Shown here one piece after another: positions 1-64,000 of a stretch of 64,000 nucleotides of DNA. Position numbers and translations under genes: made by a program. The notes beneath the pieces were generated by a model that was not told where the DNA came from, did not search any database, and saw only the letters and a program-made list of their open reading frames with translations. The stretch covers positions 1-64,000 of IMG/VR virus record IMGVR_UViG_3300014501_000017; one strand, 5' to 3'. The stretch's first letter is position 1, and the number at the start of each line of letters is the position of its first letter. Source of the stretch: a virus.

Positions 1-1
1 A

Positions 2-298
2 AGATCATTAAAAAATCTTGTATATACCAATGTTTATGAAAGATTGTATGTTCCAACCTTTGGCGGAAATATAATCAAAAGTCTGTTCGAAAATGCCACT
101 ACTGATTCATTATATGCTATCCAACAACAGTTAGATAATGCTATTACTAATTTCGAACCAAGAGTAACTCTAACTTCAATAAATCTTACTACTTCAGATG
201 TTGCAGGAGCCGTTGGAGTAAATATAACTATTACCTATACAATCAATAAAATTCCCGGGGTACAATCCCTTAATATATTTGTGGATAGAGTTCGTTAA
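2..298 (+). CDS. 25: Baseplate wedge protein gp25, C-terminal part
   Basis: The frame is open to the left edge, so the 5' end lies outside the window; codons from position 2 read RSLKNLVYTNVYERLYVP, which runs into FGGNIIKSLFE. This matches the conserved core of T4 gp25 (a lysozyme-like fold used as a structural wedge component, equivalent to gpW of P2). About 98 residues are visible; T4 gp25 has 132. The TTG at 44 is an internal leucine, not a start. Gene 6 follows after 22 bases, the usual order in T4-type baseplate clusters. Assignment rests on sequence resemblance plus position. Confidence 0.85.
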   Translation, partial: RSLKNLVYTNVYERLYVPTFGGNIIKSLFENATTDSLYAIQQQLDNAITNFEPRVTLTSINLTTSDVAGAVGVNITITYTINKIPGVQSLNIFVDRVR

Positions 299-306
299 AA
301 GAGGCA

Positions 307-313
307 ATAAATA
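307..313 (+). promoter_or_regulatory. Late promoter motif ATAAATA before gene 6
   Basis: ATAAATA fits the gp55-type late promoter of T4 (TATAAATA). It ends 7 nt before the ATG of gene 6, so the transcript would carry almost no leader. The GAGG at 301-304 would lie upstream of the transcription start. Confidence 0.6.
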
Positions 314-320
314 CTAATAT

Positions 321-2120
321 ATGTCAGCCAACAGCAGTATAAACTTATTACCTCTTGACGTTCTTACCTATAAGAATTCCTTGATTGCATATATGCAAAC
401 ACAGGATATCTTTAAAGGTTATAATTTCGAGGCACCAAACTGGAATGTTCTTCTAGATATTCTAGCCTACAACTCTTTCTTCATGGCATTCTATGGTAAT
501 ATGATAGGGGCAGAAATGTTTTTGGATTCTGCCCAACTTCATGATTCGGTTGTTTCTCATGCCAAAGAATTAAACTATCTTCCCCGTTCAAATAAATCAT
601 CTGTCGGTGAACTTACAATAGTAATAAACACTGGCAACGCCAATGTTACATCAGCAGTCATTGCCCAATATACATCATTCAATGGAAGAATTGGAAGCAA
701 TGCCTATACCTTTTCAACAAATGCTGCAATAACTGGTCTATCTTCAAATAGTACAATAAATTTTTCTAATGTACAGATATATGAAGGTGAATTGGTAGTA
801 GATGCTTATTTGGTTGATTATTCTAACACTGCACAACGTTTTATTATTTCAAATGCCAATGTAGATACATCTGGTCTTTCTGTTATTATTTCAGAAGATA
901 ATGGAGCATCAAATATTGAGTATCTTCTTGCACCATCTCTATTTGGATTATCTGGAAATTCTCATGTTTATTTCCTACAGGCATCTGAAAATAATCAGTA
1001 TGAATTAGTATTTGGAGATAATGTTACTGGCCGTAGACCAAAAGATAATTCAATTGTTTATGCAACATATCGTGATTCATCTGGATCACTACCAAATATG
1101 ATTAGTAATATTGTACCAAATGGTTTGGTTGGTGGTTATTCAAATGTAACTATAACTCTAAATGGTCCAACATCAGATGGTGCCTTTGCTGAATCAATAA
1201 GTTCTATTAAATTTAATGCTCCACGAGCATTCAATGCCCAAGAACGTTGTGTTACGACAGAAGATTATGAAACACTATTACCAATTGAATTTCCTGAAAT
1301 TATTTCGATTGCTGCATTCGGTGGAGAAAATGCAACGCCACCTCAATATGGAACTATCTTCATTTCAGTTGTAATCAATGGGATAAATGGACTACCAGCA
1401 GGAAAAATAACTGATTATACTAATTATTTAAATAGTCTTAATACTGTTACAATTGTACCACAATTTATTGCCCCTATATTCCTATATGTTGCATGTGATA
1501 CCAATATCAAATATGACATTGGACAAACTACAGCAGACCCAGGAACAATAGCCACAGAAGTTTCGAATACAATTATGTCATTTGCCAACACTAATTTGAA
1601 CGATTTCAAATCAACTCTATACTATAGCCAATTGGTATCAGCAATATCTAATTCAGATTCAAGTATTGTAAGTAATGAAACAGAATTACTTTTGATTAAT
1701 TACATATATCCAATCGCTGGAATATCAAACAACTATCCTGTATCATTCTATCAGCCATTAGTATCAACACTTGCACCTCTAGGATTAGCATATCCTGCAA
1801 CTACAGAAACTTGCATAACTTCAACTATATTCTTATCAGAGGGAAAACAGGTACTTATTGAAGATGATGGAGCAGGAAATTTGAGATTAGTAAGTATTCC
1901 AACAACAACTGCAAATCAAGAACATTCTGTAATTAATATTATAGGTACTGTTAATTATGCAACTGGTATTGCTCAAATAAACAATCTTTTAGCCGATACA
2001 TCAGCTACAATTAAGCTATATGCACAGGCTGCACAACAGGATTTGCAGTCAAACAATAACGTTGTACTAAGTATCCTTCCAGCAGATGTAACTATTACCG
2101 TAGAACAGATAAGTCAATAA
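321..2120 (+). CDS. 6: Baseplate wedge subunit gp6
   Basis: Structural protein of 599 aa (T4 gp6 has 660) that forms the iris-like ring of the baseplate wedge. The N-terminus carries the conserved segment YKNSLIAYMQTQDIFKGYNF followed by NWNVLLDILAYNSF and the NMIGAEMFLDSAQLHDSVVSHAKELNY block typical of the gpJ/gp6 family. A second conserved block, RCVTTEDYETLLPIEFP, lies near residue 310. It sits between 25 and 7 as in T4. Gene 7 starts one base after its stop, so translational coupling is likely. The start is the ATG just downstream of the ATAAATA late promoter. Confidence 0.92.
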   Translation: MSANSSINLLPLDVLTYKNSLIAYMQTQDIFKGYNFEAPNWNVLLDILAYNSFFMAFYGNMIGAEMFLDSAQLHDSVVSHAKELNYLPRSNKSSVGELTIVINTGNANVTSAVIAQYTSFNGRIGSNAYTFSTNAAITGLSSNSTINFSNVQIYEGELVVDAYLVDYSNTAQRFIISNANVDTSGLSVIISEDNGASNIEYLLAPSLFGLSGNSHVYFLQASENNQYELVFGDNVTGRRPKDNSIVYATYRDSSGSLPNMISNIVPNGLVGGYSNVTITLNGPTSDGAFAESISSIKFNAPRAFNAQERCVTTEDYETLLPIEFPEIISIAAFGGENATPPQYGTIFISVVINGINGLPAGKITDYTNYLNSLNTVTIVPQFIAPIFLYVACDTNIKYDIGQTTADPGTIATEVSNTIMSFANTNLNDFKSTLYYSQLVSAISNSDSSIVSNETELLLINYIYPIAGISNNYPVSFYQPLVSTLAPLGLAYPATTETCITSTIFLSEGKQVLIEDDGAGNLRLVSIPTTTANQEHSVINIIGTVNYATGIAQINNLLADTSATIKLYAQAAQQDLQSNNNVVLSILPADVTITVEQISQ

Positions 2121-2121
2121 A

Positions 2122-5100
2122 ATGTTTGAAGTTTCGCAAAATACTATCTCTCTATTCGTTGAGGATCAGTTTCCAGAGTTTTATTCAATTCAGGGACCGA
2201 ACTTCATCCAATTTATGGAGAATTATTACCAGTGGTTAGAAACTACTGGAAATCCTGATTGGTTCTTTGAAAATGCAAGTAATTTAAGAGATATTGACAA
2301 GACTCTTCCTTCATACATCATCCATTTTAAAGAAAAATATCTTCATGATATTCAGTATGCTACAATAGCAAATCAAGTAACATTTATCAAGAATGCTCTA
2401 GATTTCTATCGTTCAAAAGGAAATTTCCAATCAGTTGATTTATTCTTCCAATTAGTATACGGCGAAGACGCTGATATTTTCTATCCAAAAAATTATATGT
2501 TAAGAGTATCTGATGGACAGTGGGTAATTCCTACTTATCTTGAAGTATCCGACTCTCCACTTAACCTTTCATATATCAACAAACAAATAGCTGGTGTTCA
2601 CTCAGGAGCAACTGCTTTCGTAGAACGTTTTGTTAAAAAGAAGATAGGAACCAAGACAGTAAATGTATTCTTTGTTTCTAACTTAGTTGGTAACTTTCAA
2701 ACTGGAGAATTATTATCTGCCGGTGGAGTTATTCAAGATATTGCACCATATATGGTTGGTTCATTAACAACCTTGGATATCATAGAAAGTGATCCAGGAT
2801 TCGAAATAGGTCAAGTAGTTAATCTTATCGACCAATATAATGAAATCAATGGATCAGCTATTGTTTCTGATGTAACAACCCAAAGCGGATTAGTAAATTT
2901 TGATTTAATCAATGGTGGTTATGGATTCAATACAAATTCAATCGTTTCTATTTCCGAGAATGTATTATTTTTAAGCAATGTAATGGTATCTAATACCGAA
3001 TTAGAATTTCCATTTCTTTATTTTGAACAGGTATACCAGAAATCAACCAATACCACAGCTAATGTTATAGGACTAGCCGTTCCCAATAATATCAACTTAG
3101 CTATTGGTGAAGTTAACCCACTCGATTTTAATTGGGTTGTTGGTAATGAAATATATCAAGGAAACACATCTGGAATCATAACAACAGTTAGTTATGCAAC
3201 TGTTAGTTCTGTTTATACTGCGTTTATACTTGCAACAAGTGTTACAGGTGGAATATTTGAAACAACTGAAGATATTTTTAGTAATAATGGTGCATATGGA
3301 CTTCTAAACTCATTTAATATGAGTATTGGAGTTATCTCAATTTCTAATACCTTCTTGGCATCTAATTCATGGGCAAACAGCCTATTGGTTGGTCTAACAT
3401 CAAATACTACTGCCGCAATTAATTCAATTTCTCAAGGAACTGGAGCATCATTCTCTATTGGATTAATTGATAATCTTGAAAACTTTACCATTTCAGCAGA
3501 TTTTTTGAATGGTTATGATGTAGCTAATATTCCTTATTTGGACGTTCAATTGGATGGAGCAAATTCAGGAATGTTCATTAACTCTTATGGATTTGTAAGA
3601 AATCCATTAGCTAACCTTTCTTCTCTATTGATTGAGACTTTTGGTGGAGTAACAATCACCGACAATATTGGAACAATAGAGACAATAACTAATATCAACC
3701 CAGGATCTGGATATAATACACCTCCATTCGTTTTGATATATGACCCATTGACTTCACAGGCCCAGTTACATGATTATATCATTGATATTAATACTCTTAC
3801 ATTAAATTTCATTCCAAATGAAATAGTAACACAGGGAGTAGTTATATCAAATAGTACTACAATAGTAGTATCCGGTGCCCAAGCAACTATTGGGAACTTT
3901 GCCATAGTTAATCGTGGAACAGGATATACAAACGGAGATTTAGCAACTGCTGCTTCATTAGGAGTAAACGGAGTAGCTAATATAACAACATTTTCAAATG
4001 GAACTATTGATTATCTATTACCAGTAAACTATGGAACTGATTTTACTCCAAGTAGTAACAATATAACAGCACTTTCAAATGCAACTGGTGGTACATCTAC
4101 AGGAAGCGGAGCAAATGTAATTGCAGTAGGAGCAACATTCCTATTAGGTGATTTTGTTTATGAATCAAATGGAACAGCAAATATAGCTACAGGAACAGTT
4201 CAAGCTACTGATTTGGTACTTGGTAATGGTATTCTATATGTTAATAATGTAACTGGTGTATTTACTACTGCCTTTGGAATTGCAGCATTTGCCTCAAATA
4301 CTACTGCAACCATTTCTTCTGTTAATACTTCAGACTTTACTGTAAGTGCAAGAGGATATATCAAACCAACTTCTAATACTAGTGTATTATATGTTGGAAG
4401 ATTATCTTATGATACTTCTTTTGTATCAGATGAACCAATAATTGGTTCTGTTTCTGCCGCCACAGCTAATGTGGTTACAGTTGTTAGTGATCCTACATCA
4501 AATATCGTCGGATGGAATGCAACTGTTGCTGATTTAGTTGCAACTGGAACTGGAATAGTAACAGAATTGCTTGTAACATCTTCTGGATTTGGATATTCAA
4601 ATGGAGATACTATTACTTTTGAGCCTGCTGATAGTTCATTAAATGGAACAGCAACTGTAATTCTTGGCCGTCAAGGAACTGGTGGTGGATACTATCAAGG
4701 AACCGGTGGATTCTTAGATAATGATCAGGTTATTCAAGATAGTTATTACTGGCAGACATTCTCTTATGAAGTAAGAACAAGTGTTCCATTTGATACATAT
4801 GAAGATATTTTTACAAGAGTAATTCATCCAGCAGGAACTAAGTTATTTGGTGGAGTTTATTTAATTTCAAATTCTGCCTTGGATATAATAGCTGAACCAC
4901 TTGATACTATCTACTCAATGTATGTAACCAGTAATGGAAATGTAGAAGAGTTCTTTCATCCAGGAGATATTATAACTCAAGGTGATGCTAATGGTACAGT
5001 AGATGATACTCATGCAGTAATCAATATTCAAATATTAAGTGAAAGTAATTATCTAGGCGATGAAACTGTTGATATTCTAGTGACAGAAGCAAATGTTATG

Positions 5101-6141
5101 TTGCTTGATGAACAACAGCCACCAGATGCTAATGCAGCTATTGAACCATTTATTAATACTGAAGTTATTCAATATTTTCCAAATACACTATTTGTTGTTG
5201 CAATGGGAACCATAACTGCTGCTGTTGTAAATGGCGCATCAGAAACAATGTATATAAGTAATACTCAAGGAATTTTCTTAAGTACTATAGACTCACAGGC
5301 AGCAAATATCAATGTTATTACTTCATTGAATCTTAGTTATGAATTATTGCAACAGTTTTCTTTGATTACTGTTATAAATCCAGAAGAAACAACTGAGTCA
5401 TTTGCTCTTGGAGAAACTGTTACAGATTCAACTACAAGTTCAACCGCAGTTGTTCTATTTTCTAATGCGAGTGCCGTACAACTTGGTACTATTTCAGGGG
5501 CATTTAATACCGGTGATATTTTGATTGGGGCAACTTCAAATGCACGAGCAACTATAAGTAACACAGCTTTTAATACAGTTCAAACTTTTACTGCTAATAC
5601 ACCAGTATGGCAAGAAGTATTTGTAATAAATTTACAAAACATCACAGGAACATTCAATATTGGAGATACAGTTTATCAGTCTAGACAAAATTATAACTCA
5701 CAAAATGCAGTAACTGAAAATACTGTAGTTGGGTTTATCAGCAGTCTAAACACAGTTTCCATGTCAGTAATAAGTCCTCTTGGTTCATTTACTAATAGTT
5801 CATTAATTATTGATGCTAATAGTAGTGCTACCGCCATAATCAATGGAGTAAGAACAGCAAACATTGTTACAGCTAATGTATTGTTAGCAAATTCAAGTAT
5901 CCTACAAGTTAATGATGTAAAGGGTGTATTTAATTTAAATCAGTTTATATATGGACCAAGTGTATTTGCTACTATTTCTGCCCAATCAACTATTATTACT
6001 TCATTACAGGTAAATACAGCCCTAAATACTATTGATTTTGCACTAAATGATGGATGGTTTGAAGCAAATAGCACCCAAGTAATGGATTCAAACTCAGGAG
6101 CAATAGCCAATATTATTGGGATCGCAATATCTGGAGAATAA
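2122..6141 (+). CDS. 7: Baseplate wedge initiator gp7-like, expanded
   Basis: A 1339-aa protein (T4 gp7 has 1032). The first 150 residues (FIQFMENYYQWLETTGNPDW ... FYRSKGNFQSVDLFFQLVYG) resemble the C-terminal half of T4 gp7, where a similar block reads FYSTKGIEASYKFLFKVLYN. A second hallmark near residue 890, YEVRTSVPFDTYEDIFTRVIHPAGTKLFGG (split here as YEVRTSVPFDTYEDI and FTRVIHPAGTKLFGG), also has a gp7 counterpart. Between and after these lie many repeats of roughly 50-70 residues with the pattern F-x-x-G-(x)n-S-x-A-T-A-x-I and three G-x-G-Y elements, which I read as beta-rich solenoid. It is very rich in N, S, T and V. Located between 6 and 8. Confidence 0.85.
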   Translation: MFEVSQNTISLFVEDQFPEFYSIQGPNFIQFMENYYQWLETTGNPDWFFENASNLRDIDKTLPSYIIHFKEKYLHDIQYATIANQVTFIKNALDFYRSKGNFQSVDLFFQLVYGEDADIFYPKNYMLRVSDGQWVIPTYLEVSDSPLNLSYINKQIAGVHSGATAFVERFVKKKIGTKTVNVFFVSNLVGNFQTGELLSAGGVIQDIAPYMVGSLTTLDIIESDPGFEIGQVVNLIDQYNEINGSAIVSDVTTQSGLVNFDLINGGYGFNTNSIVSISENVLFLSNVMVSNTELEFPFLYFEQVYQKSTNTTANVIGLAVPNNINLAIGEVNPLDFNWVVGNEIYQGNTSGIITTVSYATVSSVYTAFILATSVTGGIFETTEDIFSNNGAYGLLNSFNMSIGVISISNTFLASNSWANSLLVGLTSNTTAAINSISQGTGASFSIGLIDNLENFTISADFLNGYDVANIPYLDVQLDGANSGMFINSYGFVRNPLANLSSLLIETFGGVTITDNIGTIETITNINPGSGYNTPPFVLIYDPLTSQAQLHDYIIDINTLTLNFIPNEIVTQGVVISNSTTIVVSGAQATIGNFAIVNRGTGYTNGDLATAASLGVNGVANITTFSNGTIDYLLPVNYGTDFTPSSNNITALSNATGGTSTGSGANVIAVGATFLLGDFVYESNGTANIATGTVQATDLVLGNGILYVNNVTGVFTTAFGIAAFASNTTATISSVNTSDFTVSARGYIKPTSNTSVLYVGRLSYDTSFVSDEPIIGSVSAATANVVTVVSDPTSNIVGWNATVADLVATGTGIVTELLVTSSGFGYSNGDTITFEPADSSLNGTATVILGRQGTGGGYYQGTGGFLDNDQVIQDSYYWQTFSYEVRTSVPFDTYEDIFTRVIHPAGTKLFGGVYLISNSALDIIAEPLDTIYSMYVTSNGNVEEFFHPGDIITQGDANGTVDDTHAVINIQILSESNYLGDETVDILVTEANVMLLDEQQPPDANAAIEPFINTEVIQYFPNTLFVVAMGTITAAVVNGASETMYISNTQGIFLSTIDSQAANINVITSLNLSYELLQQFSLITVINPEETTESFALGETVTDSTTSSTAVVLFSNASAVQLGTISGAFNTGDILIGATSNARATISNTAFNTVQTFTANTPVWQEVFVINLQNITGTFNIGDTVYQSRQNYNSQNAVTENTVVGFISSLNTVSMSVISPLGSFTNSSLIIDANSSATAIINGVRTANIVTANVLLANSSILQVNDVKGVFNLNQFIYGPSVFATISAQSTIITSLQVNTALNTIDFALNDGWFEANSTQVMDSNSGAIANIIGIAISGE

Positions 6142-8205
6142 ATGTCAAGTACTGAATTAATAACAGAACGTCTAAGAGCATCAATTGTATTTGATACATA
6201 TTCTGAAGTTGTTAATAATGACATTATTCTTTATGTATTTGGCTCAAGAAGCATTCCTTATGCTGCCAACGATACAGCTATAATTCAATCAACCGATTCT
6301 GAACATGATCTAGTTGTAGATGCTTATCAAAATATGCTTTTTGGTAAGATAGTTACTCCAACAGATATCGTACCGATGATTCCTCGATATGATTGGGTAT
6401 CCAATACTGTTTATGCCATGTATTCTGATACAGATATTAATTTATATACAGAAAATTTTTATGCTGTAGTAAATGCTACATCTCAATATGATGTATTCGA
6501 ATGTATTTTCAATAACTATGGAGTTCAATCAACTTATCAACCAACTCTAAGTGATACTAGCCCAAGTGAACCTTACTATGAAACTGCTGATGGATATTTC
6601 TGGAAATATCTATATTCAATTCCTATTTTAAGTTTTACCCAATTTGCTACTTCAGAATTTATTCCTCTATTACCTAATATAGCAGTAGCCGACGCTGCTG
6701 TTGATGGGGCAATAGATGTTGTCCTTATTGCCAATAATCAATTTGGTCAATTAGAAGCTGGTTCAGGATATAACAATTATCTTGAAGGTCAATGGATTTC
6801 ATCAGATATTCAGGTGGCAGGAAACTCTGTTCTTTATGGAGTATCAAATACAGCATCTAATGTAAATGGATTTTATTCAAGCTGTATGCTTTATATTAAC
6901 GGTGGAACAGGCCAAGGACAATTTGTCCAGATTACAGATTATAAAATAACAGCTAATATTAAACAAATAACTATAGCATCTCCTTTTGGTATCCTTCCAG
7001 ATATTACATCAAGTTATCAGATTTATCCATGGGTAGATATTGTTGGAGATCAGCATGTAACAGTTAATGCATATGCAAGAGCATTAATTAATACTTTTTC
7101 TTCAAATAGCATATATCAAATTGATGTTATTCAGCGTGGTGCAGGATATAGAAGTGGTAGTGCAACTGTATTAGCAGACCCATCTGTTACTGTATCAAAT
7201 TCTGCTATATTAAATGTTATTATCTCTCCACCAAATGGACATGGAGCAAATGTTTATATTGAGTTAGGAGCAACAAATCTTGGAATTGGTCTTACATTTG
7301 CAAATAATGAAAATAGTACAATTTCAACTGGAAATGAATATAGAACAGTTGGTCTTCTTCAAAATCCTCTATTTGCCAATGTTCAACTTAATTTAAATAC
7401 TTCAGCCGAAACTGCTGGAACTAATGGAATATTCATCATCGGTGAAACCATTGTAGAGTTTACTCCTATAATCCTATCTGGAACAGTTGATGTAACAGCA
7501 GGAGAGACTGTTGTAGTGGGAACCGCTACAGACTTTGAAAATCAATTTGCTTTTAGCAATAACATCTATATTAATGGCGGAACAGTTGTATATGTAGGAA
7601 CTGTTGCTTCAATAACAAATGCAACTTATCTAACACTATCTGCTAATTGTCCATTCTCAAATACAGTAGCTAATGTGGCCCTTGTAAATCTAGGGTCTAA
7701 TGGAATAATAACTTCTGTAACATCAAATACTATCAATATTACAAATGCATCTCCTACATTTGAAATAGGAAATACAATAATTGGTCTTTCATCATTTGCC
7801 ACTGCTATTATAGCTGGATATACCATCAATGATTTGAATAAAACTTTCAGCACATTTATTCAAACAAATAGATATATTGGTGATGTAACTAGTGGAATTT
7901 TTGTTGATAGTGAATGGGTATATACAGGAAATATTACTCAGGCCAATGCCTCTTTCTATGCTCTATTTACTGCTGGTGATGAAGCCAACGGCCAGATTAG
8001 TATGTTAGTTTCAAATCAGGTAGGTTCATTTATTCCTAATACAGTTATCCAAGGAAACAGCAGCGGATCATTATTTAATATAATTTCAGCTTTTCCAGGA
8101 GACTTAGTTCCTGATAGTGGAGAGATTTTATATCTAGAAAACAACTTGGCAATTCCAAGATCAAACTCCCAATCTGAAATAGTTAAAATTATAATCGAGT
8201 TATAA
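6142..8205 (+). CDS. 8: Baseplate wedge protein gp8-like, expanded
   Basis: A 687-aa protein, twice the length of T4 gp8 (334 aa). The N-terminal third keeps the family layout: ILYVFGSRSIPY, then MIPRYDWVSNTVYAMY (T4: VIPRRDW), then the GYFWKYLYSIP block (T4: GYVWEYLFEIP). The extreme C-terminus, SGEILYLENNLAIPRSNSQS, matches T4 SGEMIYMENRPPI. The extra sequence between about residues 250 and 640 is repeat-rich, including RGAGYRSGS and modules like those in gp7. The ATG immediately follows the gene 7 stop, so the two are likely translationally coupled. It joins gp6, gp7 and gp10-type proteins in the wedge. Confidence 0.87.
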   Translation: MSSTELITERLRASIVFDTYSEVVNNDIILYVFGSRSIPYAANDTAIIQSTDSEHDLVVDAYQNMLFGKIVTPTDIVPMIPRYDWVSNTVYAMYSDTDINLYTENFYAVVNATSQYDVFECIFNNYGVQSTYQPTLSDTSPSEPYYETADGYFWKYLYSIPILSFTQFATSEFIPLLPNIAVADAAVDGAIDVVLIANNQFGQLEAGSGYNNYLEGQWISSDIQVAGNSVLYGVSNTASNVNGFYSSCMLYINGGTGQGQFVQITDYKITANIKQITIASPFGILPDITSSYQIYPWVDIVGDQHVTVNAYARALINTFSSNSIYQIDVIQRGAGYRSGSATVLADPSVTVSNSAILNVIISPPNGHGANVYIELGATNLGIGLTFANNENSTISTGNEYRTVGLLQNPLFANVQLNLNTSAETAGTNGIFIIGETIVEFTPIILSGTVDVTAGETVVVGTATDFENQFAFSNNIYINGGTVVYVGTVASITNATYLTLSANCPFSNTVANVALVNLGSNGIITSVTSNTINITNASPTFEIGNTIIGLSSFATAIIAGYTINDLNKTFSTFIQTNRYIGDVTSGIFVDSEWVYTGNITQANASFYALFTAGDEANGQISMLVSNQVGSFIPNTVIQGNSSGSLFNIISAFPGDLVPDSGEILYLENNLAIPRSNSQSEIVKIIIEL

Positions 8206-8212
8206 AAAATAG

Positions 8213-8219
8213 CTAAATA
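8213..8219 (+). promoter_or_regulatory. Late promoter motif CTAAATA
   Basis: CTAAATA lies 17 nt before the ATG at 8237, with an AGGA ribosome site between them. This is the leadered form of the late promoter. Confidence 0.55.
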
Positions 8220-8236
8220 TTGCTATAGGATAAAAG

Positions 8237-11200
8237 ATGCCCCTTCAAATAAATCTAGATACACCACCATATTTCGATGATTTTAGTCCTTCAAAGGATT
8301 ACTATAAGATTCTTTTTAAACCTGCTGTAGCAGTACAGGCTCGTGAGTTAAATCAACTTCAGACAATGCTTCAGAACCAAATTGAACAGTTTGGTGATAA
8401 CATCTATGTATCCGGAACAATTATTCAGGGATGTAACTTCATATTTTATGATAACTATCCATATATCAAAATTAACGATAATGATGTAAATGGAAACAAC
8501 ATCAGCGTTGCTGAATTTGTTGGTCTTAATGTAGTAGACTCATCAAACTTGGTTGCCTTGATTGTTGATTCAGAAGCTGGTTTTCAATCACAAGACCCAA
8601 ATCTAAATACTCTTTATTTAAAATATATCAATTCTGGAATATCCGGAACTAATACAGCCTATACAACAGCAGAAACTCTTACTGTTTATAATGCAAATAA
8701 CATTGTCGAATATGTAAAGGTTTCAAACGGTGGAAGTGAATTTGTAAACACCAACTTCGTTGTTTTTGCATCTGCTTTGGCTATTACCAATACCTCTGGT
8801 GGACTAACTTTCGCCAATGGTTCAAGTGGTTCAAATGTATTTAATATTGGTGACACAATCAATTATGTTGGAGTAGCAAATGTTCGTTCAACTATTGTAT
8901 CAATCAATTCAACATCTAATTCAACTGCCTTAATATTAACAGTTGCTCCAGTATTAGCCGATTTAGAAGCAGCAAATTCAAACCCAATTAACTGGACATT
9001 TACTGTTAATACAAATCCTCATGAATTAACAACCAATACAGCATTTACAATTGCAGCAGTAATTGGACAGGGTGCAGGAGCATCACTTGTTACTGATGGA
9101 TTTGGAACAATAAAGAATATCAATATAACAGCCGGTGGTTCTGGATATTATGTTCCACCATATGTTACTATTTCATCTACAGTCGGAGCAATTTCTGCTG
9201 CCAATTTGATTGCCCAGACATTCCTAACTCAATTTCAAATTGCCTCTGTATCTAATGCTATAGGAACAGGATATGCATTTGGTATTAGTAGTGGAGTAAT
9301 ATATCAAAAAGGATATTTTTCTCTAGTTAATGCTGAGACAATCATTGTTGACAAATATAGTAATACACCAGATCAATTAGTAGTAGGATTCAATACCCAA
9401 GAAGCAATCATCAATAGCAATCAAGACCCATCACTTCTTGATAATGCTGCTGGAACACCAAATTTTGCTGCTCCGGGAGCAGATAGATTAAAGTTAACAC
9501 CAACATTGCAGGTACAAGCTGCAAATGTTGCTTCATCAAATGGATTATTCTTTCCAATTGTAGCATGGAATGGCGGACTTCCTTACAAACAAAATCAACA
9601 GACTCAATTTAATACTGTAGAAGCATTACTTGCTAATGATGTTTACAATACAGCAGGAAATTTCGTTCTTGATCCATTTTTAATTACAACAGAATCTGCA
9701 CCAACTCTAACTGATGAATTAACTCAATTTGAAGTATATGTTGATCCAGGCACAGCATTTATAGATGGTTATGAAGTTAACATTGTAACTCCATTTTCAG
9801 TAGTAAACGAAAAAGCAAATACTACCCAGATATTGAATCCTGATAATATCAGTATCAATTATGGTAATTATGTCATAGTTAATAATCTTGGTGGAACATT
9901 CGAGTTTCAACAGGCTGCACAGGTATTTTTATATAATTCACCAAGTAATTATCTTTCAAATACAGAAGCATGGACAGCAACTCCTGCTCCAAATACTAGT
10001 GGGCTTGGTTATCTTGGAACAGCAAGAATTCGTTCAATAACATATAATAGCATAAACACCGGCGCAGGAGCGAACGGTGGACCTTTATATAGAATGTATT
10101 TGTTTGATATCAAAATGGCTAATGGAGCAAATTTTGGAGAAGTTGGATCAATCTATGCAAATAATTCCGGAGCATTCACTGGTATTGCTGATGTAGTTCA
10201 GACAAATAATGTAACGATTCTTCAAGAAACAGGAAGCAATGATGCTATCATATTCCCTATTGGAACAATAGCTACTGAATCTGTATCAAATATTCAATAT
10301 GCCTATCGTGCAACTTCTACATTTCAAGCAAATACAACAGGAAATGTAGTAGCAACATCGGTAGCTGGAGAAGTATTTTTAAATAGTTCTGCCTTATACT
10401 TTGAAACAATCCTTGTTCCACAAGCAAATATTGTATTTGCAAATGCAACTGGAACAATTGCTGTTAATACTTCAACAGTAAATGTAGTTGGTACTACTAC
10501 AACTTTTACAACAACATTTGCTGCTGGAGATTATGTAAGTGTAACAAATTCATCTGCATCAGAAGTTAAACTTATTACATCAATTGCAAATGATATTTTC
10601 CTAACATTTGATACACCTTGCGGAATGATAGATGCTTCAGCTAATATAGCCCTAGCTCTACCAGAAAGTATCCCAGTTAATATGTTATCTCATGGTCGTG
10701 CTATTAATTTTAATGGCAGTGGAAACACAATGACAATTAACCTTGGAAATACTCCAAGTGGAACTACAAACTGTTCATTGACCTATACTTCTGTTGTATT
10801 GAATGCAACACCTATTTCAAAAAGTGTAAGTCGTGGAGTAACCGTTACAATTGATTGTACTAACAATATAGCTAATAGTGTTGGACCTTGGTGTCTTGGT
10901 GTGCCGGATGTTATTAGATTAAACTCAGTTATTATGAATTCTTCATATGCAGGAGTATCAAACTTAAATGTAACATCAAGTTTTAATGTTATTGGTGGAC
11001 AAACAGAAGATTATGTTGATTTAGCTCAACTTACATTAACACAACAAGGTTCTAGTCTTTTATTACCGTTTGCTAATTTAACGGTAACATTTGATTGTCT
11101 AGTTAAAAACCAAGATGGTGTTTCTGTAATAACAAGTTATCCAATAAATGATGGACTAGCTTTTGGTAGCTCTCCAGCAACTATAAACACACTTGAAATT

Positions 11201-12199
11201 CCTGAATTATATGGAGATACAGGAACATATTATGATTTAAGAGATTGTATCGATTTCAGACCTATTGTTCTACCAACAGCAAATATTCTTGCAACAACTG
11301 TAAATCCTGCTGTTGCAAACGATGTTACAAAATTTGGTAACACATTATCTACATCAAATAACAAGAGATTCCCACATCCTATATCAGTTGCAAATCTATC
11401 TTCAACCTATTATCTTGGAAGAGTAGACCTTGTTGTAATGAATGGAAATGGAGTATGTACTGTTATAAATGGAAGACCTGATGTTGCAGGAAAAGTAGCA
11501 CAACCTACTGCTCCTGTAAATACTCTTATTCTAAATGGATTGGATGTTCCTCCATATCCTTCACTACCTTTGTCTTTGTCCGCAAATGTTATACAGTTTT
11601 CGGACACATCAGTTGTTAATGGAAAGATTGCTGGAACAAGAAAAGATAATTTCACTATAACAATTGCATCTTCTGCAACCGGAACTCCTGCTCTACAGCC
11701 TCAAGGATATACAATGCAGGAAATTGGTGAATTAGAACAAAGAATCCAAAATTTGGAACAAGTTGTTCTACTTCAGATGTTGAATAATACTGCAAATAAT
11801 CAAGGAACTACTCAGTTTGGATTTATTGCTGATAATTTCTCTACAACTGATTATTTAAATATGGCCGATCCTGAATGGAATGCCTCTGTTATAAATGGAG
11901 AACTAGTTCCATTCGCAGCACAGTTTAATCTACCAATGATTTTTGCATCTGCAAACGGATATGCAACTCTTCCATATATTGCATACCCATTAGTTCAACA
12001 ATTAAATGCAACAGGAAATGCTGCAATTTCTCCAACTCCTGTCATCTATCATGGTATTATGGAAGTAAAACCAACTCATTATAAAATAATTGGTACATTT
12101 TCAGCAAATAATAATACTCAGACAAGTAAGAATACTTCAAAAACTGGCGGAAGAATGTCAAATACATCAGTTGGTACTTATCTGCCCTCTTCTTCTTAA
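8237..12199 (+). CDS. Large baseplate/tail structural protein with DUF4815 N-terminus
   Basis: A 1320-aa virion protein. The N-terminus PYFDDFSPSKDYYKILFKPA and VQARELNQLQTMLQNQIEQF is the signature of the DUF4815 family, found next to baseplate genes in many T4-like and other phages. Conserved segments farther on include YQKGYFSLV (near 355) and GDTGTYYDLRDCIDFRPIV (near 1000). A G-x-G-Y-x-x-P-P element occurs near residue 305. The C-terminal 130 residues start with a short coiled-coil-like stretch (ELEQRIQNLEQVVLLQML). Position suggests it connects the wedge to the fibre apparatus, roughly where T4 has gp9-gp11, but no direct T4 equivalent is claimed. Confidence 0.75.
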   Translation: MPLQINLDTPPYFDDFSPSKDYYKILFKPAVAVQARELNQLQTMLQNQIEQFGDNIYVSGTIIQGCNFIFYDNYPYIKINDNDVNGNNISVAEFVGLNVVDSSNLVALIVDSEAGFQSQDPNLNTLYLKYINSGISGTNTAYTTAETLTVYNANNIVEYVKVSNGGSEFVNTNFVVFASALAITNTSGGLTFANGSSGSNVFNIGDTINYVGVANVRSTIVSINSTSNSTALILTVAPVLADLEAANSNPINWTFTVNTNPHELTTNTAFTIAAVIGQGAGASLVTDGFGTIKNINITAGGSGYYVPPYVTISSTVGAISAANLIAQTFLTQFQIASVSNAIGTGYAFGISSGVIYQKGYFSLVNAETIIVDKYSNTPDQLVVGFNTQEAIINSNQDPSLLDNAAGTPNFAAPGADRLKLTPTLQVQAANVASSNGLFFPIVAWNGGLPYKQNQQTQFNTVEALLANDVYNTAGNFVLDPFLITTESAPTLTDELTQFEVYVDPGTAFIDGYEVNIVTPFSVVNEKANTTQILNPDNISINYGNYVIVNNLGGTFEFQQAAQVFLYNSPSNYLSNTEAWTATPAPNTSGLGYLGTARIRSITYNSINTGAGANGGPLYRMYLFDIKMANGANFGEVGSIYANNSGAFTGIADVVQTNNVTILQETGSNDAIIFPIGTIATESVSNIQYAYRATSTFQANTTGNVVATSVAGEVFLNSSALYFETILVPQANIVFANATGTIAVNTSTVNVVGTTTTFTTTFAAGDYVSVTNSSASEVKLITSIANDIFLTFDTPCGMIDASANIALALPESIPVNMLSHGRAINFNGSGNTMTINLGNTPSGTTNCSLTYTSVVLNATPISKSVSRGVTVTIDCTNNIANSVGPWCLGVPDVIRLNSVIMNSSYAGVSNLNVTSSFNVIGGQTEDYVDLAQLTLTQQGSSLLLPFANLTVTFDCLVKNQDGVSVITSYPINDGLAFGSSPATINTLEIPELYGDTGTYYDLRDCIDFRPIVLPTANILATTVNPAVANDVTKFGNTLSTSNNKRFPHPISVANLSSTYYLGRVDLVVMNGNGVCTVINGRPDVAGKVAQPTAPVNTLILNGLDVPPYPSLPLSLSANVIQFSDTSVVNGKIAGTRKDNFTITIASSATGTPALQPQGYTMQEIGELEQRIQNLEQVVLLQMLNNTANNQGTTQFGFIADNFSTTDYLNMADPEWNASVINGELVPFAAQFNLPMIFASANGYATLPYIAYPLVQQLNATGNAAISPTPVIYHGIMEVKPTHYKIIGTFSANNNTQTSKNTSKTGGRMSNTSVGTYLPSSS

Positions 12200-12202
12200 T
12201 CA

Positions 12203-12209
12203 ATAAATA
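12203..12209 (+). promoter_or_regulatory. Late promoter ATAAATA, leaderless arrangement
   Basis: ATAAATA followed by exactly 5 nt and the ATG at 12215, with no Shine-Dalgarno sequence. Transcription from a gp55-type promoter would start at or next to the start codon. Confidence 0.6.
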
Positions 12210-12214
12210 GATAT

Positions 12215-12694
12215 ATGACAACAGTAACAATTGGAAATACATCTATTACCATAACCCAAACTGGGTTGGTAACAACTAATAAAGTAAATAAAGTAACAGC
12301 CAGCAAGGATGTTCTTACTGAAGTTGCTAAAGCACAAAAATTTAAGGTTCATTGTACTGGATTGAAGCCATTAACCGCCCATACTTTTACTTTTGGTGGG
12401 GTCGATTTTACTAACAAATGCAAACAAAAAGGTAAAAAATTAGGAGCAGGATTAACAACTGGTAAAAATGGTGATATTAAATTTAAATATCATCATGCAA
12501 AGACATTTGATACTATAGATGTAACAGATGTAGTAGCATGGGAACAGGCTAAAAATATGGCTGCTGCTTTTGAAGTAGCAGAAGTTCAATCAATAGACGG
12601 AACATCATATGCCGAATTTGTTGTAAACTCTTCGATAAAGAAAGCATTAGTTAAATGGTTTGCAGCATGGATTAATGCAAATGGATCAGCTTAA
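12215..12694 (+). CDS. Uncharacterised virion-region protein (159 aa)
   Basis: Not recognised. A 159-aa, lysine- and threonine-rich, soluble-looking protein without signal or membrane segments. The first 30 residues alternate T, V and I (TVTIGNTSITITQTGLV), suggesting a beta strand bundle. The middle holds LKPLTAHTFTFGGVDFTNKCK. It lies between two large tail proteins in the same late unit, so a small structural or assembly role is possible. No ribosome site precedes it; the ATG lies at the predicted transcription start of the ATAAATA promoter. Confidence 0.55.
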   Translation: MTTVTIGNTSITITQTGLVTTNKVNKVTASKDVLTEVAKAQKFKVHCTGLKPLTAHTFTFGGVDFTNKCKQKGKKLGAGLTTGKNGDIKFKYHHAKTFDTIDVTDVVAWEQAKNMAAAFEVAEVQSIDGTSYAEFVVNSSIKKALVKWFAAWINANGSA

Positions 12695-12702
12695 GGAATA
12701 AA

Positions 12703-15114
12703 ATGACACTTTACGGATCACAAGTATTTTATATAGACCCCGATGCAGTAAACGGTGCAGACGATGTTTTTATCGTTGATGTAAAGTTATTCTTTGCCAA
12801 ACTTCCTCCACCAATTAATATTGCAGGAATAGCAAATCCTTATGTATCAATTATGTTGTGCCAGACAACAGGAAATAATGTTCCAGACCCAACTACAATA
12901 ATTGCTGATTCATTATCACAAGTTGCATTAGCTAATATAACAGCATCGAGCAATGCTAGTGTTGGAACTACCTTTACATTTAATTCACCAGTTCCTGTAG
13001 AATCTGGTGCATATTATGGAATTCTAATATCATTTGGTACTCCAGAATTCCAACTATGGGAAAATGTACAGGGTCAGGATTTACTTGGAACTAATACACC
13101 ATCACAGGGACCATCTGGTCAATATACTGGTGCCTTTTATCATATGGGATCAAATGGTTCCTTAAATTCATTAGCCGGAACTACCCTTAAATTTGCAGTT
13201 GATATAGCTAAATTTACTTCTAATTCTGTTGAAATAGAATTAACTAATGCCAATTACGAATTCATTAATTATACTGACATTTCTACTGTATTCATTGGAG
13301 ATGAAGCTGTATATCAGGATTTTGGTGGGGCTGCTAACGGAGCATTATCTAGCATTACATTTTATGGCGCTGGAACAATAAGCATCAATTCAACATCAAA
13401 CACAATAATTGGAACAGGTACATCATTTACTAATACTCTTATTGGATTTGTGCCAAACGATCAAATTATAGTTACCGACGGAACAACTGGAAACATAGAT
13501 ATTCTAACAGTATCATCTGTTCCAAATGATAATACTGTTATAACTACTTCAACCCCATTCTTTAGTAATTCAGCAGCACACTATAAGAAAACTGCTGTTG
13601 CTACAATGTATAATCCAGATTACTCAAATAGCCAGATGATTTTAAGCAACTCGGTTGCAAATTCAACCTGTCAATTTGTACCTTCTGGAATATCAACATT
13701 TGATATTATCGCTGGTGGAACAGGATATACCAATACAGATTATTTACTATGGATAGCCGGTGGTTCACCAACATCCAATGCAAAAATAATAACCGATGCC
13801 AATGGAACAATTATTGGGTTGAATATTTCTAATGGTGGTTTTGGATATACTGCATCTTCAAACACAGCTAATGTTAGCTTCTATGCAGCAAACGGAGCAG
13901 CATCAAACGGAATAAGTGGAAATGTATCTGCTATATTTGGTGGAACTATCCGTGGTATTCTTTCTGGTTCATGGTTGACATATGATTCATTTTATGATTT
14001 CCCAATATCAACCTTCACACCAGAAGTTCTTGTAAAACTTCCTGATATTGCAGTATCAAATATTGTAATCAATTTTGCTAATACAACTCATTATGTTAAT
14101 GTGTCTAGTCAGTTTACAGCAGTTCAGGATGTATATACTACATCTCCATTCCCTGCTGTTATCATGAGTAGAACCAATGAAGTAAATACTCCAACAAGTC
14201 AATTGGAATTGGTTGGCACTGAATACAAGTCTTCATATCTATTTGCAAATTTAACTGTTAATGCATCAAATGTCATGTTGTTTACTTCTCCATACATGTA
14301 TGAAGAAAAACTTGATTTGATGACTTATTATTATCAAATAAACAACTCAGATTATGCAGAAACCACAAATAACGGCAATTGCATATCTAAGGCCATAACC
14401 GAGACAATATCCTTCGCAAATGGATTAGCTGAAAATATTTCATTAAATGCGTCGATATATCAACCACTTGGAACGACAATTGAGGTGTTTGCTAAAATAT
14501 GGAATCCAAATGATCCTGAGTCATTTAATGCACAATCATGGACTCAGTTACAAATAACAAAAGGTGCTGGTTTGGTCAGTTCAAGTGTAGACCCAACTGA
14601 TATGATTAATGTATCATATTCTCTTCCTGCATTTCCACCAACAGCCAATAATCTTGCACTTATCACAACTTATCCTGGTGTAGTTACTGTCAACACTACA
14701 GCCGGAAATACAACAATTTTGACCTCATCAAATTTGGTAAGTTTAGGTACATCAAATATTATATTATCCGGTGATGTAATTAAAGTATATAATCCAACTC
14801 CTGGATTTTCAAATGGAGATTATTTTATAACTACTGTATTAGCAGCTAATGGAACAGCCATAGATGTAAGCTATATACCAGTAGGAAATAATAGTGTTAA
14901 TGGTTCTGGATTTGTAATAGATCGAATTAATCCATTATTTTTTAACACCGCATTCCTAGATGCAACAAATGCTGGTATTGCAAGTTACTATGATAATAAT
15001 CTTGCGAAATTTGTAGGATTCTCAACAATGGCATTTAAGTTCTTGTTCTTATCAAATTCATCTGTAATTGTTCCAAAACTTGGAAATTACACCGCAGTTG
15101 CTATAGACGCATAA
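12703..15114 (+). CDS. Tail/baseplate structural protein (803 aa), fibre-like
   Basis: An 803-aa N/S/T-rich protein without a clear T4 counterpart. Residues 1-160 form an apparent globular domain: LYGSQVFYIDPDAVNGADDV, VKLFFAKLPPP, then YYGILISFGTPEFQLW. Such a domain is often seen in proteins encoded beside DUF4815 genes. Two glycine-tyrosine repeat elements (AGGTGYTNTDY and NGGFGYTASS) occur near residues 335-385, matching repeats in gp7, gp8 and the DUF4815 protein. An AAGGAA ribosome site precedes the ATG. I infer an attachment or fibre-connector role from neighbours only. Confidence 0.6.
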   Translation: MTLYGSQVFYIDPDAVNGADDVFIVDVKLFFAKLPPPINIAGIANPYVSIMLCQTTGNNVPDPTTIIADSLSQVALANITASSNASVGTTFTFNSPVPVESGAYYGILISFGTPEFQLWENVQGQDLLGTNTPSQGPSGQYTGAFYHMGSNGSLNSLAGTTLKFAVDIAKFTSNSVEIELTNANYEFINYTDISTVFIGDEAVYQDFGGAANGALSSITFYGAGTISINSTSNTIIGTGTSFTNTLIGFVPNDQIIVTDGTTGNIDILTVSSVPNDNTVITTSTPFFSNSAAHYKKTAVATMYNPDYSNSQMILSNSVANSTCQFVPSGISTFDIIAGGTGYTNTDYLLWIAGGSPTSNAKIITDANGTIIGLNISNGGFGYTASSNTANVSFYAANGAASNGISGNVSAIFGGTIRGILSGSWLTYDSFYDFPISTFTPEVLVKLPDIAVSNIVINFANTTHYVNVSSQFTAVQDVYTTSPFPAVIMSRTNEVNTPTSQLELVGTEYKSSYLFANLTVNASNVMLFTSPYMYEEKLDLMTYYYQINNSDYAETTNNGNCISKAITETISFANGLAENISLNASIYQPLGTTIEVFAKIWNPNDPESFNAQSWTQLQITKGAGLVSSSVDPTDMINVSYSLPAFPPTANNLALITTYPGVVTVNTTAGNTTILTSSNLVSLGTSNIILSGDVIKVYNPTPGFSNGDYFITTVLAANGTAIDVSYIPVGNNSVNGSGFVIDRINPLFFNTAFLDATNAGIASYYDNNLAKFVGFSTMAFKFLFLSNSSVIVPKLGNYTAVAIDA

Positions 15115-15122
15115 GGTAAACC

Positions 15123-16457
15123 ATGGCCCACCCAGTCCCAAATACAAATCCATCATCTAATGCAACCTTTGAAACATGGTTGACAAATACCAATGAGATG
15201 GGTCAGCTTATCACTAGTAATGTTGTAACAACAGCCGCCAACTCTATTGGAGAAACAACATCTGGAAATGCCTATATGTCAGGTACTCTAGCAGCTAATG
15301 TTGTTGCCGCTGGAATATTGACTGGTGGAAATGTACAGAGTACAGCAGTTCTTGATATAACATCAAACGTAGCCGTAATCAATTCAAGTTATATTTCAGT
15401 AGGTAATTCTTCTGTTAATACAATTATTAATTCTACAGCAATTTCTACTGGAACACTTATTGGTAATACAAGTCAAGCCACATCGTTAGCTTTTGGAAAT
15501 AGTACTGTAAATGCAGTAATGAATTCGGTAGTTTTGATAATTACTGCTCCAACAACCGATACTCAAGTAAATTCATCTATAGTTTTTGTTGGTAATTCAT
15601 CAGTCAACTTAGTGGCAAATAGTACTACCTTGAAAATTGGTGCGGGTATTCTTACATCAACAACATGGAATGGTAATGCAAATACAGCAAATACAGCAAA
15701 TAATGCAAACAATCTTGGTGGACAACTACCAGCATATTATTCTAATGCATCAATAGTTGCAACCATTCTTTCTGAAATATCAAGTTTTATTACTTCCGTT
15801 CAATCAAATACTACAGTATTTACTTCAAACGGAACATATAGCATGAACGCAAATCTTCTATATGCAGAAATAACTGTTGTAGGGGCCGGTGGTTCAAGTT
15901 TGTTAAGTTCTGCTGCTGGTTCAAGTGGTGGACCCCCAAGAGCCTCTGCTGGTGGTTCTGGTGGTGGAACTGCTATAAAGAAATTGAATGCCAGTGTTAT
16001 AAGATCAAGTGAACCAGTTATTGTTGGTTTAGCTGTAAGTGTTTCCAATGGAACATCAAGTCAATTTGGAAATAGTACATCATCATTTACTGAATTAATT
16101 GGTAATGGTGGAAAAGCTCCAGCAAATATTGGAAATTCAAGTATCATGGCATCAAGTGCGGTTGGTGGAACTGCTACTGGTGGAGATATCAATATTCAAG
16201 GTGGACAAGGTGATAGTTCTGACGTACCTTCATCTGGATCAAATCGTGCTTCTGGCGGACGTGGTGGAGATTCTAAAATGGGATTTGGTGGTGGTTCTGC
16301 CGCAGCTAATACTCCATCATCAGTGGCCGGAAACCCCGGAGCAGGATATGGTGGTGGAGCAGGTGGTTCAGTTGTTGGTGGTGGGGCAGGATCAGATGCT
16401 GCCGGTGGTGTAGCATCAAACGGAGTAGTAATAATAGTTGAGTATTACTCAGTATAA
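15123..16457 (+). CDS. Tail fibre/adhesin with glycine-rich tip
   Basis: A 444-aa protein in two parts. Residues 1-230 carry short, imperfect repeats around ISVGNSSVNTIINST and VFVGNSSVNLVANST, as in trimeric phage fibre shafts. From about residue 255 the sequence is strongly glycine-rich with loops such as ASAGGSGGGTAIKK, GGTATGGDINIQGGQGD, GGRGGDSKMGFGGGSAA and GAGYGGGAGGSVVGGGAGSD. It ends in SNGVVIIVEYYSV, a common finish for glycine-rich phage adhesin domains. By analogy with gp38-type adhesins, the loops may contact the host receptor. The stop overlaps the next ATG (TAATG). Confidence 0.7.
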   Translation: MAHPVPNTNPSSNATFETWLTNTNEMGQLITSNVVTTAANSIGETTSGNAYMSGTLAANVVAAGILTGGNVQSTAVLDITSNVAVINSSYISVGNSSVNTIINSTAISTGTLIGNTSQATSLAFGNSTVNAVMNSVVLIITAPTTDTQVNSSIVFVGNSSVNLVANSTTLKIGAGILTSTTWNGNANTANTANNANNLGGQLPAYYSNASIVATILSEISSFITSVQSNTTVFTSNGTYSMNANLLYAEITVVGAGGSSLLSSAAGSSGGPPRASAGGSGGGTAIKKLNASVIRSSEPVIVGLAVSVSNGTSSQFGNSTSSFTELIGNGGKAPANIGNSSIMASSAVGGTATGGDINIQGGQGDSSDVPSSGSNRASGGRGGDSKMGFGGGSAAANTPSSVAGNPGAGYGGGAGGSVVGGGAGSDAAGGVASNGVVIIVEYYSV

Positions 16458-16825
16458 TGCTTTTACCTAAGAAATTAAATCTTGTGGTTCCTCAAGGTGG
16501 AACATTTTCAACTACCCAAACAATATTGGATGGAAATAATAATCCAGTTAGTTTGACTAATTTTTTAGCTAATTCAGGAAATTCTGCAATAAGAAAACAT
16601 TATGATTCATGTAATCCTACAACTTACTTCGAAGTAATTGTAGCTAATAATACTGTTGGACAAGTAACCCTTCAATTAAGTGCCAATGTAACTGCTAATA
16701 TATATTATGGAAGATATGTTTATGATGTTAATTTAACTGATAATTCTGGTAATGTTACTAAGGTACTTGAAGGACAGGTTTATTTAACTCCAGGAGTTAC
16801 TCGTTCAGCAAATTCTCCAGTTTAA
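16457..16825 (+). CDS. Small virion protein with Ig-like/BppU-type fold (tentative)
   Basis: A 122-aa protein beginning LLPKKLNLVVPQGGTFSTTQ and continuing LDGNNNPVSLTNFLAN, then a strand-rich second half ending YYGRYVYDVNLTDNSGNVTK and VLEGQVYLTPGVTRS. The pattern (an N-L-x-V-P-Q-G-x-T-F start, then a Y-x-Y-D-V-x-x-T-D-x-x-G-x-V motif) is typical of small phage proteins with an Ig-like domain, similar to the N-terminus of baseplate upper proteins. It is translationally coupled to the adhesin gene, so a partner or fibre-joint role is plausible. Confidence 0.5.
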   Translation: MLLPKKLNLVVPQGGTFSTTQTILDGNNNPVSLTNFLANSGNSAIRKHYDSCNPTTYFEVIVANNTVGQVTLQLSANVTANIYYGRYVYDVNLTDNSGNVTKVLEGQVYLTPGVTRSANSPV

Positions 16826-16843
16826 TTTAATAATTCAGTAAGT

Positions 16844-16850
16844 CTAAATA
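16844..16850 (+). promoter_or_regulatory. Late promoter motif CTAAATA before gene 13
   Basis: CTAAATA lies 22 nt before the ATG of gene 13, with a GGGAG ribosome site in between. Leadered form. Confidence 0.55.
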
Positions 16851-16872
16851 CTGATATAGATGGGAGAATTTC

Positions 16873-17616
16873 ATGGCTGAACCAAATTCAAGAAAGACAT
16901 TTACTGAATATTGCCTTAGAAAACTGGGTTATCCAGTAATAGAAATCAACATCGATCCTGAGCAAGTTCAAGATCGAATTGATGAATCTATTCGTTGGTT
17001 TTGGGATTATCATTTCGATGGTGTTGAAAAGATTTATTATTCCTACATTCCAACTGCCAATGATATCATTAACACTTTTATAACTCTTCCAGATAACATC
17101 AACGGGGCAATTCAATGTTTTCCTATTGGAGACCCTTCTGTTCGTGCCGATGATTTGTTTAATATTAGATATCAGATAGCCCTAAACGATCTTTACACTT
17201 TAACTAGCGTTTCAATGACTCCATATTATATGGTTATGGAACATCTTGCTCTTGTTACTGAAATGATAGTTGGACAACAGCCTATTAGATATAACAGACT
17301 TACTAATCAATTATGGATTGATACAGACTGGACCTCATTTGGTTTTGGTCAATTTCTTTTAATTGAATGTTATCAGACCATCGACCCCAATGTATTCACT
17401 AAGATGTATCGGGACCGTATGCTTCAGCAATATGCCGTGGCATCTCTTCGTGAACAATGGGGAGCTAATCTGATGAAATTTACAGGAATGAAACTTCCCG
17501 GTGGTGTTGAATTCAATGGTGAAAAGATTTATCTAGAAGGTAAACAAGATAGAGAAAAACTTGAAAAAGAAGTTATCGAGAATTACTCTCTACCTGTAGC
17601 TGATATGGTTGGATAA
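16873..17616 (+). CDS. 13: Neck protein gp13
   Basis: A 247-aa head-completion (neck) protein; T4 gp13 has 309 aa. Conserved elements are FTEYCLRKLGYPVIEINI, VQDRIDESIRWFWDYHFDG near the N-terminus, and YRDRMLQQYAVASLREQWG with LPGGVEFNGEKIYLEGK near the C-terminus, typical of the gp13 family. With gp14 it seals the filled head and offers the docking site for the tail. Gene order 13-14-15 matches T4, and gene 14 starts directly after the stop. A GGGAG site precedes the ATG. Confidence 0.9.
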   Translation: MAEPNSRKTFTEYCLRKLGYPVIEINIDPEQVQDRIDESIRWFWDYHFDGVEKIYYSYIPTANDIINTFITLPDNINGAIQCFPIGDPSVRADDLFNIRYQIALNDLYTLTSVSMTPYYMVMEHLALVTEMIVGQQPIRYNRLTNQLWIDTDWTSFGFGQFLLIECYQTIDPNVFTKMYRDRMLQQYAVASLREQWGANLMKFTGMKLPGGVEFNGEKIYLEGKQDREKLEKEVIENYSLPVADMVG

Positions 17617-18345
17617 ATGGCCACAAATCAATATTTTAATAACTATTGGTCTGCATCAGAACAAGGACTGATAGATGACCTAATTGTTGAATCAATTAGA
17701 CAATATGGGGTAAATAATTATTATTGTCCAAGAACTCTTGGTAATTTTGATCCTCTTTATGGCTCTGATGATGTATCTGTTTATCTAAACAATTTTGAAT
17801 TAGAAATGTATATTAAGAATATTGATAGCTTTTCTGGTGATGGCCGTTTCATGTCTAAGTTTGGTATGGAAATAAGAGATGAGATAACATTTTCTATCGC
17901 CATAACAGCTTTTAATATTGAAGTTGGTTCTAGAACAGGATTAGTTAGACCAAACGAAGGTGATCTAATTTTCTTTCCACTTAACAATAAAATTTATGTA
18001 ATCAAGTTTGTTCAACAGGAATCCATCTTTTATCAGTTGGGTGCCCTACAACTTTATGATGTTGTCTGTGAACAATGGGAATACTCAAACGAAGTTCTTA
18101 GAACCGGTCTACCTCAAATCGATAGTATCCAAAGAAATTATTCATTTGATATGTCTAATTACTCTCTATTACTTGAGGGACTTCCTTACTCTGCCGGTAA
18201 TTTTACAACAGAAGATGGATTTAATTTAATTTTAGAAGAATGGGAATTAGAAAATACAGTAGTTGCTGATAATCAGTACCTTACAACTCAAGAAGGTATT
18301 GTTGATTTTTCTGATGCCGATCCATTTTCAATGGGAGATTTTTAA
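17617..18345 (+). CDS. 14: Neck protein gp14
   Basis: A 242-aa protein (T4 gp14 has 256). Family features are the opening NQYFNNYWSASEQGLIDDL, EFGVNNYYCPRT-like text (here YGVNNYYCPRT), GRFMSKFGMEIRDEITFSI and LFYQLGALQLYDV-like text (here IFYQLGALQLYDVVCEQWEY). It forms the lower collar with gp13. The ATG abuts the gene 13 stop, and its own stop overlaps the start of gene 15 by one base, so the three are coupled. Confidence 0.9.
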   Translation: MATNQYFNNYWSASEQGLIDDLIVESIRQYGVNNYYCPRTLGNFDPLYGSDDVSVYLNNFELEMYIKNIDSFSGDGRFMSKFGMEIRDEITFSIAITAFNIEVGSRTGLVRPNEGDLIFFPLNNKIYVIKFVQQESIFYQLGALQLYDVVCEQWEYSNEVLRTGLPQIDSIQRNYSFDMSNYSLLLEGLPYSAGNFTTEDGFNLILEEWELENTVVADNQYLTTQEGIVDFSDADPFSMGDF

Positions 18346-19205
18346 TGTTTGGGCAGACCTTCTATAATGGAATAATGAGAAAATACATCCTGTACTTTGG
18401 TCAGATGTTTAATGATATCTATATCAACCGTACAGACTCGTCTAATAATGTTATTCAATCAGCTAAAGTTCCTCTAGTATATGCCTCAAAGGAAAAATTT
18501 CTAGATAGAGTTTTGGGTGACCCAAACCTTACTAAACCAGTTGCAGTTGATCTTCCTAGAATGTATTTTTTAATGACCACAGTTGAGTATGATGGTTCTA
18601 GAAAATTAAATCCTATTAATAAGATTTATAATAAGGAAGCTAACTCATCAGTTATTCAATGGGTATGGAATCCAGTTGCTTATAACTTCATGTTCTCACT
18701 TGGAATTCTTGTAAAGAACGCAGAAGATGGAACAAAAATTTTAGAAGAAATTCTTCCATATTTTACCCCTTCTTTTACTTCTACACTTAATATCATTCCT
18801 TCAATGAATATTCAACATGATATACCAGTATCAATCCAATCAATAACCTATCAGGATTTATTTGATGGACCATGGACCCAAAGAAAATCAATGATGTGGA
18901 CTATTAATTTCATAATGAAGGGTTATCTATATGGACCTATTTCTGAGAGCGGACCTATCAAAAAGTTGCATATCAATTTCAAAATTCCTTCAACTAATAC
19001 AGCATCAGAAGGTGTTGGAAATACAGTTACAACAGAAAACATCTATGCACAGGTTGGTTTGAGTGCTAATGGAACTCCAGCCGCAAATGTTGCTACAAGT
19101 ATACCAATTGCAGATATAACTATAACTGATGATTGGGGAGCAATTGTTGGTTTTGATAATGATGCAGAAGATGTCGAAACATCTAATATAACCATAAGTG
19201 AGTAA
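18345..19205 (+). CDS. 15: Tail sheath stabiliser / tail terminator gp15
   Basis: A 286-aa protein (T4 gp15 has 272). The start FGQTFYNGIMRKYILYFGQM followed by VPLVYASKEKFLDRVL and LPRMYFLMTTVEYDGSRK matches the gp15 family (T4: VPITYASKEHFMMKL). The hexamer caps the tail tube and sheath and joins the tail to the neck. About 60 residues after KKLHINFKIP form an acidic, low-complexity tail. It overlaps gene 14 by one base (TAATG). Confidence 0.9.
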   Translation: MFGQTFYNGIMRKYILYFGQMFNDIYINRTDSSNNVIQSAKVPLVYASKEKFLDRVLGDPNLTKPVAVDLPRMYFLMTTVEYDGSRKLNPINKIYNKEANSSVIQWVWNPVAYNFMFSLGILVKNAEDGTKILEEILPYFTPSFTSTLNIIPSMNIQHDIPVSIQSITYQDLFDGPWTQRKSMMWTINFIMKGYLYGPISESGPIKKLHINFKIPSTNTASEGVGNTVTTENIYAQVGLSANGTPAANVATSIPIADITITDDWGAIVGFDNDAEDVETSNITISE

Positions 19206-19213
19206 GAGATGAA

Positions 19214-19660
19214 ATGGAAAACTCAGATGATAAGATTGCAGATGCTCTTGGTATGGCATTCATTCCAGAAGTGGAGTTTGTGGACGACGTACCTGCTATA
19301 CGAGAAGAAGGCGAAATATCTACCATACTTGATGATGTAATTCCTACTGAATTAGACCCTATACTAGAGGGTGATTTTGATTTAGTAAGAAACAACATTC
19401 TTGAAGCTATTGAATTAGGAAAGCTGACCCTTGAAGAAATAAGAGTTTTTGCTAAACAGATTCAATCAGATAAGGCATATGCAGCCCTTGCTGCTTTTTT
19501 TGATAAGTATTTGGCAGCTAACAAAGCCCTATTAGAAATCCATAAAGACAAAAGAATTCTTACTCCAAAAAAGTCTGGTGGAAATACTAATGTTCTTATA
19601 TTAACAACTACCGAATTGTTACATAAATTGAAAGAAGAAAAGAAAAAGTTAAATGGCTAA
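19214..19660 (+). CDS. 16: Terminase small subunit gp16
   Basis: A 148-aa protein (T4 gp16 has 164). The acidic N-terminus leads to FDLVRNNILEAIELGK, then YAALAAFFDKYLAANKALLE and IHKDKRI, which match the central coiled-coil block of gp16 (T4: TTNREILKLHKDMKDI). It regulates gp17 and helps recognise DNA for packaging. Directly upstream of the large subunit, which it overlaps by 8 bases. Assigned by position plus the coiled-coil motif. Confidence 0.82.
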   Translation: MENSDDKIADALGMAFIPEVEFVDDVPAIREEGEISTILDDVIPTELDPILEGDFDLVRNNILEAIELGKLTLEEIRVFAKQIQSDKAYAALAAFFDKYLAANKALLEIHKDKRILTPKKSGGNTNVLILTTTELLHKLKEEKKKLNG

Positions 19661-21317
19661 AGAAAAACTACCATATCGTGGTAACGCCAAGATAAAACCT
19701 GTCGGGGTAAAAATTGAATTTACAGCCGAACAGATGGAAGAGTACATTAAATGTAGTGAAGACATAATGTACTTTGCCCGCAATTATATGAAGATTGTTC
19801 ATCTTGATGGTGGAGAGATGTTATTCGAACCATATCTCTATCAGGAAGAACTTATTACTCTATGCGAAGCTAACCGATTCACTATATGTAAACTTCCCCG
19901 TCAGGCTGGTAAGACAACTGCCATCACCTGTATCATGCTTTGGCATATTTTATTCCATGAAAACTGGAACGGAGCTATCCTTGCTAACAAAGCCTTGACA
20001 GCTAGAAAGATTCTAAAGCGTATCAAATTCGCCTATGAAAATCTACCTATGTGGCTTCAACAGGGTGTTGACCAATGGAATGAAGGTAGTATTACTCTTG
20101 AAAATGGATCAACCTTATATGCTGCTGCTACATCAGCATCATCTATTCGAGGAGATTCAACCAACCTTGTTTACCTTGACGAATTTGCCCTTGTAGATGG
20201 AAATATTCAGGAAGAATTTTATGAATCTACATACCCTACAATTACATCAGGAAAAACTACAAAACTTATCATAACCTCTACTCCTAGAGGATTAGATTTA
20301 TTTTATAAATTATGGATTGATTCTGAACAAGGAAGAAATGAATTCGTCCGAAAGGAAATTCGTTGGCAGGATACTCCAGGTCGTGATGAAGCTTGGAGAA
20401 TTAATACAATCAGAAACACCTCTGAACGTTCATTCCAGCAGGAATATGAAACTGAATTCCTTGGTTCATCATCAACTTTAATATCTGGTAAATGTCTAAG
20501 AAAGATGACTCCACTTACTCCAATCGCTCCAATTGAAGGAATGAATATGGAAGAAGGTCATCTAAAGCTATATGAATGGCCAATTGATAAACACATCTAT
20601 GTAATAACTATAGACTCTGCAACAGGTAAAGATTTAGACTATTCTGCCTTTATAATTGTTGATGTAACCCAAACACCATATAAACTAGTGGCTGTATATA
20701 AGAATAATTCTATTCCTATTATTGCATTTCCAACTGTAATAACTCGTATTGCCCGTCGTTTTAATAATGCCTATGCATTGATTGAAACCAACAATAATCT
20801 TGGAACTCAAGTTGCCGAAATCATGCATAATGATTTTGAGTATGACAATATAGTCTGGACAAAAAGTATGGGTCGTAAAGGAAGAGTTGTATCACTTGGA
20901 TTTGGTGAAGGAAAAGATGAAATGGGTATCTATACTACCGAACAATCCAAGACCCTTGGATGCTCTAATATTAAAACAATTATCGAGGGTGACCAGCTAC
21001 CAGTTACTGATTTTTGGTGTATTTCAGAACTATCAAGATTCTCTCAAAAAGGGAAAACTTATCAGGCCGAGCATGGTTCTCATGATGATCTTTCAATGTG
21101 TTTTGTTCTTTTTGGCTGGTTGGCTTCACAAGAGTTTATAAAAGAATTAAATAATATAGACTTTAGAACTAATATGATGGAAGCCCAGACGGATATGGTC
21201 GATAAAGACTTAGTGCCATTTGGAATCATTATAGATGGTCAGGATAGCTATGAAGATGATGAACCCCAAGATAGGGACGGAAATGTTATAGATTTTGATA
21301 AGTGGCTTCTCCAATAG
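19653..21317 (+). CDS. 17: Terminase large subunit gp17
   Basis: A 554-aa packaging motor (T4 gp17 has 610). The N-terminal ATPase carries Walker A LPRQAGKTT (81-89), Walker B LVYLDEFAL (172-180) and coupling motif ITSTPRG (207-213). The C-terminal RNase H-like nuclease shows acidic residues in ITIDSATGKDLDYSAF (D321), ALIETNNNLG (E378) and HGSHDDLSM (near 475). It cuts concatemeric DNA and drives it into the prohead. It overlaps gene 16, and ends in TAG, showing that TAG is a normal stop here. Confidence 0.96.
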   Translation: MAKEKLPYRGNAKIKPVGVKIEFTAEQMEEYIKCSEDIMYFARNYMKIVHLDGGEMLFEPYLYQEELITLCEANRFTICKLPRQAGKTTAITCIMLWHILFHENWNGAILANKALTARKILKRIKFAYENLPMWLQQGVDQWNEGSITLENGSTLYAAATSASSIRGDSTNLVYLDEFALVDGNIQEEFYESTYPTITSGKTTKLIITSTPRGLDLFYKLWIDSEQGRNEFVRKEIRWQDTPGRDEAWRINTIRNTSERSFQQEYETEFLGSSSTLISGKCLRKMTPLTPIAPIEGMNMEEGHLKLYEWPIDKHIYVITIDSATGKDLDYSAFIIVDVTQTPYKLVAVYKNNSIPIIAFPTVITRIARRFNNAYALIETNNNLGTQVAEIMHNDFEYDNIVWTKSMGRKGRVVSLGFGEGKDEMGIYTTEQSKTLGCSNIKTIIEGDQLPVTDFWCISELSRFSQKGKTYQAEHGSHDDLSMCFVLFGWLASQEFIKELNNIDFRTNMMEAQTDMVDKDLVPFGIIIDGQDSYEDDEPQDRDGNVIDFDKWLLQ

Positions 21318-21326
21318 TTTAATTTA

Positions 21327-21333
21327 CTAAATA
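21327..21333 (+). promoter_or_regulatory. Late promoter motif CTAAATA before gene 18
   Basis: CTAAATA lies 35 nt before the ATG of gene 18; an AAGGGG ribosome site stands just before the start. Confidence 0.6.
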
Positions 21334-21368
21334 ATTGTAAGAAACCTTAACTATTCAAGGGGCAAAAT

Positions 21369-23468
21369 ATGTCTTTTAGCGTATCACCCGCTGTAACATT
21401 CTCGGAAGTAGATTTAACACTCGTTGTTAGTGCAACGGCCCTTACAGTTGCGGCTTTCGCAGGCGTATTTGCATGGGGTCCAGTTGGAGAAGCTACTCAG
21501 GTAACATCTTCAGGCGATTTAATTCAGTCTTATGGAGAACCATCAAATTTCAACTTCGAAACATGGTTCACAGCCTATAACTATCTTTCATACTCAAATA
21601 ACTTGCTTATTTCTCGTGCAGCAAACACAACAAATGCAAATGGAACTCTATCAGCTATCGCTAACTCAGTTGATTTAATTGGGGCTAACACCTATTACAC
21701 AATTCCAAATGCTGATGTTTATGAAGCAGAAGTTACTGCAAACGGTTCATTTTTCACTGGTCAGGGTGCCAACTTTATCGCAAAATACCCTGGATCAATC
21801 GGAAATTCACTAAGAATCTCTCAGTGTGATTCAGTTGAATCATATTCTTCAAACATTAACCTATTGAATGTTTCTCACTCAAATGCAACAGCAAATGCCG
21901 TTACTGCTAACGTTACAGGAACAGGAATCACATTTGTTGCAGGTTCAAATCAGGCTATTATAGCACTAGCAAATGCATCTGGATATACTTCTACTAATAC
22001 AGCAGCAGTAGCTACACTTCTATCAACATTGATTGTTCCGGGAGATAAGTTGCTTGCTGGAAACAGCACTATCGGAACACAGTACCTACAGGTTGTAAAT
22101 ACAACAGTTTCATCAAATGGAAGTACCGGTCAGGCTAACCTATTAATTAACTTTTCAACTACTTTTAACTTGTCTGGAAACGTAACTCAGACAGTTGTTC
22201 AAAGATATTGGGAGTACTTTGGATTGTTCTCTGGACCTCCAACACAGTCTAAGTATGTTGCAAATTTTGGAAACACAGCAGCAAATGACGAATTGCATAT
22301 AGTTGTAATCGACAATGGTGGATTATTCACTGGAATCCCAGGTGGGGTTTTGGAAGAATGGCCATTTATGTCAAGAGCAAAAGATGCAATGTCAATGCAG
22401 GGAAACTCAATTTATTACGTAAACGTATTAAATCAGGGTTCAGAATTTGTATGGTTTGCTGATGATCGTTCTGGAGCAAATTCTGCACTATCAGCAGCAG
22501 TTATTTCTTCAACAAATTTTGTTCCTGAATACCTAGATTTCGTATTTGGACAGGATGGAGCACCAGAAGCAACAGTAGCAGTTGGCGATATCGCATCTGC
22601 CTATAACGTATTCCAAGATTCAAGTAATGTATCAATTTCACTTGTTATGACAGGAAGAAATGATTCATCAGCCGTAATCGGAAACTACGTTATAAACAAT
22701 GTCTGCTTGAAACGTCTTGATTGCGTAGCATTCATTTCACCACCAAACTCAGCAGTTGTTAATAATCGTGGAAATGAAGCTGCTTCATGTATCACATTCA
22801 GAAACTTGCTTCCATCAACTTCATACGGATTCTTGGATTCTGGATATGGATATCAGTATGACCAGTACAATGACGTAAACAGATGGATTCCTCTAAATGG
22901 ACATATGGCTGGTCTATGCGCTCGCACAGACTCAACAAATGCTCCATGGTGGTCACCAGCCGGATATAACCGTGGTATTCTAAAGAATATCATTAAGTTG
23001 GCATGGAGTCCTTCAAAACCACAGAGAGATTCAATTTTCTCAAATCAGATCAATCCTGTTATTACACAGAACGGATTTGGAACATTGCTTCTTGGAGATG
23101 CAACATTGCTTGATGAAGACTCAGCGTTTACATCAATCAGCGTTCGTCGTCTATTCATTGTTCTTGAAGTTGCTATCTCAACAATGGCAAAGTTTTACTT
23201 GTTCGAATTCAATGATGCATTTACTCAGCAACAGTTTGTGTCAACAGTTACACCTTACTTGCAGAACATCAAGAATCTACGTGGTGTTACAAGTTTCGCA
23301 GTAATAGCTGATAGCACAAACAACACAGCCGAAATCGTTGATAACGAAGACTTTATAGGAGATATCTATATCGTTTCAGCACGTCAAATTAGAGACATTC
23401 AGTTGAACTTCGTGGCTTCACCAGATGGTGTAGCATTCAGTGAAATCGAAGGTCAGTTTGGCGGATAA
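21369..23468 (+). CDS. 18: Tail sheath protein gp18
   Basis: A 699-aa contractile sheath subunit (T4 gp18 has 659). The start FSVSPAVTFSEVDLTLVV, AAFAGVFAWGPVGEATQVTS and SYGEPSNFNFETWFTAYNYL is the classic sheath N-terminus. The C-terminal core includes RWIPLNGHMAGLCARTDSTN, WWSPAGYNRG, the block DSIFSNQINPVITQNGFGTL and LLGDATL. Codons shift to AAC, CAG, TTC and TTG relative to the flanking baseplate genes, as expected for an abundant protein. It has its own late promoter and a strong ribosome site. Confidence 0.96.
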   Translation: MSFSVSPAVTFSEVDLTLVVSATALTVAAFAGVFAWGPVGEATQVTSSGDLIQSYGEPSNFNFETWFTAYNYLSYSNNLLISRAANTTNANGTLSAIANSVDLIGANTYYTIPNADVYEAEVTANGSFFTGQGANFIAKYPGSIGNSLRISQCDSVESYSSNINLLNVSHSNATANAVTANVTGTGITFVAGSNQAIIALANASGYTSTNTAAVATLLSTLIVPGDKLLAGNSTIGTQYLQVVNTTVSSNGSTGQANLLINFSTTFNLSGNVTQTVVQRYWEYFGLFSGPPTQSKYVANFGNTAANDELHIVVIDNGGLFTGIPGGVLEEWPFMSRAKDAMSMQGNSIYYVNVLNQGSEFVWFADDRSGANSALSAAVISSTNFVPEYLDFVFGQDGAPEATVAVGDIASAYNVFQDSSNVSISLVMTGRNDSSAVIGNYVINNVCLKRLDCVAFISPPNSAVVNNRGNEAASCITFRNLLPSTSYGFLDSGYGYQYDQYNDVNRWIPLNGHMAGLCARTDSTNAPWWSPAGYNRGILKNIIKLAWSPSKPQRDSIFSNQINPVITQNGFGTLLLGDATLLDEDSAFTSISVRRLFIVLEVAISTMAKFYLFEFNDAFTQQQFVSTVTPYLQNIKNLRGVTSFAVIADSTNNTAEIVDNEDFIGDIYIVSARQIRDIQLNFVASPDGVAFSEIEGQFGG

Positions 23469-23471
23469 ATA
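23465..23471 (+). promoter_or_regulatory. Late promoter motif ATAAATA before gene 19
   Basis: ATAAATA overlaps the end of gene 18 and lies 22 nt before the ATG of gene 19, with a TTAGGAG ribosome site between. Confidence 0.6.
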
Positions 23472-23493
23472 TAGGTAGAACTTAGGAGAAAAC

Positions 23494-24057
23494 ATGCCAC
23501 TATCAATTACTGAAATTCAAGCAGCCCTATCATTAGGTGGAGCACGTCCTACACTATTTTCTGTAGTATTGACTGCACCAGCAGGGGGAATTGGACTTTC
23601 ATCAGCAGCTATTGTAGAAACACCTTTCTTAATTCATGCAGCAACATTGCCTGAGTCTGCGTTGGGAACTATTCAGGTTCCTTATTATGGAAGAAAGATT
23701 AAATTATATGGAGATAGAACTTTCCAGCCTTGGACTGTATCTGTATTGAATGATGAAGATTTCTTGATTCGAAACATGCTAGAAATCTGGTCTGAAAATA
23801 TGAACTCACTTACAGGTAACTTGCTTGAATTTGCATCTGCTTCACCAGCACTATATAAGGGATCGGCTCTAGTTACACAGTATTCAAAGACCGGCCTACC
23901 AGTAAGAAATTATACTTTTAATGGATTATGGCCTTCTATTATCGCTCCTATTGAAGTTAATTGGTCTTCAAACGATCAGATTGAATCTTTTAATTGTACA
24001 TTCGAATATGATTACTGGACACAGAGTTCAATCACAGGAACAAGCATAAACGCATAA
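23494..24057 (+). CDS. 19: Tail tube protein gp19
   Basis: A 187-aa tube subunit (T4 gp19 has 163). Family features include RPTLFSVVLTAPA, TLPESALGTIQVPYYGRKIK, YGDRTFQPWTVSVLNDEDF, IRNMLEIWSENMNSL and FNGLWPSIIAPIEVNWSS. It polymerises on the baseplate to form the inner tail tube. It follows the sheath gene as in T4. A strong AGGAG site precedes the ATG. Confidence 0.93.
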   Translation: MPLSITEIQAALSLGGARPTLFSVVLTAPAGGIGLSSAAIVETPFLIHAATLPESALGTIQVPYYGRKIKLYGDRTFQPWTVSVLNDEDFLIRNMLEIWSENMNSLTGNLLEFASASPALYKGSALVTQYSKTGLPVRNYTFNGLWPSIIAPIEVNWSSNDQIESFNCTFEYDYWTQSSITGTSINA

Positions 24058-24066
24058 TCAAGTTGA

Positions 24067-24073
24067 CTAAATA
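24067..24073 (+). promoter_or_regulatory. Late promoter motif CTAAATA before a homing endonuclease gene
   Basis: CTAAATA ends 8 nt before the ATG at 24082. It may originally have served gene 20 and become separated from it when the nuclease gene inserted. Confidence 0.5.
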
Positions 24074-24081
24074 TCTTTGTT

Positions 24082-24723
24082 ATGTATATTGTTTATAAAT
24101 TAATTGCTCCTAATGGTAAACCTTATATTGGATATACTGGCAATTCTTTAACAAAAAGATTATCAGGTCATAAGGCTTATGCATTTAATAATATAAAAGG
24201 AAGAAATACAAAAATGTCTAGAGCGATTAGAAAATATCCTCTAGAAAAATGGTCTAGTGAAATATTATTTGAATGTGAAACGATGCATGAAGCATGTATC
24301 AAGGAACAAGAATTAATTAAAAATTTTGATTCTATTCAACGTGGATATAATACATCTATCGGCGGTGAATCTAGTTCTTTAGGTTGTCATTTTAAATTTT
24401 CCAAATCACACAAGAAAAAATTATCATTGGCGGCTAAAAAAAGATTTGAATTGATAGACCAAAGAAAAGAAAAAAATCCATTTTGGTCTGGATGGTGGGT
24501 TACTCCGTGGGGAAAATTTACTACTATATTAGAAGCTACAACTAATTCTCCAGTTAAAGCAACCTTACCAACAATTTATGGATTATGTAAGAAAAATAAA
24601 AACATTATTAGTAAATTTTCTTTAAGAAAAGGAAAATTTGTTACAAAAAATGATATAGGTAAAACATACAAAGAAATTGGTTTTGATTTTATTCCTTGTA
24701 TGAATATAACTTGTGAGGTATAA
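24082..24723 (+). CDS. GIY-YIG homing endonuclease between genes 19 and 20
   Basis: A 213-aa free-standing homing nuclease. The GIY-YIG catalytic module is visible as YIVYKLIAPNGKPYIGYTG, a basic helix (LTKRLSGHKAYAF), then RAIRKYPLEKWSSEIL, the glutamate in CIKEQELIKNF and GYNTSIGGESSS. The C-terminal part (WWVTPWGKFTTILEATT) resembles DNA-binding tails of Seg-type nucleases. It sits precisely between tail tube and portal genes. Its AT-rich, lysine-rich codons differ from those of gp19. Its stop lies just 5 bases before the non-ATG start of gene 20. No intron core surrounds it. Confidence 0.88.
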   Translation: MYIVYKLIAPNGKPYIGYTGNSLTKRLSGHKAYAFNNIKGRNTKMSRAIRKYPLEKWSSEILFECETMHEACIKEQELIKNFDSIQRGYNTSIGGESSSLGCHFKFSKSHKKKLSLAAKKRFELIDQRKEKNPFWSGWWVTPWGKFTTILEATTNSPVKATLPTIYGLCKKNKNIISKFSLRKGKFVTKNDIGKTYKEIGFDFIPCMNITCEV

Positions 24724-24728
24724 TTACC

Positions 24729-26414
24729 CTGGAATTATTCGGATTTAAAATAACTCGAAACAAAGATGAAGAACAAGATAATCTTCAAGCTATTGTTCCT
24801 GAATCTAGTGATGACGGGGCCGTTGTTGTTCAAAACGGGGGAGTTACTGGCTCCTATGTTGACCTAGATGGAACCATCCGTTCCGAAGCTGAATTAATAA
24901 ACAAATATCGTGAAATGTCAGAAAATCCTGACATGGAATTGGCCATCGATAACATCACCAATGAAGGTGTTGTTCATGAAGAAGGCAAAGAAATTATTGA
25001 TATCCTTCTAGACAAGACCGGCCTACCAGATAAAATCAAAGAAATTCTTATAGATGAATTCAATTATGTTAAATTACTTTTTGAATTCGATTCACAGGCA
25101 TATGAACTATTCAAACGTTGGTATGTAGATGGCCGTCTTTATTTCCAAGCCCTTATTGATCTAAAAAATCCAGAAGAAGGTATTCAGGAAGTTCGTTATA
25201 TTGACCCACGTAAGATAAGAAAAGTTCGTGAAGTTAAGGTTATTCGAGATGGAAGAACTGGCGCACCAATGACCAAGACAGTTGCTTCATATTATGTTTT
25301 TAATGAAAAAGGATTAGTAACACCAGGTGGAAGTACCAATGCCGGTTCTAATTATGGAACCAGTTCTGGAGTAAAGATTTCAACTGATTCAATTATCCAT
25401 GTAACATCTGGTATCACATCAGCCAAGGGTGATATCATTCTTTCTTATCTTCATAAAGCTATTAAACCACTTAACATGTTAACTTCTCTTGAAGATTCTC
25501 TAGTAGTATATCGAGTATCAAGAGCACCAGAAAGACGTATATTTTATATCGATATTGGTAATCTTCCTAAAGCAAAGGCCGAACAATATGTAAAAGATAT
25601 GATGACCAAGTTTAAGAATAAGGTTGTATATGATTCTGCAACTGGTCAGATTCGTGATGATAGAAAGTTTATGACTATGTTGGAAGATTTCTGGTTGCCC
25701 CGTCGTGAAGGTGGCCGTGGAACCCAAATTGAAATTCTACCCGGTGGACAGAACCTTAATCAGATTGATGATATCATTTTCTTCCAGAGAAAATTATTCC
25801 GTTCATTAAATGTACCTATTACTCGTCTTGACCCAGAAGCCATGTTTAACTATGGTCGTGCCAATGAAATAACTCGTGATGAAGTTATTTTCATGAAGTT
25901 CATTGATCGTCTAAGACAGAAGTTTTCACAACTGTTTAAGGCAACCATGGGTAAACAGTTAATCCTTAAGAACATAATGACTCCTGATGAATGGGAGTCT
26001 ATCCAGCATCTAATTAGATTTAAATATGCATCTGACTCATATTTCGAAGAATTAAAGAATGCCGAGATTATGACTGAAAGATTCACCCTATTGGAAACAG
26101 CTATGCCTTATGTTGGAAGATATTATTCAAATGCCTTTATCCGTAAGAAGCTTCTATTCCAGACAGATGAAGAAATCAAGCATGAGGATACAGAAATAGT
26201 AGCAGAATTGAGTAATCCTCTATATAACCAGCCGGTTAATATGGAAGGAATGCCTATTGCTGCCAATGCTGTTGACCCAAATAATCAACCAGACCCTAAT
26301 CCACCTCCACCACCAGCACCAAAGGCGGCTCCAGCACCAAAACCACAGCCGGTTCAAGTAACTGTTAATGTAGATGGAAAGAAAGGAAGCAAAAAGCCTA
26401 AAAAAACTAAATAA
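24729..26414 (+). CDS. 20: Portal protein gp20 with an apparent CTG start
   Basis: The portal, the dodecameric ring through which DNA enters. The first ATG in frame (24915) lies well inside the conserved region. Upstream codons are open back to a TGA at 24714 and read ELFGFKITRNKDEEQDN and, later, RSEAELINKYREMSENPD (T4: TRELIDTYRNLMNN). No ATG, GTG or TTG exists in that stretch; CTG at 24729, 9 nt after GAGGT, is the best start, giving 561 aa (T4 524). Conserved motifs include RWYVDGRLYF, YIDPRKIRKVREV, VYRVSRAPERRIFYIDIGNL and NYGRANEITRDE. The proline/lysine-rich C-terminal tail is unusual. Confidence 0.92.
   Translation: MELFGFKITRNKDEEQDNLQAIVPESSDDGAVVVQNGGVTGSYVDLDGTIRSEAELINKYREMSENPDMELAIDNITNEGVVHEEGKEIIDILLDKTGLPDKIKEILIDEFNYVKLLFEFDSQAYELFKRWYVDGRLYFQALIDLKNPEEGIQEVRYIDPRKIRKVREVKVIRDGRTGAPMTKTVASYYVFNEKGLVTPGGSTNAGSNYGTSSGVKISTDSIIHVTSGITSAKGDIILSYLHKAIKPLNMLTSLEDSLVVYRVSRAPERRIFYIDIGNLPKAKAEQYVKDMMTKFKNKVVYDSATGQIRDDRKFMTMLEDFWLPRREGGRGTQIEILPGGQNLNQIDDIIFFQRKLFRSLNVPITRLDPEAMFNYGRANEITRDEVIFMKFIDRLRQKFSQLFKATMGKQLILKNIMTPDEWESIQHLIRFKYASDSYFEELKNAEIMTERFTLLETAMPYVGRYYSNAFIRKKLLFQTDEEIKHEDTEIVAELSNPLYNQPVNMEGMPIAANAVDPNNQPDPNPPPPPAPKAAPAPKPQPVQVTVNVDGKKGSKKPKKTK
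26407..26413 (+). promoter_or_regulatory. Late promoter motif CTAAATA
   Basis: CTAAATA overlaps the stop of gene 20 and lies 20 nt before the ATG at 26434, with an AGAGGA ribosome site between. Confidence 0.5.
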
Positions 26415-26433
26415 TTAAGAGGATTTTAATCAA

Positions 26434-26652
26434 ATGGCCGATTCAACAATTCAAGACATTATTACCCATGCTGTAAACAATGAAGCCGATCAAGTAAAGG
26501 TTTCTGTTTATGATATTCTTCAGGCCAAGGTAGCCGATTATCTAGATGACAGAACAAAGTATGTTGGAAAAACTATGTTTAAAAAGCCTCAAGAAGCAGA
26601 AGTCATAGATGCTGCTCCAGAAGTAGTACCTACTGAAGCAAAGGTCGCATAA
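26434..26652 (+). CDS. Small prohead core protein (gp67/gp68-like)
   Basis: A 72-aa protein with an amphipathic helix IQDIITHAVNNEADQ, then VSVYDILQAKVADYLDDRTKY and GKTMFKKP, followed by an acidic, alanine-rich tail. In T4-type genomes, small core proteins of this kind lie between portal and protease genes and form part of the prohead scaffold. The call rests on position and on the ILxxKVxDxLDxR-type helix, which many T4-like core proteins share. Its stop overlaps the next ATG. Confidence 0.5.
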   Translation: MADSTIQDIITHAVNNEADQVKVSVYDILQAKVADYLDDRTKYVGKTMFKKPQEAEVIDAAPEVVPTEAKVA

Positions 26653-28130
26653 TGAAACCATCACTAAAATATCTTCTAGATACAATTCGCGCTAAGGGAG
26701 AAAGAGATTTTGTTGCTAAAAACGAAAAATCAGACTCTAAACTTGCCCGTAACCTAGTAGCAGACAACGCATCAAATCCTTCTATTGGATCAAACGGAAA
26801 AGACCCATTTAAGGGTCCTGGTGTTGAGCCTCTAGAGGGTGCCAAGACCCTTCATGCTGGAAATCTTCCAGGTGAAGATGCAGACATGTATGAAGATGTT
26901 TCTCCAGAAATCAAAGAGAAATTAAAAAAAAACAAAGAAAATAAGGCATTCACAGTCCATCTAAAACACAAAGAAACTGGAAAATCCAATACTACTACAG
27001 TAAAGGGAGTTACTCCAGATGATGCCTTAGATAAGGCTGAAGTAAAGTTTCCTCAACATGAAGTTGTAAAGGCTATTAGACAACTTCATAAAGAAGAAAA
27101 AGTATTAGTTACTGATGTTCTTGATGAAGCAATGCGTCTATCTCCTGAAGAAAAACAGAAGCGTGATGACATTGTTAACTCAATGAAAAAGAATAAAGCC
27201 GAGTTCAAACATCGCTATGGAGCAAAATGGCAGAATGTTATGTTTGCCACTGCTACTAGAATGGTAACTGGTGAAGAAATAGATTGGAGTAATATTGAAA
27301 ATTGTGATCTATCTGTAGAAATTCTTACTGAAAATTATCTTAACAATATTAAACAAGAAGTTGTAAAAGAAGAAGCCGGTGGAATCTCAACTGATTTCTC
27401 TGAATTAGGTGATGGAGCAAAGGAATTAATTTTTCATGCTGAAAATACTCCTCACCTTGTAGATCATCAGAGAGCATTTATTAATCATACTGCCCGTCTT
27501 ATAAAGAAGGGAAATTATACTCCTGAAAAGGGACAGGCAACATGGAGTCATTATGCAAACCATGCTGCACAGGATTATGCTTTTGATCATGATGCAGCAA
27601 AGAATAAGTTTTCAAAAGAAGACAAACATCAAGTAGCTGGACATCTTGCAAATAAACATTCAGAACGAATATTATCAGGAATTCATGAAGAAGTAGAACC
27701 TATTGATTATAGTGATTTAATTTCAGAAATGAGAATGTCTGTAATCGATAATAAGCCTATAACTCTTGAATTTATTGATGGTACTGAAAAAGAAATTAAA
27801 CCATCTAAAGCTAACCTTTTCTTGGAAATTTTTGATTCTCTAGAAGAAGATGAACAAGAAGACCTAGTTTCAATTGTATCAGTATCTTCTAAGACATTCA
27901 AAGCAATCTTAAAAGAACATAATCGAGATGAAATGTTCTGCGGAAATTGTTCAAAATCTCTTAATCAACATCATTCAATGTATGACCTACTAGATCATAT
28001 TGATAGATGTAAGATTGCTAGAGATGTTGCAAATCGCGCTATATCAAGACAATCTCAAAAAGATATCGATGGAGCAATAAATAGAACTAGCGGAATTGGT
28101 ATGCCAAACGCAGTTCCGGTTAGGGGATAA
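26652..28130 (+). CDS. Uncharacterised head-region protein with zinc-finger-like C-terminus
   Basis: Not recognised as a T4 gene product. The 492-aa hydrophilic protein shows several segments: a lysine-rich N-terminus; a VHLKHKETGKSNTTTVKGVT strand block (about 100-120); SPEEKQKRDDIVNSMKKNK and FKHRYGAKWQNVMFATATRM (about 170-205), a motif that recurs in marine T4-like structural proteins; AKELIFHAENTPHLVDHQRA (about 255-275); and a possible C2HC finger CGNCSKSLNQHH ... HIDRC (about 435-460). It is translationally coupled to the core gene and lies in the head cluster, so a core or decoration role is possible. Confidence 0.6.
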   Translation: MKPSLKYLLDTIRAKGERDFVAKNEKSDSKLARNLVADNASNPSIGSNGKDPFKGPGVEPLEGAKTLHAGNLPGEDADMYEDVSPEIKEKLKKNKENKAFTVHLKHKETGKSNTTTVKGVTPDDALDKAEVKFPQHEVVKAIRQLHKEEKVLVTDVLDEAMRLSPEEKQKRDDIVNSMKKNKAEFKHRYGAKWQNVMFATATRMVTGEEIDWSNIENCDLSVEILTENYLNNIKQEVVKEEAGGISTDFSELGDGAKELIFHAENTPHLVDHQRAFINHTARLIKKGNYTPEKGQATWSHYANHAAQDYAFDHDAAKNKFSKEDKHQVAGHLANKHSERILSGIHEEVEPIDYSDLISEMRMSVIDNKPITLEFIDGTEKEIKPSKANLFLEIFDSLEEDEQEDLVSIVSVSSKTFKAILKEHNRDEMFCGNCSKSLNQHHSMYDLLDHIDRCKIARDVANRAISRQSQKDIDGAINRTSGIGMPNAVPVRG

Positions 28131-28131
28131 T

Positions 28132-28551
28132 ATGCCTATAGTAATTAATCAAAGCAGAAACGGAAAAGTAGTAATTCGTGCATTGGCAAACGAAAGTTAT
28201 ATTGTTGCAGGAAATACAACTGTATCAAATCTTATTTCATCTGACGACTCATCTCAAATGTTGGCAGGAAAAGGTGCGCCATATTCAAACACAGCAAACG
28301 TCACTGTAGTTGGTGCTCATATCACAGATATCATGTGGGTTACAACTGGAGAAATTCAAATTATTCGTGGTTCCAACCTAGTATATGATCTATATGGTGC
28401 AGGAGAATTCCATCTAAGACATTGGGGAATGGCTTCAAATAATGCTACTGTTGATTTTACTGCTGCCAATCTTGTAATAGATTTTGTATCTGGTAATGGA
28501 ACACTACTTATAGAAGTTCAGAAAGATACATCATTTACATCAGAATATTAA
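28132..28551 (+). CDS. Uncharacterised structural protein (139 aa)
   Basis: A 139-aa beta-rich protein beginning PIVINQSRNGKVVIRALANE, with VTVVGAHITDIMWVTTGEIQ in the middle. I chose the ATG at 28132 because AGGGGA lies just upstream; an earlier ATG in frame (28096) would run inside the previous gene. Short, valine- and asparagine-rich proteins of this kind are common minor virion proteins in T4-like phages. Function unknown. Confidence 0.6.
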   Translation: MPIVINQSRNGKVVIRALANESYIVAGNTTVSNLISSDDSSQMLAGKGAPYSNTANVTVVGAHITDIMWVTTGEIQIIRGSNLVYDLYGAGEFHLRHWGMASNNATVDFTAANLVIDFVSGNGTLLIEVQKDTSFTSEY

Positions 28552-28564
28552 GATTGTTTTAATT

Positions 28565-30151
28565 ATGAATTATTTTCGTAATATAATAACAACTTTACTG
28601 TTTGTTTTACTTTCTCTATCGCTATGTTCTATAGTTGGGGCTGAGACACGAGTTCGTGGAATTTCTAATACTCATAATCCAGATGCCAGTCCTATAGTAT
28701 GTACAGTTCCTTCTGGAACTCAAAATGGAGACTTGACACTTTATTTTCTATCTCAAATTGGTACAGGTGGTTTTTCAACCCCATCAGGTTTAGTTGCTGT
28801 TAATTCAGAATCTACACAAGGAAATCTTTCAATATTCTCTCGTGCTGACAGTAGTGAACCAGCAAGTTATTCATTTACATTGGTTGGTGGTGTTGCAAAT
28901 GTAATATGTTCTGGTGTTACTTTATATGATAACGGTGGTAATACACTTACTGCTGATGGAACTCAATCTCAAGTACAAACAAATACAGGAAGTGTAGGTA
29001 CAGTAACACCATCTAGTTTAACTGCATCAGTTACATGGGATGCAGCAGTGGTATTTGCTCAACAATGGGAAAATAGTACAGGATTAATTCAAACACCTAT
29101 AGGTTATCAGAATATTTCTCAAATACCTAGTAGTGGGTGGACACCTTATAATCTAGTTCTACAAAATCAACCATTATCCGGAACTATAACTTTTGAAGGA
29201 ATGACTGCATTAACTGGTAATAGTTCATGGAACTATGCTTCTATTCTTATAAAGGGTGCTAGTGCTCCTGTTCCTGATTATCGTTTAAGAAATGCTACAA
29301 TAGCCGGTTCAAGTTCTGGAACTACTTGTACTCCAACAACCATGTCAGGAATTACAACTAATGATTTATTAATTGATTGTATTTCATCAGTAAGTACAAC
29401 AGCAATTACTTGTCCATCCGGATTTTCTAATTTATCTCATAATGAAACAACTGCTGCGGTAGCTGCATGTACTAAAACTGCTGGTGGTTCCGAAACTGGA
29501 AGTTATTCAGCAACAACTGGTAATTCAAATAATCAATGCGAATTATTAGATTTTTATGATGCGGGTGGGTCTACTCTTATAACTCATAGTGGTTCATCAA
29601 ATACCGCTACATCATCTACATCAATTACCGGTTCTAGCATAACACCAGCTGCGGCAACCGACATTGCTGCATTATGTGCATTTGCTTATCCTGGTTTAAG
29701 TTCTCATATAATTATAGGTACTCCTTTGTGGAATGAACTTTTAAATGGTAATGGAAATACATCAGCATCTTCGTTATTTGGTGGTGGATATTATCGGGCA
29801 GGACAGACAACAGCATTAACTCCACCTACAGTAAGTACGTATGATGCTACAGCCGCAACATTTAAATCAGTTACAATGGATATAGGACCAAATGCGACAG
29901 CCACAGCTACCGCAACCGCAACGGCCACTGCTACCGCAACAGCTACTGCGACTGCTACTACTACTGCAACAGCAACGGCCACCGCAACTGCAACGGCCAC
30001 AGCAACGGCCACCGCAACTGCAACTGCAACAGCAACGGCCACCGCAACTGCAACAGCAACGGCCACCGCTACGGCAAAACCTTGGTTAACTATGCATATG
30101 TGGGATGAAGGATCAATTAAACATCAACCATCAGCACATCCAGCAGCTTAA
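28565..30151 (+). CDS. Secreted protein with Thr-Ala repeat tail (528 aa)
   Basis: The N-terminus MNYFRNIITTLLFVLLSLSL then CSIVGAE looks like a Sec signal peptide, unusual among head genes. Two similar beta domains follow (about 30-220 and 230-440), each built around a non-polar N-G-D-L-T-L-Y/N-D-L-L-I-D strand and G-S-x-S-Y/P-A-S-Y-S-F segment, like modules in bacterial surface and fibre proteins. Residues 444-504 are almost pure Thr-Ala dipeptides. The tail ends with KPWLTMHMWDEGSIKHQ, rich in W, M and H. No ribosome site or late promoter is evident. Probably exported to the periplasm or cell surface; role unknown. Confidence 0.65.
   Translation: MNYFRNIITTLLFVLLSLSLCSIVGAETRVRGISNTHNPDASPIVCTVPSGTQNGDLTLYFLSQIGTGGFSTPSGLVAVNSESTQGNLSIFSRADSSEPASYSFTLVGGVANVICSGVTLYDNGGNTLTADGTQSQVQTNTGSVGTVTPSSLTASVTWDAAVVFAQQWENSTGLIQTPIGYQNISQIPSSGWTPYNLVLQNQPLSGTITFEGMTALTGNSSWNYASILIKGASAPVPDYRLRNATIAGSSSGTTCTPTTMSGITTNDLLIDCISSVSTTAITCPSGFSNLSHNETTAAVAACTKTAGGSETGSYSATTGNSNNQCELLDFYDAGGSTLITHSGSSNTATSSTSITGSSITPAAATDIAALCAFAYPGLSSHIIIGTPLWNELLNGNGNTSASSLFGGGYYRAGQTTALTPPTVSTYDATAATFKSVTMDIGPNATATATATATATATATATATATTTATATATATATATATATATATATATATATATATATATAKPWLTMHMWDEGSIKHQPSAHPAA
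29894..30076 (+). repeat. Thr-Ala dipeptide-coding repeat (61 codons)
   Basis: About 30 tandem GCN-ACN units. All four codons of both residues are used, so the 6-bp repeat is kept at the protein level but varied at the DNA level. The tract is far richer in G+C than its surroundings. Confidence 0.9.
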
Positions 30152-30154
30152 ATT

Positions 30155-31897
30155 ATGAAAAAAATCTGGAATACAGTAATATTTTTCTTTGCTTTATTTT
30201 TTTTATCTATTTCTGCTAATGCTATAACTGTTCCTTTAGTTGCAACTTCAAATGTTCATGGTTTTTATACTTCTCCATTTTCTATGCCGCTACCTACTGG
30301 ATATAATTCTGCAAATAATTATACAATTATAGGTGGTGGTATTAGTAATGGAGCCTCTGCTTGTCCTGTTGGATGGACTATGTTTGTAGTACAAAATTCA
30401 ATAGGAATTGCATGTGGAAGAATGTATCAGAGTGGAGACCCATCTTCTGTTACTTTACCTGCTGATGGTACAGTTGATATAGTTGGTGGCACATTTAGTA
30501 ATGTAAGTTCAGCCAAACCTTATAGTTATGTTAATGATACTGTAGAGGTACAGCCAGTACAATATGGTCAAAATCCATTATTAGCAAGAGCACCATCAGT
30601 AGTTCCTACAGTTACAAATGGAACATTAGTTGTTTTATATGCTGCTGGTAATAATGCTGGTTCTACTGTATTTACTATAAATGGTGCTTTAACTTCTGCT
30701 GTTACCTCTAATATTTTTGAAGGTGCCAATCTAAGTTATCTATCTATTGGTTCAACTACCACTCGCACTGGTGATTATACTGCTACATTTAATCAATATA
30801 CTCATACTGGTAATTTTGGATTACAAATTTTATTACAACCACAATCTGGTGGAACAGCAATACCATCACCAGCTTTAAATGGACCAACTATTGCTGGTAT
30901 AGACACACAAAATGAACAAGAAGAAGATAGCGGACAGGCATTTATATATCCATCTCTTGTTGATGCACTTCCAACTGATCTTGCAGTAATAACTTATACT
31001 GGACAATGGGGTACTCAATTAGTTCCTAATGGTGATATATATCAAGGCGACCCACCTGATAATCATCCATCTCTATTAACACCAGGATTTGCGGATTTAT
31101 TAACTAGTCAACCATTGACTAATACTATAGGTTCTGATCCAGATCGTTGTCCTCAACCTCTTCTATATGGACCGGCCTGTTATGTAAGTCATGTAGTAAC
31201 CGGTTATGTTTCTGGAATAGGTGCGAATCCATATATTGTACTTCAAGTAGGAACTTCATTAGTTTATATTCGTTCTGCTGTATATTGGAGAAGTATTGAT
31301 GGTACAACTGTAGTGGATCAATCTGGAGTAAATCAAAGTACAAGTCTTGTACTTACTCAAACTTCACCTTCATTAACACCAACTGGCGTTCCTGAAGTAT
31401 TGGAATCTTCTTTTGGTGCAAGTACAGGAACATCTAATTTAACTTTACTTCCAATTACTTCACCTTCTGGATTAGATGAAATTGAAGGGCTTTGGTCATC
31501 AGGATCAAATCAAGAATGGGCTATTGTAAATGGTTGGAAACAATTAACTACTACCAGTGCAACTAGTACATACTCTACAACTATTAGTACTAATGCTGGT
31601 GATATGGCTGGATTTAGTGTTCTTCTTGAGGATGTTGTATCATCATCAACACCAACGCCTACTGCGACTGCGACAGCAACGGCAACAGCTACTGCGACGG
31701 CTACTCCTACAGCAACAGGAAGTGGCGGAACACCAACGCCTACTGCAACTGCAACTGCAACTGCAACTGCAACTGCCACAGCCACTGCGACGGCAACAGC
31801 CACAGCTACGGCTACACCAACAGCAACACCAACAATTACTCCTACACCAGCACCTTTTTGGTGGCCACACATGCATTTGCATTCTTTAAATAACTAA
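30155..31897 (+). CDS. Secreted protein with Thr-Pro/Thr-Ala repeat tail (580 aa)
   Basis: A second exported protein directly after the first (3-base gap). MKKIWNTVIFFFALFFLSIS then ANAITVP is a clear Sec signal peptide with an ANA cleavage site. The body holds two or three beta domains (for example GTLVVLYAAGNNAGST near 150 and LPTDLAVITYTGQWGT near 270) resembling those of its neighbour, so the two look like diverged duplicates. Residues 499-567 alternate TPTPTATA and TATATA with one GSGG break. The end, PFWWPHMHLHSLNN, again combines W with M/H residues. Function not known; a surface-exposed or lysis/exclusion role is conceivable. Confidence 0.65.
   Translation: MKKIWNTVIFFFALFFLSISANAITVPLVATSNVHGFYTSPFSMPLPTGYNSANNYTIIGGGISNGASACPVGWTMFVVQNSIGIACGRMYQSGDPSSVTLPADGTVDIVGGTFSNVSSAKPYSYVNDTVEVQPVQYGQNPLLARAPSVVPTVTNGTLVVLYAAGNNAGSTVFTINGALTSAVTSNIFEGANLSYLSIGSTTTRTGDYTATFNQYTHTGNFGLQILLQPQSGGTAIPSPALNGPTIAGIDTQNEQEEDSGQAFIYPSLVDALPTDLAVITYTGQWGTQLVPNGDIYQGDPPDNHPSLLTPGFADLLTSQPLTNTIGSDPDRCPQPLLYGPACYVSHVVTGYVSGIGANPYIVLQVGTSLVYIRSAVYWRSIDGTTVVDQSGVNQSTSLVLTQTSPSLTPTGVPEVLESSFGASTGTSNLTLLPITSPSGLDEIEGLWSSGSNQEWAIVNGWKQLTTTSATSTYSTTISTNAGDMAGFSVLLEDVVSSSTPTPTATATATATATATATPTATGSGGTPTPTATATATATATATATATATATATATPTATPTITPTPAPFWWPHMHLHSLNN
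31649..31855 (+). repeat. Thr-Pro/Thr-Ala coding repeat (69 codons)
   Basis: ACN alternates with GCN or CCN codons in two blocks separated by a Gly-Ser-Gly-Gly break. It parallels the tract in the upstream gene, with mixed synonymous codons. Confidence 0.88.
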
Positions 31898-31900
31898 ATA
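31894..31900 (+). promoter_or_regulatory. Late promoter CTAAATA, leaderless arrangement, gene 21
   Basis: CTAAATA is followed by 5 nt and the ATG of gene 21. No Shine-Dalgarno sequence is present. Confidence 0.6.
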
Positions 31901-31905
31901 TCAAT

Positions 31906-32580
31906 ATGAAGCTTATCACCGAATTAGTAGAAGACGTACAATATCTAGAGGAAGAGTCTACTGGCTCAAAAGCCCTTTATATTAAAGGACCATTCCTACA
32001 ATTTGATATTGTAAATAAAAACTCACGTCATTATTCATCAGAAATTTGTGCTCCTGAAGTACAAAGATATATTAAAGAAATGGTCGAACAAGATCGGGCA
32101 TATGGTGAATTAGGTCATCCAGATGGACCACGCATCAACCTAGATCGGGCCTCTCATTTAATTAAATCTCTTGACCGTCAGGGTAGTACTTGGATTGGAA
32201 AAGCCCGTATTATGGAAGAGACTCCTATGGGAAAAATTGCTGCTGGTATTATTCATGCCGGTGGACGCCTTGGAGCATCTTCACGAGCACTTGGAACAGT
32301 AAAAAGTGTTGCTGGAATTAATGAAGTTCAGAATGATTTCAGATTAGCTACGGCTGCTGATATTGTGGCTGACCCTTCTGCACCATCTGCCTTTGTTAAT
32401 GGAATCTATGAACAGGCAGAATGGGTATATAACAACGGAATTCTAACCGAACAACAGGTATCAGTTTTAAAGAAAGAAGCTATTGAGACTTTTGTTTCGA
32501 AAAAAGACCGAGCAAATAAAACAATTCACCTATTTGAATCTTTCCTAGAAGCCCTTCAAAATGTTAAGTTTAATAAATAA
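31906..32580 (+). CDS. 21: Prohead protease gp21
   Basis: A 224-aa serine protease (T4 gp21 has 212) that processes scaffold and capsid proteins during head maturation. The herpesvirus-protease-like layout is visible: the NSRHYSSEI entry segment, the histidine in AYGELGHPDGPRINLDRASH (H71, with H84 nearby), and the nucleophile region RLGASSRALG (S125/S126). Gene order 21-22-23 matches T4. The ATG lies 5 nt after CTAAATA, with no ribosome site, so its mRNA may be leaderless. Confidence 0.93.
   Translation: MKLITELVEDVQYLEEESTGSKALYIKGPFLQFDIVNKNSRHYSSEICAPEVQRYIKEMVEQDRAYGELGHPDGPRINLDRASHLIKSLDRQGSTWIGKARIMEETPMGKIAAGIIHAGGRLGASSRALGTVKSVAGINEVQNDFRLATAADIVADPSAPSAFVNGIYEQAEWVYNNGILTEQQVSVLKKEAIETFVSKKDRANKTIHLFESFLEALQNVKFNK
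32573..32579 (+). promoter_or_regulatory. Late promoter motif ATAAATA before gene 22
   Basis: ATAAATA overlaps the end of gene 21, 22 nt before the ATG of gene 22; an AGGAGA ribosome site lies between. Confidence 0.55.
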
Positions 32581-32601
32581 TTAAAGAATACAGGAGACCC
32601 T

Positions 32602-33678
32602 ATGAGTAAGAAAGTAGTAACAGAAGATTTAGATACAAAAGATAATGGCACTGCTGCCGAAGCTACACTTGCACCTAATTCAAAGCCCGGTGGTTCACCA
32701 GAAAAGTCTAAGACTGAATTAATGGCAGCAGTAGTTGCTGCTATGGGTGGAGTTGAACATGGTGATCTTACAAAGTTTGCTGAGTCTCTAAAAATGAACA
32801 CTGGTGCAAATCAGTCAAAGTCAGAAGATGGCGACAAAGAAAAGAATGTTGCTTCAATTACAGCAAAGGGTGTTGCCGCATCTGCTATGAAAGAAGATGT
32901 TATTGAAATGTTCAAGGGCAACGAAGGAATGACTGAGGAATTACTAACCAAGGCAACAACACTTTTCGAAGCTGCTGTTAACATGAGAGTAAATCTAGAA
33001 GTTGTTCGTATTAATGAAGAACTCGAAACAGCAAACAAGACTTCACAGGAAGAAGTTGTAAAGACTCTAAATGAAGAAATGATCAACCGTGTTGACCAGT
33101 ATCTATCATTTGCAGTTGCAGAATGGGCAAAGGAAAATCAGGTCCAGATTGACGAATCAATTAAGGCAACTATTGCTATTGACTTCATGAAGGGAATGAA
33201 GAAATTGTTCAAAGAACATTATGTAAAGATTCCTAAGAAGAAGTTGGATGTTGTTGAAACACTATCAGTTGAAAACGCCGAGCTACAGAAGAAACTTGAC
33301 GAAATCACAAAGACTGTTGTTGAACAGACAGCAAAACTTAACAAAGCAACAAAGCATGACATTGTAGAAACAATGGCAACTGGACTATCTGTAACACAGG
33401 TAGAAAAGTTTAAAGGACTTGTTGAATCAGTTGATTTTGAATCAGCAGAAGCTTTTACAAAGTCAGCAGAAATTATTCGTGAACAGTATTTCCCTAAGAC
33501 ACCTAAGAACAATGGAAAAGATTTGTTAAATGAAGATGATAAGGGAATTGCAGTTAACGCAGAAGGCAAGCCAGTTAACGATAAGGGCGAAGTCATTGCA
33601 GAAACAGTAACAGAAGTTCTTGATCCTGAAATGAAAGCATATGTCGAAACATTGGATCGTCACATCGCAACATATTAA
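32602..33678 (+). CDS. 22: Prohead core scaffold gp22
   Basis: A 358-aa acidic, lysine-rich, mostly helical scaffold protein (T4 gp22 has 269). It holds long coiled-coil stretches (VVRINEELETANKTSQEEVV and VENAELQKKLDEITKTVVEQ), the conserved VDQYLSFAVAEWAKENQV block and the FMKGMKKLFKEHYV helix, all typical of gp22 in T4-like phages. It forms the assembly core inside the prohead and is degraded by gp21. Codons favour the set used in genes 18 and 23, as expected for an abundant protein. Confidence 0.9.
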   Translation: MSKKVVTEDLDTKDNGTAAEATLAPNSKPGGSPEKSKTELMAAVVAAMGGVEHGDLTKFAESLKMNTGANQSKSEDGDKEKNVASITAKGVAASAMKEDVIEMFKGNEGMTEELLTKATTLFEAAVNMRVNLEVVRINEELETANKTSQEEVVKTLNEEMINRVDQYLSFAVAEWAKENQVQIDESIKATIAIDFMKGMKKLFKEHYVKIPKKKLDVVETLSVENAELQKKLDEITKTVVEQTAKLNKATKHDIVETMATGLSVTQVEKFKGLVESVDFESAEAFTKSAEIIREQYFPKTPKNNGKDLLNEDDKGIAVNAEGKPVNDKGEVIAETVTEVLDPEMKAYVETLDRHIATY

Positions 33679-33697
33679 TCTGAAAAACAACGATTTA

Positions 33698-33708
33698 ATA
33701 AATAAATA
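33698..33708 (+). promoter_or_regulatory. Double late promoter motif before gene 23
   Basis: Two overlapping ATAAATA copies (33698-33704 and 33702-33708) stand about 30 nt upstream of the capsid gene. A GAGGGAG ribosome site lies close to the ATG. The doubling may suit the most abundant virion protein. Confidence 0.6.
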
Positions 33709-33738
33709 TAAGAAGGTAAATCCTTAGAGGGAGCAAAC

Positions 33739-35088
33739 ATGGCACTTACAACAGAAGCATTAATTAAGAAATGGGGTCCAGTTCTAGATCGTGATGGTCT
33801 TTCAAAGATCACTGATCCTCATAAGCGTTGGGTAACTGCATCAGTTCTTGAAGAAACTGCTAATGCTGTTCGTAGAGAAGCAGAAGCACAGAAGCCCGGT
33901 TCAGGATTCTTGACAGAAGCAGAACCTATTAACGTTACAGCCGATGTAGCAAGATTTGATCCTGTATTGATTTCACTAGTAAGACGCGCTATGCCTAATT
34001 TGATTGCTTATGATATTTGTGGTGTACAGCCAATGAGCGGACCAACTGGTCTTATCTTCGCTATGCGTTCACAGTATGCTAACTCATCAAACGTACAGCT
34101 AGCAGAAACCTTCTATAACGAAGTAAACACAGCATTCTCAACATTGGTTGCTGGATCAAACACATTTGGTCAGCAGATGGTTGGAGTAACTCCTGCATCA
34201 TCAAACAACTTGGGAACAAACACATATAACACTGGAACTGGAATGGCAACTGCTAATGCAGAAGGTCTAGGACAGTCAACAGTATTCCCTGAAATGGGAT
34301 TTACAATTGAAAAGTTGACCGTTACTGCCCTATCAAGAGCATTAAAGGCTGAATACTCAATTGAATTGGCACAGGACTTAAAGGCAATTCATGGATTGGA
34401 TGCTGAGACAGAATTGTCAAACATCCTTTCAGCAGAAGTACTTGCTGAAATCAACCGTGAAGTTGTTCGTACAATTAACATTATCGCTCGTACTGGAGCA
34501 CAGGAAAACACAACTACAACAGGAACATTCGACTTGGATACAGATTCAAACGGACGTTGGGCTGTTGAAAAGTTCAAGGGACTTGTTTTCCAGATCGAAC
34601 GTGAAATGAACCAGATCGCAAAGGGAACAAGACGTGGAAAGGGAAACATTTTGATTTGCTCATCAGATATCGCATCTGCTCTACAGATGACAGGTGTTTT
34701 GAAGAACGATTCAAATATGGCAAACGGACTACAGGTTGACGATACTGGAAATACATTCGCAGGATTGCTAAATGGTAAGATTCGTGTTTACATTGATCCT
34801 TACTCATCAGCATTCGCTTCAAACGGAACAGTAACATCTGGACAGTATTTCACTGCCGGATATAAGGGACCATCTGCATTTGATGCAGGTCTATTCTACT
34901 GCCCATACGTTCCTCTACAGATGGTACGTGCAGTTGATCCTAACACATTCCAGCCAAAGATTGGATTCAAGACACGTTATGGAATTATCGCAAATCCATT
35001 CGCAGAAGGCTTGAACCCAGGACTTGGAGAATTGTCTCAGGATACTAACGTATACTACCGTAAGGTCGTAGTAAATAACTTAATGTAA
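33739..35088 (+). CDS. 23: Major capsid protein gp23
   Basis: A 449-aa major head protein (T4 gp23 has 521 before cleavage). Conserved landmarks are LIKKWGPVLD near the N-terminus, RRAMPNLIAYDICGVQPMSG PTG (the RR-x-x-P...-D-I-x-G-V-Q-P-M-x-x-P-T-G motif), IFAMRSQY, EMGFTIEKLTVTALSRALKA, EYSIELAQDLKAIHGLDAE, and YRKVVVNNLM at the end. Cleavage by gp21 is expected after the N-terminal region. Strong ribosome site, doubled late promoter and translationally favoured codons suit very high expression. No gp24 vertex paralogue follows. Confidence 0.97.
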   Translation: MALTTEALIKKWGPVLDRDGLSKITDPHKRWVTASVLEETANAVRREAEAQKPGSGFLTEAEPINVTADVARFDPVLISLVRRAMPNLIAYDICGVQPMSGPTGLIFAMRSQYANSSNVQLAETFYNEVNTAFSTLVAGSNTFGQQMVGVTPASSNNLGTNTYNTGTGMATANAEGLGQSTVFPEMGFTIEKLTVTALSRALKAEYSIELAQDLKAIHGLDAETELSNILSAEVLAEINREVVRTINIIARTGAQENTTTTGTFDLDTDSNGRWAVEKFKGLVFQIEREMNQIAKGTRRGKGNILICSSDIASALQMTGVLKNDSNMANGLQVDDTGNTFAGLLNGKIRVYIDPYSSAFASNGTVTSGQYFTAGYKGPSAFDAGLFYCPYVPLQMVRAVDPNTFQPKIGFKTRYGIIANPFAEGLNPGLGELSQDTNVYYRKVVVNNLM

Positions 35089-35121
35089 ACATAGGAGATT
35101 AATTTCTCCGTTAAACCTAAG

Positions 35122-35154
35122 AAGGGAAGTAGGGAAACCTGCTTCCCTTTTTTT
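35122..35154 (+). terminator. Rho-independent terminator after gene 23
   Basis: A 12-bp stem with one G-U pair (AAGGGAAGTAGG paired with CCTGCTTCCCTT), closed by a GAAA tetraloop, followed by a T-run. It isolates the capsid transcript from downstream genes. Confidence 0.92.
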
Positions 35155-35158
35155 CTGG

Positions 35159-35165
35159 ATAAATA
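35159..35165 (+). promoter_or_regulatory. Late promoter ATAAATA, leaderless arrangement
   Basis: ATAAATA starts a few bases after the terminator and ends 5 nt before the ATG at 35171; there is no ribosome site. Confidence 0.6.
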
Positions 35166-35170
35166 CCTAC

Positions 35171-35947
35171 ATGAAGTCATTCAAATCACTCCTAACAGAA
35201 GAATTCGAACTCCTTGAATCTATCGATGCCTATGAGCCTATTCTATGTGAAGAATGTGGTAATTGGGGATGGATGATTGAAGATATGTCAAAGAAAGACG
35301 CCAATGAAATTACTGGTGGTCTTTCAAAAGCTTCAAAGATGCCTTCTGCAACATATAATACTCCTGCCTCTCATTGTAATGTTGGTGCAAAATTAGCTAA
35401 AATTCCTGGTTCTGTATGTCATGGCTGTTATGCCAAGAAAGGTAATTTCACATTTCCTAAAGTTCATCAGGGAATGGAAAAGAAATATGATTCAATTGAT
35501 CATCCAAAATGGACCGAGGCTATGACTACTTTAGTTAAAGGTCAGGCAGAAAAATCTCCAGCCGGTGAAAAGCATTTTCGTTGGCATTCATCTGGAGATA
35601 TTAAAGATGAAGGTCATCTAAAGAAAATTTTTGATGTGGCCCGTAATACACCTGATATTAAACATTGGCTTCCTACTCATGAAGGAAACCTTGTTGCAAA
35701 ACATTTAATGAAGGGTAACAAGAAACCAGATAATTTAAACATTAGAATCTCAAATAACATGATTAATGGTAAGGCACCATCATGGCCTAAAAGATTTGGT
35801 CTTACAACTAGTGGAGTTCATACTAAGGATAAAGCAGCCGAGAATGCCCATCATGACTGCCCTGCTCATCTTCAAAACAATATGTGCGGTTCCTGCCGTA
35901 AGTGTTGGGATACTAAAGTTCCATCAGTTTCCTATCTAAAGCACTAA
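35171..35947 (+). CDS. GP88-family protein, cysteine-rich
   Basis: A 258-aa protein of the phage GP88 family (named from a mycobacteriophage gene; biochemical role unknown). Family hallmarks: GGLSKASKMPSATYNTPASH C, then VGAKLAKIPGSVCHGCYAKK, the HFRWHSSGDI block, and C-terminal CPAHLQNNMCGSCRKCWDT. Cysteines cluster as CEEC, CHGC and CGSCRKC, suggesting bound metal or an iron-sulfur site. A roughly 55-residue N-terminal extension holds the first pair. It stands alone between a terminator and a small membrane protein, with a late promoter directly upstream. Confidence 0.72.
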   Translation: MKSFKSLLTEEFELLESIDAYEPILCEECGNWGWMIEDMSKKDANEITGGLSKASKMPSATYNTPASHCNVGAKLAKIPGSVCHGCYAKKGNFTFPKVHQGMEKKYDSIDHPKWTEAMTTLVKGQAEKSPAGEKHFRWHSSGDIKDEGHLKKIFDVARNTPDIKHWLPTHEGNLVAKHLMKGNKKPDNLNIRISNNMINGKAPSWPKRFGLTTSGVHTKDKAAENAHHDCPAHLQNNMCGSCRKCWDTKVPSVSYLKH

Positions 35948-35950
35948 ATA
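35944..35950 (+). promoter_or_regulatory. Late promoter CTAAATA, leaderless arrangement
   Basis: CTAAATA overlaps the end of the GP88-family gene. The ATG at 35956 lies 5 nt after it; the ATG at 35950 would be inside the promoter. Confidence 0.5.
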
Positions 35951-36168
35951 TGAATATGACACTAATAAGCAGTTTAATTAATGTGTTCTGGGTTTTGGTA
36001 GGGGTTAGTATCACTTTATATGCTAATCGTCAAATTTCGAAAAATCACTCAAAAAAGCGCCGAATAGCCTTTATAAAACCTAGAGTTTTAAAGAATGATT
36101 TTGAAAACACACATACGATTATGACACCCCAAGCTAAATTTGCCCCTTCCACTGGAATTCGTAATTAA
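35950..36168 (+). CDS. Small single-pass membrane protein (72 aa)
   Basis: Begins with a hydrophobic segment (LISSLINVFWVLVGVSITLY, about residues 5-24), then a basic cytoplasm-like tail (KNHSKKRRIAFIKPR). Two candidate starts, 35950 and 35956; the second fits the promoter spacing better. No recognised family. Its size and single membrane span would suit a holin-like or membrane-anchoring role, but nothing else supports this. Confidence 0.5.
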   Translation: MNMTLISSLINVFWVLVGVSITLYANRQISKNHSKKRRIAFIKPRVLKNDFENTHTIMTPQAKFAPSTGIRN

Positions 36169-36185
36169 TTTAATTCTAGGAGCTA

Positions 36186-36214
36186 TTGACAACGTTCAGC
36201 ATATTGTGTATAAT
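36186..36214 (+). promoter_or_regulatory. Perfect sigma70 consensus promoter
   Basis: TTGACA (36186-36191), exactly 17 nt, TATAAT (36209-36214): a full match to the bacterial housekeeping consensus. Transcription should start near 36221 and read into the tube-like gene and the recombination genes. Confidence 0.85.
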
Positions 36215-36245
36215 TAGCTGTGCGCATAAAATAGAAATATACTGA

Positions 36246-36785
36246 ATGTCTTCACCACTAGGTCCAATTGGTTCACAACCAACAAATAGGAATTTCCTAT
36301 CGGAAATTAACTACCGTTTAGTTCTTGGTAGATTCCCTAATTTAGTTTATTATCTTCAAAAATTTACTATACCTTCTATAGCTCTTGGTACAGTTGAAGT
36401 ACCTAATCCTTTTTCTAGTTTACCTCTTGCTGGAGATCATATTGATTGGGGTCAATTATCAGTAGACTTTATTCTTGATGAAGATTTACAAAATTACTAT
36501 GAATTATTTAATTGGATTACAGAATTAGGTCTTCCAGATAATTTTAAATTAGCTAATAATGTTTATACTCAAACTGCTATAACCAATCAAGTAGGTCCAT
36601 CATCTTCAGGTACTTTAATGGTACTAAATTCTTCCTTTCAACCCGATATCAATTTTGATTTTGTTGATATCTATCCCATCGCCCTTACATCTGTTCCTTT
36701 TGATTCAACTAAGACCGAGACTGAATACTTAAAATGTACTGCTTCTTTTAATTATAGAAGATTCTATTTTAATCGTGTTCGATAA
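36246..36785 (+). CDS. Tail-tube-like virion protein
   Basis: A 179-aa member of a family common in T4-like phages: FLSEINYRLVLGRFPNLVYY, LQKFTIPSIALGTVEVPNPF, LPLAGDHIDWGQLSVDFILD and NYYELFNWITELGLP. The same strand order appears in gp19-type tube proteins, so it is probably a tube-fold component (tube initiator, completion or baseplate hub). It lies away from the other tail genes, just before uvsY. The ATG is 31 nt after the -10 of a perfect sigma70 promoter and lacks a clear ribosome site. Confidence 0.65.
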   Translation: MSSPLGPIGSQPTNRNFLSEINYRLVLGRFPNLVYYLQKFTIPSIALGTVEVPNPFSSLPLAGDHIDWGQLSVDFILDEDLQNYYELFNWITELGLPDNFKLANNVYTQTAITNQVGPSSSGTLMVLNSSFQPDINFDFVDIYPIALTSVPFDSTKTETEYLKCTASFNYRRFYFNRVR

Positions 36786-36787
36786 TC

Positions 36788-36816
36788 TTGACAAACTCAA
36801 TAGACCATGGTATCAT
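36788..36816 (+). promoter_or_regulatory. Sigma70-type promoter with extended -10; start codon at +1
   Basis: TTGACA (36788-36793), 17 nt, TATCAT (36811-36816), preceded by TGG (extended -10). Six nt later comes the ATG at 36823, where transcription should begin. Confidence 0.7.
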
Positions 36817-36822
36817 AAAGCT

Positions 36823-37008
36823 ATGATATCTGACTTAAAGGAATTAGAAAACCAAATTAAGGGATTACTTCGTTTTATAATGCCGTCTGAGTTAAAACGT
36901 TCAGTTCAAACTCGTATCATTGGTGGTGATGTGGCGGAAGTAAGAGTAATCATTGAAATAGTTAAACCTTCTCCTAAAAAGTGGTATCATAAAATAATAA
37001 AATTTTGA
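36823..37008 (+). CDS. Uncharacterised small protein (61 aa)
   Basis: A helical, lysine-rich protein starting MISDLKELENQIKGLLRFIM and ending PSPKKWYHKIIKF. A GTG at 36775 would lengthen it by 16 residues but would overlap the previous gene and precede the promoter, so I prefer the ATG at 36823, which coincides with the predicted transcription start and has no ribosome site. Function unknown. Confidence 0.45.
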   Translation: MISDLKELENQIKGLLRFIMPSELKRSVQTRIIGGDVAEVRVIIEIVKPSPKKWYHKIIKF

Positions 37009-37017
37009 GGTTATAAT

Positions 37018-37095
37018 ATGGATATTGGATTTGGATTTGTTATGGGTATAGTTTTTACGTTAGTTGCTCTCTTTTTATATTCTGAATGGTATTAA
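37018..37095 (+). CDS. Membrane micropeptide A (25 aa)
   Basis: A 25-codon reading frame with a good GAGGT ribosome site 6 nt upstream. The product (MDIGFGFVMGIVFTLVALFL then YSEWY) is essentially one membrane helix. Its start resembles that of the next peptide, so the pair look like tandem paralogues. Function unknown. Confidence 0.5.
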   Translation: MDIGFGFVMGIVFTLVALFLYSEWY

Positions 37096-37097
37096 TT

Positions 37098-37175
37098 ATG
37101 GAATTTGTATTTGGATTTATTTTAGGAGTTGGTTCTACTATAATTATTCTAGCTACTTATCTTGGTGTAAAATGA
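37098..37175 (+). CDS. Membrane micropeptide B (25 aa)
   Basis: MEFVFGFILGVGSTIIILAT then YLGVK, again a single hydrophobic helix, with the shared pattern M-(D/E)-x-x-F-G-F-x-x-G. It starts 2 nt after micropeptide A and overlaps the next gene by 4 nt (ATGA), so all three are probably translated as a coupled set. Confidence 0.45.
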   Translation: MEFVFGFILGVGSTIIILATYLGVK

Positions 37176-37354
37176 ATTGTAAAGCATCTAATGGTAAAAA
37201 TGGAAATAAGAAACGTTCTGTTTCTAAAAGTACTTCAAACTCAAGACATGAATCAGACTTACGAGATTATGAATCTAATGAAGAATATATCAATAGAATA
37301 GTAAGAGAAGATAAAGAACGTCGATTTTGGGAAAATGATCGAAGAATGGGTTAA
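37172..37354 (+). CDS. Uncharacterised small charged protein (60 aa)
   Basis: MNCKASNGKNGNKKRSVSKS at the N-terminus is basic and serine-rich. The second half is acidic/basic and helical (YINRIVREDKERRFWENDRR). The ATG overlaps the stop of micropeptide B. No family recognised; it lies directly before uvsY. Confidence 0.45.
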   Translation: MNCKASNGKNGNKKRSVSKSTSNSRHESDLRDYESNEEYINRIVREDKERRFWENDRRMG

Positions 37355-37356
37355 TT

Positions 37357-37794
37357 ATGAAACTTGATGAAGTATTTGGTCAATGGAAAAAAGATTCCAA
37401 GATAGATAGAAATGACCTCACTGGCGAGAGTCTTAGAATTTCAGAACTTCATTGGAAGTATCTTCAAATATACACGTCTGAGAAATTAGTTTTCAATAGA
37501 AAGAATGCTGATTACAAAATATTGTTCCGACTTAAGTTTGAGTATTATCTTGGAACTCTTTCAGATGAAGAATTAAAAGAGAAGGGATGGGAACCTAATC
37601 CACTTCGAATTATTAGACAAGACCTACAAACCTATATTGATGCTGATAAAGATATAGTTCAAGCTAACCTTATGTTGCTTCAACAAGAAGAGAAGGTAAG
37701 TGCTCTAGAGAATATAATAAAGTCTATCAATAATCGTTCCTTCAATATAAATAATGCATTGAATGATATCAAGTTTAAGAATGGAGAAAATTAA
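37357..37794 (+). CDS. uvsY: Recombination mediator UvsY
   Basis: A 145-aa protein (T4 UvsY has 137) that loads UvsX recombinase onto single-stranded DNA coated with gp32. It shows the family layout: LDEVFGQWKKDSKIDRNDL at the start, KYLQIYTSEKL, LKFEYYLGTLSDEEL (T4: KARLDYYSGRG), the YIDADKDIVQANLMLL block (T4: VLSADKDVLKVDTSL), and a C-terminal helix with NNRSFNINNALNDIKF. It precedes uvsW, as in the T4 recombination cluster. Confidence 0.87.
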   Translation: MKLDEVFGQWKKDSKIDRNDLTGESLRISELHWKYLQIYTSEKLVFNRKNADYKILFRLKFEYYLGTLSDEELKEKGWEPNPLRIIRQDLQTYIDADKDIVQANLMLLQQEEKVSALENIIKSINNRSFNINNALNDIKFKNGEN

Positions 37795-38168
37795 TGAATG
37801 ATAAATTTGTAAGGGTAAATCTCGTTAAAGAGAAGGTTGTTGAATCTGGTGATGTGCTAGGAATACATGTATCAGAAAAGATACCTAATACTATGCTTGA
37901 TAAGATTCGCCTGATTAAAGGAATAAATTGGACCTATCAGGAAAATTTTGACTTATATTATTTGAAAGTAAATGTAAGTAAGATGTTTCATACTGATGAA
38001 GTTATACCACTTATCATAAATGCAATTCGTTATTCATATGATGGATTAGGAGTACTTGATATCAGTAATGTAAAAGATCATGTTTCATATGAACCGGTAA
38101 AAATTGATGAGCGTGACATATCATATTATTGTCATTCAGCAGATCATTATACAGGGGAAGATGAATAA
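37794..38168 (+). CDS. Uncharacterised protein between uvsY and uvsW (124 aa)
   Basis: Not recognised. A mixed alpha/beta protein: VRVNLVKEKVVESGDVLG, then INWTYQENFDLYYLKVNVSK and VIPLIINAIRYSYDGLGV. It overlaps the uvsY stop by one base (TAATG) and overlaps the uvsW start by 8, so all three are coupled. This suggests a role in recombination or repair, without other evidence. Confidence 0.55.
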   Translation: MNDKFVRVNLVKEKVVESGDVLGIHVSEKIPNTMLDKIRLIKGINWTYQENFDLYYLKVNVSKMFHTDEVIPLIINAIRYSYDGLGVLDISNVKDHVSYEPVKIDERDISYYCHSADHYTGEDE

Positions 38169-39600
38169 GATCATCATAGAAAAAGTAAATGATGTATTCC
38201 TTAAAATCCATTGTTCAGATGATATTGGATTAGAGTTAAGGGATCAGTTTACTTTTGCCGTTCCTAATTATAAATGGCATCCTAAGTTCAAGGCCGGTGT
38301 GTGGGATGGAATGATTCGACTTTATAATATTCGTACCGGTCAGATATATGCTGGTCTTACAAAACAAATCGAAAAATTCTGCGAGAAGCATGGTTATGAG
38401 TATGAATACTTCTTTGAAACTGGAGCAAGAGAATGGTCTGCTCTAGAGGCAGGTAAGTTTATTTCAGGACTTAGATTACCAGTTGTACCATATGAAGAAC
38501 AGGTTAAGACTTTAGTTTATGGTGTAAGAAATTCTCGCGCCCTTTTTGTATCTCCAACGGCCAGTGGTAAGTCACTCATGATTTATATGCTGGCTATGTT
38601 TTATTCAGTTCCTACATTAATTATTGTTCCTACCATCACCCTTGTTCATCAGATGAAGGGTGATTTTGATGATTATGGAAACAAGAAACATATTCACCTA
38701 ATCTATGAAGGTCAAGATATTGATTTTCAGGCTCCTATAACAATTTCGACATGGCAGAGCATTTATAAGCTAAAATCGACATGGTTTAGTAAATTTCGAC
38801 TAGTAATCGGTGATGAGGCTCATTTGTATAAGGCTGTTTCATTAAAGGCTATTATGGAGAACTTGACCAATACACCATATAGGTTTGGTTTTACAGGTAC
38901 TTTAGATGGTACTGTAACTAATGAGATGACACTTGAAGGTCTATTTGGTCCGGTAAGACAGGTTACAACAACTAAACAATTAATGGATAAAGGTACTCTT
39001 TCTAAGCTTAATATTAAAATAATCGTCCTAGAACATTCTCAAGAAAATCGTAAAAAAGTAGCCAAAATGGATTGGCAGAATGAGTTAGACTTCTTGTTTT
39101 CATATGAACCTAGAAATAGATTCATTAAAAATCTAGCCTTATCATTAAAAGGAAACACCCTTTTATTATTCCAACGTATTGACAAGCATGGTAAAATACT
39201 ATATGATATGATATCTAAGGAAGCCTTAGATAGAAAGGTGTTCTTTATTCATGGGGCGGTTGATGGTGAAGAGAGAAACGAAGTAAGGGCTATTGTAGAA
39301 AAGGAAACAAATGCTATTATTATTGCTAGTGAGGGTACTTTTTCTACAGGAATCAATATCAAAAATCTTCATAATGGAATTAAGTCGGCTTCTTCTAAAG
39401 GTCGTATTAGAAATCTTCAGTCTATAGGCCGGGGATTAAGACTTGGTTCGGATAAGAGTGAATTTAATTGGTTTGATATAGCTGATGACCTTAAGTATAA
39501 AGGAAATATTAACACAACTCTTTCTCATCTTCTTGAGCGTGTAGCTATCTATAATAAAGAAAAATTCGAATACAAAACATATAAGGTAGGGCTGAAATAA
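38161..39600 (+). CDS. uvsW: ATP-dependent DNA/RNA helicase UvsW
   Basis: A 479-aa superfamily 2 helicase (T4 UvsW has about 503) that unwinds R-loops and branched DNA and so shuts down origin replication. The start at 38161 (MNKIIIEKVNDVFLKI) matches the family N-terminus, with FAVPNYKWHPKFKAGVWDG typical of UvsW. Motif I SPTASGKS lies near residue 130, motif II GDEAHLY near 218, motif III FTGTLDG near 245, and motif VI SIGRGLR near 425. An earlier in-frame ATG lies inside the upstream gene and is rejected. Confidence 0.93.
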   Translation: MNKIIIEKVNDVFLKIHCSDDIGLELRDQFTFAVPNYKWHPKFKAGVWDGMIRLYNIRTGQIYAGLTKQIEKFCEKHGYEYEYFFETGAREWSALEAGKFISGLRLPVVPYEEQVKTLVYGVRNSRALFVSPTASGKSLMIYMLAMFYSVPTLIIVPTITLVHQMKGDFDDYGNKKHIHLIYEGQDIDFQAPITISTWQSIYKLKSTWFSKFRLVIGDEAHLYKAVSLKAIMENLTNTPYRFGFTGTLDGTVTNEMTLEGLFGPVRQVTTTKQLMDKGTLSKLNIKIIVLEHSQENRKKVAKMDWQNELDFLFSYEPRNRFIKNLALSLKGNTLLLFQRIDKHGKILYDMISKEALDRKVFFIHGAVDGEERNEVRAIVEKETNAIIIASEGTFSTGINIKNLHNGIKSASSKGRIRNLQSIGRGLRLGSDKSEFNWFDIADDLKYKGNINTTLSHLLERVAIYNKEKFEYKTYKVGLK

Positions 39601-40058
39601 TGGAAGAAAATGTATATGAACCTATGGCAGTGTGTCTTCATTTAGCAACTGGCGGAAACGTAGTAGGTGGTTTAGTTAGTACTGAAAATGAACATTATAA
39701 ACTCTATCGTCCTATGAATTATTATGCTATAAATCCAGCATTATCTCAGTTTGAAGATACCACATATCTTTCATTTGTAAAATACAATAGTATCGGTGAA
39801 AATGAGATGATTGATTTTAGAAAAGATAGTGTTGTTTCTATAGTCAATCTTACTCCAGAGTCATCTAAATGGTATTATCTCAATGCAAAATTTGCCTATG
39901 ATGTAATTGCTGGTGAAAGAAAAGAGCAGTTTGATAAGATGGTAGAGACTACACAAAATTTGATTAATACTTATATTGAATATAAGAACAAGCCAAAAGA
40001 AGAGGGGGTTGATGATGCGGATTGGGCAAAACATGCTAATACCGATGTTGCAAATTAA
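39600..40058 (+). CDS. Conserved phage protein, possibly LSm-like (152 aa)
   Basis: Strand-rich N-terminus (YEPMAVCLHLATGGNVVGGL and MNYYAINPALSQFE) reminiscent of the small LSm-like proteins seen near gene 55 in aquatic T4-like phages; this resemblance is weak. The C-terminal third is helical and acidic (KEEGVDDADWAKHAN). Coupled to uvsW by a TAATG overlap and followed directly by gene 55. Function unknown. Confidence 0.5.
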   Translation: MEENVYEPMAVCLHLATGGNVVGGLVSTENEHYKLYRPMNYYAINPALSQFEDTTYLSFVKYNSIGENEMIDFRKDSVVSIVNLTPESSKWYYLNAKFAYDVIAGERKEQFDKMVETTQNLINTYIEYKNKPKEEGVDDADWAKHANTDVAN

Positions 40059-40061
40059 CGG

Positions 40062-40631
40062 ATGGGAAAAAATAATTATATAGACAACAAGAAGATGTAT
40101 GCTGAGTTTGTAGAATATAAAAAGTTATGTCAGATCGCCAAGAAAGATAAAGGCGACAATCCTAGAATACCTGATTATATTGGAGAGTGTTTTCTATTGC
40201 TCGCAAATAACATTTCTCATAAACCAAACTTCTTTAATTATACCTATAAGGATGAGATGATATCGGATGGGATTGAAAATTGTATTCTGTATGCATATAA
40301 TTTCAATCCAAAGAAGTCAAAGAATCCATTTGCTTATTTTACCCAGATCATCTACTTTGCATTCATTCGTCGTATCAACAAAGAAAAGAAGCAGTTATAT
40401 GTAAAGAGAAAGATGATTGAAAATTCTATGTTTGATGATACTCTTGTTAATCATGATGATAGTGAGGGTGGAACACCGTCATATATAGACCTTAACAATG
40501 AGAAAATGAATACCATGGTTAAGGATTATGAAAGAACATTAAAAGAAAAGAAAGAAAAGATTAAGTTATCTAAGAAAAAGAAAAAGAAATTGTTTGGTCT
40601 GGATAAATTTATTGACGAAAATAAGGAGTAG
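40062..40631 (+). CDS. 55: Late-gene sigma factor gp55
   Basis: A 189-aa minimal sigma factor (T4 gp55 has 185) that directs host RNA polymerase to late promoters. The core AYNFNPKKSKNPFAYFTQII then YFAFIRRINKEKKQLYVKRK is the region-2-like segment conserved in gp55. The NYTYKDEMISDGIENCILYA helix precedes it. It sits next to 47/46 as in T4. Its target here is presumably the [A/C]TAAATA motif found upstream of the structural genes. Confidence 0.92.
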   Translation: MGKNNYIDNKKMYAEFVEYKKLCQIAKKDKGDNPRIPDYIGECFLLLANNISHKPNFFNYTYKDEMISDGIENCILYAYNFNPKKSKNPFAYFTQIIYFAFIRRINKEKKQLYVKRKMIENSMFDDTLVNHDDSEGGTPSYIDLNNEKMNTMVKDYERTLKEKKEKIKLSKKKKKKLFGLDKFIDENKE

Positions 40632-40635
40632 AAAA

Positions 40636-40962
40636 ATGGAAGATACAGAAAAGGCACCGAAGGAATTGAAAGAATTCAAGGAAAACATCTTCAAAGTTAG
40701 CATGGTTCCAACCGGATCAGACTATCATCAGAATTGTCATATGTGTAAGAATCCTATTCCACCACATGTTAAGCTACGTGAAATCGTAACTACTATTGGT
40801 AAGACTGGTAAGGAAGAACATAATATCATCTGTCCTAACTGTGATTATATTCTTTCAGATACCTACTTGGCATTAATGGCAAGACGATTTGCAGTCATTC
40901 GTACATCTGCTGCAAACTATTGGACACGATACTGTTCAAAGAAGCCCATGGAATGGCAGTAA
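40636..40962 (+). CDS. Zinc-ribbon-like protein (108 aa)
   Basis: Two CxxC pairs, CHMC and CPNC, separated by about 30 residues, suggest one zinc site. The C-terminal helix (LALMARRFAVIRTSAANYW) is basic. The ATG at 40636 has an AAGGAG site 8 nt upstream; an earlier start inside gene 55 is unlikely. Its position between gp55 and gp47 suggests a transcription or nucleic-acid-binding accessory, but no family is recognised. Confidence 0.55.
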   Translation: MEDTEKAPKELKEFKENIFKVSMVPTGSDYHQNCHMCKNPIPPHVKLREIVTTIGKTGKEEHNIICPNCDYILSDTYLALMARRFAVIRTSAANYWTRYCSKKPMEWQ

Positions 40963-40979
40963 AATGACGGAACTTAGTT

Positions 40980-41117
40980 ATGTTGTCAGTTGATCATAAT
41001 CATAAGACTGGTATTGTTCGAGGATTATTATGTAATAATTGCAATACTGGTTTAGGATTATTCAAAGAAAATATTATTGTAATGAAAAATATGATTGATT
41101 ATTTGGAGAAACAATAA
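40980..41117 (+). pseudogene. Remnant of an endonuclease VII-type gene
   Basis: A 45-codon frame reads LSVDHNHKTGIVRGLLCNNC and continues NTGLGLFKENIIVM. This is the catalytic segment of T4 endonuclease VII (gp49) and relatives: D-H and the downstream N are the metal/catalytic residues, and CNNC is the second zinc pair. The first zinc pair and the dimerisation helices are absent; upstream in frame there is a TGA at 40965. It overlaps gene 47 (TAATG). Either a decayed nuclease or a short surviving domain. Confidence 0.7.
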
Positions 41118-42175
41118 TGAAAATTGCTATTATGTGTGATTCTCATTTTGGAGTAAGAAATGATTCGGCAGTATTCGATAATTACTTCGAACGTTTTTAT
41201 ACGGAGCAATTTTTTCCAATACTTAAAGAAAGAGGAATAGCTACGGTATTGCATCTTGGTGATGTTTTTGACCGTCGCAAATATGTTAATTATGTAACAT
41301 TATCTAATTGTAAGAAATATTTCTTTAGTAAATTTGGAGAGTTTGGAATAAAATTAATTGCCTTAGTAGGTAATCATGATACTTATTTTAAAAATACCAA
41401 TGAAATTAATTCTCTTAATCTTCTTCTACCAGAAGCAAGAAATATTCTTATTGTAGATTCTCCTACGGAATGGAATTTTGACGGGACCATTATTACATTA
41501 GTTCCATGGATATGTCCTGATAATTTTGAAGAAACAATTAAGTTGATTAATACTACCAAGTCAATTTTATGTTTTGGTCATCTTGAGATAGCAGGGTTTG
41601 AAATGTATAAAGGTTCTCCATTGGCATCAGGTATTGATTCTGATGTTTTTGAAAAGTTTCAGATAGTAGCTACAGGGCATTTTCATCATAAGTCATTTAG
41701 AAAGAATATCAAATATCTTGGATCATTATATCAGATGACATGGAGTGATTATGATGATGAGCGAGGTTTTCATATTTTTGATACTAATACCCATGAGTTT
41801 GAGTATATTGAGAATCCCCTCCAGATATTCAACAAGGTATTTTATGATGATAATAAGAAATCAATTGAACAGGTTCTTGAGATAGATTTTAAAAGGTACA
41901 AAAATACCTATGTTAAGTTGGTGGTTGTTAATAAAACAAATCCATATTGGTTTGATATGTTTCTAGATAAACTTGAAGCTGCCGGTGTTTATGACCTACA
42001 GATTGTCGAAAATTCAGTTAATCTTGGAATAGAAGATTCTGAGTTAATTATTGATGCAGAAGATACTACTACTATTTTACGTCGATATGTAGATCAGTTG
42101 AATTTTAATACGGACAAGGTTCGTCTTGACAAGTTGTTTGATAGTTTGTATAATGAAAGTCTAAATTTGGAATAG
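41117..42175 (+). CDS. 47: Recombination nuclease subunit gp47 (Mre11-like)
   Basis: A 352-aa metallophosphoesterase nuclease (T4 gp47 has 339) that works with gp46 to resect DNA ends. Phosphoesterase motifs occur in order: CDSHFGVRND (D8, H10), LGDVFDRRKY (near 48), VGNHDTYFKN (near 92) and GHFHHKSFR (near 190). It ends just before a small gene that separates it from gene 46. A GGAG site precedes the ATG. Confidence 0.94.
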   Translation: MKIAIMCDSHFGVRNDSAVFDNYFERFYTEQFFPILKERGIATVLHLGDVFDRRKYVNYVTLSNCKKYFFSKFGEFGIKLIALVGNHDTYFKNTNEINSLNLLLPEARNILIVDSPTEWNFDGTIITLVPWICPDNFEETIKLINTTKSILCFGHLEIAGFEMYKGSPLASGIDSDVFEKFQIVATGHFHHKSFRKNIKYLGSLYQMTWSDYDDERGFHIFDTNTHEFEYIENPLQIFNKVFYDDNKKSIEQVLEIDFKRYKNTYVKLVVVNKTNPYWFDMFLDKLEAAGVYDLQIVENSVNLGIEDSELIIDAEDTTTILRRYVDQLNFNTDKVRLDKLFDSLYNESLNLE

Positions 42176-42184
42176 GAGATATTT

Positions 42185-42376
42185 ATGAAGCGAACAATTA
42201 AAATGTATGCTGATAATGGTGATGTTAAAATTGATGTTAATTTTAAGGTTATAACTGAAGGATTAAGTATTGATGAAATTGATATTCTTACAAAAGATAT
42301 CAAGGATAAATTGATGTCACTCCTTCCTACAATTAGATATAGTAATTTTAAAATGTGTGATGCTATATTTAATTAA
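42185..42376 (+). CDS. Uncharacterised small protein between 47 and 46 (63 aa)
   Basis: MKRTIKMYADNGDVKIDVNF then KVITEGLSIDEIDILTKDIK: a strand pair followed by a helix. A good AGGAGAT ribosome site lies upstream, and the stop overlaps the ATG of gene 46 (TAATG). T4 also has small genes near this site, but I see no specific match. Function unknown. Confidence 0.5.
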   Translation: MKRTIKMYADNGDVKIDVNFKVITEGLSIDEIDILTKDIKDKLMSLLPTIRYSNFKMCDAIFN

Positions 42377-44100
42377 TGATTGAATTTGAAAAAATAAGAT
42401 ACAAGAACGTACTTTCTACTGGTAATGTTCCAATTGAGATATCCTTAAATTCTCATAAGTCTACCCTTATAGTTGGAAATAACGGTGAAGGTAAGTCTAC
42501 TATTCTAGATGTGCTATTCTTTGCTTTATTTGGTGTGGCGTTTCGTAACATCAATAAGGGCCAGCTTGTTAATTCAATCAATAATAAGAATATGCTTGTG
42601 GAATTATGGTTTAAGGCCAATGATTCTGTCTATTATATTAAGCGTGGTCTAAAGCCAAATGTATTTGAAATATGGGAGAACGATAACCTTATTTCTCAGC
42701 TTGCTTCTGGCGAGTATCAGGATGTAATAGAAAAGAAAATTATCAAGATGAATCAGAAGGCATTCAGGCAGATTGTTGTTCTGGGTTCGGCATCATTCGT
42801 TCCTTTCATGCAGTTGAAGGCTGCTGATCGCCGTGAGGTAATTGAAGACCTGCTTAATATTCAGGTATTCTCTACCATGTTCACTTTGCTTAAGAAGAGG
42901 ATTGATAAAAATAAGGAAGACCTTACAGAAATCGATCATCAGATTGAATTATCAGAACAAAAGCTTGTCATGCATACTAAGCATATTGAATCATTACGTC
43001 AAAATAATGATTCTTTGATTGAAGATAAAATTAGCAAGCAGAAGGAACATTGGACTGAGGTTGAAAAGCATAATAAGACTGCTACAAAATATAATGATGA
43101 TATTGTAGAATTTAGAAAACAAATTCTTGATGAAACTATTGTTGAAGAAACTTGGTCTGAATGTTGTGAATGGGATGAAAAGCTTTCGGAAAAGTTATTG
43201 GTAGTTTCTAATGAAATCCAATTTTTAGAGAATAATAATAATTGTCCAACTTGTAAACAGGATATTGATAATGATTTTAAGGTATCAAATTTAGAAGAAA
43301 AGAAAGCTAAGGCAGTATCTGTTCAAACCAAACTTTCTACCCTTCATGAGAAGATGGAAAAGCTGGATATACGTCGAAAGCAGATTACAGAAGTTCATGA
43401 GCATATTAATACAAATGTTAATCTTCTAGAAGCTGAAATGAATCAGGTAAGGGTATATGAGCAATTTATAACTCATATTAAGGATGAGATTAATGTATTG
43501 AAAGATAAGCAGTATTTTGTAGTTGATGAGCAAGAAACTATTGATATTAAAACTGAATTACTTAATCATCATGGAGAAAAAGAAGAGTTAATCATCAATA
43601 AACAGGTACTTGATATTGCATCATCAATCCTCAAGGATGGAGGAATTAAGTCGGTTTTGATTAAGCAGTATGTTCCTATTATGAATAAGCTTATCAATCA
43701 TAATCTTGCATCTCTTGATGCAGGTTATGGATTTGAGTTGGATGAGAATTTTTCAGAGAGTATTAAGTCTCGTTTCAGGGACGAGTTTACTTATGATTCA
43801 TTTTCAGAAGGTCAGAAGATGAGAATTGATATCGCCCTTCTATTTACATGGAGAGCTATAGCTAAGCTTCGTAACTCAGCTTCTACCAATCTTTTGATTA
43901 TGGATGAAATACTTGATAGTTCACTTGATTACAATGGTACTGAAGAATTCCTCAAGTTGATAAAAAATATGACCTCGGATACAAATACTTTTATCATCTC
44001 TCATAAAGTAGACCAGTTAACAGATAAGTTTGATAATGTTTTGAAGTTTGAGATACATAAAAACTTTACACAATGTATCCAAGGTGAGGTAGCAGTATGA
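42376..44100 (+). CDS. 46: Recombination nuclease subunit gp46 (Rad50-like)
   Basis: A 574-aa SMC-type ATPase (T4 gp46 has 560). Walker A VGNNGEGKST lies at 33-42. Long coiled coils flank a zinc-hook motif NCPTCKQD near 288. The ABC signature YDSFSEGQKMRID lies near 475 and Walker B LLIMDEILDSSLD near 507, followed by FIISHK. With gp47 it processes ends for recombination-dependent replication. Its stop overlaps the next start (ATGA). Confidence 0.95.
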   Translation: MIEFEKIRYKNVLSTGNVPIEISLNSHKSTLIVGNNGEGKSTILDVLFFALFGVAFRNINKGQLVNSINNKNMLVELWFKANDSVYYIKRGLKPNVFEIWENDNLISQLASGEYQDVIEKKIIKMNQKAFRQIVVLGSASFVPFMQLKAADRREVIEDLLNIQVFSTMFTLLKKRIDKNKEDLTEIDHQIELSEQKLVMHTKHIESLRQNNDSLIEDKISKQKEHWTEVEKHNKTATKYNDDIVEFRKQILDETIVEETWSECCEWDEKLSEKLLVVSNEIQFLENNNNCPTCKQDIDNDFKVSNLEEKKAKAVSVQTKLSTLHEKMEKLDIRRKQITEVHEHINTNVNLLEAEMNQVRVYEQFITHIKDEINVLKDKQYFVVDEQETIDIKTELLNHHGEKEELIINKQVLDIASSILKDGGIKSVLIKQYVPIMNKLINHNLASLDAGYGFELDENFSESIKSRFRDEFTYDSFSEGQKMRIDIALLFTWRAIAKLRNSASTNLLIMDEILDSSLDYNGTEEFLKLIKNMTSDTNTFIISHKVDQLTDKFDNVLKFEIHKNFTQCIQGEVAV

Positions 44101-44402
44101 TAGAAGATATACTTAAAATGGCTGATGAAGTCTATCAAAATAGAAACAAAGGTGTAACTATTAGATATGGCACTCGCGAATTTGCTGATAATCTAACAAT
44201 TATTAATGTTGATCATCTAGAAGAGAAATGTTCAGCAATTAGAGGACTGCAACAACATATGCAATTTTGGAATATTCCATTTGATGTGTTTTTAAAAGAT
44301 GGGTTTACAAATTTTCTTGATGCTATTGTAAGTATGCAGGAATTTTATCCAAATCTTACTTTCGATTCACAAATGACAGTACTTTGGTATTATTTGGTTT
44401 AA
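44097..44402 (+). CDS. Uncharacterised protein after gene 46 (101 aa)
   Basis: An alpha/beta protein (MIEDILKMADEVYQNRNKGV then TIRYGTREFADNLTIINVDH). The start overlaps the gene 46 stop by four bases, implying coupled translation. No family recognised; the peptide deformylase gene follows immediately. Confidence 0.5.
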   Translation: MIEDILKMADEVYQNRNKGVTIRYGTREFADNLTIINVDHLEEKCSAIRGLQQHMQFWNIPFDVFLKDGFTNFLDAIVSMQEFYPNLTFDSQMTVLWYYLV

Positions 44403-44403
44403 A

Positions 44404-44937
44404 ATGGAAACTACAGAATACATAAAGGGTCGAGTAATAGATTATGATTTGGGTTCTGATGAAGAATATCTCAAGAAGGTTATAGAGCCTTTTGATTTCA
44501 AAAATCCTCCGGTAGACCCTATTCAGTTATCCTATGACCTTCTTTCAACCATGAGACATTATCATGGTATTGGAATGGCTGCTAATCAAGTTGGAATGGC
44601 TCATCGAGTATTTGTTGTTGATTCTTATCCGGCATTGGTATGTTTCAATCCTCATATTGTAGATTTTTCCAAAGACAATTTGATTTATTTAGATGAAGGG
44701 TGTCTTTCATATCCAAATTTGTTTGTCAGCATTAAAAGACCAGAATTGATTAAAGTTAGATATACAGAACCAAATGGTAATATCAAGACAGTAACTTTTA
44801 ATGGATTGACCTCAAGGATATTTCAGCACGAATTGGATCATCTAAATGGTGTTATTTTTTATCAAAGAGCAAGTCTTATTGAGCGTCGTAGAGCCTTTCA
44901 GAAAAGAAAGATAGCTAATAGACGAAAGAATAAATAA
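44404..44937 (+). CDS. def: Peptide deformylase
   Basis: A 177-aa metalloenzyme that removes the formyl group from nascent N-terminal methionine. All three active-site motifs are intact: GIGMAANQVG (55-64), EGCLS (98-102, metal-binding cysteine) and QHELDHLNG (141-149, HExxH metal ligands and catalytic Glu). The basic C-terminus (RRAFQKRKIANRRKNK) suits ribosome contact. Viral deformylases are well known in aquatic T4-like phages. The gene probably speeds maturation of phage or host proteins during infection. Confidence 0.93.
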   Translation: METTEYIKGRVIDYDLGSDEEYLKKVIEPFDFKNPPVDPIQLSYDLLSTMRHYHGIGMAANQVGMAHRVFVVDSYPALVCFNPHIVDFSKDNLIYLDEGCLSYPNLFVSIKRPELIKVRYTEPNGNIKTVTFNGLTSRIFQHELDHLNGVIFYQRASLIERRRAFQKRKIANRRKNK

Positions 44938-44939
44938 AC

Positions 44940-45140
44940 ATGCCAGAGTTTGATACAACATTTCGGTCAACCGAGAGCGGCTGGCGGGTCCAACATGTAG
45001 AAAAGAAGAATATTCCTATATGGGAGTTTGATTTATTGGGTGATGAACAGATTGTTTTTCAACTTGATAGAGAAGTTTCAGCATGGAAACGTTTTTGGAC
45101 AAGATTTTTCATGGGTAGCAGTTGGAGAAGGGCTAAATGA
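44940..45140 (+). CDS. Uncharacterised small protein (66 aa)
   Basis: MPEFDTTFRSTESGWRVQHV then IPIWEFDLLGDEQIVFQLDR and a tryptophan/arginine-rich tail (WKRFWTRFFMGSSWRRAK). The tail resembles that of the 82-aa protein at 48742, which ends WWKRLYYYYANKR. Possibly a membrane-surface association, but this is inference. Coupled to the next small gene by ATGA. Confidence 0.45.
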   Translation: MPEFDTTFRSTESGWRVQHVEKKNIPIWEFDLLGDEQIVFQLDREVSAWKRFWTRFFMGSSWRRAK

Positions 45141-45295
45141 AAAAAACAACTTATGATTTAAAATTAATGAGACTCAGAAATGAGATTTCATTTATTCGTA
45201 GCGATGAAGCAATGGGCGGTTATAATAAACCAGAAAAAATTAAAGAATTAGTGAAACAAATAGAGGAACTTAAAAAAGAACCGATAGAGGACTAA
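45137..45295 (+). CDS. Uncharacterised small helical protein (52 aa)
   Basis: MKKTTYDLKLMRLRNEISFI at the start and KEKIKELVKQ-like charged helix (here KPEKIKELVKQIEELKKE) at the end. The ATG overlaps the previous stop by four bases, and the DUF3310 gene follows after 3 bases. Function unknown. Confidence 0.4.
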   Translation: MKKTTYDLKLMRLRNEISFIRSDEAMGGYNKPEKIKELVKQIEELKKEPIED

Positions 45296-45298
45296 ATT

Positions 45299-45604
45299 AT
45301 GAAGTATAATGAAGATGCGTTTTTGACTGATGCTCTTGAATATATTAAAGGCACATACACTCAACATTATGTGAGTGGTTCTGATAAAGACCTACAATTA
45401 ATAGACCTTTGGGCCGCAAGAAATTCGGCCCTAGAAACTTCGCTAAATACAGCTATGAAGTATATACTTCGTTATGGTAAAAAGAATGGCTATAATAAAT
45501 TAGACCTTCTTAAAGCCATACATTATATTACGTTCGTTGCATATTTTACTCCCACAGGTGATGTGAATGTCGAAAAAGTCAAAGCAAAAAAACACCATTC
45601 GTAA
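45299..45604 (+). CDS. DUF3310-type protein (101 aa)
   Basis: Carries the DUF3310 pattern: EYIKGTYTQHYVSG at the start, LIDLWAARNSALETSLNTAM, KYILRYGKKNGYNKLDLLKA then IHYITF. Such proteins are common in phages, sometimes fused to nucleotide kinases, and their role is unknown. The next gene starts 38 bases before the end of this one, in another frame. Confidence 0.7.
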   Translation: MKYNEDAFLTDALEYIKGTYTQHYVSGSDKDLQLIDLWAARNSALETSLNTAMKYILRYGKKNGYNKLDLLKAIHYITFVAYFTPTGDVNVEKVKAKKHHS

Positions 45605-46832
45605 AGAGATACCGATTGATATCTTCAATCATGAAGATAAAGATGGTTTCCAACAGTTAAAAGGGACTATTGTTCCGACTACTCAAACAACTATAAAAGA
45701 AGTACAGCAGTCTTCACTTGGAGATGCAATGTTTGGGCGACCTATGGCTCCAAAGCCATTTCAGTTGAAGGTTGATATTGCTCAATTACGTCGTAAGAGT
45801 ATTTTTCTTGCTGTTCCAATGTATGGTGGTGCATGTTCTGGTATTTTTACCCGTTCTCTAGCCGACCTCATTACTCTTGGTGTTAAACATGGAATCAATA
45901 TTCAGTTGTATTTCTTGTTTAATGAGTCTTTAATTACCCGCGCTAGAAACTATTGTGCCGATGAATTTTATCGTTCATTCTGTACTCATCTTTTATTCAT
46001 TGATTCTGATATTGGATTTAATGCCAATGATGTTATTGCCCTTCTAGCAATGCAGAGTAGAAGTGTTAATGATCTTTCTGATGATGGTATTGCTCGTGAT
46101 GCTCAAGGAAATATAGTTTATCAGGCAGATGAAAAGGGTGTTCCACTCTTAGATGATATGTCTCAACCAAAACCGGTTATTGTATGTCCGCCATTTGTTG
46201 AAGTTGGTACACCATATGATGTAATTGGGGCTGTTTATCCAAAGAAGTGTATTTCTTGGGAAAAGATTAAGATGGCTGTAGATAAAGGTGCAGCAGATCA
46301 AAATCCTAATGCTCTTGAAAATTTCGTTGGAGATTATGTATTTAATCCAAAGAATGGTTCTGGTCAGATTCATATTGGTTCACCAGCAGAAGTAGCAGAA
46401 CTTGGAACAGGATTTATGATGATTCGCCGTGATACATTTACAAAGATGAATGTAGCATATCCAAATAAGTTATATAGACCAGACCATGTTAGAACTAAGG
46501 CATTTGATGGTTCTCGTGAAATCATGATGTATTTTCAGGCCGAGATAGATTATGGAACAGCCCATGATGAAGACTGTTCTCATGAGTTTGGACAGCCAGA
46601 AGGAACCATATTCAGAAAGATAGTAGATGCAAAGGCATCAAAGAGATATCTATCAGAAGATTATCAGTTCTGTTATGATTGTCAGAAAATTGGATTAAAG
46701 ACATGGATTTGTCCATGGATGCAATTACAGCATGTAGGAACCTATGTATTTGGTGGTTCACTTGCCGCTCTAGCTGCAATTCAAGCTAATCCAACAGCCG
46801 ATGCAGCACAACTTCAGAAGTCGAAAGTATAA
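45567..46832 (+). CDS. Putative glycosyltransferase, GT-A type (421 aa)
   Basis: After a basic N-terminus, residues 75-155 look like a GT-A nucleotide-sugar fold: KSIFLAVPMYGGACSGIFTR, ITRARNYCADEFYRS, and LLFIDSDIGFNANDVIALLA with a D-x-D motif. DVIGAVYPKKCISWEKIK and GTGFMMIRRDTF follow, then EDYQFCYDCQKIGLKTWICP and HVGTYVFGG near the end. This arrangement is usual for phage glycosyltransferases. The substrate is unknown: DNA base, capsid or host envelope. A predicted sugar-type methyltransferase gene follows. Confidence 0.62.
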   Translation: MSKKSKQKNTIRKEIPIDIFNHEDKDGFQQLKGTIVPTTQTTIKEVQQSSLGDAMFGRPMAPKPFQLKVDIAQLRRKSIFLAVPMYGGACSGIFTRSLADLITLGVKHGINIQLYFLFNESLITRARNYCADEFYRSFCTHLLFIDSDIGFNANDVIALLAMQSRSVNDLSDDGIARDAQGNIVYQADEKGVPLLDDMSQPKPVIVCPPFVEVGTPYDVIGAVYPKKCISWEKIKMAVDKGAADQNPNALENFVGDYVFNPKNGSGQIHIGSPAEVAELGTGFMMIRRDTFTKMNVAYPNKLYRPDHVRTKAFDGSREIMMYFQAEIDYGTAHDEDCSHEFGQPEGTIFRKIVDAKASKRYLSEDYQFCYDCQKIGLKTWICPWMQLQHVGTYVFGGSLAALAAIQANPTADAAQLQKSKV

Positions 46833-46842
46833 GAGGTATATT

Positions 46843-47670
46843 ATGGCAACTCAAAGTGAATATTGGCAGACGATGGGTGCGGAGTTCGAAAAAGAAACTG
46901 ATCTAAGTATTTTCAAAACGTGGAAGTCTGTTCTTTCAGTTCCTCTATACTCTTATAATGAATTCTTTGAACAATATTCAACAGATGTCTTTTCAATGAT
47001 TGAAAAGAATCAGTTTCATAAAGGGACTGATCTTAGAGAGTTATTGAAAGAATCTAAGGTAGGTCATACCGAAGAATCATATAAAGAAGTTATGAAAAAT
47101 TGTAATGGAATTGATTGTTCATCAAATACTCTTAAAAATCTTCATCATATTCTTTCATATGAAGAAATATCAGGTAAGAATATAACTGATTATGATACTA
47201 TTGTAGAGTTTGGTGCAGGTTGTGGTGAATTGGCTAGTATGATTCATAAGCTTGGTTTTGAAGGTGATTATTATATTCATGATCTTCCACAGGTAGCAAG
47301 AATATCAAAGTATTATTTGACAACATCACTTGTTTCAGATAATGTTAGTGGTGCAGGAATTTATATAGATGATGTTACAGCAGTTCCCCTTGTTTATAAT
47401 GATATTGATTCAGAAAAAAATTCCAAGATTTTATTTATTGGTATTTGGAGTGTATCAGAGACACCTTATGAATATCGTGATAAGATAGCTGATTATTATA
47501 AGGGTCAGGATTTCATGTTCATAGCCCAACGCCAGATTTGGAACTATGATAATTTTGATTATTTTATTAATAAGTTTCCATATGTATCTAAAACATGGTC
47601 AAGAACTAGAGCTATTCCTTGGCATCCTGGTGATGGTGGAAATGCATACTTTATTTCGTCTGGAGTATAG
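46843..47670 (+). CDS. Putative SAM-dependent (sugar O-) methyltransferase
   Basis: A 275-aa protein with methyltransferase motif I TIVEFGAGCGELASMIHKLG (near residue 120), followed by DYYIHDLPQVARISKYYL and ILFIGIWSVSETP, like putative sugar O-methyltransferases. The ATG at 46843 has an AGAGGT site; an earlier in-frame start would run inside the glycosyltransferase gene. The pairing with the preceding transferase suggests that the added sugar may be methylated. This is inference. Confidence 0.6.
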   Translation: MATQSEYWQTMGAEFEKETDLSIFKTWKSVLSVPLYSYNEFFEQYSTDVFSMIEKNQFHKGTDLRELLKESKVGHTEESYKEVMKNCNGIDCSSNTLKNLHHILSYEEISGKNITDYDTIVEFGAGCGELASMIHKLGFEGDYYIHDLPQVARISKYYLTTSLVSDNVSGAGIYIDDVTAVPLVYNDIDSEKNSKILFIGIWSVSETPYEYRDKIADYYKGQDFMFIAQRQIWNYDNFDYFINKFPYVSKTWSRTRAIPWHPGDGGNAYFISSGV

Positions 47671-47699
47671 TTGACATAAGCTTCTGTTTCTGTTAGACT
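47671..47699 (+). promoter_or_regulatory. Sigma70-type promoter for gene 45
   Basis: TTGACA (47671-47676), 17 nt, TAGACT (47694-47699) with TGT before it (extended -10). The clamp gene follows with a normal GAGGT ribosome site. Confidence 0.72.
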
Positions 47700-47718
47700 T
47701 ATGATGTGAGGTTATATT

Positions 47719-48420
47719 ATGAAGATTGATGATCGTACACTTATTATTCTCAAAAGTTTTTCCACCATAAATAAATCAATTCTTTTTAAAAAAGGAAATG
47801 TACTCTGTACACTTTCACCGGCTAAGTCTGTAATGGGAATAGCTAAGGTGAATGAAGAATTTCCTATTGATTTTGGAGTTTATGATCTTTCTCGCCTGCT
47901 TGGGGTACTTTCAATCTTTGATTCTCCAAAACTTGATTTTGAAGTAGATGAAGATGGTAAAGCATCTTATTTATCAATCAAAGATGATAAAAATCATTCA
48001 GTTAAGTTTATTGCCTCGCCTAGTAAGACTTTCGACCATCCATATAATGATGAAGGAAAGTTGAAGCAACCACCATTTTCTGAATTTGAGATTGAGTTTG
48101 AATTATCAAACAAAAATCTATCTGTCTTAATGAAGGCATCAGCTATGATGCAACTTCCTGAAATTGTAGTCATAGGAAATGGTAAAGAAATTAAAATAGT
48201 TGCTATGGCAGTAGCAAATCCTACCGGAGATGAATATGCGATTAAATTGAATCTTAAAACTAAGCATAAATTTAAAATGGTATTTCCAGTAAATAATATG
48301 CTTCTTATTTCAGAGGATTATAAGGTTTCTATTTCATCAAAAGGAATGGGTAAATTTGTTGGTAGTGATATTCAGTATTGGGTTATGTGTGATTCTAAAG
48401 AGAGTAAATTTGAGGTATAA
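47719..48420 (+). CDS. 45: DNA polymerase sliding clamp gp45
   Basis: A 233-aa clamp (T4 gp45 has 228) that tethers gp43 to DNA and, in T4, also activates late transcription with gp55. The family start LIILKSFSTINKSILFKKGN, then FGVYDLSRLLGVLSIFDSP and KNLSVLMKASAMMQLPEIVV match gp45. A strong promoter directly upstream makes it the head of a new transcription unit leading to 44, 62 and regA. Confidence 0.93.
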   Translation: MKIDDRTLIILKSFSTINKSILFKKGNVLCTLSPAKSVMGIAKVNEEFPIDFGVYDLSRLLGVLSIFDSPKLDFEVDEDGKASYLSIKDDKNHSVKFIASPSKTFDHPYNDEGKLKQPPFSEFEIEFELSNKNLSVLMKASAMMQLPEIVVIGNGKEIKIVAMAVANPTGDEYAIKLNLKTKHKFKMVFPVNNMLLISEDYKVSISSKGMGKFVGSDIQYWVMCDSKESKFEV

Positions 48421-48421
48421 G

Positions 48422-48742
48422 ATGGATATTAATCAATTATGTAAAGATTCGTGGGGTTATCAACAGGAAAAGGGTTTCGATACTCGGACTGTTGGTGAAG
48501 ATATTGCACTCATGCATTCGGAGTTATCTGAGGCTCTTGAGGAACATAGAAGTGGTCATCCTAATGCAGAAGTATATTTTCATGAAAGAAAGCCAGAGGG
48601 AATTCCAATTGAATTGGCTGATGTTGTAATACGGATTGCTGCATTTTGTGGTCAGTATAATATTGATTTGGCAAATGCTATCGAGACTAAGATTGCATAT
48701 AATTTGACCCGTCCATATAAGCATGGTGGAAAAATAATTTAA
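48422..48742 (+). CDS. mazG: MazG-like nucleotide pyrophosphohydrolase
   Basis: A 106-aa protein with the all-alpha NTP pyrophosphatase pattern: IALMHSELSEALEEHRSG (E-x-x-E) and GIPIELADVVIRIAAFCGQY (E-x-x-D). MazG-like enzymes hydrolyse nucleoside triphosphates or (p)ppGpp and are frequent in T4-like phages. The ATG at 48422 lies just after the gene 45 stop; a longer frame begins within gene 45 and is rejected. Confidence 0.8.
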   Translation: MDINQLCKDSWGYQQEKGFDTRTVGEDIALMHSELSEALEEHRSGHPNAEVYFHERKPEGIPIELADVVIRIAAFCGQYNIDLANAIETKIAYNLTRPYKHGGKII

Positions 48743-48990
48743 TGTGGCCGATTAGTTTAGCAAGAAAGACAACCAAACTTGATCCTCTTTGGTATTTAGA
48801 GACATTTGCTAATTCAGCTTTATTGGATGTGGTTAGACTTCATCTTCCTGAGTTGATTGGGAGACAAATAATAGAAGTTCAACCAATGTCAGCAGAGGCC
48901 GGTAGCATTTATAATATGAAATTTTCTTGGAATGAATTACCTTGGTGGAAGAGGTTATATTACTATTATGCAAATAAGCGGTCGGTATAG
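48742..48990 (+). CDS. Uncharacterised small protein (82 aa)
   Basis: MWPISLARKTTKLDPLWYLE then DVVRLHLPELIGRQIIEVQP, ending WWKRLYYYYANKRSV. The aromatic/basic end resembles that of the 66-aa protein at 44940. It overlaps the mazG stop by one base and is followed by the second homing endonuclease gene. Function unknown. Confidence 0.45.
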   Translation: MWPISLARKTTKLDPLWYLETFANSALLDVVRLHLPELIGRQIIEVQPMSAEAGSIYNMKFSWNELPWWKRLYYYYANKRSV

Positions 48991-49002
48991 TTCAACAGGA
49001 AG

Positions 49003-49009
49003 ATAAATA
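49003..49009 (+). promoter_or_regulatory. Late promoter motif ATAAATA before a homing endonuclease gene
   Basis: ATAAATA lies 14 nt before the ATG at 49024, with a GAGGC ribosome site between, inside an otherwise early/middle gene block. Confidence 0.5.
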
Positions 49010-49023
49010 GATTAGAGGCAATT

Positions 49024-49593
49024 ATGATCTATTTAATAACTAATAAAATAAACGGAAAACGATATGTAGGAAAGGCAAAAAATCTTAAGGCTAGATGGTA
49101 TCAGCATTGTTGGAGTTCTAAAAATAGTTCCCAAACATATATACATCGAGCTATAAGAAAATATGGAAAGCGCAATTTTAAAATAGATTTTGTCTGTGAG
49201 GGTTATGATAAAGAAGAAGTTGAACAGGTAGCGTTGTTATTGCCAGAATATAATATGACAATTGGCGGTGATGGCGGAGATACTTCCAAATCTCCAAATT
49301 ATAAAACAGCAATCCAGTTGCGTGATATGTCTGGCAAAAATAATCCAATGTGGGGAAAATTTGGAAAGGATAATCCAAATTTTGGACAAATTAGAGGCAA
49401 GACTCCAAAAATTAGTGAAGGTAAGTCAAAACAAAAATGGAAAATAATAACTCCAGAAGGAAAAACATTAATTGTTTGTAATTTAGAAAAGTTTTGTAAT
49501 GATCTAGGATTTAGTGATTCAACTCATATGTATGCTGTTGCTAAAGGAAAACGTAATCATCATATGGGATACAAAGTGAAGAAATGGAGATAA
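49024..49593 (+). CDS. GIY-YIG homing endonuclease before gene 44
   Basis: A 189-aa nuclease. The catalytic module reads MIYLITNKINGKRYVGKAKN, then basic LKARWYQHCWSSK, RAIRKYGKRNFKIDFVCEG and the glutamate in DKEEVEQVALL. NUMOD3-type DNA-binding repeats follow (SGKNNPMWGKFGKDNPNFGQ), and the C-terminus (WKIITPEGKTLIVCNLEKFC) matches a homing-nuclease DNA-binding tail. It lies 4 bases before gene 44, a common location for free-standing homing genes in T4-like replication clusters. Confidence 0.9.
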   Translation: MIYLITNKINGKRYVGKAKNLKARWYQHCWSSKNSSQTYIHRAIRKYGKRNFKIDFVCEGYDKEEVEQVALLLPEYNMTIGGDGGDTSKSPNYKTAIQLRDMSGKNNPMWGKFGKDNPNFGQIRGKTPKISEGKSKQKWKIITPEGKTLIVCNLEKFCNDLGFSDSTHMYAVAKGKRNHHMGYKVKKWR

Positions 49594-49597
49594 TATT

Positions 49598-50536
49598 ATG
49601 TTGGGTGAAGAGTTTTTATTTACGGAGAAATATCGACCACATAAGGTAAAGGATATTATACTTCCTAAGACCTTGGCTACAATATTCCAAAAGTTTGTAG
49701 ATCAGAAGAATGTTCCTAATCTATTACTTACTGGTAAATCTGGTGTAGGCAAGACAACCGTGGCAATGGCGGTTCTTGATGAATTAGATTGTGATTATCT
49801 TATTATCAATGCTAGTGAAGATAGAAACATAGATGTTCTAAGAACTAAGGTTCAACAATTTGCAACATCAGTTTCGTTTTCTGGTGGACGTAAGTATGTA
49901 ATTTTTGATGAGGCTGATTATCTTAATGCAACTTCAACCCAACCTGCTCTTAGAAATTTCATGGAAAAATATGCTAGTAATTGTGGATATATTTTCACCT
50001 GTAATTTTAAGAACAGAATTGTCGATGCCCTACAGGATAGATGTGCAGTAATTGATTTTAAGATTGAAAAGGCCGATGCTCCAGAGATTGCAAAGAGATA
50101 CTTTATTGTTGCACAGGAAATACTGACTAAGGAAAAGATTGATTTTGAACCAAAGGCGGTTGCATCTCTTATTTCAAAACATTTTCCATCTTTTCGTAGG
50201 GTGTTGAATGAGTTACAGACTTATTCAGCAACTGGTAGAATTGATACTGGTATTCTAGCTAATCTAACCGAAGAATCATTTAAGAAGTTGGTGACATTTC
50301 TTAAGGAAAAGAATTTTACCGAGTTACGTAAATGGGTAGGAACGGTTGATCCAGATGATACTGAGTTATTTCGTAAGTTATATGATACGGCGACAGAACA
50401 TTTACAACCAGTAAGTGTTCCTGCATTGATTCTTATAATTGCAAAGTATCAGTATCAATCAGCATTTGTAGCAGACCATCAGATTAATGTGGTTGCCTGT
50501 TTAGTTGAGATTATGATGGAATGTAGTTTTAGATAA
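49598..50536 (+). CDS. 44: Clamp loader large subunit gp44
   Basis: A 312-aa AAA+ ATPase (T4 gp44 has 319) that opens gp45 and loads it onto DNA. It starts EFLFTEKYRPHKVKDIILP. Walker A TGKSGVGKTT lies at 45-54, Walker B YVIFDEADYL near 103, and sensor/arginine-finger text FTCNFKNRIVDALQDRC near 150. The 44-62-regA order matches T4. Confidence 0.94.
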   Translation: MLGEEFLFTEKYRPHKVKDIILPKTLATIFQKFVDQKNVPNLLLTGKSGVGKTTVAMAVLDELDCDYLIINASEDRNIDVLRTKVQQFATSVSFSGGRKYVIFDEADYLNATSTQPALRNFMEKYASNCGYIFTCNFKNRIVDALQDRCAVIDFKIEKADAPEIAKRYFIVAQEILTKEKIDFEPKAVASLISKHFPSFRRVLNELQTYSATGRIDTGILANLTEESFKKLVTFLKEKNFTELRKWVGTVDPDDTELFRKLYDTATEHLQPVSVPALILIIAKYQYQSAFVADHQINVVACLVEIMMECSFR

Positions 50537-50547
50537 TGAGGTTGTAT

Positions 50548-50715
50548 ATGCGTAAATTTGGTAGGATATTTTTATCTATATTTTTATACATGATAGCAGG
50601 ATATCAAGGTGCCTATGGACAATGGTTAATAGCATTTATGGTATTTGCGATGGCATTAGTATTATTTGATGATAGGATGTTTGAAAGTGAAGCAGAAAAA
50701 AACCACACCATTTGA
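50548..50715 (+). CDS. Small two-pass membrane protein (55 aa)
   Basis: MRKFGRIFLSIFLYMIAGYQ then GQWLIAFMVFAMALVLFDDR: two hydrophobic helices with a short loop. A GAGGT site precedes the ATG. Its end overlaps the gene 62 start in another frame. Such proteins may be holin-like, but there is no other support. Confidence 0.5.
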   Translation: MRKFGRIFLSIFLYMIAGYQGAYGQWLIAFMVFAMALVLFDDRMFESEAEKNHTI

Positions 50716-51076
50716 TTTCATTAATTCGATATCTTTAACTAAACAGGAGATTTTTAACGATGAAAATGAATCCGCATATGTACCATTCATTGTTAATCGC
50801 GGTCTTTCTTATTTTATCGATACGTGTTTATATGCGAATGAAATGAACATGTCGGCTGTTATTGATAAAAAACTCCAGTATGATTATTTGTTTTATTCTA
50901 TTCGAAAGGGAAAACGATTTAGTCGATGGGCCAAGGCTGAAAGTAACGAAGACCTAAATATTGTCAAGGAATATTACGGTTTTAGTGACAAAAAGGCAGT
51001 AGAAGCAATGGCAATTTTGTCGAAAAGTAATATTCAATTTATTAAAAATGAACTTGAAAAGGGTATGACGACATGA
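50687..51076 (+). CDS. 62: Clamp loader small subunit gp62
   Basis: About 129 aa (T4 gp62 has 187; aquatic T4-like versions are shorter). Family signals: PFDFINSISLTKQEIF, YVPFIVNRGLSYFIDTCLYA then NEMN, and KGKRFSRWAKAE. GTG at 50687 with AGGA 9 nt upstream is the preferred start; ATG 50669 lacks a ribosome site. The frame overlaps the preceding membrane protein gene by 29 bases and regA by 4, so translation is tightly coupled. Confidence 0.83.
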   Translation: MKQKKTTPFDFINSISLTKQEIFNDENESAYVPFIVNRGLSYFIDTCLYANEMNMSAVIDKKLQYDYLFYSIRKGKRFSRWAKAESNEDLNIVKEYYGFSDKKAVEAMAILSKSNIQFIKNELEKGMTT

Positions 51077-51474
51077 GTTCTGAAATTTTTAGTGGCTATG
51101 GTGTGGAAGTAACGTTGCCTACCGAAGACAACTTCCTCAAGGTAAAAGAGACATTAACTAGAATTGGGGTTGCATCACGTAAAGATAAAACCTTATTTCA
51201 GAGTGTCCATATATTGCATAAGCGTGGACATTATGCTATTATTCATTTTAAGGAATTATTTGCCCTTGATGGCAAACCATCAGATTTTTCTGATGAAGAC
51301 AAGGGACGCCGAAATACAATTGCTAAATTATTGGCTGATTGGGGATTGGTTAAAATCGTAGAGGGACAGGTTCTTGAACCAATGGCCTCTTTAAATCGCA
51401 TCAAAATTCTTTCTTTTTCTGAAAAGAATGATTGGAGTTTGCAGGCAAAGTACCAGATTGGAAAGAAAATTTAG
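51073..51474 (+). CDS. regA: Translational repressor RegA
   Basis: A 133-aa RNA-binding repressor (T4 RegA has 122) that blocks translation initiation on early phage mRNAs. The match to T4 is direct: FLKVKETLTRIGVASRKDKT, then QSVHILHKRGHYAIIHFKEL and LLADWGLVKIVEGQ. An N-terminal extension of about 10 residues precedes the usual start. It overlaps gene 62 by four bases (ATGA). Confidence 0.95.
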   Translation: MSSEIFSGYGVEVTLPTEDNFLKVKETLTRIGVASRKDKTLFQSVHILHKRGHYAIIHFKELFALDGKPSDFSDEDKGRRNTIAKLLADWGLVKIVEGQVLEPMASLNRIKILSFSEKNDWSLQAKYQIGKKI

Positions 51475-51478
51475 GGTA

Positions 51479-51507
51479 TTGACTTATTAAATAAATTCGT
51501 GTAGAAT
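51479..51507 (+). promoter_or_regulatory. Sigma70-type promoter after regA
   Basis: TTGACT (51479-51484), 17 nt, TAGAAT (51502-51507). A GAGGT ribosome site and the ATG at 51530 follow, so the lysine-rich protein heads a new transcription unit. Confidence 0.68.
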
Positions 51508-51529
51508 AATATGAACAAGTGAGGTTATT

Positions 51530-52132
51530 ATGGGATTAAAAAAAGTTACAGAAACGATTGAAGGCAAGATTGTACATTTTCTCGATGTTGAAGAACATAT
51601 GGTTGAAAATGTAGTAAAGCTTATCAAATCTATGGTCTCGCGCGATGTTCCACTTAAGAGCATTGTCGAGAAAATGGAAAAGATGAACATGAAGACTGAG
51701 GTTGAGGGGGAGACTCCAACTGTTACACCGGCTGGACCCGTTACCGAAATTGTTGTAGAAAGTGGCAATATTCCTGGAGATGTTCTGTTTGAACCAGAAA
51801 GTTCTGAAAAGAAAACAGCAGGAAAAGCTAAAAAGCGTGCAGCAGGGAAAGCTAAAACTGGTGCAAAGAAAGTGACTAAGGCTCCAAAGAAGGTCAAGAA
51901 GACTACTAAGTCTAAGACTCCTTCAACTGGAAAGAAGCGTGGTCGCCAGCCAAATCTTGAAAAGCAGACCAAGGCTTTTGAATTGATTCGTTCAATGAAG
52001 GCTGATGGTAAGGATGTTAATGCTATTGTTAATGCTGGAATGAAGTTGTTTACTAAGTCATATCCAGATAAGCCACCTTGCTCATATCCAAATTTCTATT
52101 ATTACTTGAATCTTTATAAGAGAAGCAAGTAA
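51530..52132 (+). CDS. Lysine-rich, histone-like DNA-binding protein (putative)
   Basis: A 200-aa protein in three parts: a helical N-terminus (EEHMVENVVKLIKSMVSRDV), a middle very rich in K, A and T (residues about 88-140: KKTAGKAKKRAAGKAKTGAK, then KVTKAPKKVKKTTKSK) resembling histone H1-type tails, with an AT-hook-like KKRGRQPN near 143, and a helical C-terminal domain (KAFELIRSMKADGKDVNAIV then YPNFYYYLNLYK). Probably binds DNA; possible roles in packing phage DNA or altering the host nucleoid are inference. It has its own promoter. Confidence 0.55.
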   Translation: MGLKKVTETIEGKIVHFLDVEEHMVENVVKLIKSMVSRDVPLKSIVEKMEKMNMKTEVEGETPTVTPAGPVTEIVVESGNIPGDVLFEPESSEKKTAGKAKKRAAGKAKTGAKKVTKAPKKVKKTTKSKTPSTGKKRGRQPNLEKQTKAFELIRSMKADGKDVNAIVNAGMKLFTKSYPDKPPCSYPNFYYYLNLYKRSK

Positions 52133-52144
52133 ACAGGAGAATAT

Positions 52145-52504
52145 ATGCGTACATTTTTTGCAGTGATTGGTGGATTTTTAGCATTTATAATGTTACTGGT
52201 ATTTTTGGCTGCGTTAGGTTTTTTTGGCAGCTATTATGATTTGGCTATGTATCGTTATTTTGCTCCGCGTACTGAGGCTGTAAAGCGTCAGGTGTTTGAG
52301 AATACCCCTTCTTATCAGTTGGGAAATGTTCAGACTTTACGTGACCTACAGGCTCAGTATGTTACGGCTGATAAGTCTGGAAAAGCGGCTCTTGGTTCTG
52401 TAGTATTACATGAAGCCGGTAATGTATCAAATGAAAGTACATTACCATTGGATGTACAAGAGTTTCTAGCACAGGTAAGAAAAGACCGAGCAGCAGACTA
52501 TTAA
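52145..52504 (+). CDS. Membrane-anchored conserved phage protein (119 aa)
   Basis: Residues 5-29 form one hydrophobic helix (FAVIGGFLAFIMLLVFLAAL). The rest is soluble and probably periplasmic: FAPRTEAVKRQVFENTPSYQ, TLRDLQAQYVTAD, KAALGSVVLHEAGN and LPLDVQEFLAQVR. This pattern recurs in uncharacterised phage and bacterial proteins. It pairs with the following exported protein, 26 bases away. An AGGAG site precedes the ATG. Function unknown. Confidence 0.6.
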   Translation: MRTFFAVIGGFLAFIMLLVFLAALGFFGSYYDLAMYRYFAPRTEAVKRQVFENTPSYQLGNVQTLRDLQAQYVTADKSGKAALGSVVLHEAGNVSNESTLPLDVQEFLAQVRKDRAADY

Positions 52505-52530
52505 ACCGATTTTGAAATAGGAGATTTATT

Positions 52531-53049
52531 ATGAGATTACGTACTTTTATGAGTGTTGTTGGGTTGGCTTCGGTGTTCATGATTTGTCAGGCTGATTCTT
52601 GTTCTGCCCCGCCAACTAGTGATGAGATTCAGGCCAATAGTCAAGAACAGGTTCTTAAGGAAGCCGTAGCAGAAGTTGGTGTTCCTAAGATTACTCATTT
52701 CCGAGAAATGAAGGTTTACAAGGATATTCTTGAAATGCGCGATGACCCGAAGTTGATTACTTATACGTATTATTTTAATGAGATGACAGGTAAGATTGGG
52801 GATTTGGTATGTCAGTCTATTGGATACCCAATTCCCGGTGCGACACAATTTACCAGTCCACAAAAGCTTCAATGGGCACATGATGGTGGAAATGGTTTTG
52901 CCGTAGTTCCTCAAGCAGACCCTAATGGGTTGTTTTCACCGTCAAACGAAGATGCTACATGGGTTTTATGTAAAGATCCTAATAGCGATAATGTAGCTCC
53001 AATGTATGTAGAACCAAAGGTTATTGCTTCGCAATGGAAGCTTAAGTAA
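52531..53049 (+). CDS. Exported, lipoprotein-like conserved phage protein (172 aa)
   Basis: MRLRTFMSVVGLASVFMICQ then ADSCSAPPTSDE looks like a signal peptide; Cys24 might be lipid-modified, though the lipobox is poor. The conserved body has KDILEMRDDPKLITYTYYFN, VCQSIGYPIPGATQFTSPQK, PQADPNGLFSPSNEDATWVL and MYVEPKVIAS. This family is widespread in tailed phages and has no known function. It is coupled to the next gene (TAATG). Confidence 0.6.
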   Translation: MRLRTFMSVVGLASVFMICQADSCSAPPTSDEIQANSQEQVLKEAVAEVGVPKITHFREMKVYKDILEMRDDPKLITYTYYFNEMTGKIGDLVCQSIGYPIPGATQFTSPQKLQWAHDGGNGFAVVPQADPNGLFSPSNEDATWVLCKDPNSDNVAPMYVEPKVIASQWKLK

Positions 53050-53243
53050 TGATTGATGCTAGAGAAGTTAAGCAGCAGCTTAAGCTGATTAAAGAAATGG
53101 CCTCTGATAAGGACGAGAAGGTTAAAGCCAAAGCCGCTCCTGCTTATCAGAGGCTTCAAAATATTGTTTTTGATGATTTATCAAAGACCGGAGATCAGAG
53201 AGTACGATTGATAATGAAACTGATGTTTGAGTTTAAATTATGA
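53049..53243 (+). CDS. Uncharacterised small helical protein (64 aa)
   Basis: MIDAREVKQQLKLIKEMASD then KVKAKAAPAYQRLQNIVFDD: charged and helical. It overlaps both neighbours (one base and four bases), so it belongs to a coupled set. Function unknown. Confidence 0.45.
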   Translation: MIDAREVKQQLKLIKEMASDKDEKVKAKAAPAYQRLQNIVFDDLSKTGDQRVRLIMKLMFEFKL

Positions 53244-53839
53244 GTTGGATAAACAAAGATAGACCAGGATTTTTCGGACGTAATCGTGATAAGATAATTG
53301 CAGGTTATAATCAAGAATATGGCGAAGGTTTGTGGCGATTGATGTTGGCGGCGGTTCCTGATGATGGATATTCAGCTACAGTTATGTATGATTTTGAGAG
53401 TGCTTGTAAATCATTTTATGAGTATTCTTATTATGAATATCTTAGAGACCATGTAGAAATGGTTGATGAATTATGTAAGTATTCAGAGTGCTATGATAAT
53501 GCAGAAACCAATGTCAAGAGCGGGTTTGATTATACTGTTCAGGAAGCATTCTCTACTCATATTCAGGATATTGCAGTTAGGAATGCATTAAAGAGACTTG
53601 GAAGAAGTTTTGCCAAAGAAGGACCGTTACTTAAAATAAGAGGCGGCGCAGTTTCAATTGGCGGAACTATGAATCTAGGAGAAGCACTATCACCAGCTAA
53701 TGTTCCTTATCATGATGTTGGTGATATAATTCAACCATCAAAGTGTCCAATATGGGCTAATGAGGGTAGTGTTGAGGATTTTTGGCAGTCTAATAAAGTG
53801 TTGCAAGTGAAAGTTGATGATTTGTTTGGAGAGAAGTAA
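53240..53839 (+). CDS. Conserved phage protein of unknown function (199 aa)
   Basis: The opening SWINKDRPGFFGRNRDKIIA and GYNQEYGEGLWRLML, then ACKSFYEYSYYEYL, NVKSGFDYTVQEAFSTHIQD and VEDFWQSNKVLQVKVDDLFG fit an uncharacterised but recurrent phage family. Mixed alpha/beta, soluble. It ends in a lysine; a 40-base gap with a ribosome site leads to the phosphoesterase gene. Confidence 0.55.
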   Translation: MSWINKDRPGFFGRNRDKIIAGYNQEYGEGLWRLMLAAVPDDGYSATVMYDFESACKSFYEYSYYEYLRDHVEMVDELCKYSECYDNAETNVKSGFDYTVQEAFSTHIQDIAVRNALKRLGRSFAKEGPLLKIRGGAVSIGGTMNLGEALSPANVPYHDVGDIIQPSKCPIWANEGSVEDFWQSNKVLQVKVDDLFGEK

Positions 53840-53879
53840 TTCCTTAAAAATGATTGAGTATGTAAAGAGGTTTATTTAG

Positions 53880-54455
53880 ATGGTAAATATCTTTTTTGCC
53901 AGTGATCATCATTTCGGTCACGAAAATACATTTTTGAAGTTCAAGCGTGAGGATGGTGTGACTCCTCTACGTCCGTTTACGTCTGTCGATGAAATGAACC
54001 AGACTATGATTCAGAAGCATAATGCTGTTGTAAAACCAGAAGACCATGTGTATTTTGGTGGTGATTTTGTTATTAACAAGAAGTATCTTTGGATAGCAAG
54101 ACAGCTAAACGGTCATAAACGTATTGTTCTTGGAAATAATGATATATTTCCAGTTGAAATGTATCTTGAGGCCGGATTCGAGAAGATAGCAGGATATCGT
54201 GTATTCGTTGATGATTTCATTTTGTCTCATATTCCTCTTCGTGAGGATAATGTGACACAGAGATTTCATTGTAATGTTCATGGTCATATCCATGCAAATT
54301 TCATAAATGACCCTAGATATCTTTGTATTTGTGTAGAGCATACAAATTATGCTCCACTTCATATGGATGAAGTTAGAGAACGTATTAAGAATAACATTCG
54401 ATCTTTTAATCAGACTGGACAGGTAATTGATTATAGGGCTAAATTGAATGGTTAA
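53880..54455 (+). CDS. Calcineurin-like metallophosphoesterase
   Basis: A 191-aa enzyme with metal-binding motifs ASDHHFGHEN (D9, H11), YFGGDFVINKKY, RIVLGNNDIF (N-D in place of the usual N-H-D) and SHIPLRE plus NVHGHIH near residue 135. Such small phosphoesterases occur in many phages; the substrate (protein phosphate or cyclic nucleotide) cannot be inferred. A GAGGT site precedes the ATG. The lysozyme gene follows with a late promoter between. Confidence 0.8.
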   Translation: MVNIFFASDHHFGHENTFLKFKREDGVTPLRPFTSVDEMNQTMIQKHNAVVKPEDHVYFGGDFVINKKYLWIARQLNGHKRIVLGNNDIFPVEMYLEAGFEKIAGYRVFVDDFILSHIPLREDNVTQRFHCNVHGHIHANFINDPRYLCICVEHTNYAPLHMDEVRERIKNNIRSFNQTGQVIDYRAKLNG

Positions 54456-54461
54456 TAAATA
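54455..54461 (+). promoter_or_regulatory. Late promoter motif ATAAATA before the lysozyme gene
   Basis: ATAAATA (in TTAATAAATAT) lies 15 nt before the lysozyme ATG, with a GAGGT ribosome site between. Late expression suits an endolysin embedded in a replication block. Confidence 0.6.
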
Positions 54462-54476
54462 TTCATGAGGTAACTC

Positions 54477-54962
54477 ATGGATTCATTTACATTAATTTCA
54501 GGTCACGAAGGATTACAATTACACGTTTATAAGGATACTGATGGCTCTGATACTATTGGTTATGGTTTTCATCTTGATACATTAACAGTTAGTCAGAAAG
54601 TCATGTTATCTACTAATCATGGTGGAAACTGGCAGAATATCTATCACACAGGTATTACTTCGGACGAAGCAACGTCTTTATTAAAAGATAGAATTGAAGA
54701 AATATCTAGTTGGCTTGATGAGACATTTCCTTGGTATAGAAAATTATCACAAACCCGTCAATCTGTTCTTATGGATATGACATATGAGATGGGTGAGGGA
54801 AGTTCGTCTAAAGGAACTGGAATTTTTGGATTTAAGCATTTTCTAGCATCTATGGCTCAGGGTGATTGGGAAGGTGCGGTAAAGCAAATGGAAAGTTCTC
54901 ATTGGGCCGGTCAGGTTCGGGAGAGAGAACAAGAGGATGCATTATTGATTTTACAAGGATAA
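54477..54962 (+). CDS. e: T4-type lysozyme (endolysin)
   Basis: A 161-aa glycoside hydrolase family 24 enzyme (T4 lysozyme has 164) that cleaves peptidoglycan at lysis. The catalytic triad keeps the exact T4 numbering: E11 in GHEGLQLHVY, D20 in YKDTDGSD and T26 in TIGYG. There is no signal peptide, so a holin should release it. A late promoter and good ribosome site precede it. Confidence 0.95.
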   Translation: MDSFTLISGHEGLQLHVYKDTDGSDTIGYGFHLDTLTVSQKVMLSTNHGGNWQNIYHTGITSDEATSLLKDRIEEISSWLDETFPWYRKLSQTRQSVLMDMTYEMGEGSSSKGTGIFGFKHFLASMAQGDWEGAVKQMESSHWAGQVREREQEDALLILQG

Positions 54963-54963
54963 T

Positions 54964-55341
54964 ATGATTAAAATTATATCATGGCTTACTCCGACAAAAG
55001 CAAAAAACTGGAATCGTAGAATATATAAACAGAAAAATCTTTCTTTTAATCTTGCCAGTTTTACTATTAGTGATAATCCAGTAGAAAGATTTTATGTCTA
55101 TTCAGATATGGATTCCTTACATTCAATTGAAAATATTGTTGGTAAGGTTGGAGTGGTTGATTATAGACCAGATGGTTTATGGATAGATGTTGAATGGATT
55201 CCTACACAGACTGGTAAAAATTGTGTTGAAGGTTTAGAAACTGGATTTTATGGTATAAAACCATTTGGTTATGGTAAATCAGATGCCACTGGTTACGTTA
55301 CCGAATTTCAATTGAGGGGATTTGCATTGACTGCTAGATAG
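54964..55341 (+). CDS. Uncharacterised protein (125 aa)
   Basis: Begins MIKIISWLTPTKAKNWNRRI and YKQKN, then a strand-rich body (ENIVGKVGVVDYRPDGLWID then VEWIPTQTG) and a conserved-looking end YGIKPFGYGKSDATGYVTEF then QLRGFALTAR. The layout resembles small phage proteins related to head-protease-like folds, but the resemblance is weak. It has an AAGGA site and lies between lysozyme and polymerase. Confidence 0.5.
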   Translation: MIKIISWLTPTKAKNWNRRIYKQKNLSFNLASFTISDNPVERFYVYSDMDSLHSIENIVGKVGVVDYRPDGLWIDVEWIPTQTGKNCVEGLETGFYGIKPFGYGKSDATGYVTEFQLRGFALTAR

Positions 55342-55350
55342 TGATATACT
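55322..55350 (+). promoter_or_regulatory. Extended -10 promoter directly before gene 43; start codon at +1
   Basis: TATACT (55345-55350) with TGA before it gives an extended -10; the -35 at 17 nt is poor (TTGCAT). Six nt follow, then the ATG of gene 43. There is no ribosome site. Confidence 0.6.
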
Positions 55351-55356
55351 TATATT

Positions 55357-56874
55357 ATGGCTAATTTTTATACTAATGTATGCATGTTGAAAGGAAAGAT
55401 TCTTGTTAGAGCCATTAAAGATGGTAAACGAGTTTCTTATTCAGTTAATTATCGTCCATATCTTTTCATGCCTGCTAAGGGCAAACAAACAAAATTTAAA
55501 ACAATTCGTGGTGGTTCTGTCGATAAGATCGATTTTGAGAATCATTGGGCAATGAAGCAATTCATTGACAGATACAAGGATATTCAGGATTTTGAATATT
55601 ATGGGATGACGATGCCCATATACACCTTCATTAACGATAACACTCCTTCTTCGATTAAATATAATGCCGATGAAATTCGTGTAGTATCACTTGATATTGA
55701 AGTAGATACCAAAGATGGGTTTCCAAATCTCAATCCAGCGGGTGCCTCTTATGGAACCAATTATGCCAATAAAGAAATAACTGTTATTGGTCTTAGAAGC
55801 AGAGGAAAAAATCTGGTTTTTGGAACTAAACCTTATAAAACATCCGATCAAAATACAACATACATGCAGTGTGAGAATGAAGCAGAAATGTTGAAGGATT
55901 TCCTTATTGTTTGGAATGATAAGGATTTCTGGCAACCTGATATTGTAACTGGTTGGAACGTAGGTGGATTTGATATACCATACTTAGTTCGTCGTATTGA
56001 AAAGGTAATTGGAGAGAAGTATGCTAAGATGTTATCTCCATGGAGAAATTATACATTTAGAGAATATCAGGCCGGATTTGGCCATACCCAGATAGAGTAT
56101 GACTTGTATGGTATTGCTGTATTAGATTATATGGCTCTATACAAGAAGTTTTCTTTTACTCCACAAGAATCTTATAAGCTTGATACTGTAGCTCAATCAG
56201 AACTTAAAGAAGGAAAACGTAGCTATTCCCAATATAAGAATATGCAGGAATTCTATGAGAAAGATTATCAAGGATTTATTGATTATAACATTCAGGATAA
56301 CGTTCTAGTAGATAAGCTTGAAGAGAAGAAAGGATTCATTAAACTTGTAATGGCCATGGCCTATGATGCCAAGATTAATTTCAAGGATTGTTTCACTCCT
56401 ACTCGTGTATGGGATGTTATTATCCATAATCATCTTTTTGCACAAGGAATTGTAGTTCCTAGAATGAAAGACCCAGAAGGTGGTTCTATTGAAGGTGCCT
56501 ACGTTAAGGAACCTATTAAGGGATTACATAAGTGGGTAGTATCGTTCGATTTAAATTCACTTTATCCTCATTTGATTCAGATGTATAATATTTCTCCTGA
56601 AACTTTTATAGGTAGTACTGATCGTAGATTATCAGTTGAAGATGTACTTGATGGAGAATTTAATAATCCAATATACAAGAAGTATTATGATAAGGGTTAT
56701 ACCATAGCTACTCCCGGTCATATCTTCGATAAGAAGACTGTAGGGTTCCTTCCTACTATTATGAAGAAAATGTATGATGATAGAGTAGTATGGAAGAAAC
56801 AGATGATTGAAGAGAAAAAGGAAATTCAATTAATAGAAGAAGAAATGAAAAAGAGGGGTATAAATATATCATAA
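55357..56874 (+). CDS. 43A: DNA polymerase gp43, N-terminal piece (exonuclease and motif A)
   Basis: A 505-aa first piece of the family-B replicative polymerase. The 3'-5' exonuclease carries Exo I SLDIEVD (D113, E115), Exo II GWNVGGFDIPYL (near 200) and Exo III YNIQDNVLVD (near 310). Palm motif A VSFDLNSLYPHLIQMY lies near 395, and FLPTIMKKMYDDRVVWKKQM starts the fingers. It stops (TAA) at KKRGINIS, where a homing endonuclease cassette begins. The missing continuation is encoded from 57594. No ribosome site precedes the ATG; it sits 6 nt after an extended -10. Confidence 0.93.
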   Translation: MANFYTNVCMLKGKILVRAIKDGKRVSYSVNYRPYLFMPAKGKQTKFKTIRGGSVDKIDFENHWAMKQFIDRYKDIQDFEYYGMTMPIYTFINDNTPSSIKYNADEIRVVSLDIEVDTKDGFPNLNPAGASYGTNYANKEITVIGLRSRGKNLVFGTKPYKTSDQNTTYMQCENEAEMLKDFLIVWNDKDFWQPDIVTGWNVGGFDIPYLVRRIEKVIGEKYAKMLSPWRNYTFREYQAGFGHTQIEYDLYGIAVLDYMALYKKFSFTPQESYKLDTVAQSELKEGKRSYSQYKNMQEFYEKDYQGFIDYNIQDNVLVDKLEEKKGFIKLVMAMAYDAKINFKDCFTPTRVWDVIIHNHLFAQGIVVPRMKDPEGGSIEGAYVKEPIKGLHKWVVSFDLNSLYPHLIQMYNISPETFIGSTDRRLSVEDVLDGEFNNPIYKKYYDKGYTIATPGHIFDKKTVGFLPTIMKKMYDDRVVWKKQMIEEKKEIQLIEEEMKKRGINIS

Positions 56875-56877
56875 ATA
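56871..56877 (+). promoter_or_regulatory. Late promoter motif ATAAATA at the insertion edge
   Basis: ATAAATA starts at the last base of the polymerase sense codon and lies 21 nt before the ATG of the inserted nuclease gene, with a TGGAG site between. Confidence 0.5.
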
Positions 56878-56898
56878 CTCATTGTATGGAGCAATAGT

Positions 56899-57612
56899 AT
56901 GTATTTTATGGTTTATAAAATAAATAATTTAAAAAATGGTAGATATTATATTGGAGCACACAAGACTGATAATTTAAATGATGGATATATGGGTTCTGGA
57001 ATTGCAATTAAACGTGCAATAAAAAAATATGGCAGGAAAAACTTTAGGCGAAAAATAATTAAACAATGCAAGACGGAATTGCAAATGTTTGCTTTTGAAA
57101 AAAAGATCATAGAAGAATGTATAGATGATAATCCATGTTATAATATTAAACAAGGTGGAATTGGTGGTTGGACTTGGATTAACAAACATAGACATTTATT
57201 TAAAAATCCTATGCTTAATCCAATAATTGCTAATAAAGTAAGTGTAGCTTTAAAAGAAAAATTTCGTACAGATAATAATTATAGAAAAAAATTACTTAAA
57301 CATTGTGAAAATTTGGCTAAAATGGGGGCTGAATTTAATAAAGGACGAAAGCGCCCATATCATGCTAAATTTATGAAAGAGTGGAGCAAAAATAATTGGA
57401 ATAAAAATAGAGAAAAAATGAGAGATTCGTTATCATCATGGTTTAAGGTTGTATCTCCAAAAGGAAAAGTGTATAATACAAATAGATTGGGTGATTTATG
57501 TGATAAGTTTGGATTATCTTTTGTTACAATGTGGTGGGCTAGTAAAAGAAACAAACAAGTGAGTAAAGGAAAAGCAAAAGGTTGGATATGTCAACAGATT
57601 ATTCAAAATTAA
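56899..57612 (+). CDS. GIY-YIG-type homing endonuclease splitting gene 43
   Basis: A 237-aa nuclease of the GIY-YIG/Seg type: MVYKINNLKNGRYYIGAHKT then DNLNDGYMGSG, AIKKYGRKNFRRKIIKQ, the glutamate in FAFEKKIIEE and CYNIKQGGIGGWTW. The middle is basic and helical; the C-terminus FKVVSPKGKVYNTNRLGDLC matches homing-nuclease DNA-binding tails. It lies inside the polymerase gene. Its last 25 bases overlap the restart of the polymerase frame at 57588. Splitting of gene 43 next to a homing gene is known in some Aeromonas T4-like phages. Confidence 0.88.
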   Translation: MYFMVYKINNLKNGRYYIGAHKTDNLNDGYMGSGIAIKRAIKKYGRKNFRRKIIKQCKTELQMFAFEKKIIEECIDDNPCYNIKQGGIGGWTWINKHRHLFKNPMLNPIIANKVSVALKEKFRTDNNYRKKLLKHCENLAKMGAEFNKGRKRPYHAKFMKEWSKNNWNKNREKMRDSLSSWFKVVSPKGKVYNTNRLGDLCDKFGLSFVTMWWASKRNKQVSKGKAKGWICQQIIQN

Positions 57613-57725
57613 GTGATAAGGAGTTAATAGAGCGCCATAAAATCGGAATTAATCAAATTGATTATTGCAAAAATATGCAACATCAATTGAAGATTACTTT
57701 AAATTCCGGTTATGGCGCTCTTTAG
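57588..57725 (+). CDS. 43B: DNA polymerase gp43, motif B segment ending at in-frame TAG
   Basis: An ATG with an AAGG site 6 nt upstream opens a 45-codon frame: STDYSKLSDKELIERHKIGI, NQIDYCKNMQHQ, then LKITLNSGYGAL and TAG. K-x-x-x-N-S-G-Y-G is motif B of family-B polymerases, the fingers helix that contacts the incoming nucleotide. From the TCA at 57591 the sequence directly continues the first piece (INIS + TDYSKL). After TAG the same frame goes on as CTA-TGT-AAT and NRYFRWFD. T4 has GALGN at this point. It may be joined to the next piece by ribosome hopping. Confidence 0.8.
   Translation: MSTDYSKLSDKELIERHKIGINQIDYCKNMQHQLKITLNSGYGAL
57629..57721 (+). other. Long RNA hairpin inside the polymerase frame
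   Basis: A perfect 12-bp GC-rich stem (57629-57640 with 57710-57721) encloses a 7-bp stem (57644-57650 with 57702-57708), a 7-bp stem (57656-57662 with 57682-57688) and a 5-bp stem (57665-57669 with 57676-57680). All are nested, about 31 pairs in total. The outer stem ends one base before the TAG. Confidence 0.75.
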
Positions 57726-57728
57726 CTA
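57720..57728 (+). other. Candidate stop-codon hop site CTT-TAG-CTA
   Basis: A TAG stop flanked by two leucine codons that one leucine tRNA could read. A 6-nt hop from CTT to CTA would skip TAG and give ...G-A-L-C-N-R-Y-F..., with the same residue count between L and N as in T4 gp43. Confidence 0.55.
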
Positions 57729-57779
57729 TGTAATAGATATTTTCGGTGGTTTGACCCAAGACTTGGAGAATCGGTTACC

Positions 57780-58721
57780 TTGTCTGGTCAGGTTTCTATT
57801 CGTTGGATGGAAACGCGGATGAATGATTTCTTGAATAGAAGAAACAAGACTACCGGATATGACTATATTATTGCCTGTGATACAGATTCAATGTATCTTA
57901 GATTAGGAACTATGATTGAAGGTGGTTGGTCTGAAAGAGTAGATCAGAAATATAAAAATATGACACCAGATGAAATTACATCTGATATTGATAAAATATG
58001 TGAGGAAGAATTCACCCCATTTATTGAAAAATCTTATAAAGAATTAGCCGAGTATGTCCATGCCTATAATCAGACAATGATTATGAAGCGTGAGACAATT
58101 GCCAATAAGGGTATTTGGACCGCTGCCAAACATTATGCCTTGAATGCTTATGATATAGAGGGTGTTCGTTATAAAGAACCTGAGCTAAAGATAACTGGTT
58201 TGGAGTGTGTTCGTTCTTCTACTCCATCGTCCTGTAGAGTTTCTATTAAGGAAGCTATCAAGGTTATCATGAACAAGGAACAGGATGATTTAATTAAATT
58301 CATAGAAGAATTCAAGCAAAAGCATAAAACTCTTCCTATATCAGAGATAGCTTTCCCACGTTCGGTTAATGGTTTGACAAAATGGGCTGATTCTGCTAGT
58401 ATATACAAGAAAGGAACTCCTATTCAAGTAAAGGGATCAATTATTTTCAATAAGTTATTGAAAGAAAAGAATCTTACTAACGAGTATCCTTTAATTGTTG
58501 ATAGTGAGAAGATAAAATTTGTTTATCTCAAACTTCCTAATCATATTAAAGATAAGGTAATTGCTTTCAATGGTATTGAACCACCTAAAGAGTTTGATAT
58601 TGAGCCTTATGTAGACCATGAAATAATGCTTAATAAGAGTTTTATAGAGCCTCTTCATAGTATTCTTGATGTAATTGGATGGAAGACTGAGAAGAGAGCG
58701 ACCTTAGAGGATTTTTTCTAA
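57780..58721 (+). CDS. 43C: DNA polymerase gp43, C-terminal piece (motif C, thumb)
   Basis: Homology in this frame begins already at 57729 (CNRYFRWFDPRLGESVTLSG), but the only conventional start after TAG is TTG at 57780, with GGAG 11 nt upstream, giving 313 aa. It holds QVSIRWMETRMNDFLN, catalytic motif C IIACDTDSMYLRL (near residue 35), AKHYALNAYD (K-x-Y-type motif), LKITGLECVRSSTP in the thumb, and a terminal LEDFF clamp-binding motif. Joined to 43A and 43B by the proposed hop, total length would be about 880 aa (T4 gp43 has 898). Confidence 0.9.
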   Translation: MSGQVSIRWMETRMNDFLNRRNKTTGYDYIIACDTDSMYLRLGTMIEGGWSERVDQKYKNMTPDEITSDIDKICEEEFTPFIEKSYKELAEYVHAYNQTMIMKRETIANKGIWTAAKHYALNAYDIEGVRYKEPELKITGLECVRSSTPSSCRVSIKEAIKVIMNKEQDDLIKFIEEFKQKHKTLPISEIAFPRSVNGLTKWADSASIYKKGTPIQVKGSIIFNKLLKEKNLTNEYPLIVDSEKIKFVYLKLPNHIKDKVIAFNGIEPPKEFDIEPYVDHEIMLNKSFIEPLHSILDVIGWKTEKRATLEDFF

Positions 58722-59029
58722 TGATTACAGATGCAGAAATAGAATCAGTAGTTACTAATAAAATTTCAGTTTTGAATTGTGATATATGTGGAGACCGTGA
58801 ATTTTTTGAACAAGTAAAAGGGTTTCATTATACAAATATAGGTGGATTAAATGGATTTCCACCAAAGAATAGTAAATTTTCTAAAGTTGAGTTTCATAGT
58901 ATTAGAAATCAAAAAATAGTTCAAGTACATATTTGTTTTGATTGTATTATGTCCAAGCTTTCGATTGTGTTTAGAGACTATGTTGATTTTAGTCCGTTAT
59001 TTGATAAGGTAAATGATAAGGAGAATTAA
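58721..59029 (+). CDS. Uncharacterised protein with two CxxC pairs (102 aa)
   Basis: CDIC near residue 20 and CFDC near 75 could form one zinc site. Between them lies GGLNGFPPKNSKFSKVEFHS. The ATG overlaps the polymerase stop by one base (TAATG), implying coupled translation. No family recognised. Confidence 0.5.
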   Translation: MITDAEIESVVTNKISVLNCDICGDREFFEQVKGFHYTNIGGLNGFPPKNSKFSKVEFHSIRNQKIVQVHICFDCIMSKLSIVFRDYVDFSPLFDKVNDKEN

Positions 59030-59030
59030 A

Positions 59031-59240
59031 ATGGCAGAGAAAACAAAGAAAGTAGTAAAGGCTAGTTATACAGTTTATACAAGGGTGAATATTCAAGTTG
59101 GAGTTGCTGTTGAGGCTGATTCATTAGAAGATGCAGTAGCAGCCTCTAGAAAATTTACTGTAACCGATATCCTTGATTTTCAAGGACATGATTTTCTAGA
59201 TGGTGATGATTTAGTAATTGAGGGTGTATTTAAGAATTAA
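59031..59240 (+). CDS. Uncharacterised small protein (69 aa)
   Basis: MAEKTKKVVKASYTVYTRVN then IQVGVAVEADSLEDAVAASR: a beta-alpha layout seen in small phage proteins with an alternating strand and a D-S-L-E-D-A-V-A helix. An AAGGAG site at 59018-59023 supports the ATG at 59031. Function unknown. Confidence 0.5.
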   Translation: MAEKTKKVVKASYTVYTRVNIQVGVAVEADSLEDAVAASRKFTVTDILDFQGHDFLDGDDLVIEGVFKN

Positions 59241-59241
59241 T

Positions 59242-59844
59242 ATGATTAGAAAATATATAATGGGTCTGTTGGCTGTAGTTCTGGTTGCTGGATGTTCTTC
59301 ACATAATTCAGATTCAGAATTATTTTATCAGGCATTAACTAAGCAGACGGTTGAAGCACAGATGAGAAATTCTGTACAGGCTTCTCCTGTAGCTACTCCA
59401 GTACCGATTGTGACTATGCATGTTCCTATTGCAGAACCTACATCAACTTCTATTTCTCCTGATGTTATAGCTAGGTATGAAAAACTTACTGGACGACATA
59501 TAAATAGAAAGCATTTATCTGTTCCGGTGATGAAGTCATTAACTGGTGTTAAGGTTGCAGGAAATTCATCAACATTAACAATTCCTAGTATAGCTGATAC
59601 TGCTCATGCAATGTTTACTGCTATTGTAAAAAAGTGTTATAATTGTGTAGCAACACTTCTTCCTACGCCGCAACCAACAGCAACAACTATTACTGCTCCA
59701 ATTCAGACTAAAGGATTTATAACACAAGGAATGGTATTAACGTTGACGTTTATTTTTCTGATAATTTGTTTTTTGATTGTTGTCCTTCCTAAATGGGTTG
59801 AATATGGTAGTACTAAAGCTAATAAATGGATGAATAGAAAATAA
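59242..59844 (+). CDS. Lipoprotein with C-terminal membrane helix; candidate unimolecular spanin
   Basis: A 200-aa protein with a lipoprotein signal (MIRKYIMGLLAVVLVAGCSS; lipobox VAGC, Cys18), a 140-residue periplasmic part with Pro/Thr-rich stretches (ASPVATPVPIVTMHVPIAEP, TLLPTPQPTATT) and a hydrophobic helix MVLTLTFIFLIICFLIVVLP (about 162-184) before a basic tail. An N-terminal outer-membrane lipid plus a C-terminal inner-membrane helix is the plan of u-spanins such as T1 gp11, which fuse the two membranes at lysis. No sequence match is claimed, and it lies 4 kb from the lysozyme gene. Confidence 0.55.
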   Translation: MIRKYIMGLLAVVLVAGCSSHNSDSELFYQALTKQTVEAQMRNSVQASPVATPVPIVTMHVPIAEPTSTSISPDVIARYEKLTGRHINRKHLSVPVMKSLTGVKVAGNSSTLTIPSIADTAHAMFTAIVKKCYNCVATLLPTPQPTATTITAPIQTKGFITQGMVLTLTFIFLIICFLIVVLPKWVEYGSTKANKWMNRK

Positions 59845-59845
59845 T

Positions 59846-60157
59846 ATGCCAGTAACAACAAAAGCTGTAGCTCGTGGTAAAGAATGGGAAAAAGAAACAA
59901 AGGAAGAAACCCTTGTTGATTTTGGATTTACTATTGGTAATGATGATCAAACAATAGATGGGTCAGCAACAATAGCTAGTCTTCAAAAAGAATTGAAACT
60001 AGTTAATATGAAGTTGGAGTTTCTTAAGAATCGTATGTTTACAATGTTGGATAATTTTGCTAAACATCCAGAAATACCCACTATCCAATGGCCAAATCGT
60101 CTTGAGCATATCAATAAAGTTAAAGACGAAATAACAAAAAAGTTAGCTGAAAAATAG
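59846..60157 (+). CDS. Uncharacterised protein before uvsX (103 aa)
   Basis: The second half is a long helix (IASLQKELKLVNMKLEFLKN then RMFTMLDNFAKH) ending WPNRLEHINKVKDEITKKLA. The start, PVTTKAVARGKEWEKETKEE, is charged. It begins one base after the spanin-like gene and is followed closely by uvsX. Possibly a coiled-coil partner; function unknown. Confidence 0.5.
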   Translation: MPVTTKAVARGKEWEKETKEETLVDFGFTIGNDDQTIDGSATIASLQKELKLVNMKLEFLKNRMFTMLDNFAKHPEIPTIQWPNRLEHINKVKDEITKKLAEK

Positions 60158-60165
60158 GAGCTAGT

Positions 60166-61314
60166 ATGAGTAATGAGTTCTTCAAAAAAATGGTCACTAA
60201 GTTTGGTGATAAAGACACTTCTTTTGCCTCTGACATTCCTGATTCTGTTGTTGCTAACTCTTTTATTGATACTGGCAGCTTTTCTCTCAATGCTATTCTC
60301 GCGGCTAGCCTATATGGTGGCGTATCTTCACGCTTGGTTACTTGTTTCGCAGGAATCGAATCGGTTGGAAAAACTTTTTTTGTTCTTGGTATCGTTAGAG
60401 CCTTCCTTGCCGCGAACCCGCAATCTGGAGCAATCTTTTACGATTCCGAAGGCGGGGTTACGAAAGAACTCTTTAAGGCAAGAGGTATCGACCCGTCGCA
60501 AATCGTTATTGTAAGAAAATTCACTATTCAGGATTTCAGAACTCATGCATTAATGGTTCTTACTGAATATGCAAAGGTTGATCGGAAAAAGCGCCCACCT
60601 ATGATGATGGTGCTTGATTCTCTTGGTATGTTGGCCACTTCTAAAGAAATGGAAGATGCTAAGAAAGGTTCAGAAAAGAAAGATATGACCCGTCAACAGG
60701 TTATTCGTTCTGCATTCCGCACACTTACTGGAATAGCTGCACAGGAAGATGTTCCTATAGTTTTAACTAACCATGTATATCAGGTTATTGGTTCGTTTAT
60801 TCCTATGACAGAAATGTCTGGTGGTGGTGGAGTAAAATATGCTGCATCGCAAATTCTTTATCTTTCAAAGAGACAGGATAAGGAAGAAGGAAAAGCAGTA
60901 TCTGGAAGTATTATCAAAGTAAAGATGGTTAAATCCAGAATTTCGCGAGAGAAAACACAGGTTGAAACTCGTATAAGATATGATGGTGGTCTAGATAGAT
61001 ATTATGGTTTGTTAACTATGGGGGTTGATGCTGGTTTATTTGAACAAATAGGAGCTAAGGAAACTGCCCGATTCAAACCTCTATTCGGTCCAGAGGCAGA
61101 GAGAGAAGCTGCTGAAATAGCTGCTAAGAAAAAGAAAGATAAAGTTAATGATAAGAGTTATTTTATTACAGCTAATGAAATATATAAAGAACCATTGAAA
61201 TATTTTACTCCGGATGTAATGTCAATGCTTGAGTTGTATGTCAAAAAGCATTTTAATTATGGACTTAATACAGAAGAGGAAACTGAATTGATATCAGTTG
61301 ATGAAGATGAATAA
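60166..61314 (+). CDS. uvsX: RecA-like recombinase UvsX
   Basis: A 382-aa strand-exchange protein (T4 UvsX has 391) for recombination-dependent replication. Walker A AGIESVGKTFF lies near residues 58-68, Walker B-type PPMMMVLDSLGMLATSKE near 145, then DMTRQQVIRSAFRTLTGIAA and VPIVLTNHVYQVIG (DNA-binding loop region). The acidic C-terminus (EEETELISVDEDE) is typical. Codons between about 60290 and 60510 are much richer in CG dinucleotides than the rest. An AGGAG site precedes the ATG. Confidence 0.95.
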   Translation: MSNEFFKKMVTKFGDKDTSFASDIPDSVVANSFIDTGSFSLNAILAASLYGGVSSRLVTCFAGIESVGKTFFVLGIVRAFLAANPQSGAIFYDSEGGVTKELFKARGIDPSQIVIVRKFTIQDFRTHALMVLTEYAKVDRKKRPPMMMVLDSLGMLATSKEMEDAKKGSEKKDMTRQQVIRSAFRTLTGIAAQEDVPIVLTNHVYQVIGSFIPMTEMSGGGGVKYAASQILYLSKRQDKEEGKAVSGSIIKVKMVKSRISREKTQVETRIRYDGGLDRYYGLLTMGVDAGLFEQIGAKETARFKPLFGPEAEREAAEIAAKKKKDKVNDKSYFITANEIYKEPLKYFTPDVMSMLELYVKKHFNYGLNTEEETELISVDEDE

Positions 61315-61744
61315 ACAATTAAAAACTCTACTTCAAAAATACAAACAGGCAAATACTACTGTTTCAAAAATTCAACGAGATATTGATAAAGTTAGATATA
61401 GTTCATTTGTTCCTTGTGCTAAATGTTCTAAGAAAATGCGAATTAAGGAAATAGACCTATTTCGTATTAATTGGAAGAATATTGTAGCAGAGTATCAGTA
61501 TATTTGTCGTCATTGTAAGTATGTAAATAGGGTATTATTTAAGAGTCAAGGTGATAATTTTAGACTATACATGAATATACTTGCCGGTGATTATTTTAAA
61601 GATATACCTAAAACAGATGTTTTTCATGATGCTAATGAACCAGCTAAAAGATATAAATTTGTAAATAATTTTTATCTTGAAACGTTGATTGATGAAGAAG
61701 TAGCATTTCAGGAGAAGCAAAGTGTTATCAAGAAAGAAGCCTAA
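61301..61744 (+). CDS. Zinc-ribbon protein after uvsX (147 aa)
   Basis: CAKC and CRHC pairs, 37 residues apart, frame a strand-rich segment (MRIKEIDLFRINWKNIVAEY), suggesting a zinc ribbon. The N-terminus is helical and charged. Candidate starts are ATG 61301 and 61307, both within the end of uvsX. The next gene overlaps its end by 23 bases. T4 has gene 40 at this site, but I see no clear match to gp40. Confidence 0.55.
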   Translation: MKMNKQLKTLLQKYKQANTTVSKIQRDIDKVRYSSFVPCAKCSKKMRIKEIDLFRINWKNIVAEYQYICRHCKYVNRVLFKSQGDNFRLYMNILAGDYFKDIPKTDVFHDANEPAKRYKFVNNFYLETLIDEEVAFQEKQSVIKKEA

Positions 61745-61964
61745 TGAATTCTGGGAAAAGGAATGGAAAGATATGCCTGAATTCATTTCAGAAAAACAAG
61801 AGGCATATGCCAAAATTATAATCCGCTTTGATAATGAAAAAGCACTTCAAGATTTTGCCAAGAAGATAGGTCAGAAGCTTAATAAAAAATCAAAAAGTAT
61901 CTGGTATCCATTCAAATCTCATTGGGGAAAGGAACGGACCTGTTATGTCCAAAATAAATCCTAG
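61722..61964 (+). CDS. Small partner protein of the TAGT-type glycosyltransferase (80 aa)
   Basis: KPNEFWEKEWKDMPEFISEK, then AYAKIIIRFDNEKALQDFAK and KIGQKLNKKSKSIWYPFKSH. The pattern E-W-x-x-M-P-E-F ... F-A-x-x-I-G-Q-K-x-x-x-K-x-K-S-I-W-Y-P recurs in many phages, often beside DNA-modification genes. GTG at 61722 has an AGGAG site 7 nt upstream, and the frame overlaps the next gene by 20 bases. A role in DNA modification is inferred from context. Confidence 0.6.
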   Translation: MLSRKKPNEFWEKEWKDMPEFISEKQEAYAKIIIRFDNEKALQDFAKKIGQKLNKKSKSIWYPFKSHWGKERTCYVQNKS

Positions 61965-62844
61965 ATTTCCTATCTATATTGTTTCAAAGGGACGATGGAA
62001 TACTAGGTTGACTGCTACGGCTTTGCAAGAAATGAATGTTCCATTTAAGATGATAGTAGAAGAGACTGAATATAAAGATTATAGTAAAAATATTACACCA
62101 AATAATCTTCTTGTTCTTCCGCAAAAATATTTAGATAATTATGATACCTGTGATGATTTAGGGTCATCTAAGAGTAAAGGTCCTGGTGCTGCAAGAAATT
62201 TTGCATGGGATCATGCTATTGATGGTGGGTTGGATAGACATTGGGTAATGGATGATAATATTGATGCTTTTCATAGATTAAATCGTAATGAAAAGAGTTT
62301 AGTTTATACCGGAGCAATATTTAAAGCAGCAGAGGATTTTACTCTTCGTTATGATAATGTTCCATTATCGGGGTTTAATTATTATTCGTTTTGTAAATCA
62401 ACTGATAAAGTTCCGCCTTATTATTTGAATACACGTATCTATTCTTGTCTATTAATAAAAAATAACAATATGCCGTATAGATGGCGTGGTCGTTATAATG
62501 AAGATACAGACCTTTCTTTACGAATATTAAAGGATGGATTATGTACGATCCAGTTTAATGCTTTCCTTTGTGGTAAGGTTACTACACAGAGAATGATAGG
62601 TGGTAATACAGAAGAGTTTTATAAACATGAAGGTACAAAGGCTAAGTCTCAGATGTTGGTTGATATGCATCCTGATGTAGCCCAATTGGTTTGGAAATTT
62701 AATCGTTGGCATCATAAGGTTGATTATCGACAGTTCAAGAATAATAAATTACAACTAAGAGATAATCTCAAAATACCGAATCGTATCAATAATTATGGAA
62801 TGGTTTTGACAACAGTGAAAAATTCTGGTATACTACCAAGATGA
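61945..62844 (+). CDS. TET-associated-type glycosyltransferase (TAGT)
   Basis: A 299-aa protein with the motifs of the TET-associated glycosyltransferase family: FPIYIVSKGRWNTRLTATAL at the start, GPGAARNFAWDHAI, DRHWVMDDNIDAFHRLNRNE (metal/sugar site D-D-N), PLSGFNYYSF, YYLNTRIYSCLLI, MPYRWRGRYNEDTDLSLRIL and QRMIGGNTEEFY. Members are predicted to add sugars to hydroxymethylated pyrimidines in phage DNA. No TET-type dioxygenase or hydroxymethylase is visible in this window. Its end overlaps the gene 41 start region, which also holds a strong promoter. Confidence 0.78.
   Translation: MSKINPRFPIYIVSKGRWNTRLTATALQEMNVPFKMIVEETEYKDYSKNITPNNLLVLPQKYLDNYDTCDDLGSSKSKGPGAARNFAWDHAIDGGLDRHWVMDDNIDAFHRLNRNEKSLVYTGAIFKAAEDFTLRYDNVPLSGFNYYSFCKSTDKVPPYYLNTRIYSCLLIKNNNMPYRWRGRYNEDTDLSLRILKDGLCTIQFNAFLCGKVTTQRMIGGNTEEFYKHEGTKAKSQMLVDMHPDVAQLVWKFNRWHHKVDYRQFKNNKLQLRDNLKIPNRINNYGMVLTTVKNSGILPR
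62806..62834 (+). promoter_or_regulatory. Sigma70-type promoter with extended -10 for gene 41; start codon at +1
   Basis: TTGACA (62806-62811), 17 nt, TATACT (62829-62834) with TGG before it. Six nt later is the ATG of gene 41. The whole promoter lies inside the end of the glycosyltransferase gene. Confidence 0.75.
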
Positions 62845-64000
62845 TAGAACAGACAATAATATCCAACCTAATCTTAAATGAAGAGTATACAAGAAAAGTA
62901 ATTCCTTATATCAAGGAAGAATATTTTAAAGAAACTCAGTATAAGGTACTTTTTAAACTTACAGAAGAATTCTTTGAAAAGTATAATGCCCTTCCTTCCA
63001 AAGAAGCCTTACTTGTAGAGTTAGATAATTCAAAAGGCATATCTGATGATGATGCCAAGACTATTAAAACAATTATCAAAGACCTTACTCTTGAGAATAC
63101 CAGTCAGGATTGGCTTCTAAAGGAAACAGAGGCTTATTGTAAAAAAAGAGCTATGAGCAACGCCGTCCTTACAGGATGGGAAATTATTTCTGGCGAAAAT
63201 AAGAAACAGACAGAACATGCTATTCCAGAGATAATGCAGGCTGCTCTTGGAGTATCTTTTGATACTCATGTTGGTCATGATTATTTTATAGATGCTGGTG
63301 ATAGATATGATTTTCTTCATAATCCAGAATCAAAGATGTCTCTTCCGCTTGATTATCTTAATGAAATAACTGATGGTGGTACACCAACAAAAACACTGAA
63401 CATTATTGTTGGTGGTATTAATGTTGGTAAGACCTTGGTAATGTGTAATTTTGCCGCTCATGATTTACTTCAAGGCAGAGATGTTCTTTATATTACAATG
63501 GAAATGGGTTGGCAATATATCGAGCAGAGAATTGATTTGAATCTTCTAGATATGTCATTCGATGATTTTAAGCATTGTGAAAAAGGAATTTATCTTAGAA
63601 GAGTTGCTGAGTTAAAGAAAAAGGTAACAGGAAGACTTATCTGTAAGGATTATCCTACAGCTACAGCATCAACTGCTCATTTTCGCCATTTACTTCATGA
63701 ATTGGAGCATAAGGAAAATTTTAAGCCAAAGACGGTATATGTAGATTATATTAACCTATGTCTTTCGGCTAGACTTAAATATACCTCGGCGGTTACTGGA
63801 ACCTATATGCCAATTAAGATGATTGCAGAAGAATTAAGGGGTCTTGCAGGGGAACTTGATTTTTCTTGTTGGTCAGGAACACAGTTAACTCGCGGTGGGT
63901 TTTCAAGTTCTGACCCTGGTATGGAAGATACAGCCGAGTCATTTGGTCTTCCTGCTACAGCAGATTTTATGGGAGCTATTGTTCAGCCAGAAGAATTGGC
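62841..64000 (+). CDS. 41: Replicative DNA helicase gp41 (partial, 3' end outside)
   Basis: The frame from ATG 62841 runs open to the window edge (386 codons; T4 gp41 has 475 aa). It begins MIEQTIISNLILNEEYTRKV, with the DnaB-like N-terminal helical region. Walker A VGGINVGKT lies near residue 190, then LYITMEMGWQYIEQRI, VYVDYINLCLSAR and the conserved SFGLPATADFMGAIVQPEEL. It unwinds DNA ahead of the fork with gp61 primase. No ribosome site precedes the ATG, which lies 6 nt after a consensus promoter, so its mRNA may be leaderless. Confidence 0.94.
   Translation, partial: MIEQTIISNLILNEEYTRKVIPYIKEEYFKETQYKVLFKLTEEFFEKYNALPSKEALLVELDNSKGISDDDAKTIKTIIKDLTLENTSQDWLLKETEAYCKKRAMSNAVLTGWEIISGENKKQTEHAIPEIMQAALGVSFDTHVGHDYFIDAGDRYDFLHNPESKMSLPLDYLNEITDGGTPTKTLNIIVGGINVGKTLVMCNFAAHDLLQGRDVLYITMEMGWQYIEQRIDLNLLDMSFDDFKHCEKGIYLRRVAELKKKVTGRLICKDYPTATASTAHFRHLLHELEHKENFKPKTVYVDYINLCLSARLKYTSAVTGTYMPIKMIAEELRGLAGELDFSCWSGTQLTRGGFSSSDPGMEDTAESFGLPATADFMGAIVQPEEL

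Follow-up and report, generated by a model that had tools for sequence, protein, structure and literature searches.

A stop codon between synonymous codons in motif B of split phage gene 43 polymerases: a putative ribosome hop linked to a GIY-YIG homing endonuclease gene

Introduction

Among phages, gene 60 of T4 has for many years stood alone as a well-studied example of efficient bypassing. It is part of a split essential gene with the homing endonuclease gene (HEG) mobA upstream, and the bypassed insert lies in the downstream cistron, where a stop codon stands immediately 3' of the take-off codon and the landing codon beyond the gap is matched to it. The insert is thought to protect against the nuclease (PMC5009743, sections 9 and 42). 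Synthetic stop-hops in Escherichia coli, in which matched codons flank a stop codon, have been described as well (Weiss et al., 1987, cited in PMC5009743). By 2016, no in-frame stop-hop had come to light in nature (PMC5009743), and the literature searched contained neither a later report of one nor any account of bypassing in gene 43. In Magnusiomyces mitochondria, short inserts termed byp elements are corrected at the level of translation by bypassing (PMC5009743, section 42).

The polymerase gene 43 is split in Aeromonas phages, and the products 43A and 43B co-purify with polymerase activity (PMC2988022). In Aeromonas phage 25, the HEG seg43 is located between 43A and 43B, and a group I intron (Rfam RF00028) interrupts motif B between T and TGGGT of GGT-GCG-TTG-GGT. 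The HEG of phage 25 reportedly cuts intron-free 43B (Petrov et al., 2010, J Mol Biol 395:457).

The gene 43 loci described here share with T4 gene 60/mobA the split essential gene, the upstream HEG, the insert in the downstream cistron, the stop directly after the take-off codon and the matched landing codon; one of them (L154) even has the GGA-UAG of gene 60. They differ in the gene and site affected, in the gap (2-8 nt versus about 50 nt), in the take-off codon, which specifies Leu, Gly or Ala, in landing codons that are synonymous but not always identical, and in the large number of natural variants. A take-off stem-loop or structure of the gene 60 type was not found in the gene 43 hop loci. 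With phage 25 they share the gene order and a homologous HEG (45% within the N-terminal 97 aa), but at the same nucleotide site of motif B phage 25 carries an intron and these loci a micro-insert that is presumably bypassed. The artificial E. coli constructs resemble them in that 9 nt yield one amino acid and in +5 and +6 hops. The byp elements differ more strongly, as they are mitochondrial, occupy 81 sites in many genes, present the A site with an unused codon instead of a stop, and act independently of mRNA context.

Results

The analyzed DNA, referred to as the window, covers 64,000 bases of an IMG/VR record that is 64,322 bases long and derives from a T4-like phage. Its gene 43 resembles cyanophage and related gp43 proteins, with about 40-54% protein identity, and is organized in the order 43A, GIY-YIG HEG, 43B, with the motif B insert inside the second cistron (Table 1). 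The initial annotation, which was made from the sequence alone, had overlooked this split, but its reading of the frame, of the TAG and of the C-N downstream was confirmed as described. Motif B reads AAG-ATT-ACT-TTA-AAT-TCC-GGT-TAT-GGC-GCT-CTT-TAG-CTA-TGT-AAT and encodes K-I-T-L-N-S-G-Y-G-A-L, the TAG, the CTA and then C-N-R-Y-F-R-W-F-D-P-R-L-G-E. The corresponding GA(L/I/V)GN is uninterrupted in gp43 of P-SSM2, P-SSM3, DSL-LC02, DSL-LC03, S-H34 and ACG-2014f, and compared to these proteins the only disturbance of motif B in the window consists of the two extra codons TAG-CTA. Beyond the stop, the C-terminal part of the polymerase is open, intact and well conserved.

Table 1. Features of the split gene 43 in the window.
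Feature	Position	Strand
43A, 505 aa, N-terminal cistron of the polymerase with the exonuclease domain and motif A (DLNSLYPHL)	55357..56874	+
TATAAATA, T4-type late promoter consensus within the 3' end of 43A, ahead of the HEG	56859..56866	+
GIY-YIG HEG (SegE-like), 237 aa, homologue of the HEG that phage 25 has at this locus	56899..57612	+
43B, part before the stop, from ATG (overlapping the HEG end) through the putative take-off codon	57588..57722	+
GGAG, -103 from the stop, kept there in all relatives with the putative hop	57620..57623	+
Putative take-off codon CTT (Leu)	57720..57722	+
Putative coding gap, stop codon TAG	57723..57725	+
Putative landing codon CTA (Leu), final codon of the 6-nt insert	57726..57728	+
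43B, part after the putative hop, restarting with TGT-AAT (C-N), 330 aa, C-terminal LEDFF	57729..58721	+
Motif C (DTDS), 3' of the stop, required for catalysis	57879..57890	+

The window HEG encodes a Seg-type GIY-YIG protein in which the domain with its conserved catalytic positions is present. It scored 25.6 bits with the Pfam family SegE_GIY-YIG (cut-off 25), and the conserved columns are common to the HEG of phage 25. The late promoter octamer TATAAATA was also present upstream of the HEG in most related loci. No tRNA genes were found in the window, and no Rfam RNA reached the gathering score there; a group I intron had no match in the window. TAG terminates eight of the 64 plus-strand ORFs of ≥ 100 aa, which upholds the earlier statement that it serves as a normal stop elsewhere in this DNA. 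A reassigned TAG code was rejected because of these eight ORFs and because relatives have TGA at the same spot.

To find relatives in IMG/VR, motif B followed by TAA or TAG was used as a DNA pattern, which gave 11 contigs, all in gene 43 and all with TAG, whereas TAA was never found. The same pattern with TGA added one further contig, and a HEG profile, which is blind to the insert, recovered additional 43A-HEG-43B loci. Scans with the single sequences of 43A or 43B yielded no relative, the exact pattern of the window site had no match, and a match among genome contigs (L147) was dismissed as chance. Altogether, a stop was inserted at the same place of motif B in 24 IMG/VR contigs and the window, and these 25 were grouped as 15 lineages with 11 different gap sequences (Table 2). 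Some loci stand under two identifiers, e.g., L135 = L148 and L144 = L149. No isolate with the cassette was present among the entries of the phage collection that were examined. The sequence around the site was identical across three samples in L136/L141/L143 and likewise in L156/L157/L158.

Table 2. Putative take-off codon, gap (lower case) and putative landing codon in the insert-bearing sequences.
Site	Sequences
CTT-tag-CTC	L135, L139, L140, L144
CTT-tag-CTA	L138, window
CTT-tag-CTT	L142
CTT-tagtga-CTC	L145
CTT-tga-CTT	L146
CTT-tagc-CTT	L137
CTG-tagcgaat-CTG	L136, L141, L143
GGA-tgactaa-GGT	L152
GGA-tagttt-GGC	L154, L155
GGT-ta-GGT	L156-L158
GGT-ta-GGA	L159, L160
GGT-tagtta-GGA	L161
GCG-tgacccgg-GCT	L176
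TCC-tagtt-ACC	L162, L163

The inserts are 5-11 nt long and occur in all three frames; that of L145 contains two stops (TAG-TGA). In all 25 contigs TAG or TGA stands 3' of the take-off codon, and the stop abuts this codon even in the loci found via the HEG, where no stop had been asked for. An intron RNA was not detected in L148, L162, L156, L136 or L176, whereas the positive control L015 gave a match. As a separate observation, several hundred nt further interrupt 43A in L138 and L137 (tblastn aligned 4-296 and 298-504 as separate pieces), indicating either a polymerase in three or more cistrons or another intervening element.

The codons flanking the gap are synonymous in 14 of the 15 lineages (Leu/Leu, Gly/Gly or Ala/Ala) and identical in five. 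The pairs observed were CTT/CTC, CTT/CTA, CTT/CTT, CTG/CTG, GGA/GGT, GGA/GGC, GGT/GGT, GGT/GGA and GCG/GCT. In these 14 lineages the first two bases always agree but the third often differs, which argues for selection on pairing with the same or a closely related tRNA and not only for fresh duplication. Based on base composition, the chance of 10 matches in 11 distinct gaps is about 4e-13, although the lineages share some history, being partly related via homing and therefore not fully independent. Agreement in the first two bases and in the amino acid is what re-pairing of a peptidyl-tRNA requires and thus supports a hop.

The length and content of the inserts support the same process. Those of 5, 7, 8, 10 and 11 nt shift the reading frame, and together with the TAG-TGA insert they show that neither readthrough nor a single frameshift can serve all family members, whereas a hop can. 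Skipping the gap and the landing codon would give GAL-(G/C)N, or GA-L-x-N in the Gly, Ala and Ser types, and the result is seamless in every case. The residue following the predicted hop is Cys in the window and L146 and G, A, S, T or V in the other relatives. Downstream of the landing codon, pN was 0.07-0.32 and pS 0.63-0.88, demonstrating strong purifying selection on this frame; this agrees with the inference that one protein is made from both sides of the gap.

Several points speak against a hop or limit it. The landings CTT to CTA, GGA to GGC and GGT to GGA demand one tRNA for both codons or relaxed wobble, and in L162/L163 (TCC to ACC) only two of the three bases agree. Bare stop-hops are inefficient in E. 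coli reporters, and protein or reporter data are lacking, so that both the hop and its efficiency are inferred. Nevertheless, a mobile HEG cassette whose motif B stop is crossed by a ribosome hop is the best explanation and, with a probability of roughly 0.87, a very likely one. The step from CTT over TAG to CTA that had been postulated for the window is supported, as an inference, by the codon matching and by the out-of-frame and double-stop inserts.

A candidate for a stimulatory element is the tetramer GGAG. Each of the 17 compared sequences has it about 105 nt ahead of the stop, at position -106 or -103 when counted from the base that follows the Leu codon. It is kept across four different preceding amino acids, is missing in three split but uninterrupted cyanophage 43Bs, and is still found in the HEG-less L136 lineage. 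Extended to AAAGGAGGANCTNATNGCGCNCC, the motif is restricted to nine contigs in the entire viral collection, each of which has a 43B with the putative hop. A conserved 5' hairpin around GGAG was not supported (mean z +0.38; covariation at shuffle level), and folding near the hop revealed no prominent RNA structure either (mean z between -0.5 and +0.4; hairpin covariation no higher than in shuffles). GGAG might stimulate the hop through the RNA or the nascent chain, or it might serve the HEG as a site on the DNA.

The insert is closely linked to the HEG. Where a HEG was present between 43A and 43B, motif B was interrupted in 19 distinct contigs, to which phage 25 with its intron can be added, and uninterrupted in two (L165, L173). 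Without a HEG, 120 loci were clean and three interrupted, the latter forming one lineage (L136/L141/L143) for which loss of the HEG is the simplest account. The clean loci were not sampled randomly, as most had been fetched by the motif pattern. In the two HEG-bearing loci without insert (L165 2074-2150, YGSLGN; L173 5747-5820, FGSCGN) the Ala codon GCN of the target is replaced by AGT (Ser), which is conceivably an alternative escape from cleavage.

Traces of homing were evident in the pairs L148/L149 and L162/L163, which are 94-100% identical over ~900 nt upstream of the insert and mostly 55-85% identical beyond this tract on both sides. The tract starts ~60 nt before the end of 43A, runs through the HEG into the beginning of 43B, and has its right break within a few bases of the insert, a boundary such as homing from a cut in motif B would leave. 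An adjacent HEG and movement with the insert as one end are what characterizes a mobile cassette, and both were shown, the former in 19 contigs and the latter in two pairs. That the HEG cleaves uninterrupted motif B and spares the interrupted one is inferred, as there are no cleavage data. The proposal that the insert guards a homing target is supported to this extent by the near-exclusive HEG linkage and by the tracts ending at the insert.

Discussion

We propose that the mobile cassette of gene 43 extends from the 3' end of 43A through the GIY-YIG HEG and the initial ~45 codons of 43B to the micro-insert in motif B, which forms its right end. The endonuclease would most likely cut the uninterrupted motif B (GGN-GCN-CTN-GGN-AAY) of related phages, and repair of the cut would copy the cassette into them, whereas in the carrier the insert would disrupt the target and confer immunity to the HEG. 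The insert is composed of a stop, between 0 and 5 additional nt and a final codon for the same amino acid as the pre-stop codon (net 5-11 nt), with TAG overlapping the landing codon in the +5 inserts. With the stop in the A site, the peptidyl-tRNA is predicted to quit the take-off codon, slide 5-11 nt and re-pair at the landing codon, leaving motif B seamless. In the window, tRNA-Leu would move from CTT over TAG to CTA, giving GAL-CN, and the hopped 43B may pair with 43A to a two-subunit polymerase, an assembly that is likewise inferred.

By its arrangement and mobility, the gene 43 family very likely represents a HEG-plus-bypass cassette, the second natural one besides T4 mobA/gene 60, with the hop itself inferred. 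A bolder reading, which we regard as likely as a whole, is that natural stop-hops form a widespread family, arose several times independently at a single nucleotide site and serve as the immunity part of a homing cassette, and that the HEG homologue of phage 25 travels with a self-splicing intron but that of this branch with a 5-11 nt insert removed by the ribosome.

Three other explanations were considered, all of them very unlikely. In the first, the polymerase consists of three pieces, with translation stopping at TAG and a third subunit (43C) initiating just downstream. In favor of this, 43A and 43B are already separate products, split gp43 works in Aeromonas phages (PMC2988022), and L136 has a GTG two codons past the landing codon. 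However, no ATG, GTG or TTG behind the stop is conserved in the family, and the first one in the window is a TTG 17 codons on, past conserved residues. The codons just after the landing codon (N-x-Y/W-F-R) are conserved, the synonymous landing codons would be unexplained, and the catalytic helix would be cut. The possibility of separate pieces raised in the initial annotation therefore held only in part: it is true of 43A/43B, but the break in motif B has no conserved start behind it.

According to the second explanation, a phage or host tRNA suppresses the stop and the product is GAL-X-L-CN. The insert of the window is indeed in frame with a single TAG, and a suppressor tRNA cannot be excluded in the unseen part of the phage genome, which is most of it given a record of 64,322 bases. 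On the other hand, no tRNA is present in the window, TAG closes the eight other ORFs mentioned above, and relatives also use TGA, TAG-TGA and the out-of-frame inserts, which readthrough cannot serve; amber suppression, another early alternative, failed for the latter reason.

The third explanation, a dead gene or an assembly error in which the insert is the scar of a nuclease cut or a lost intron and the contigs are non-functional, could appeal to scars being expectable at a site known for homing and an intron, but the insert recurs in 25 contigs, some identical across three separate metagenomes, the frame behind it is intact and has a pN well below its pS, and scars would not preserve synonymous flanking codons. 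The early suspicion of an assembly error thus failed, and the proposed comparison with related phages, in which uninterrupted relatives would have marked a dead variant, showed uninterrupted cyanophage gp43s but also 24 contigs with the same insert design, contradicting a dead variant for the family.

If a ribosome hop is accepted, 15 natural variants differing in codons, gap lengths and frames within one essential gene would allow take-off and landing rules to be read by comparison. Since relatives have either an intron, a hop insert or a point substitution at this one site, the idea that bypassing arises to protect against a HEG becomes testable. Gene callers split or truncate such polymerases.

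Two more GIY-YIG HEGs were found in the window, at 24082-24723 before gp20 and at 49024-49593 before gp44; together with the one in gene 43, this makes three within 64 kb that border or interrupt essential genes. The portal gene gp20 (24702-24920) lacks ATG, GTG or TTG at the proper N-terminus; its open frame starts with ATA-ATT-ACC-CTG-GAA at the end of the HEG at 24082-24723, and translation might initiate at ATA or ATT, where it would overlap the HEG stop. Furthermore, two adjoining large genes at 29791-31897 have long Ala-Thr and Pro-Thr-Ala repeat tails encoded by simple repeats.
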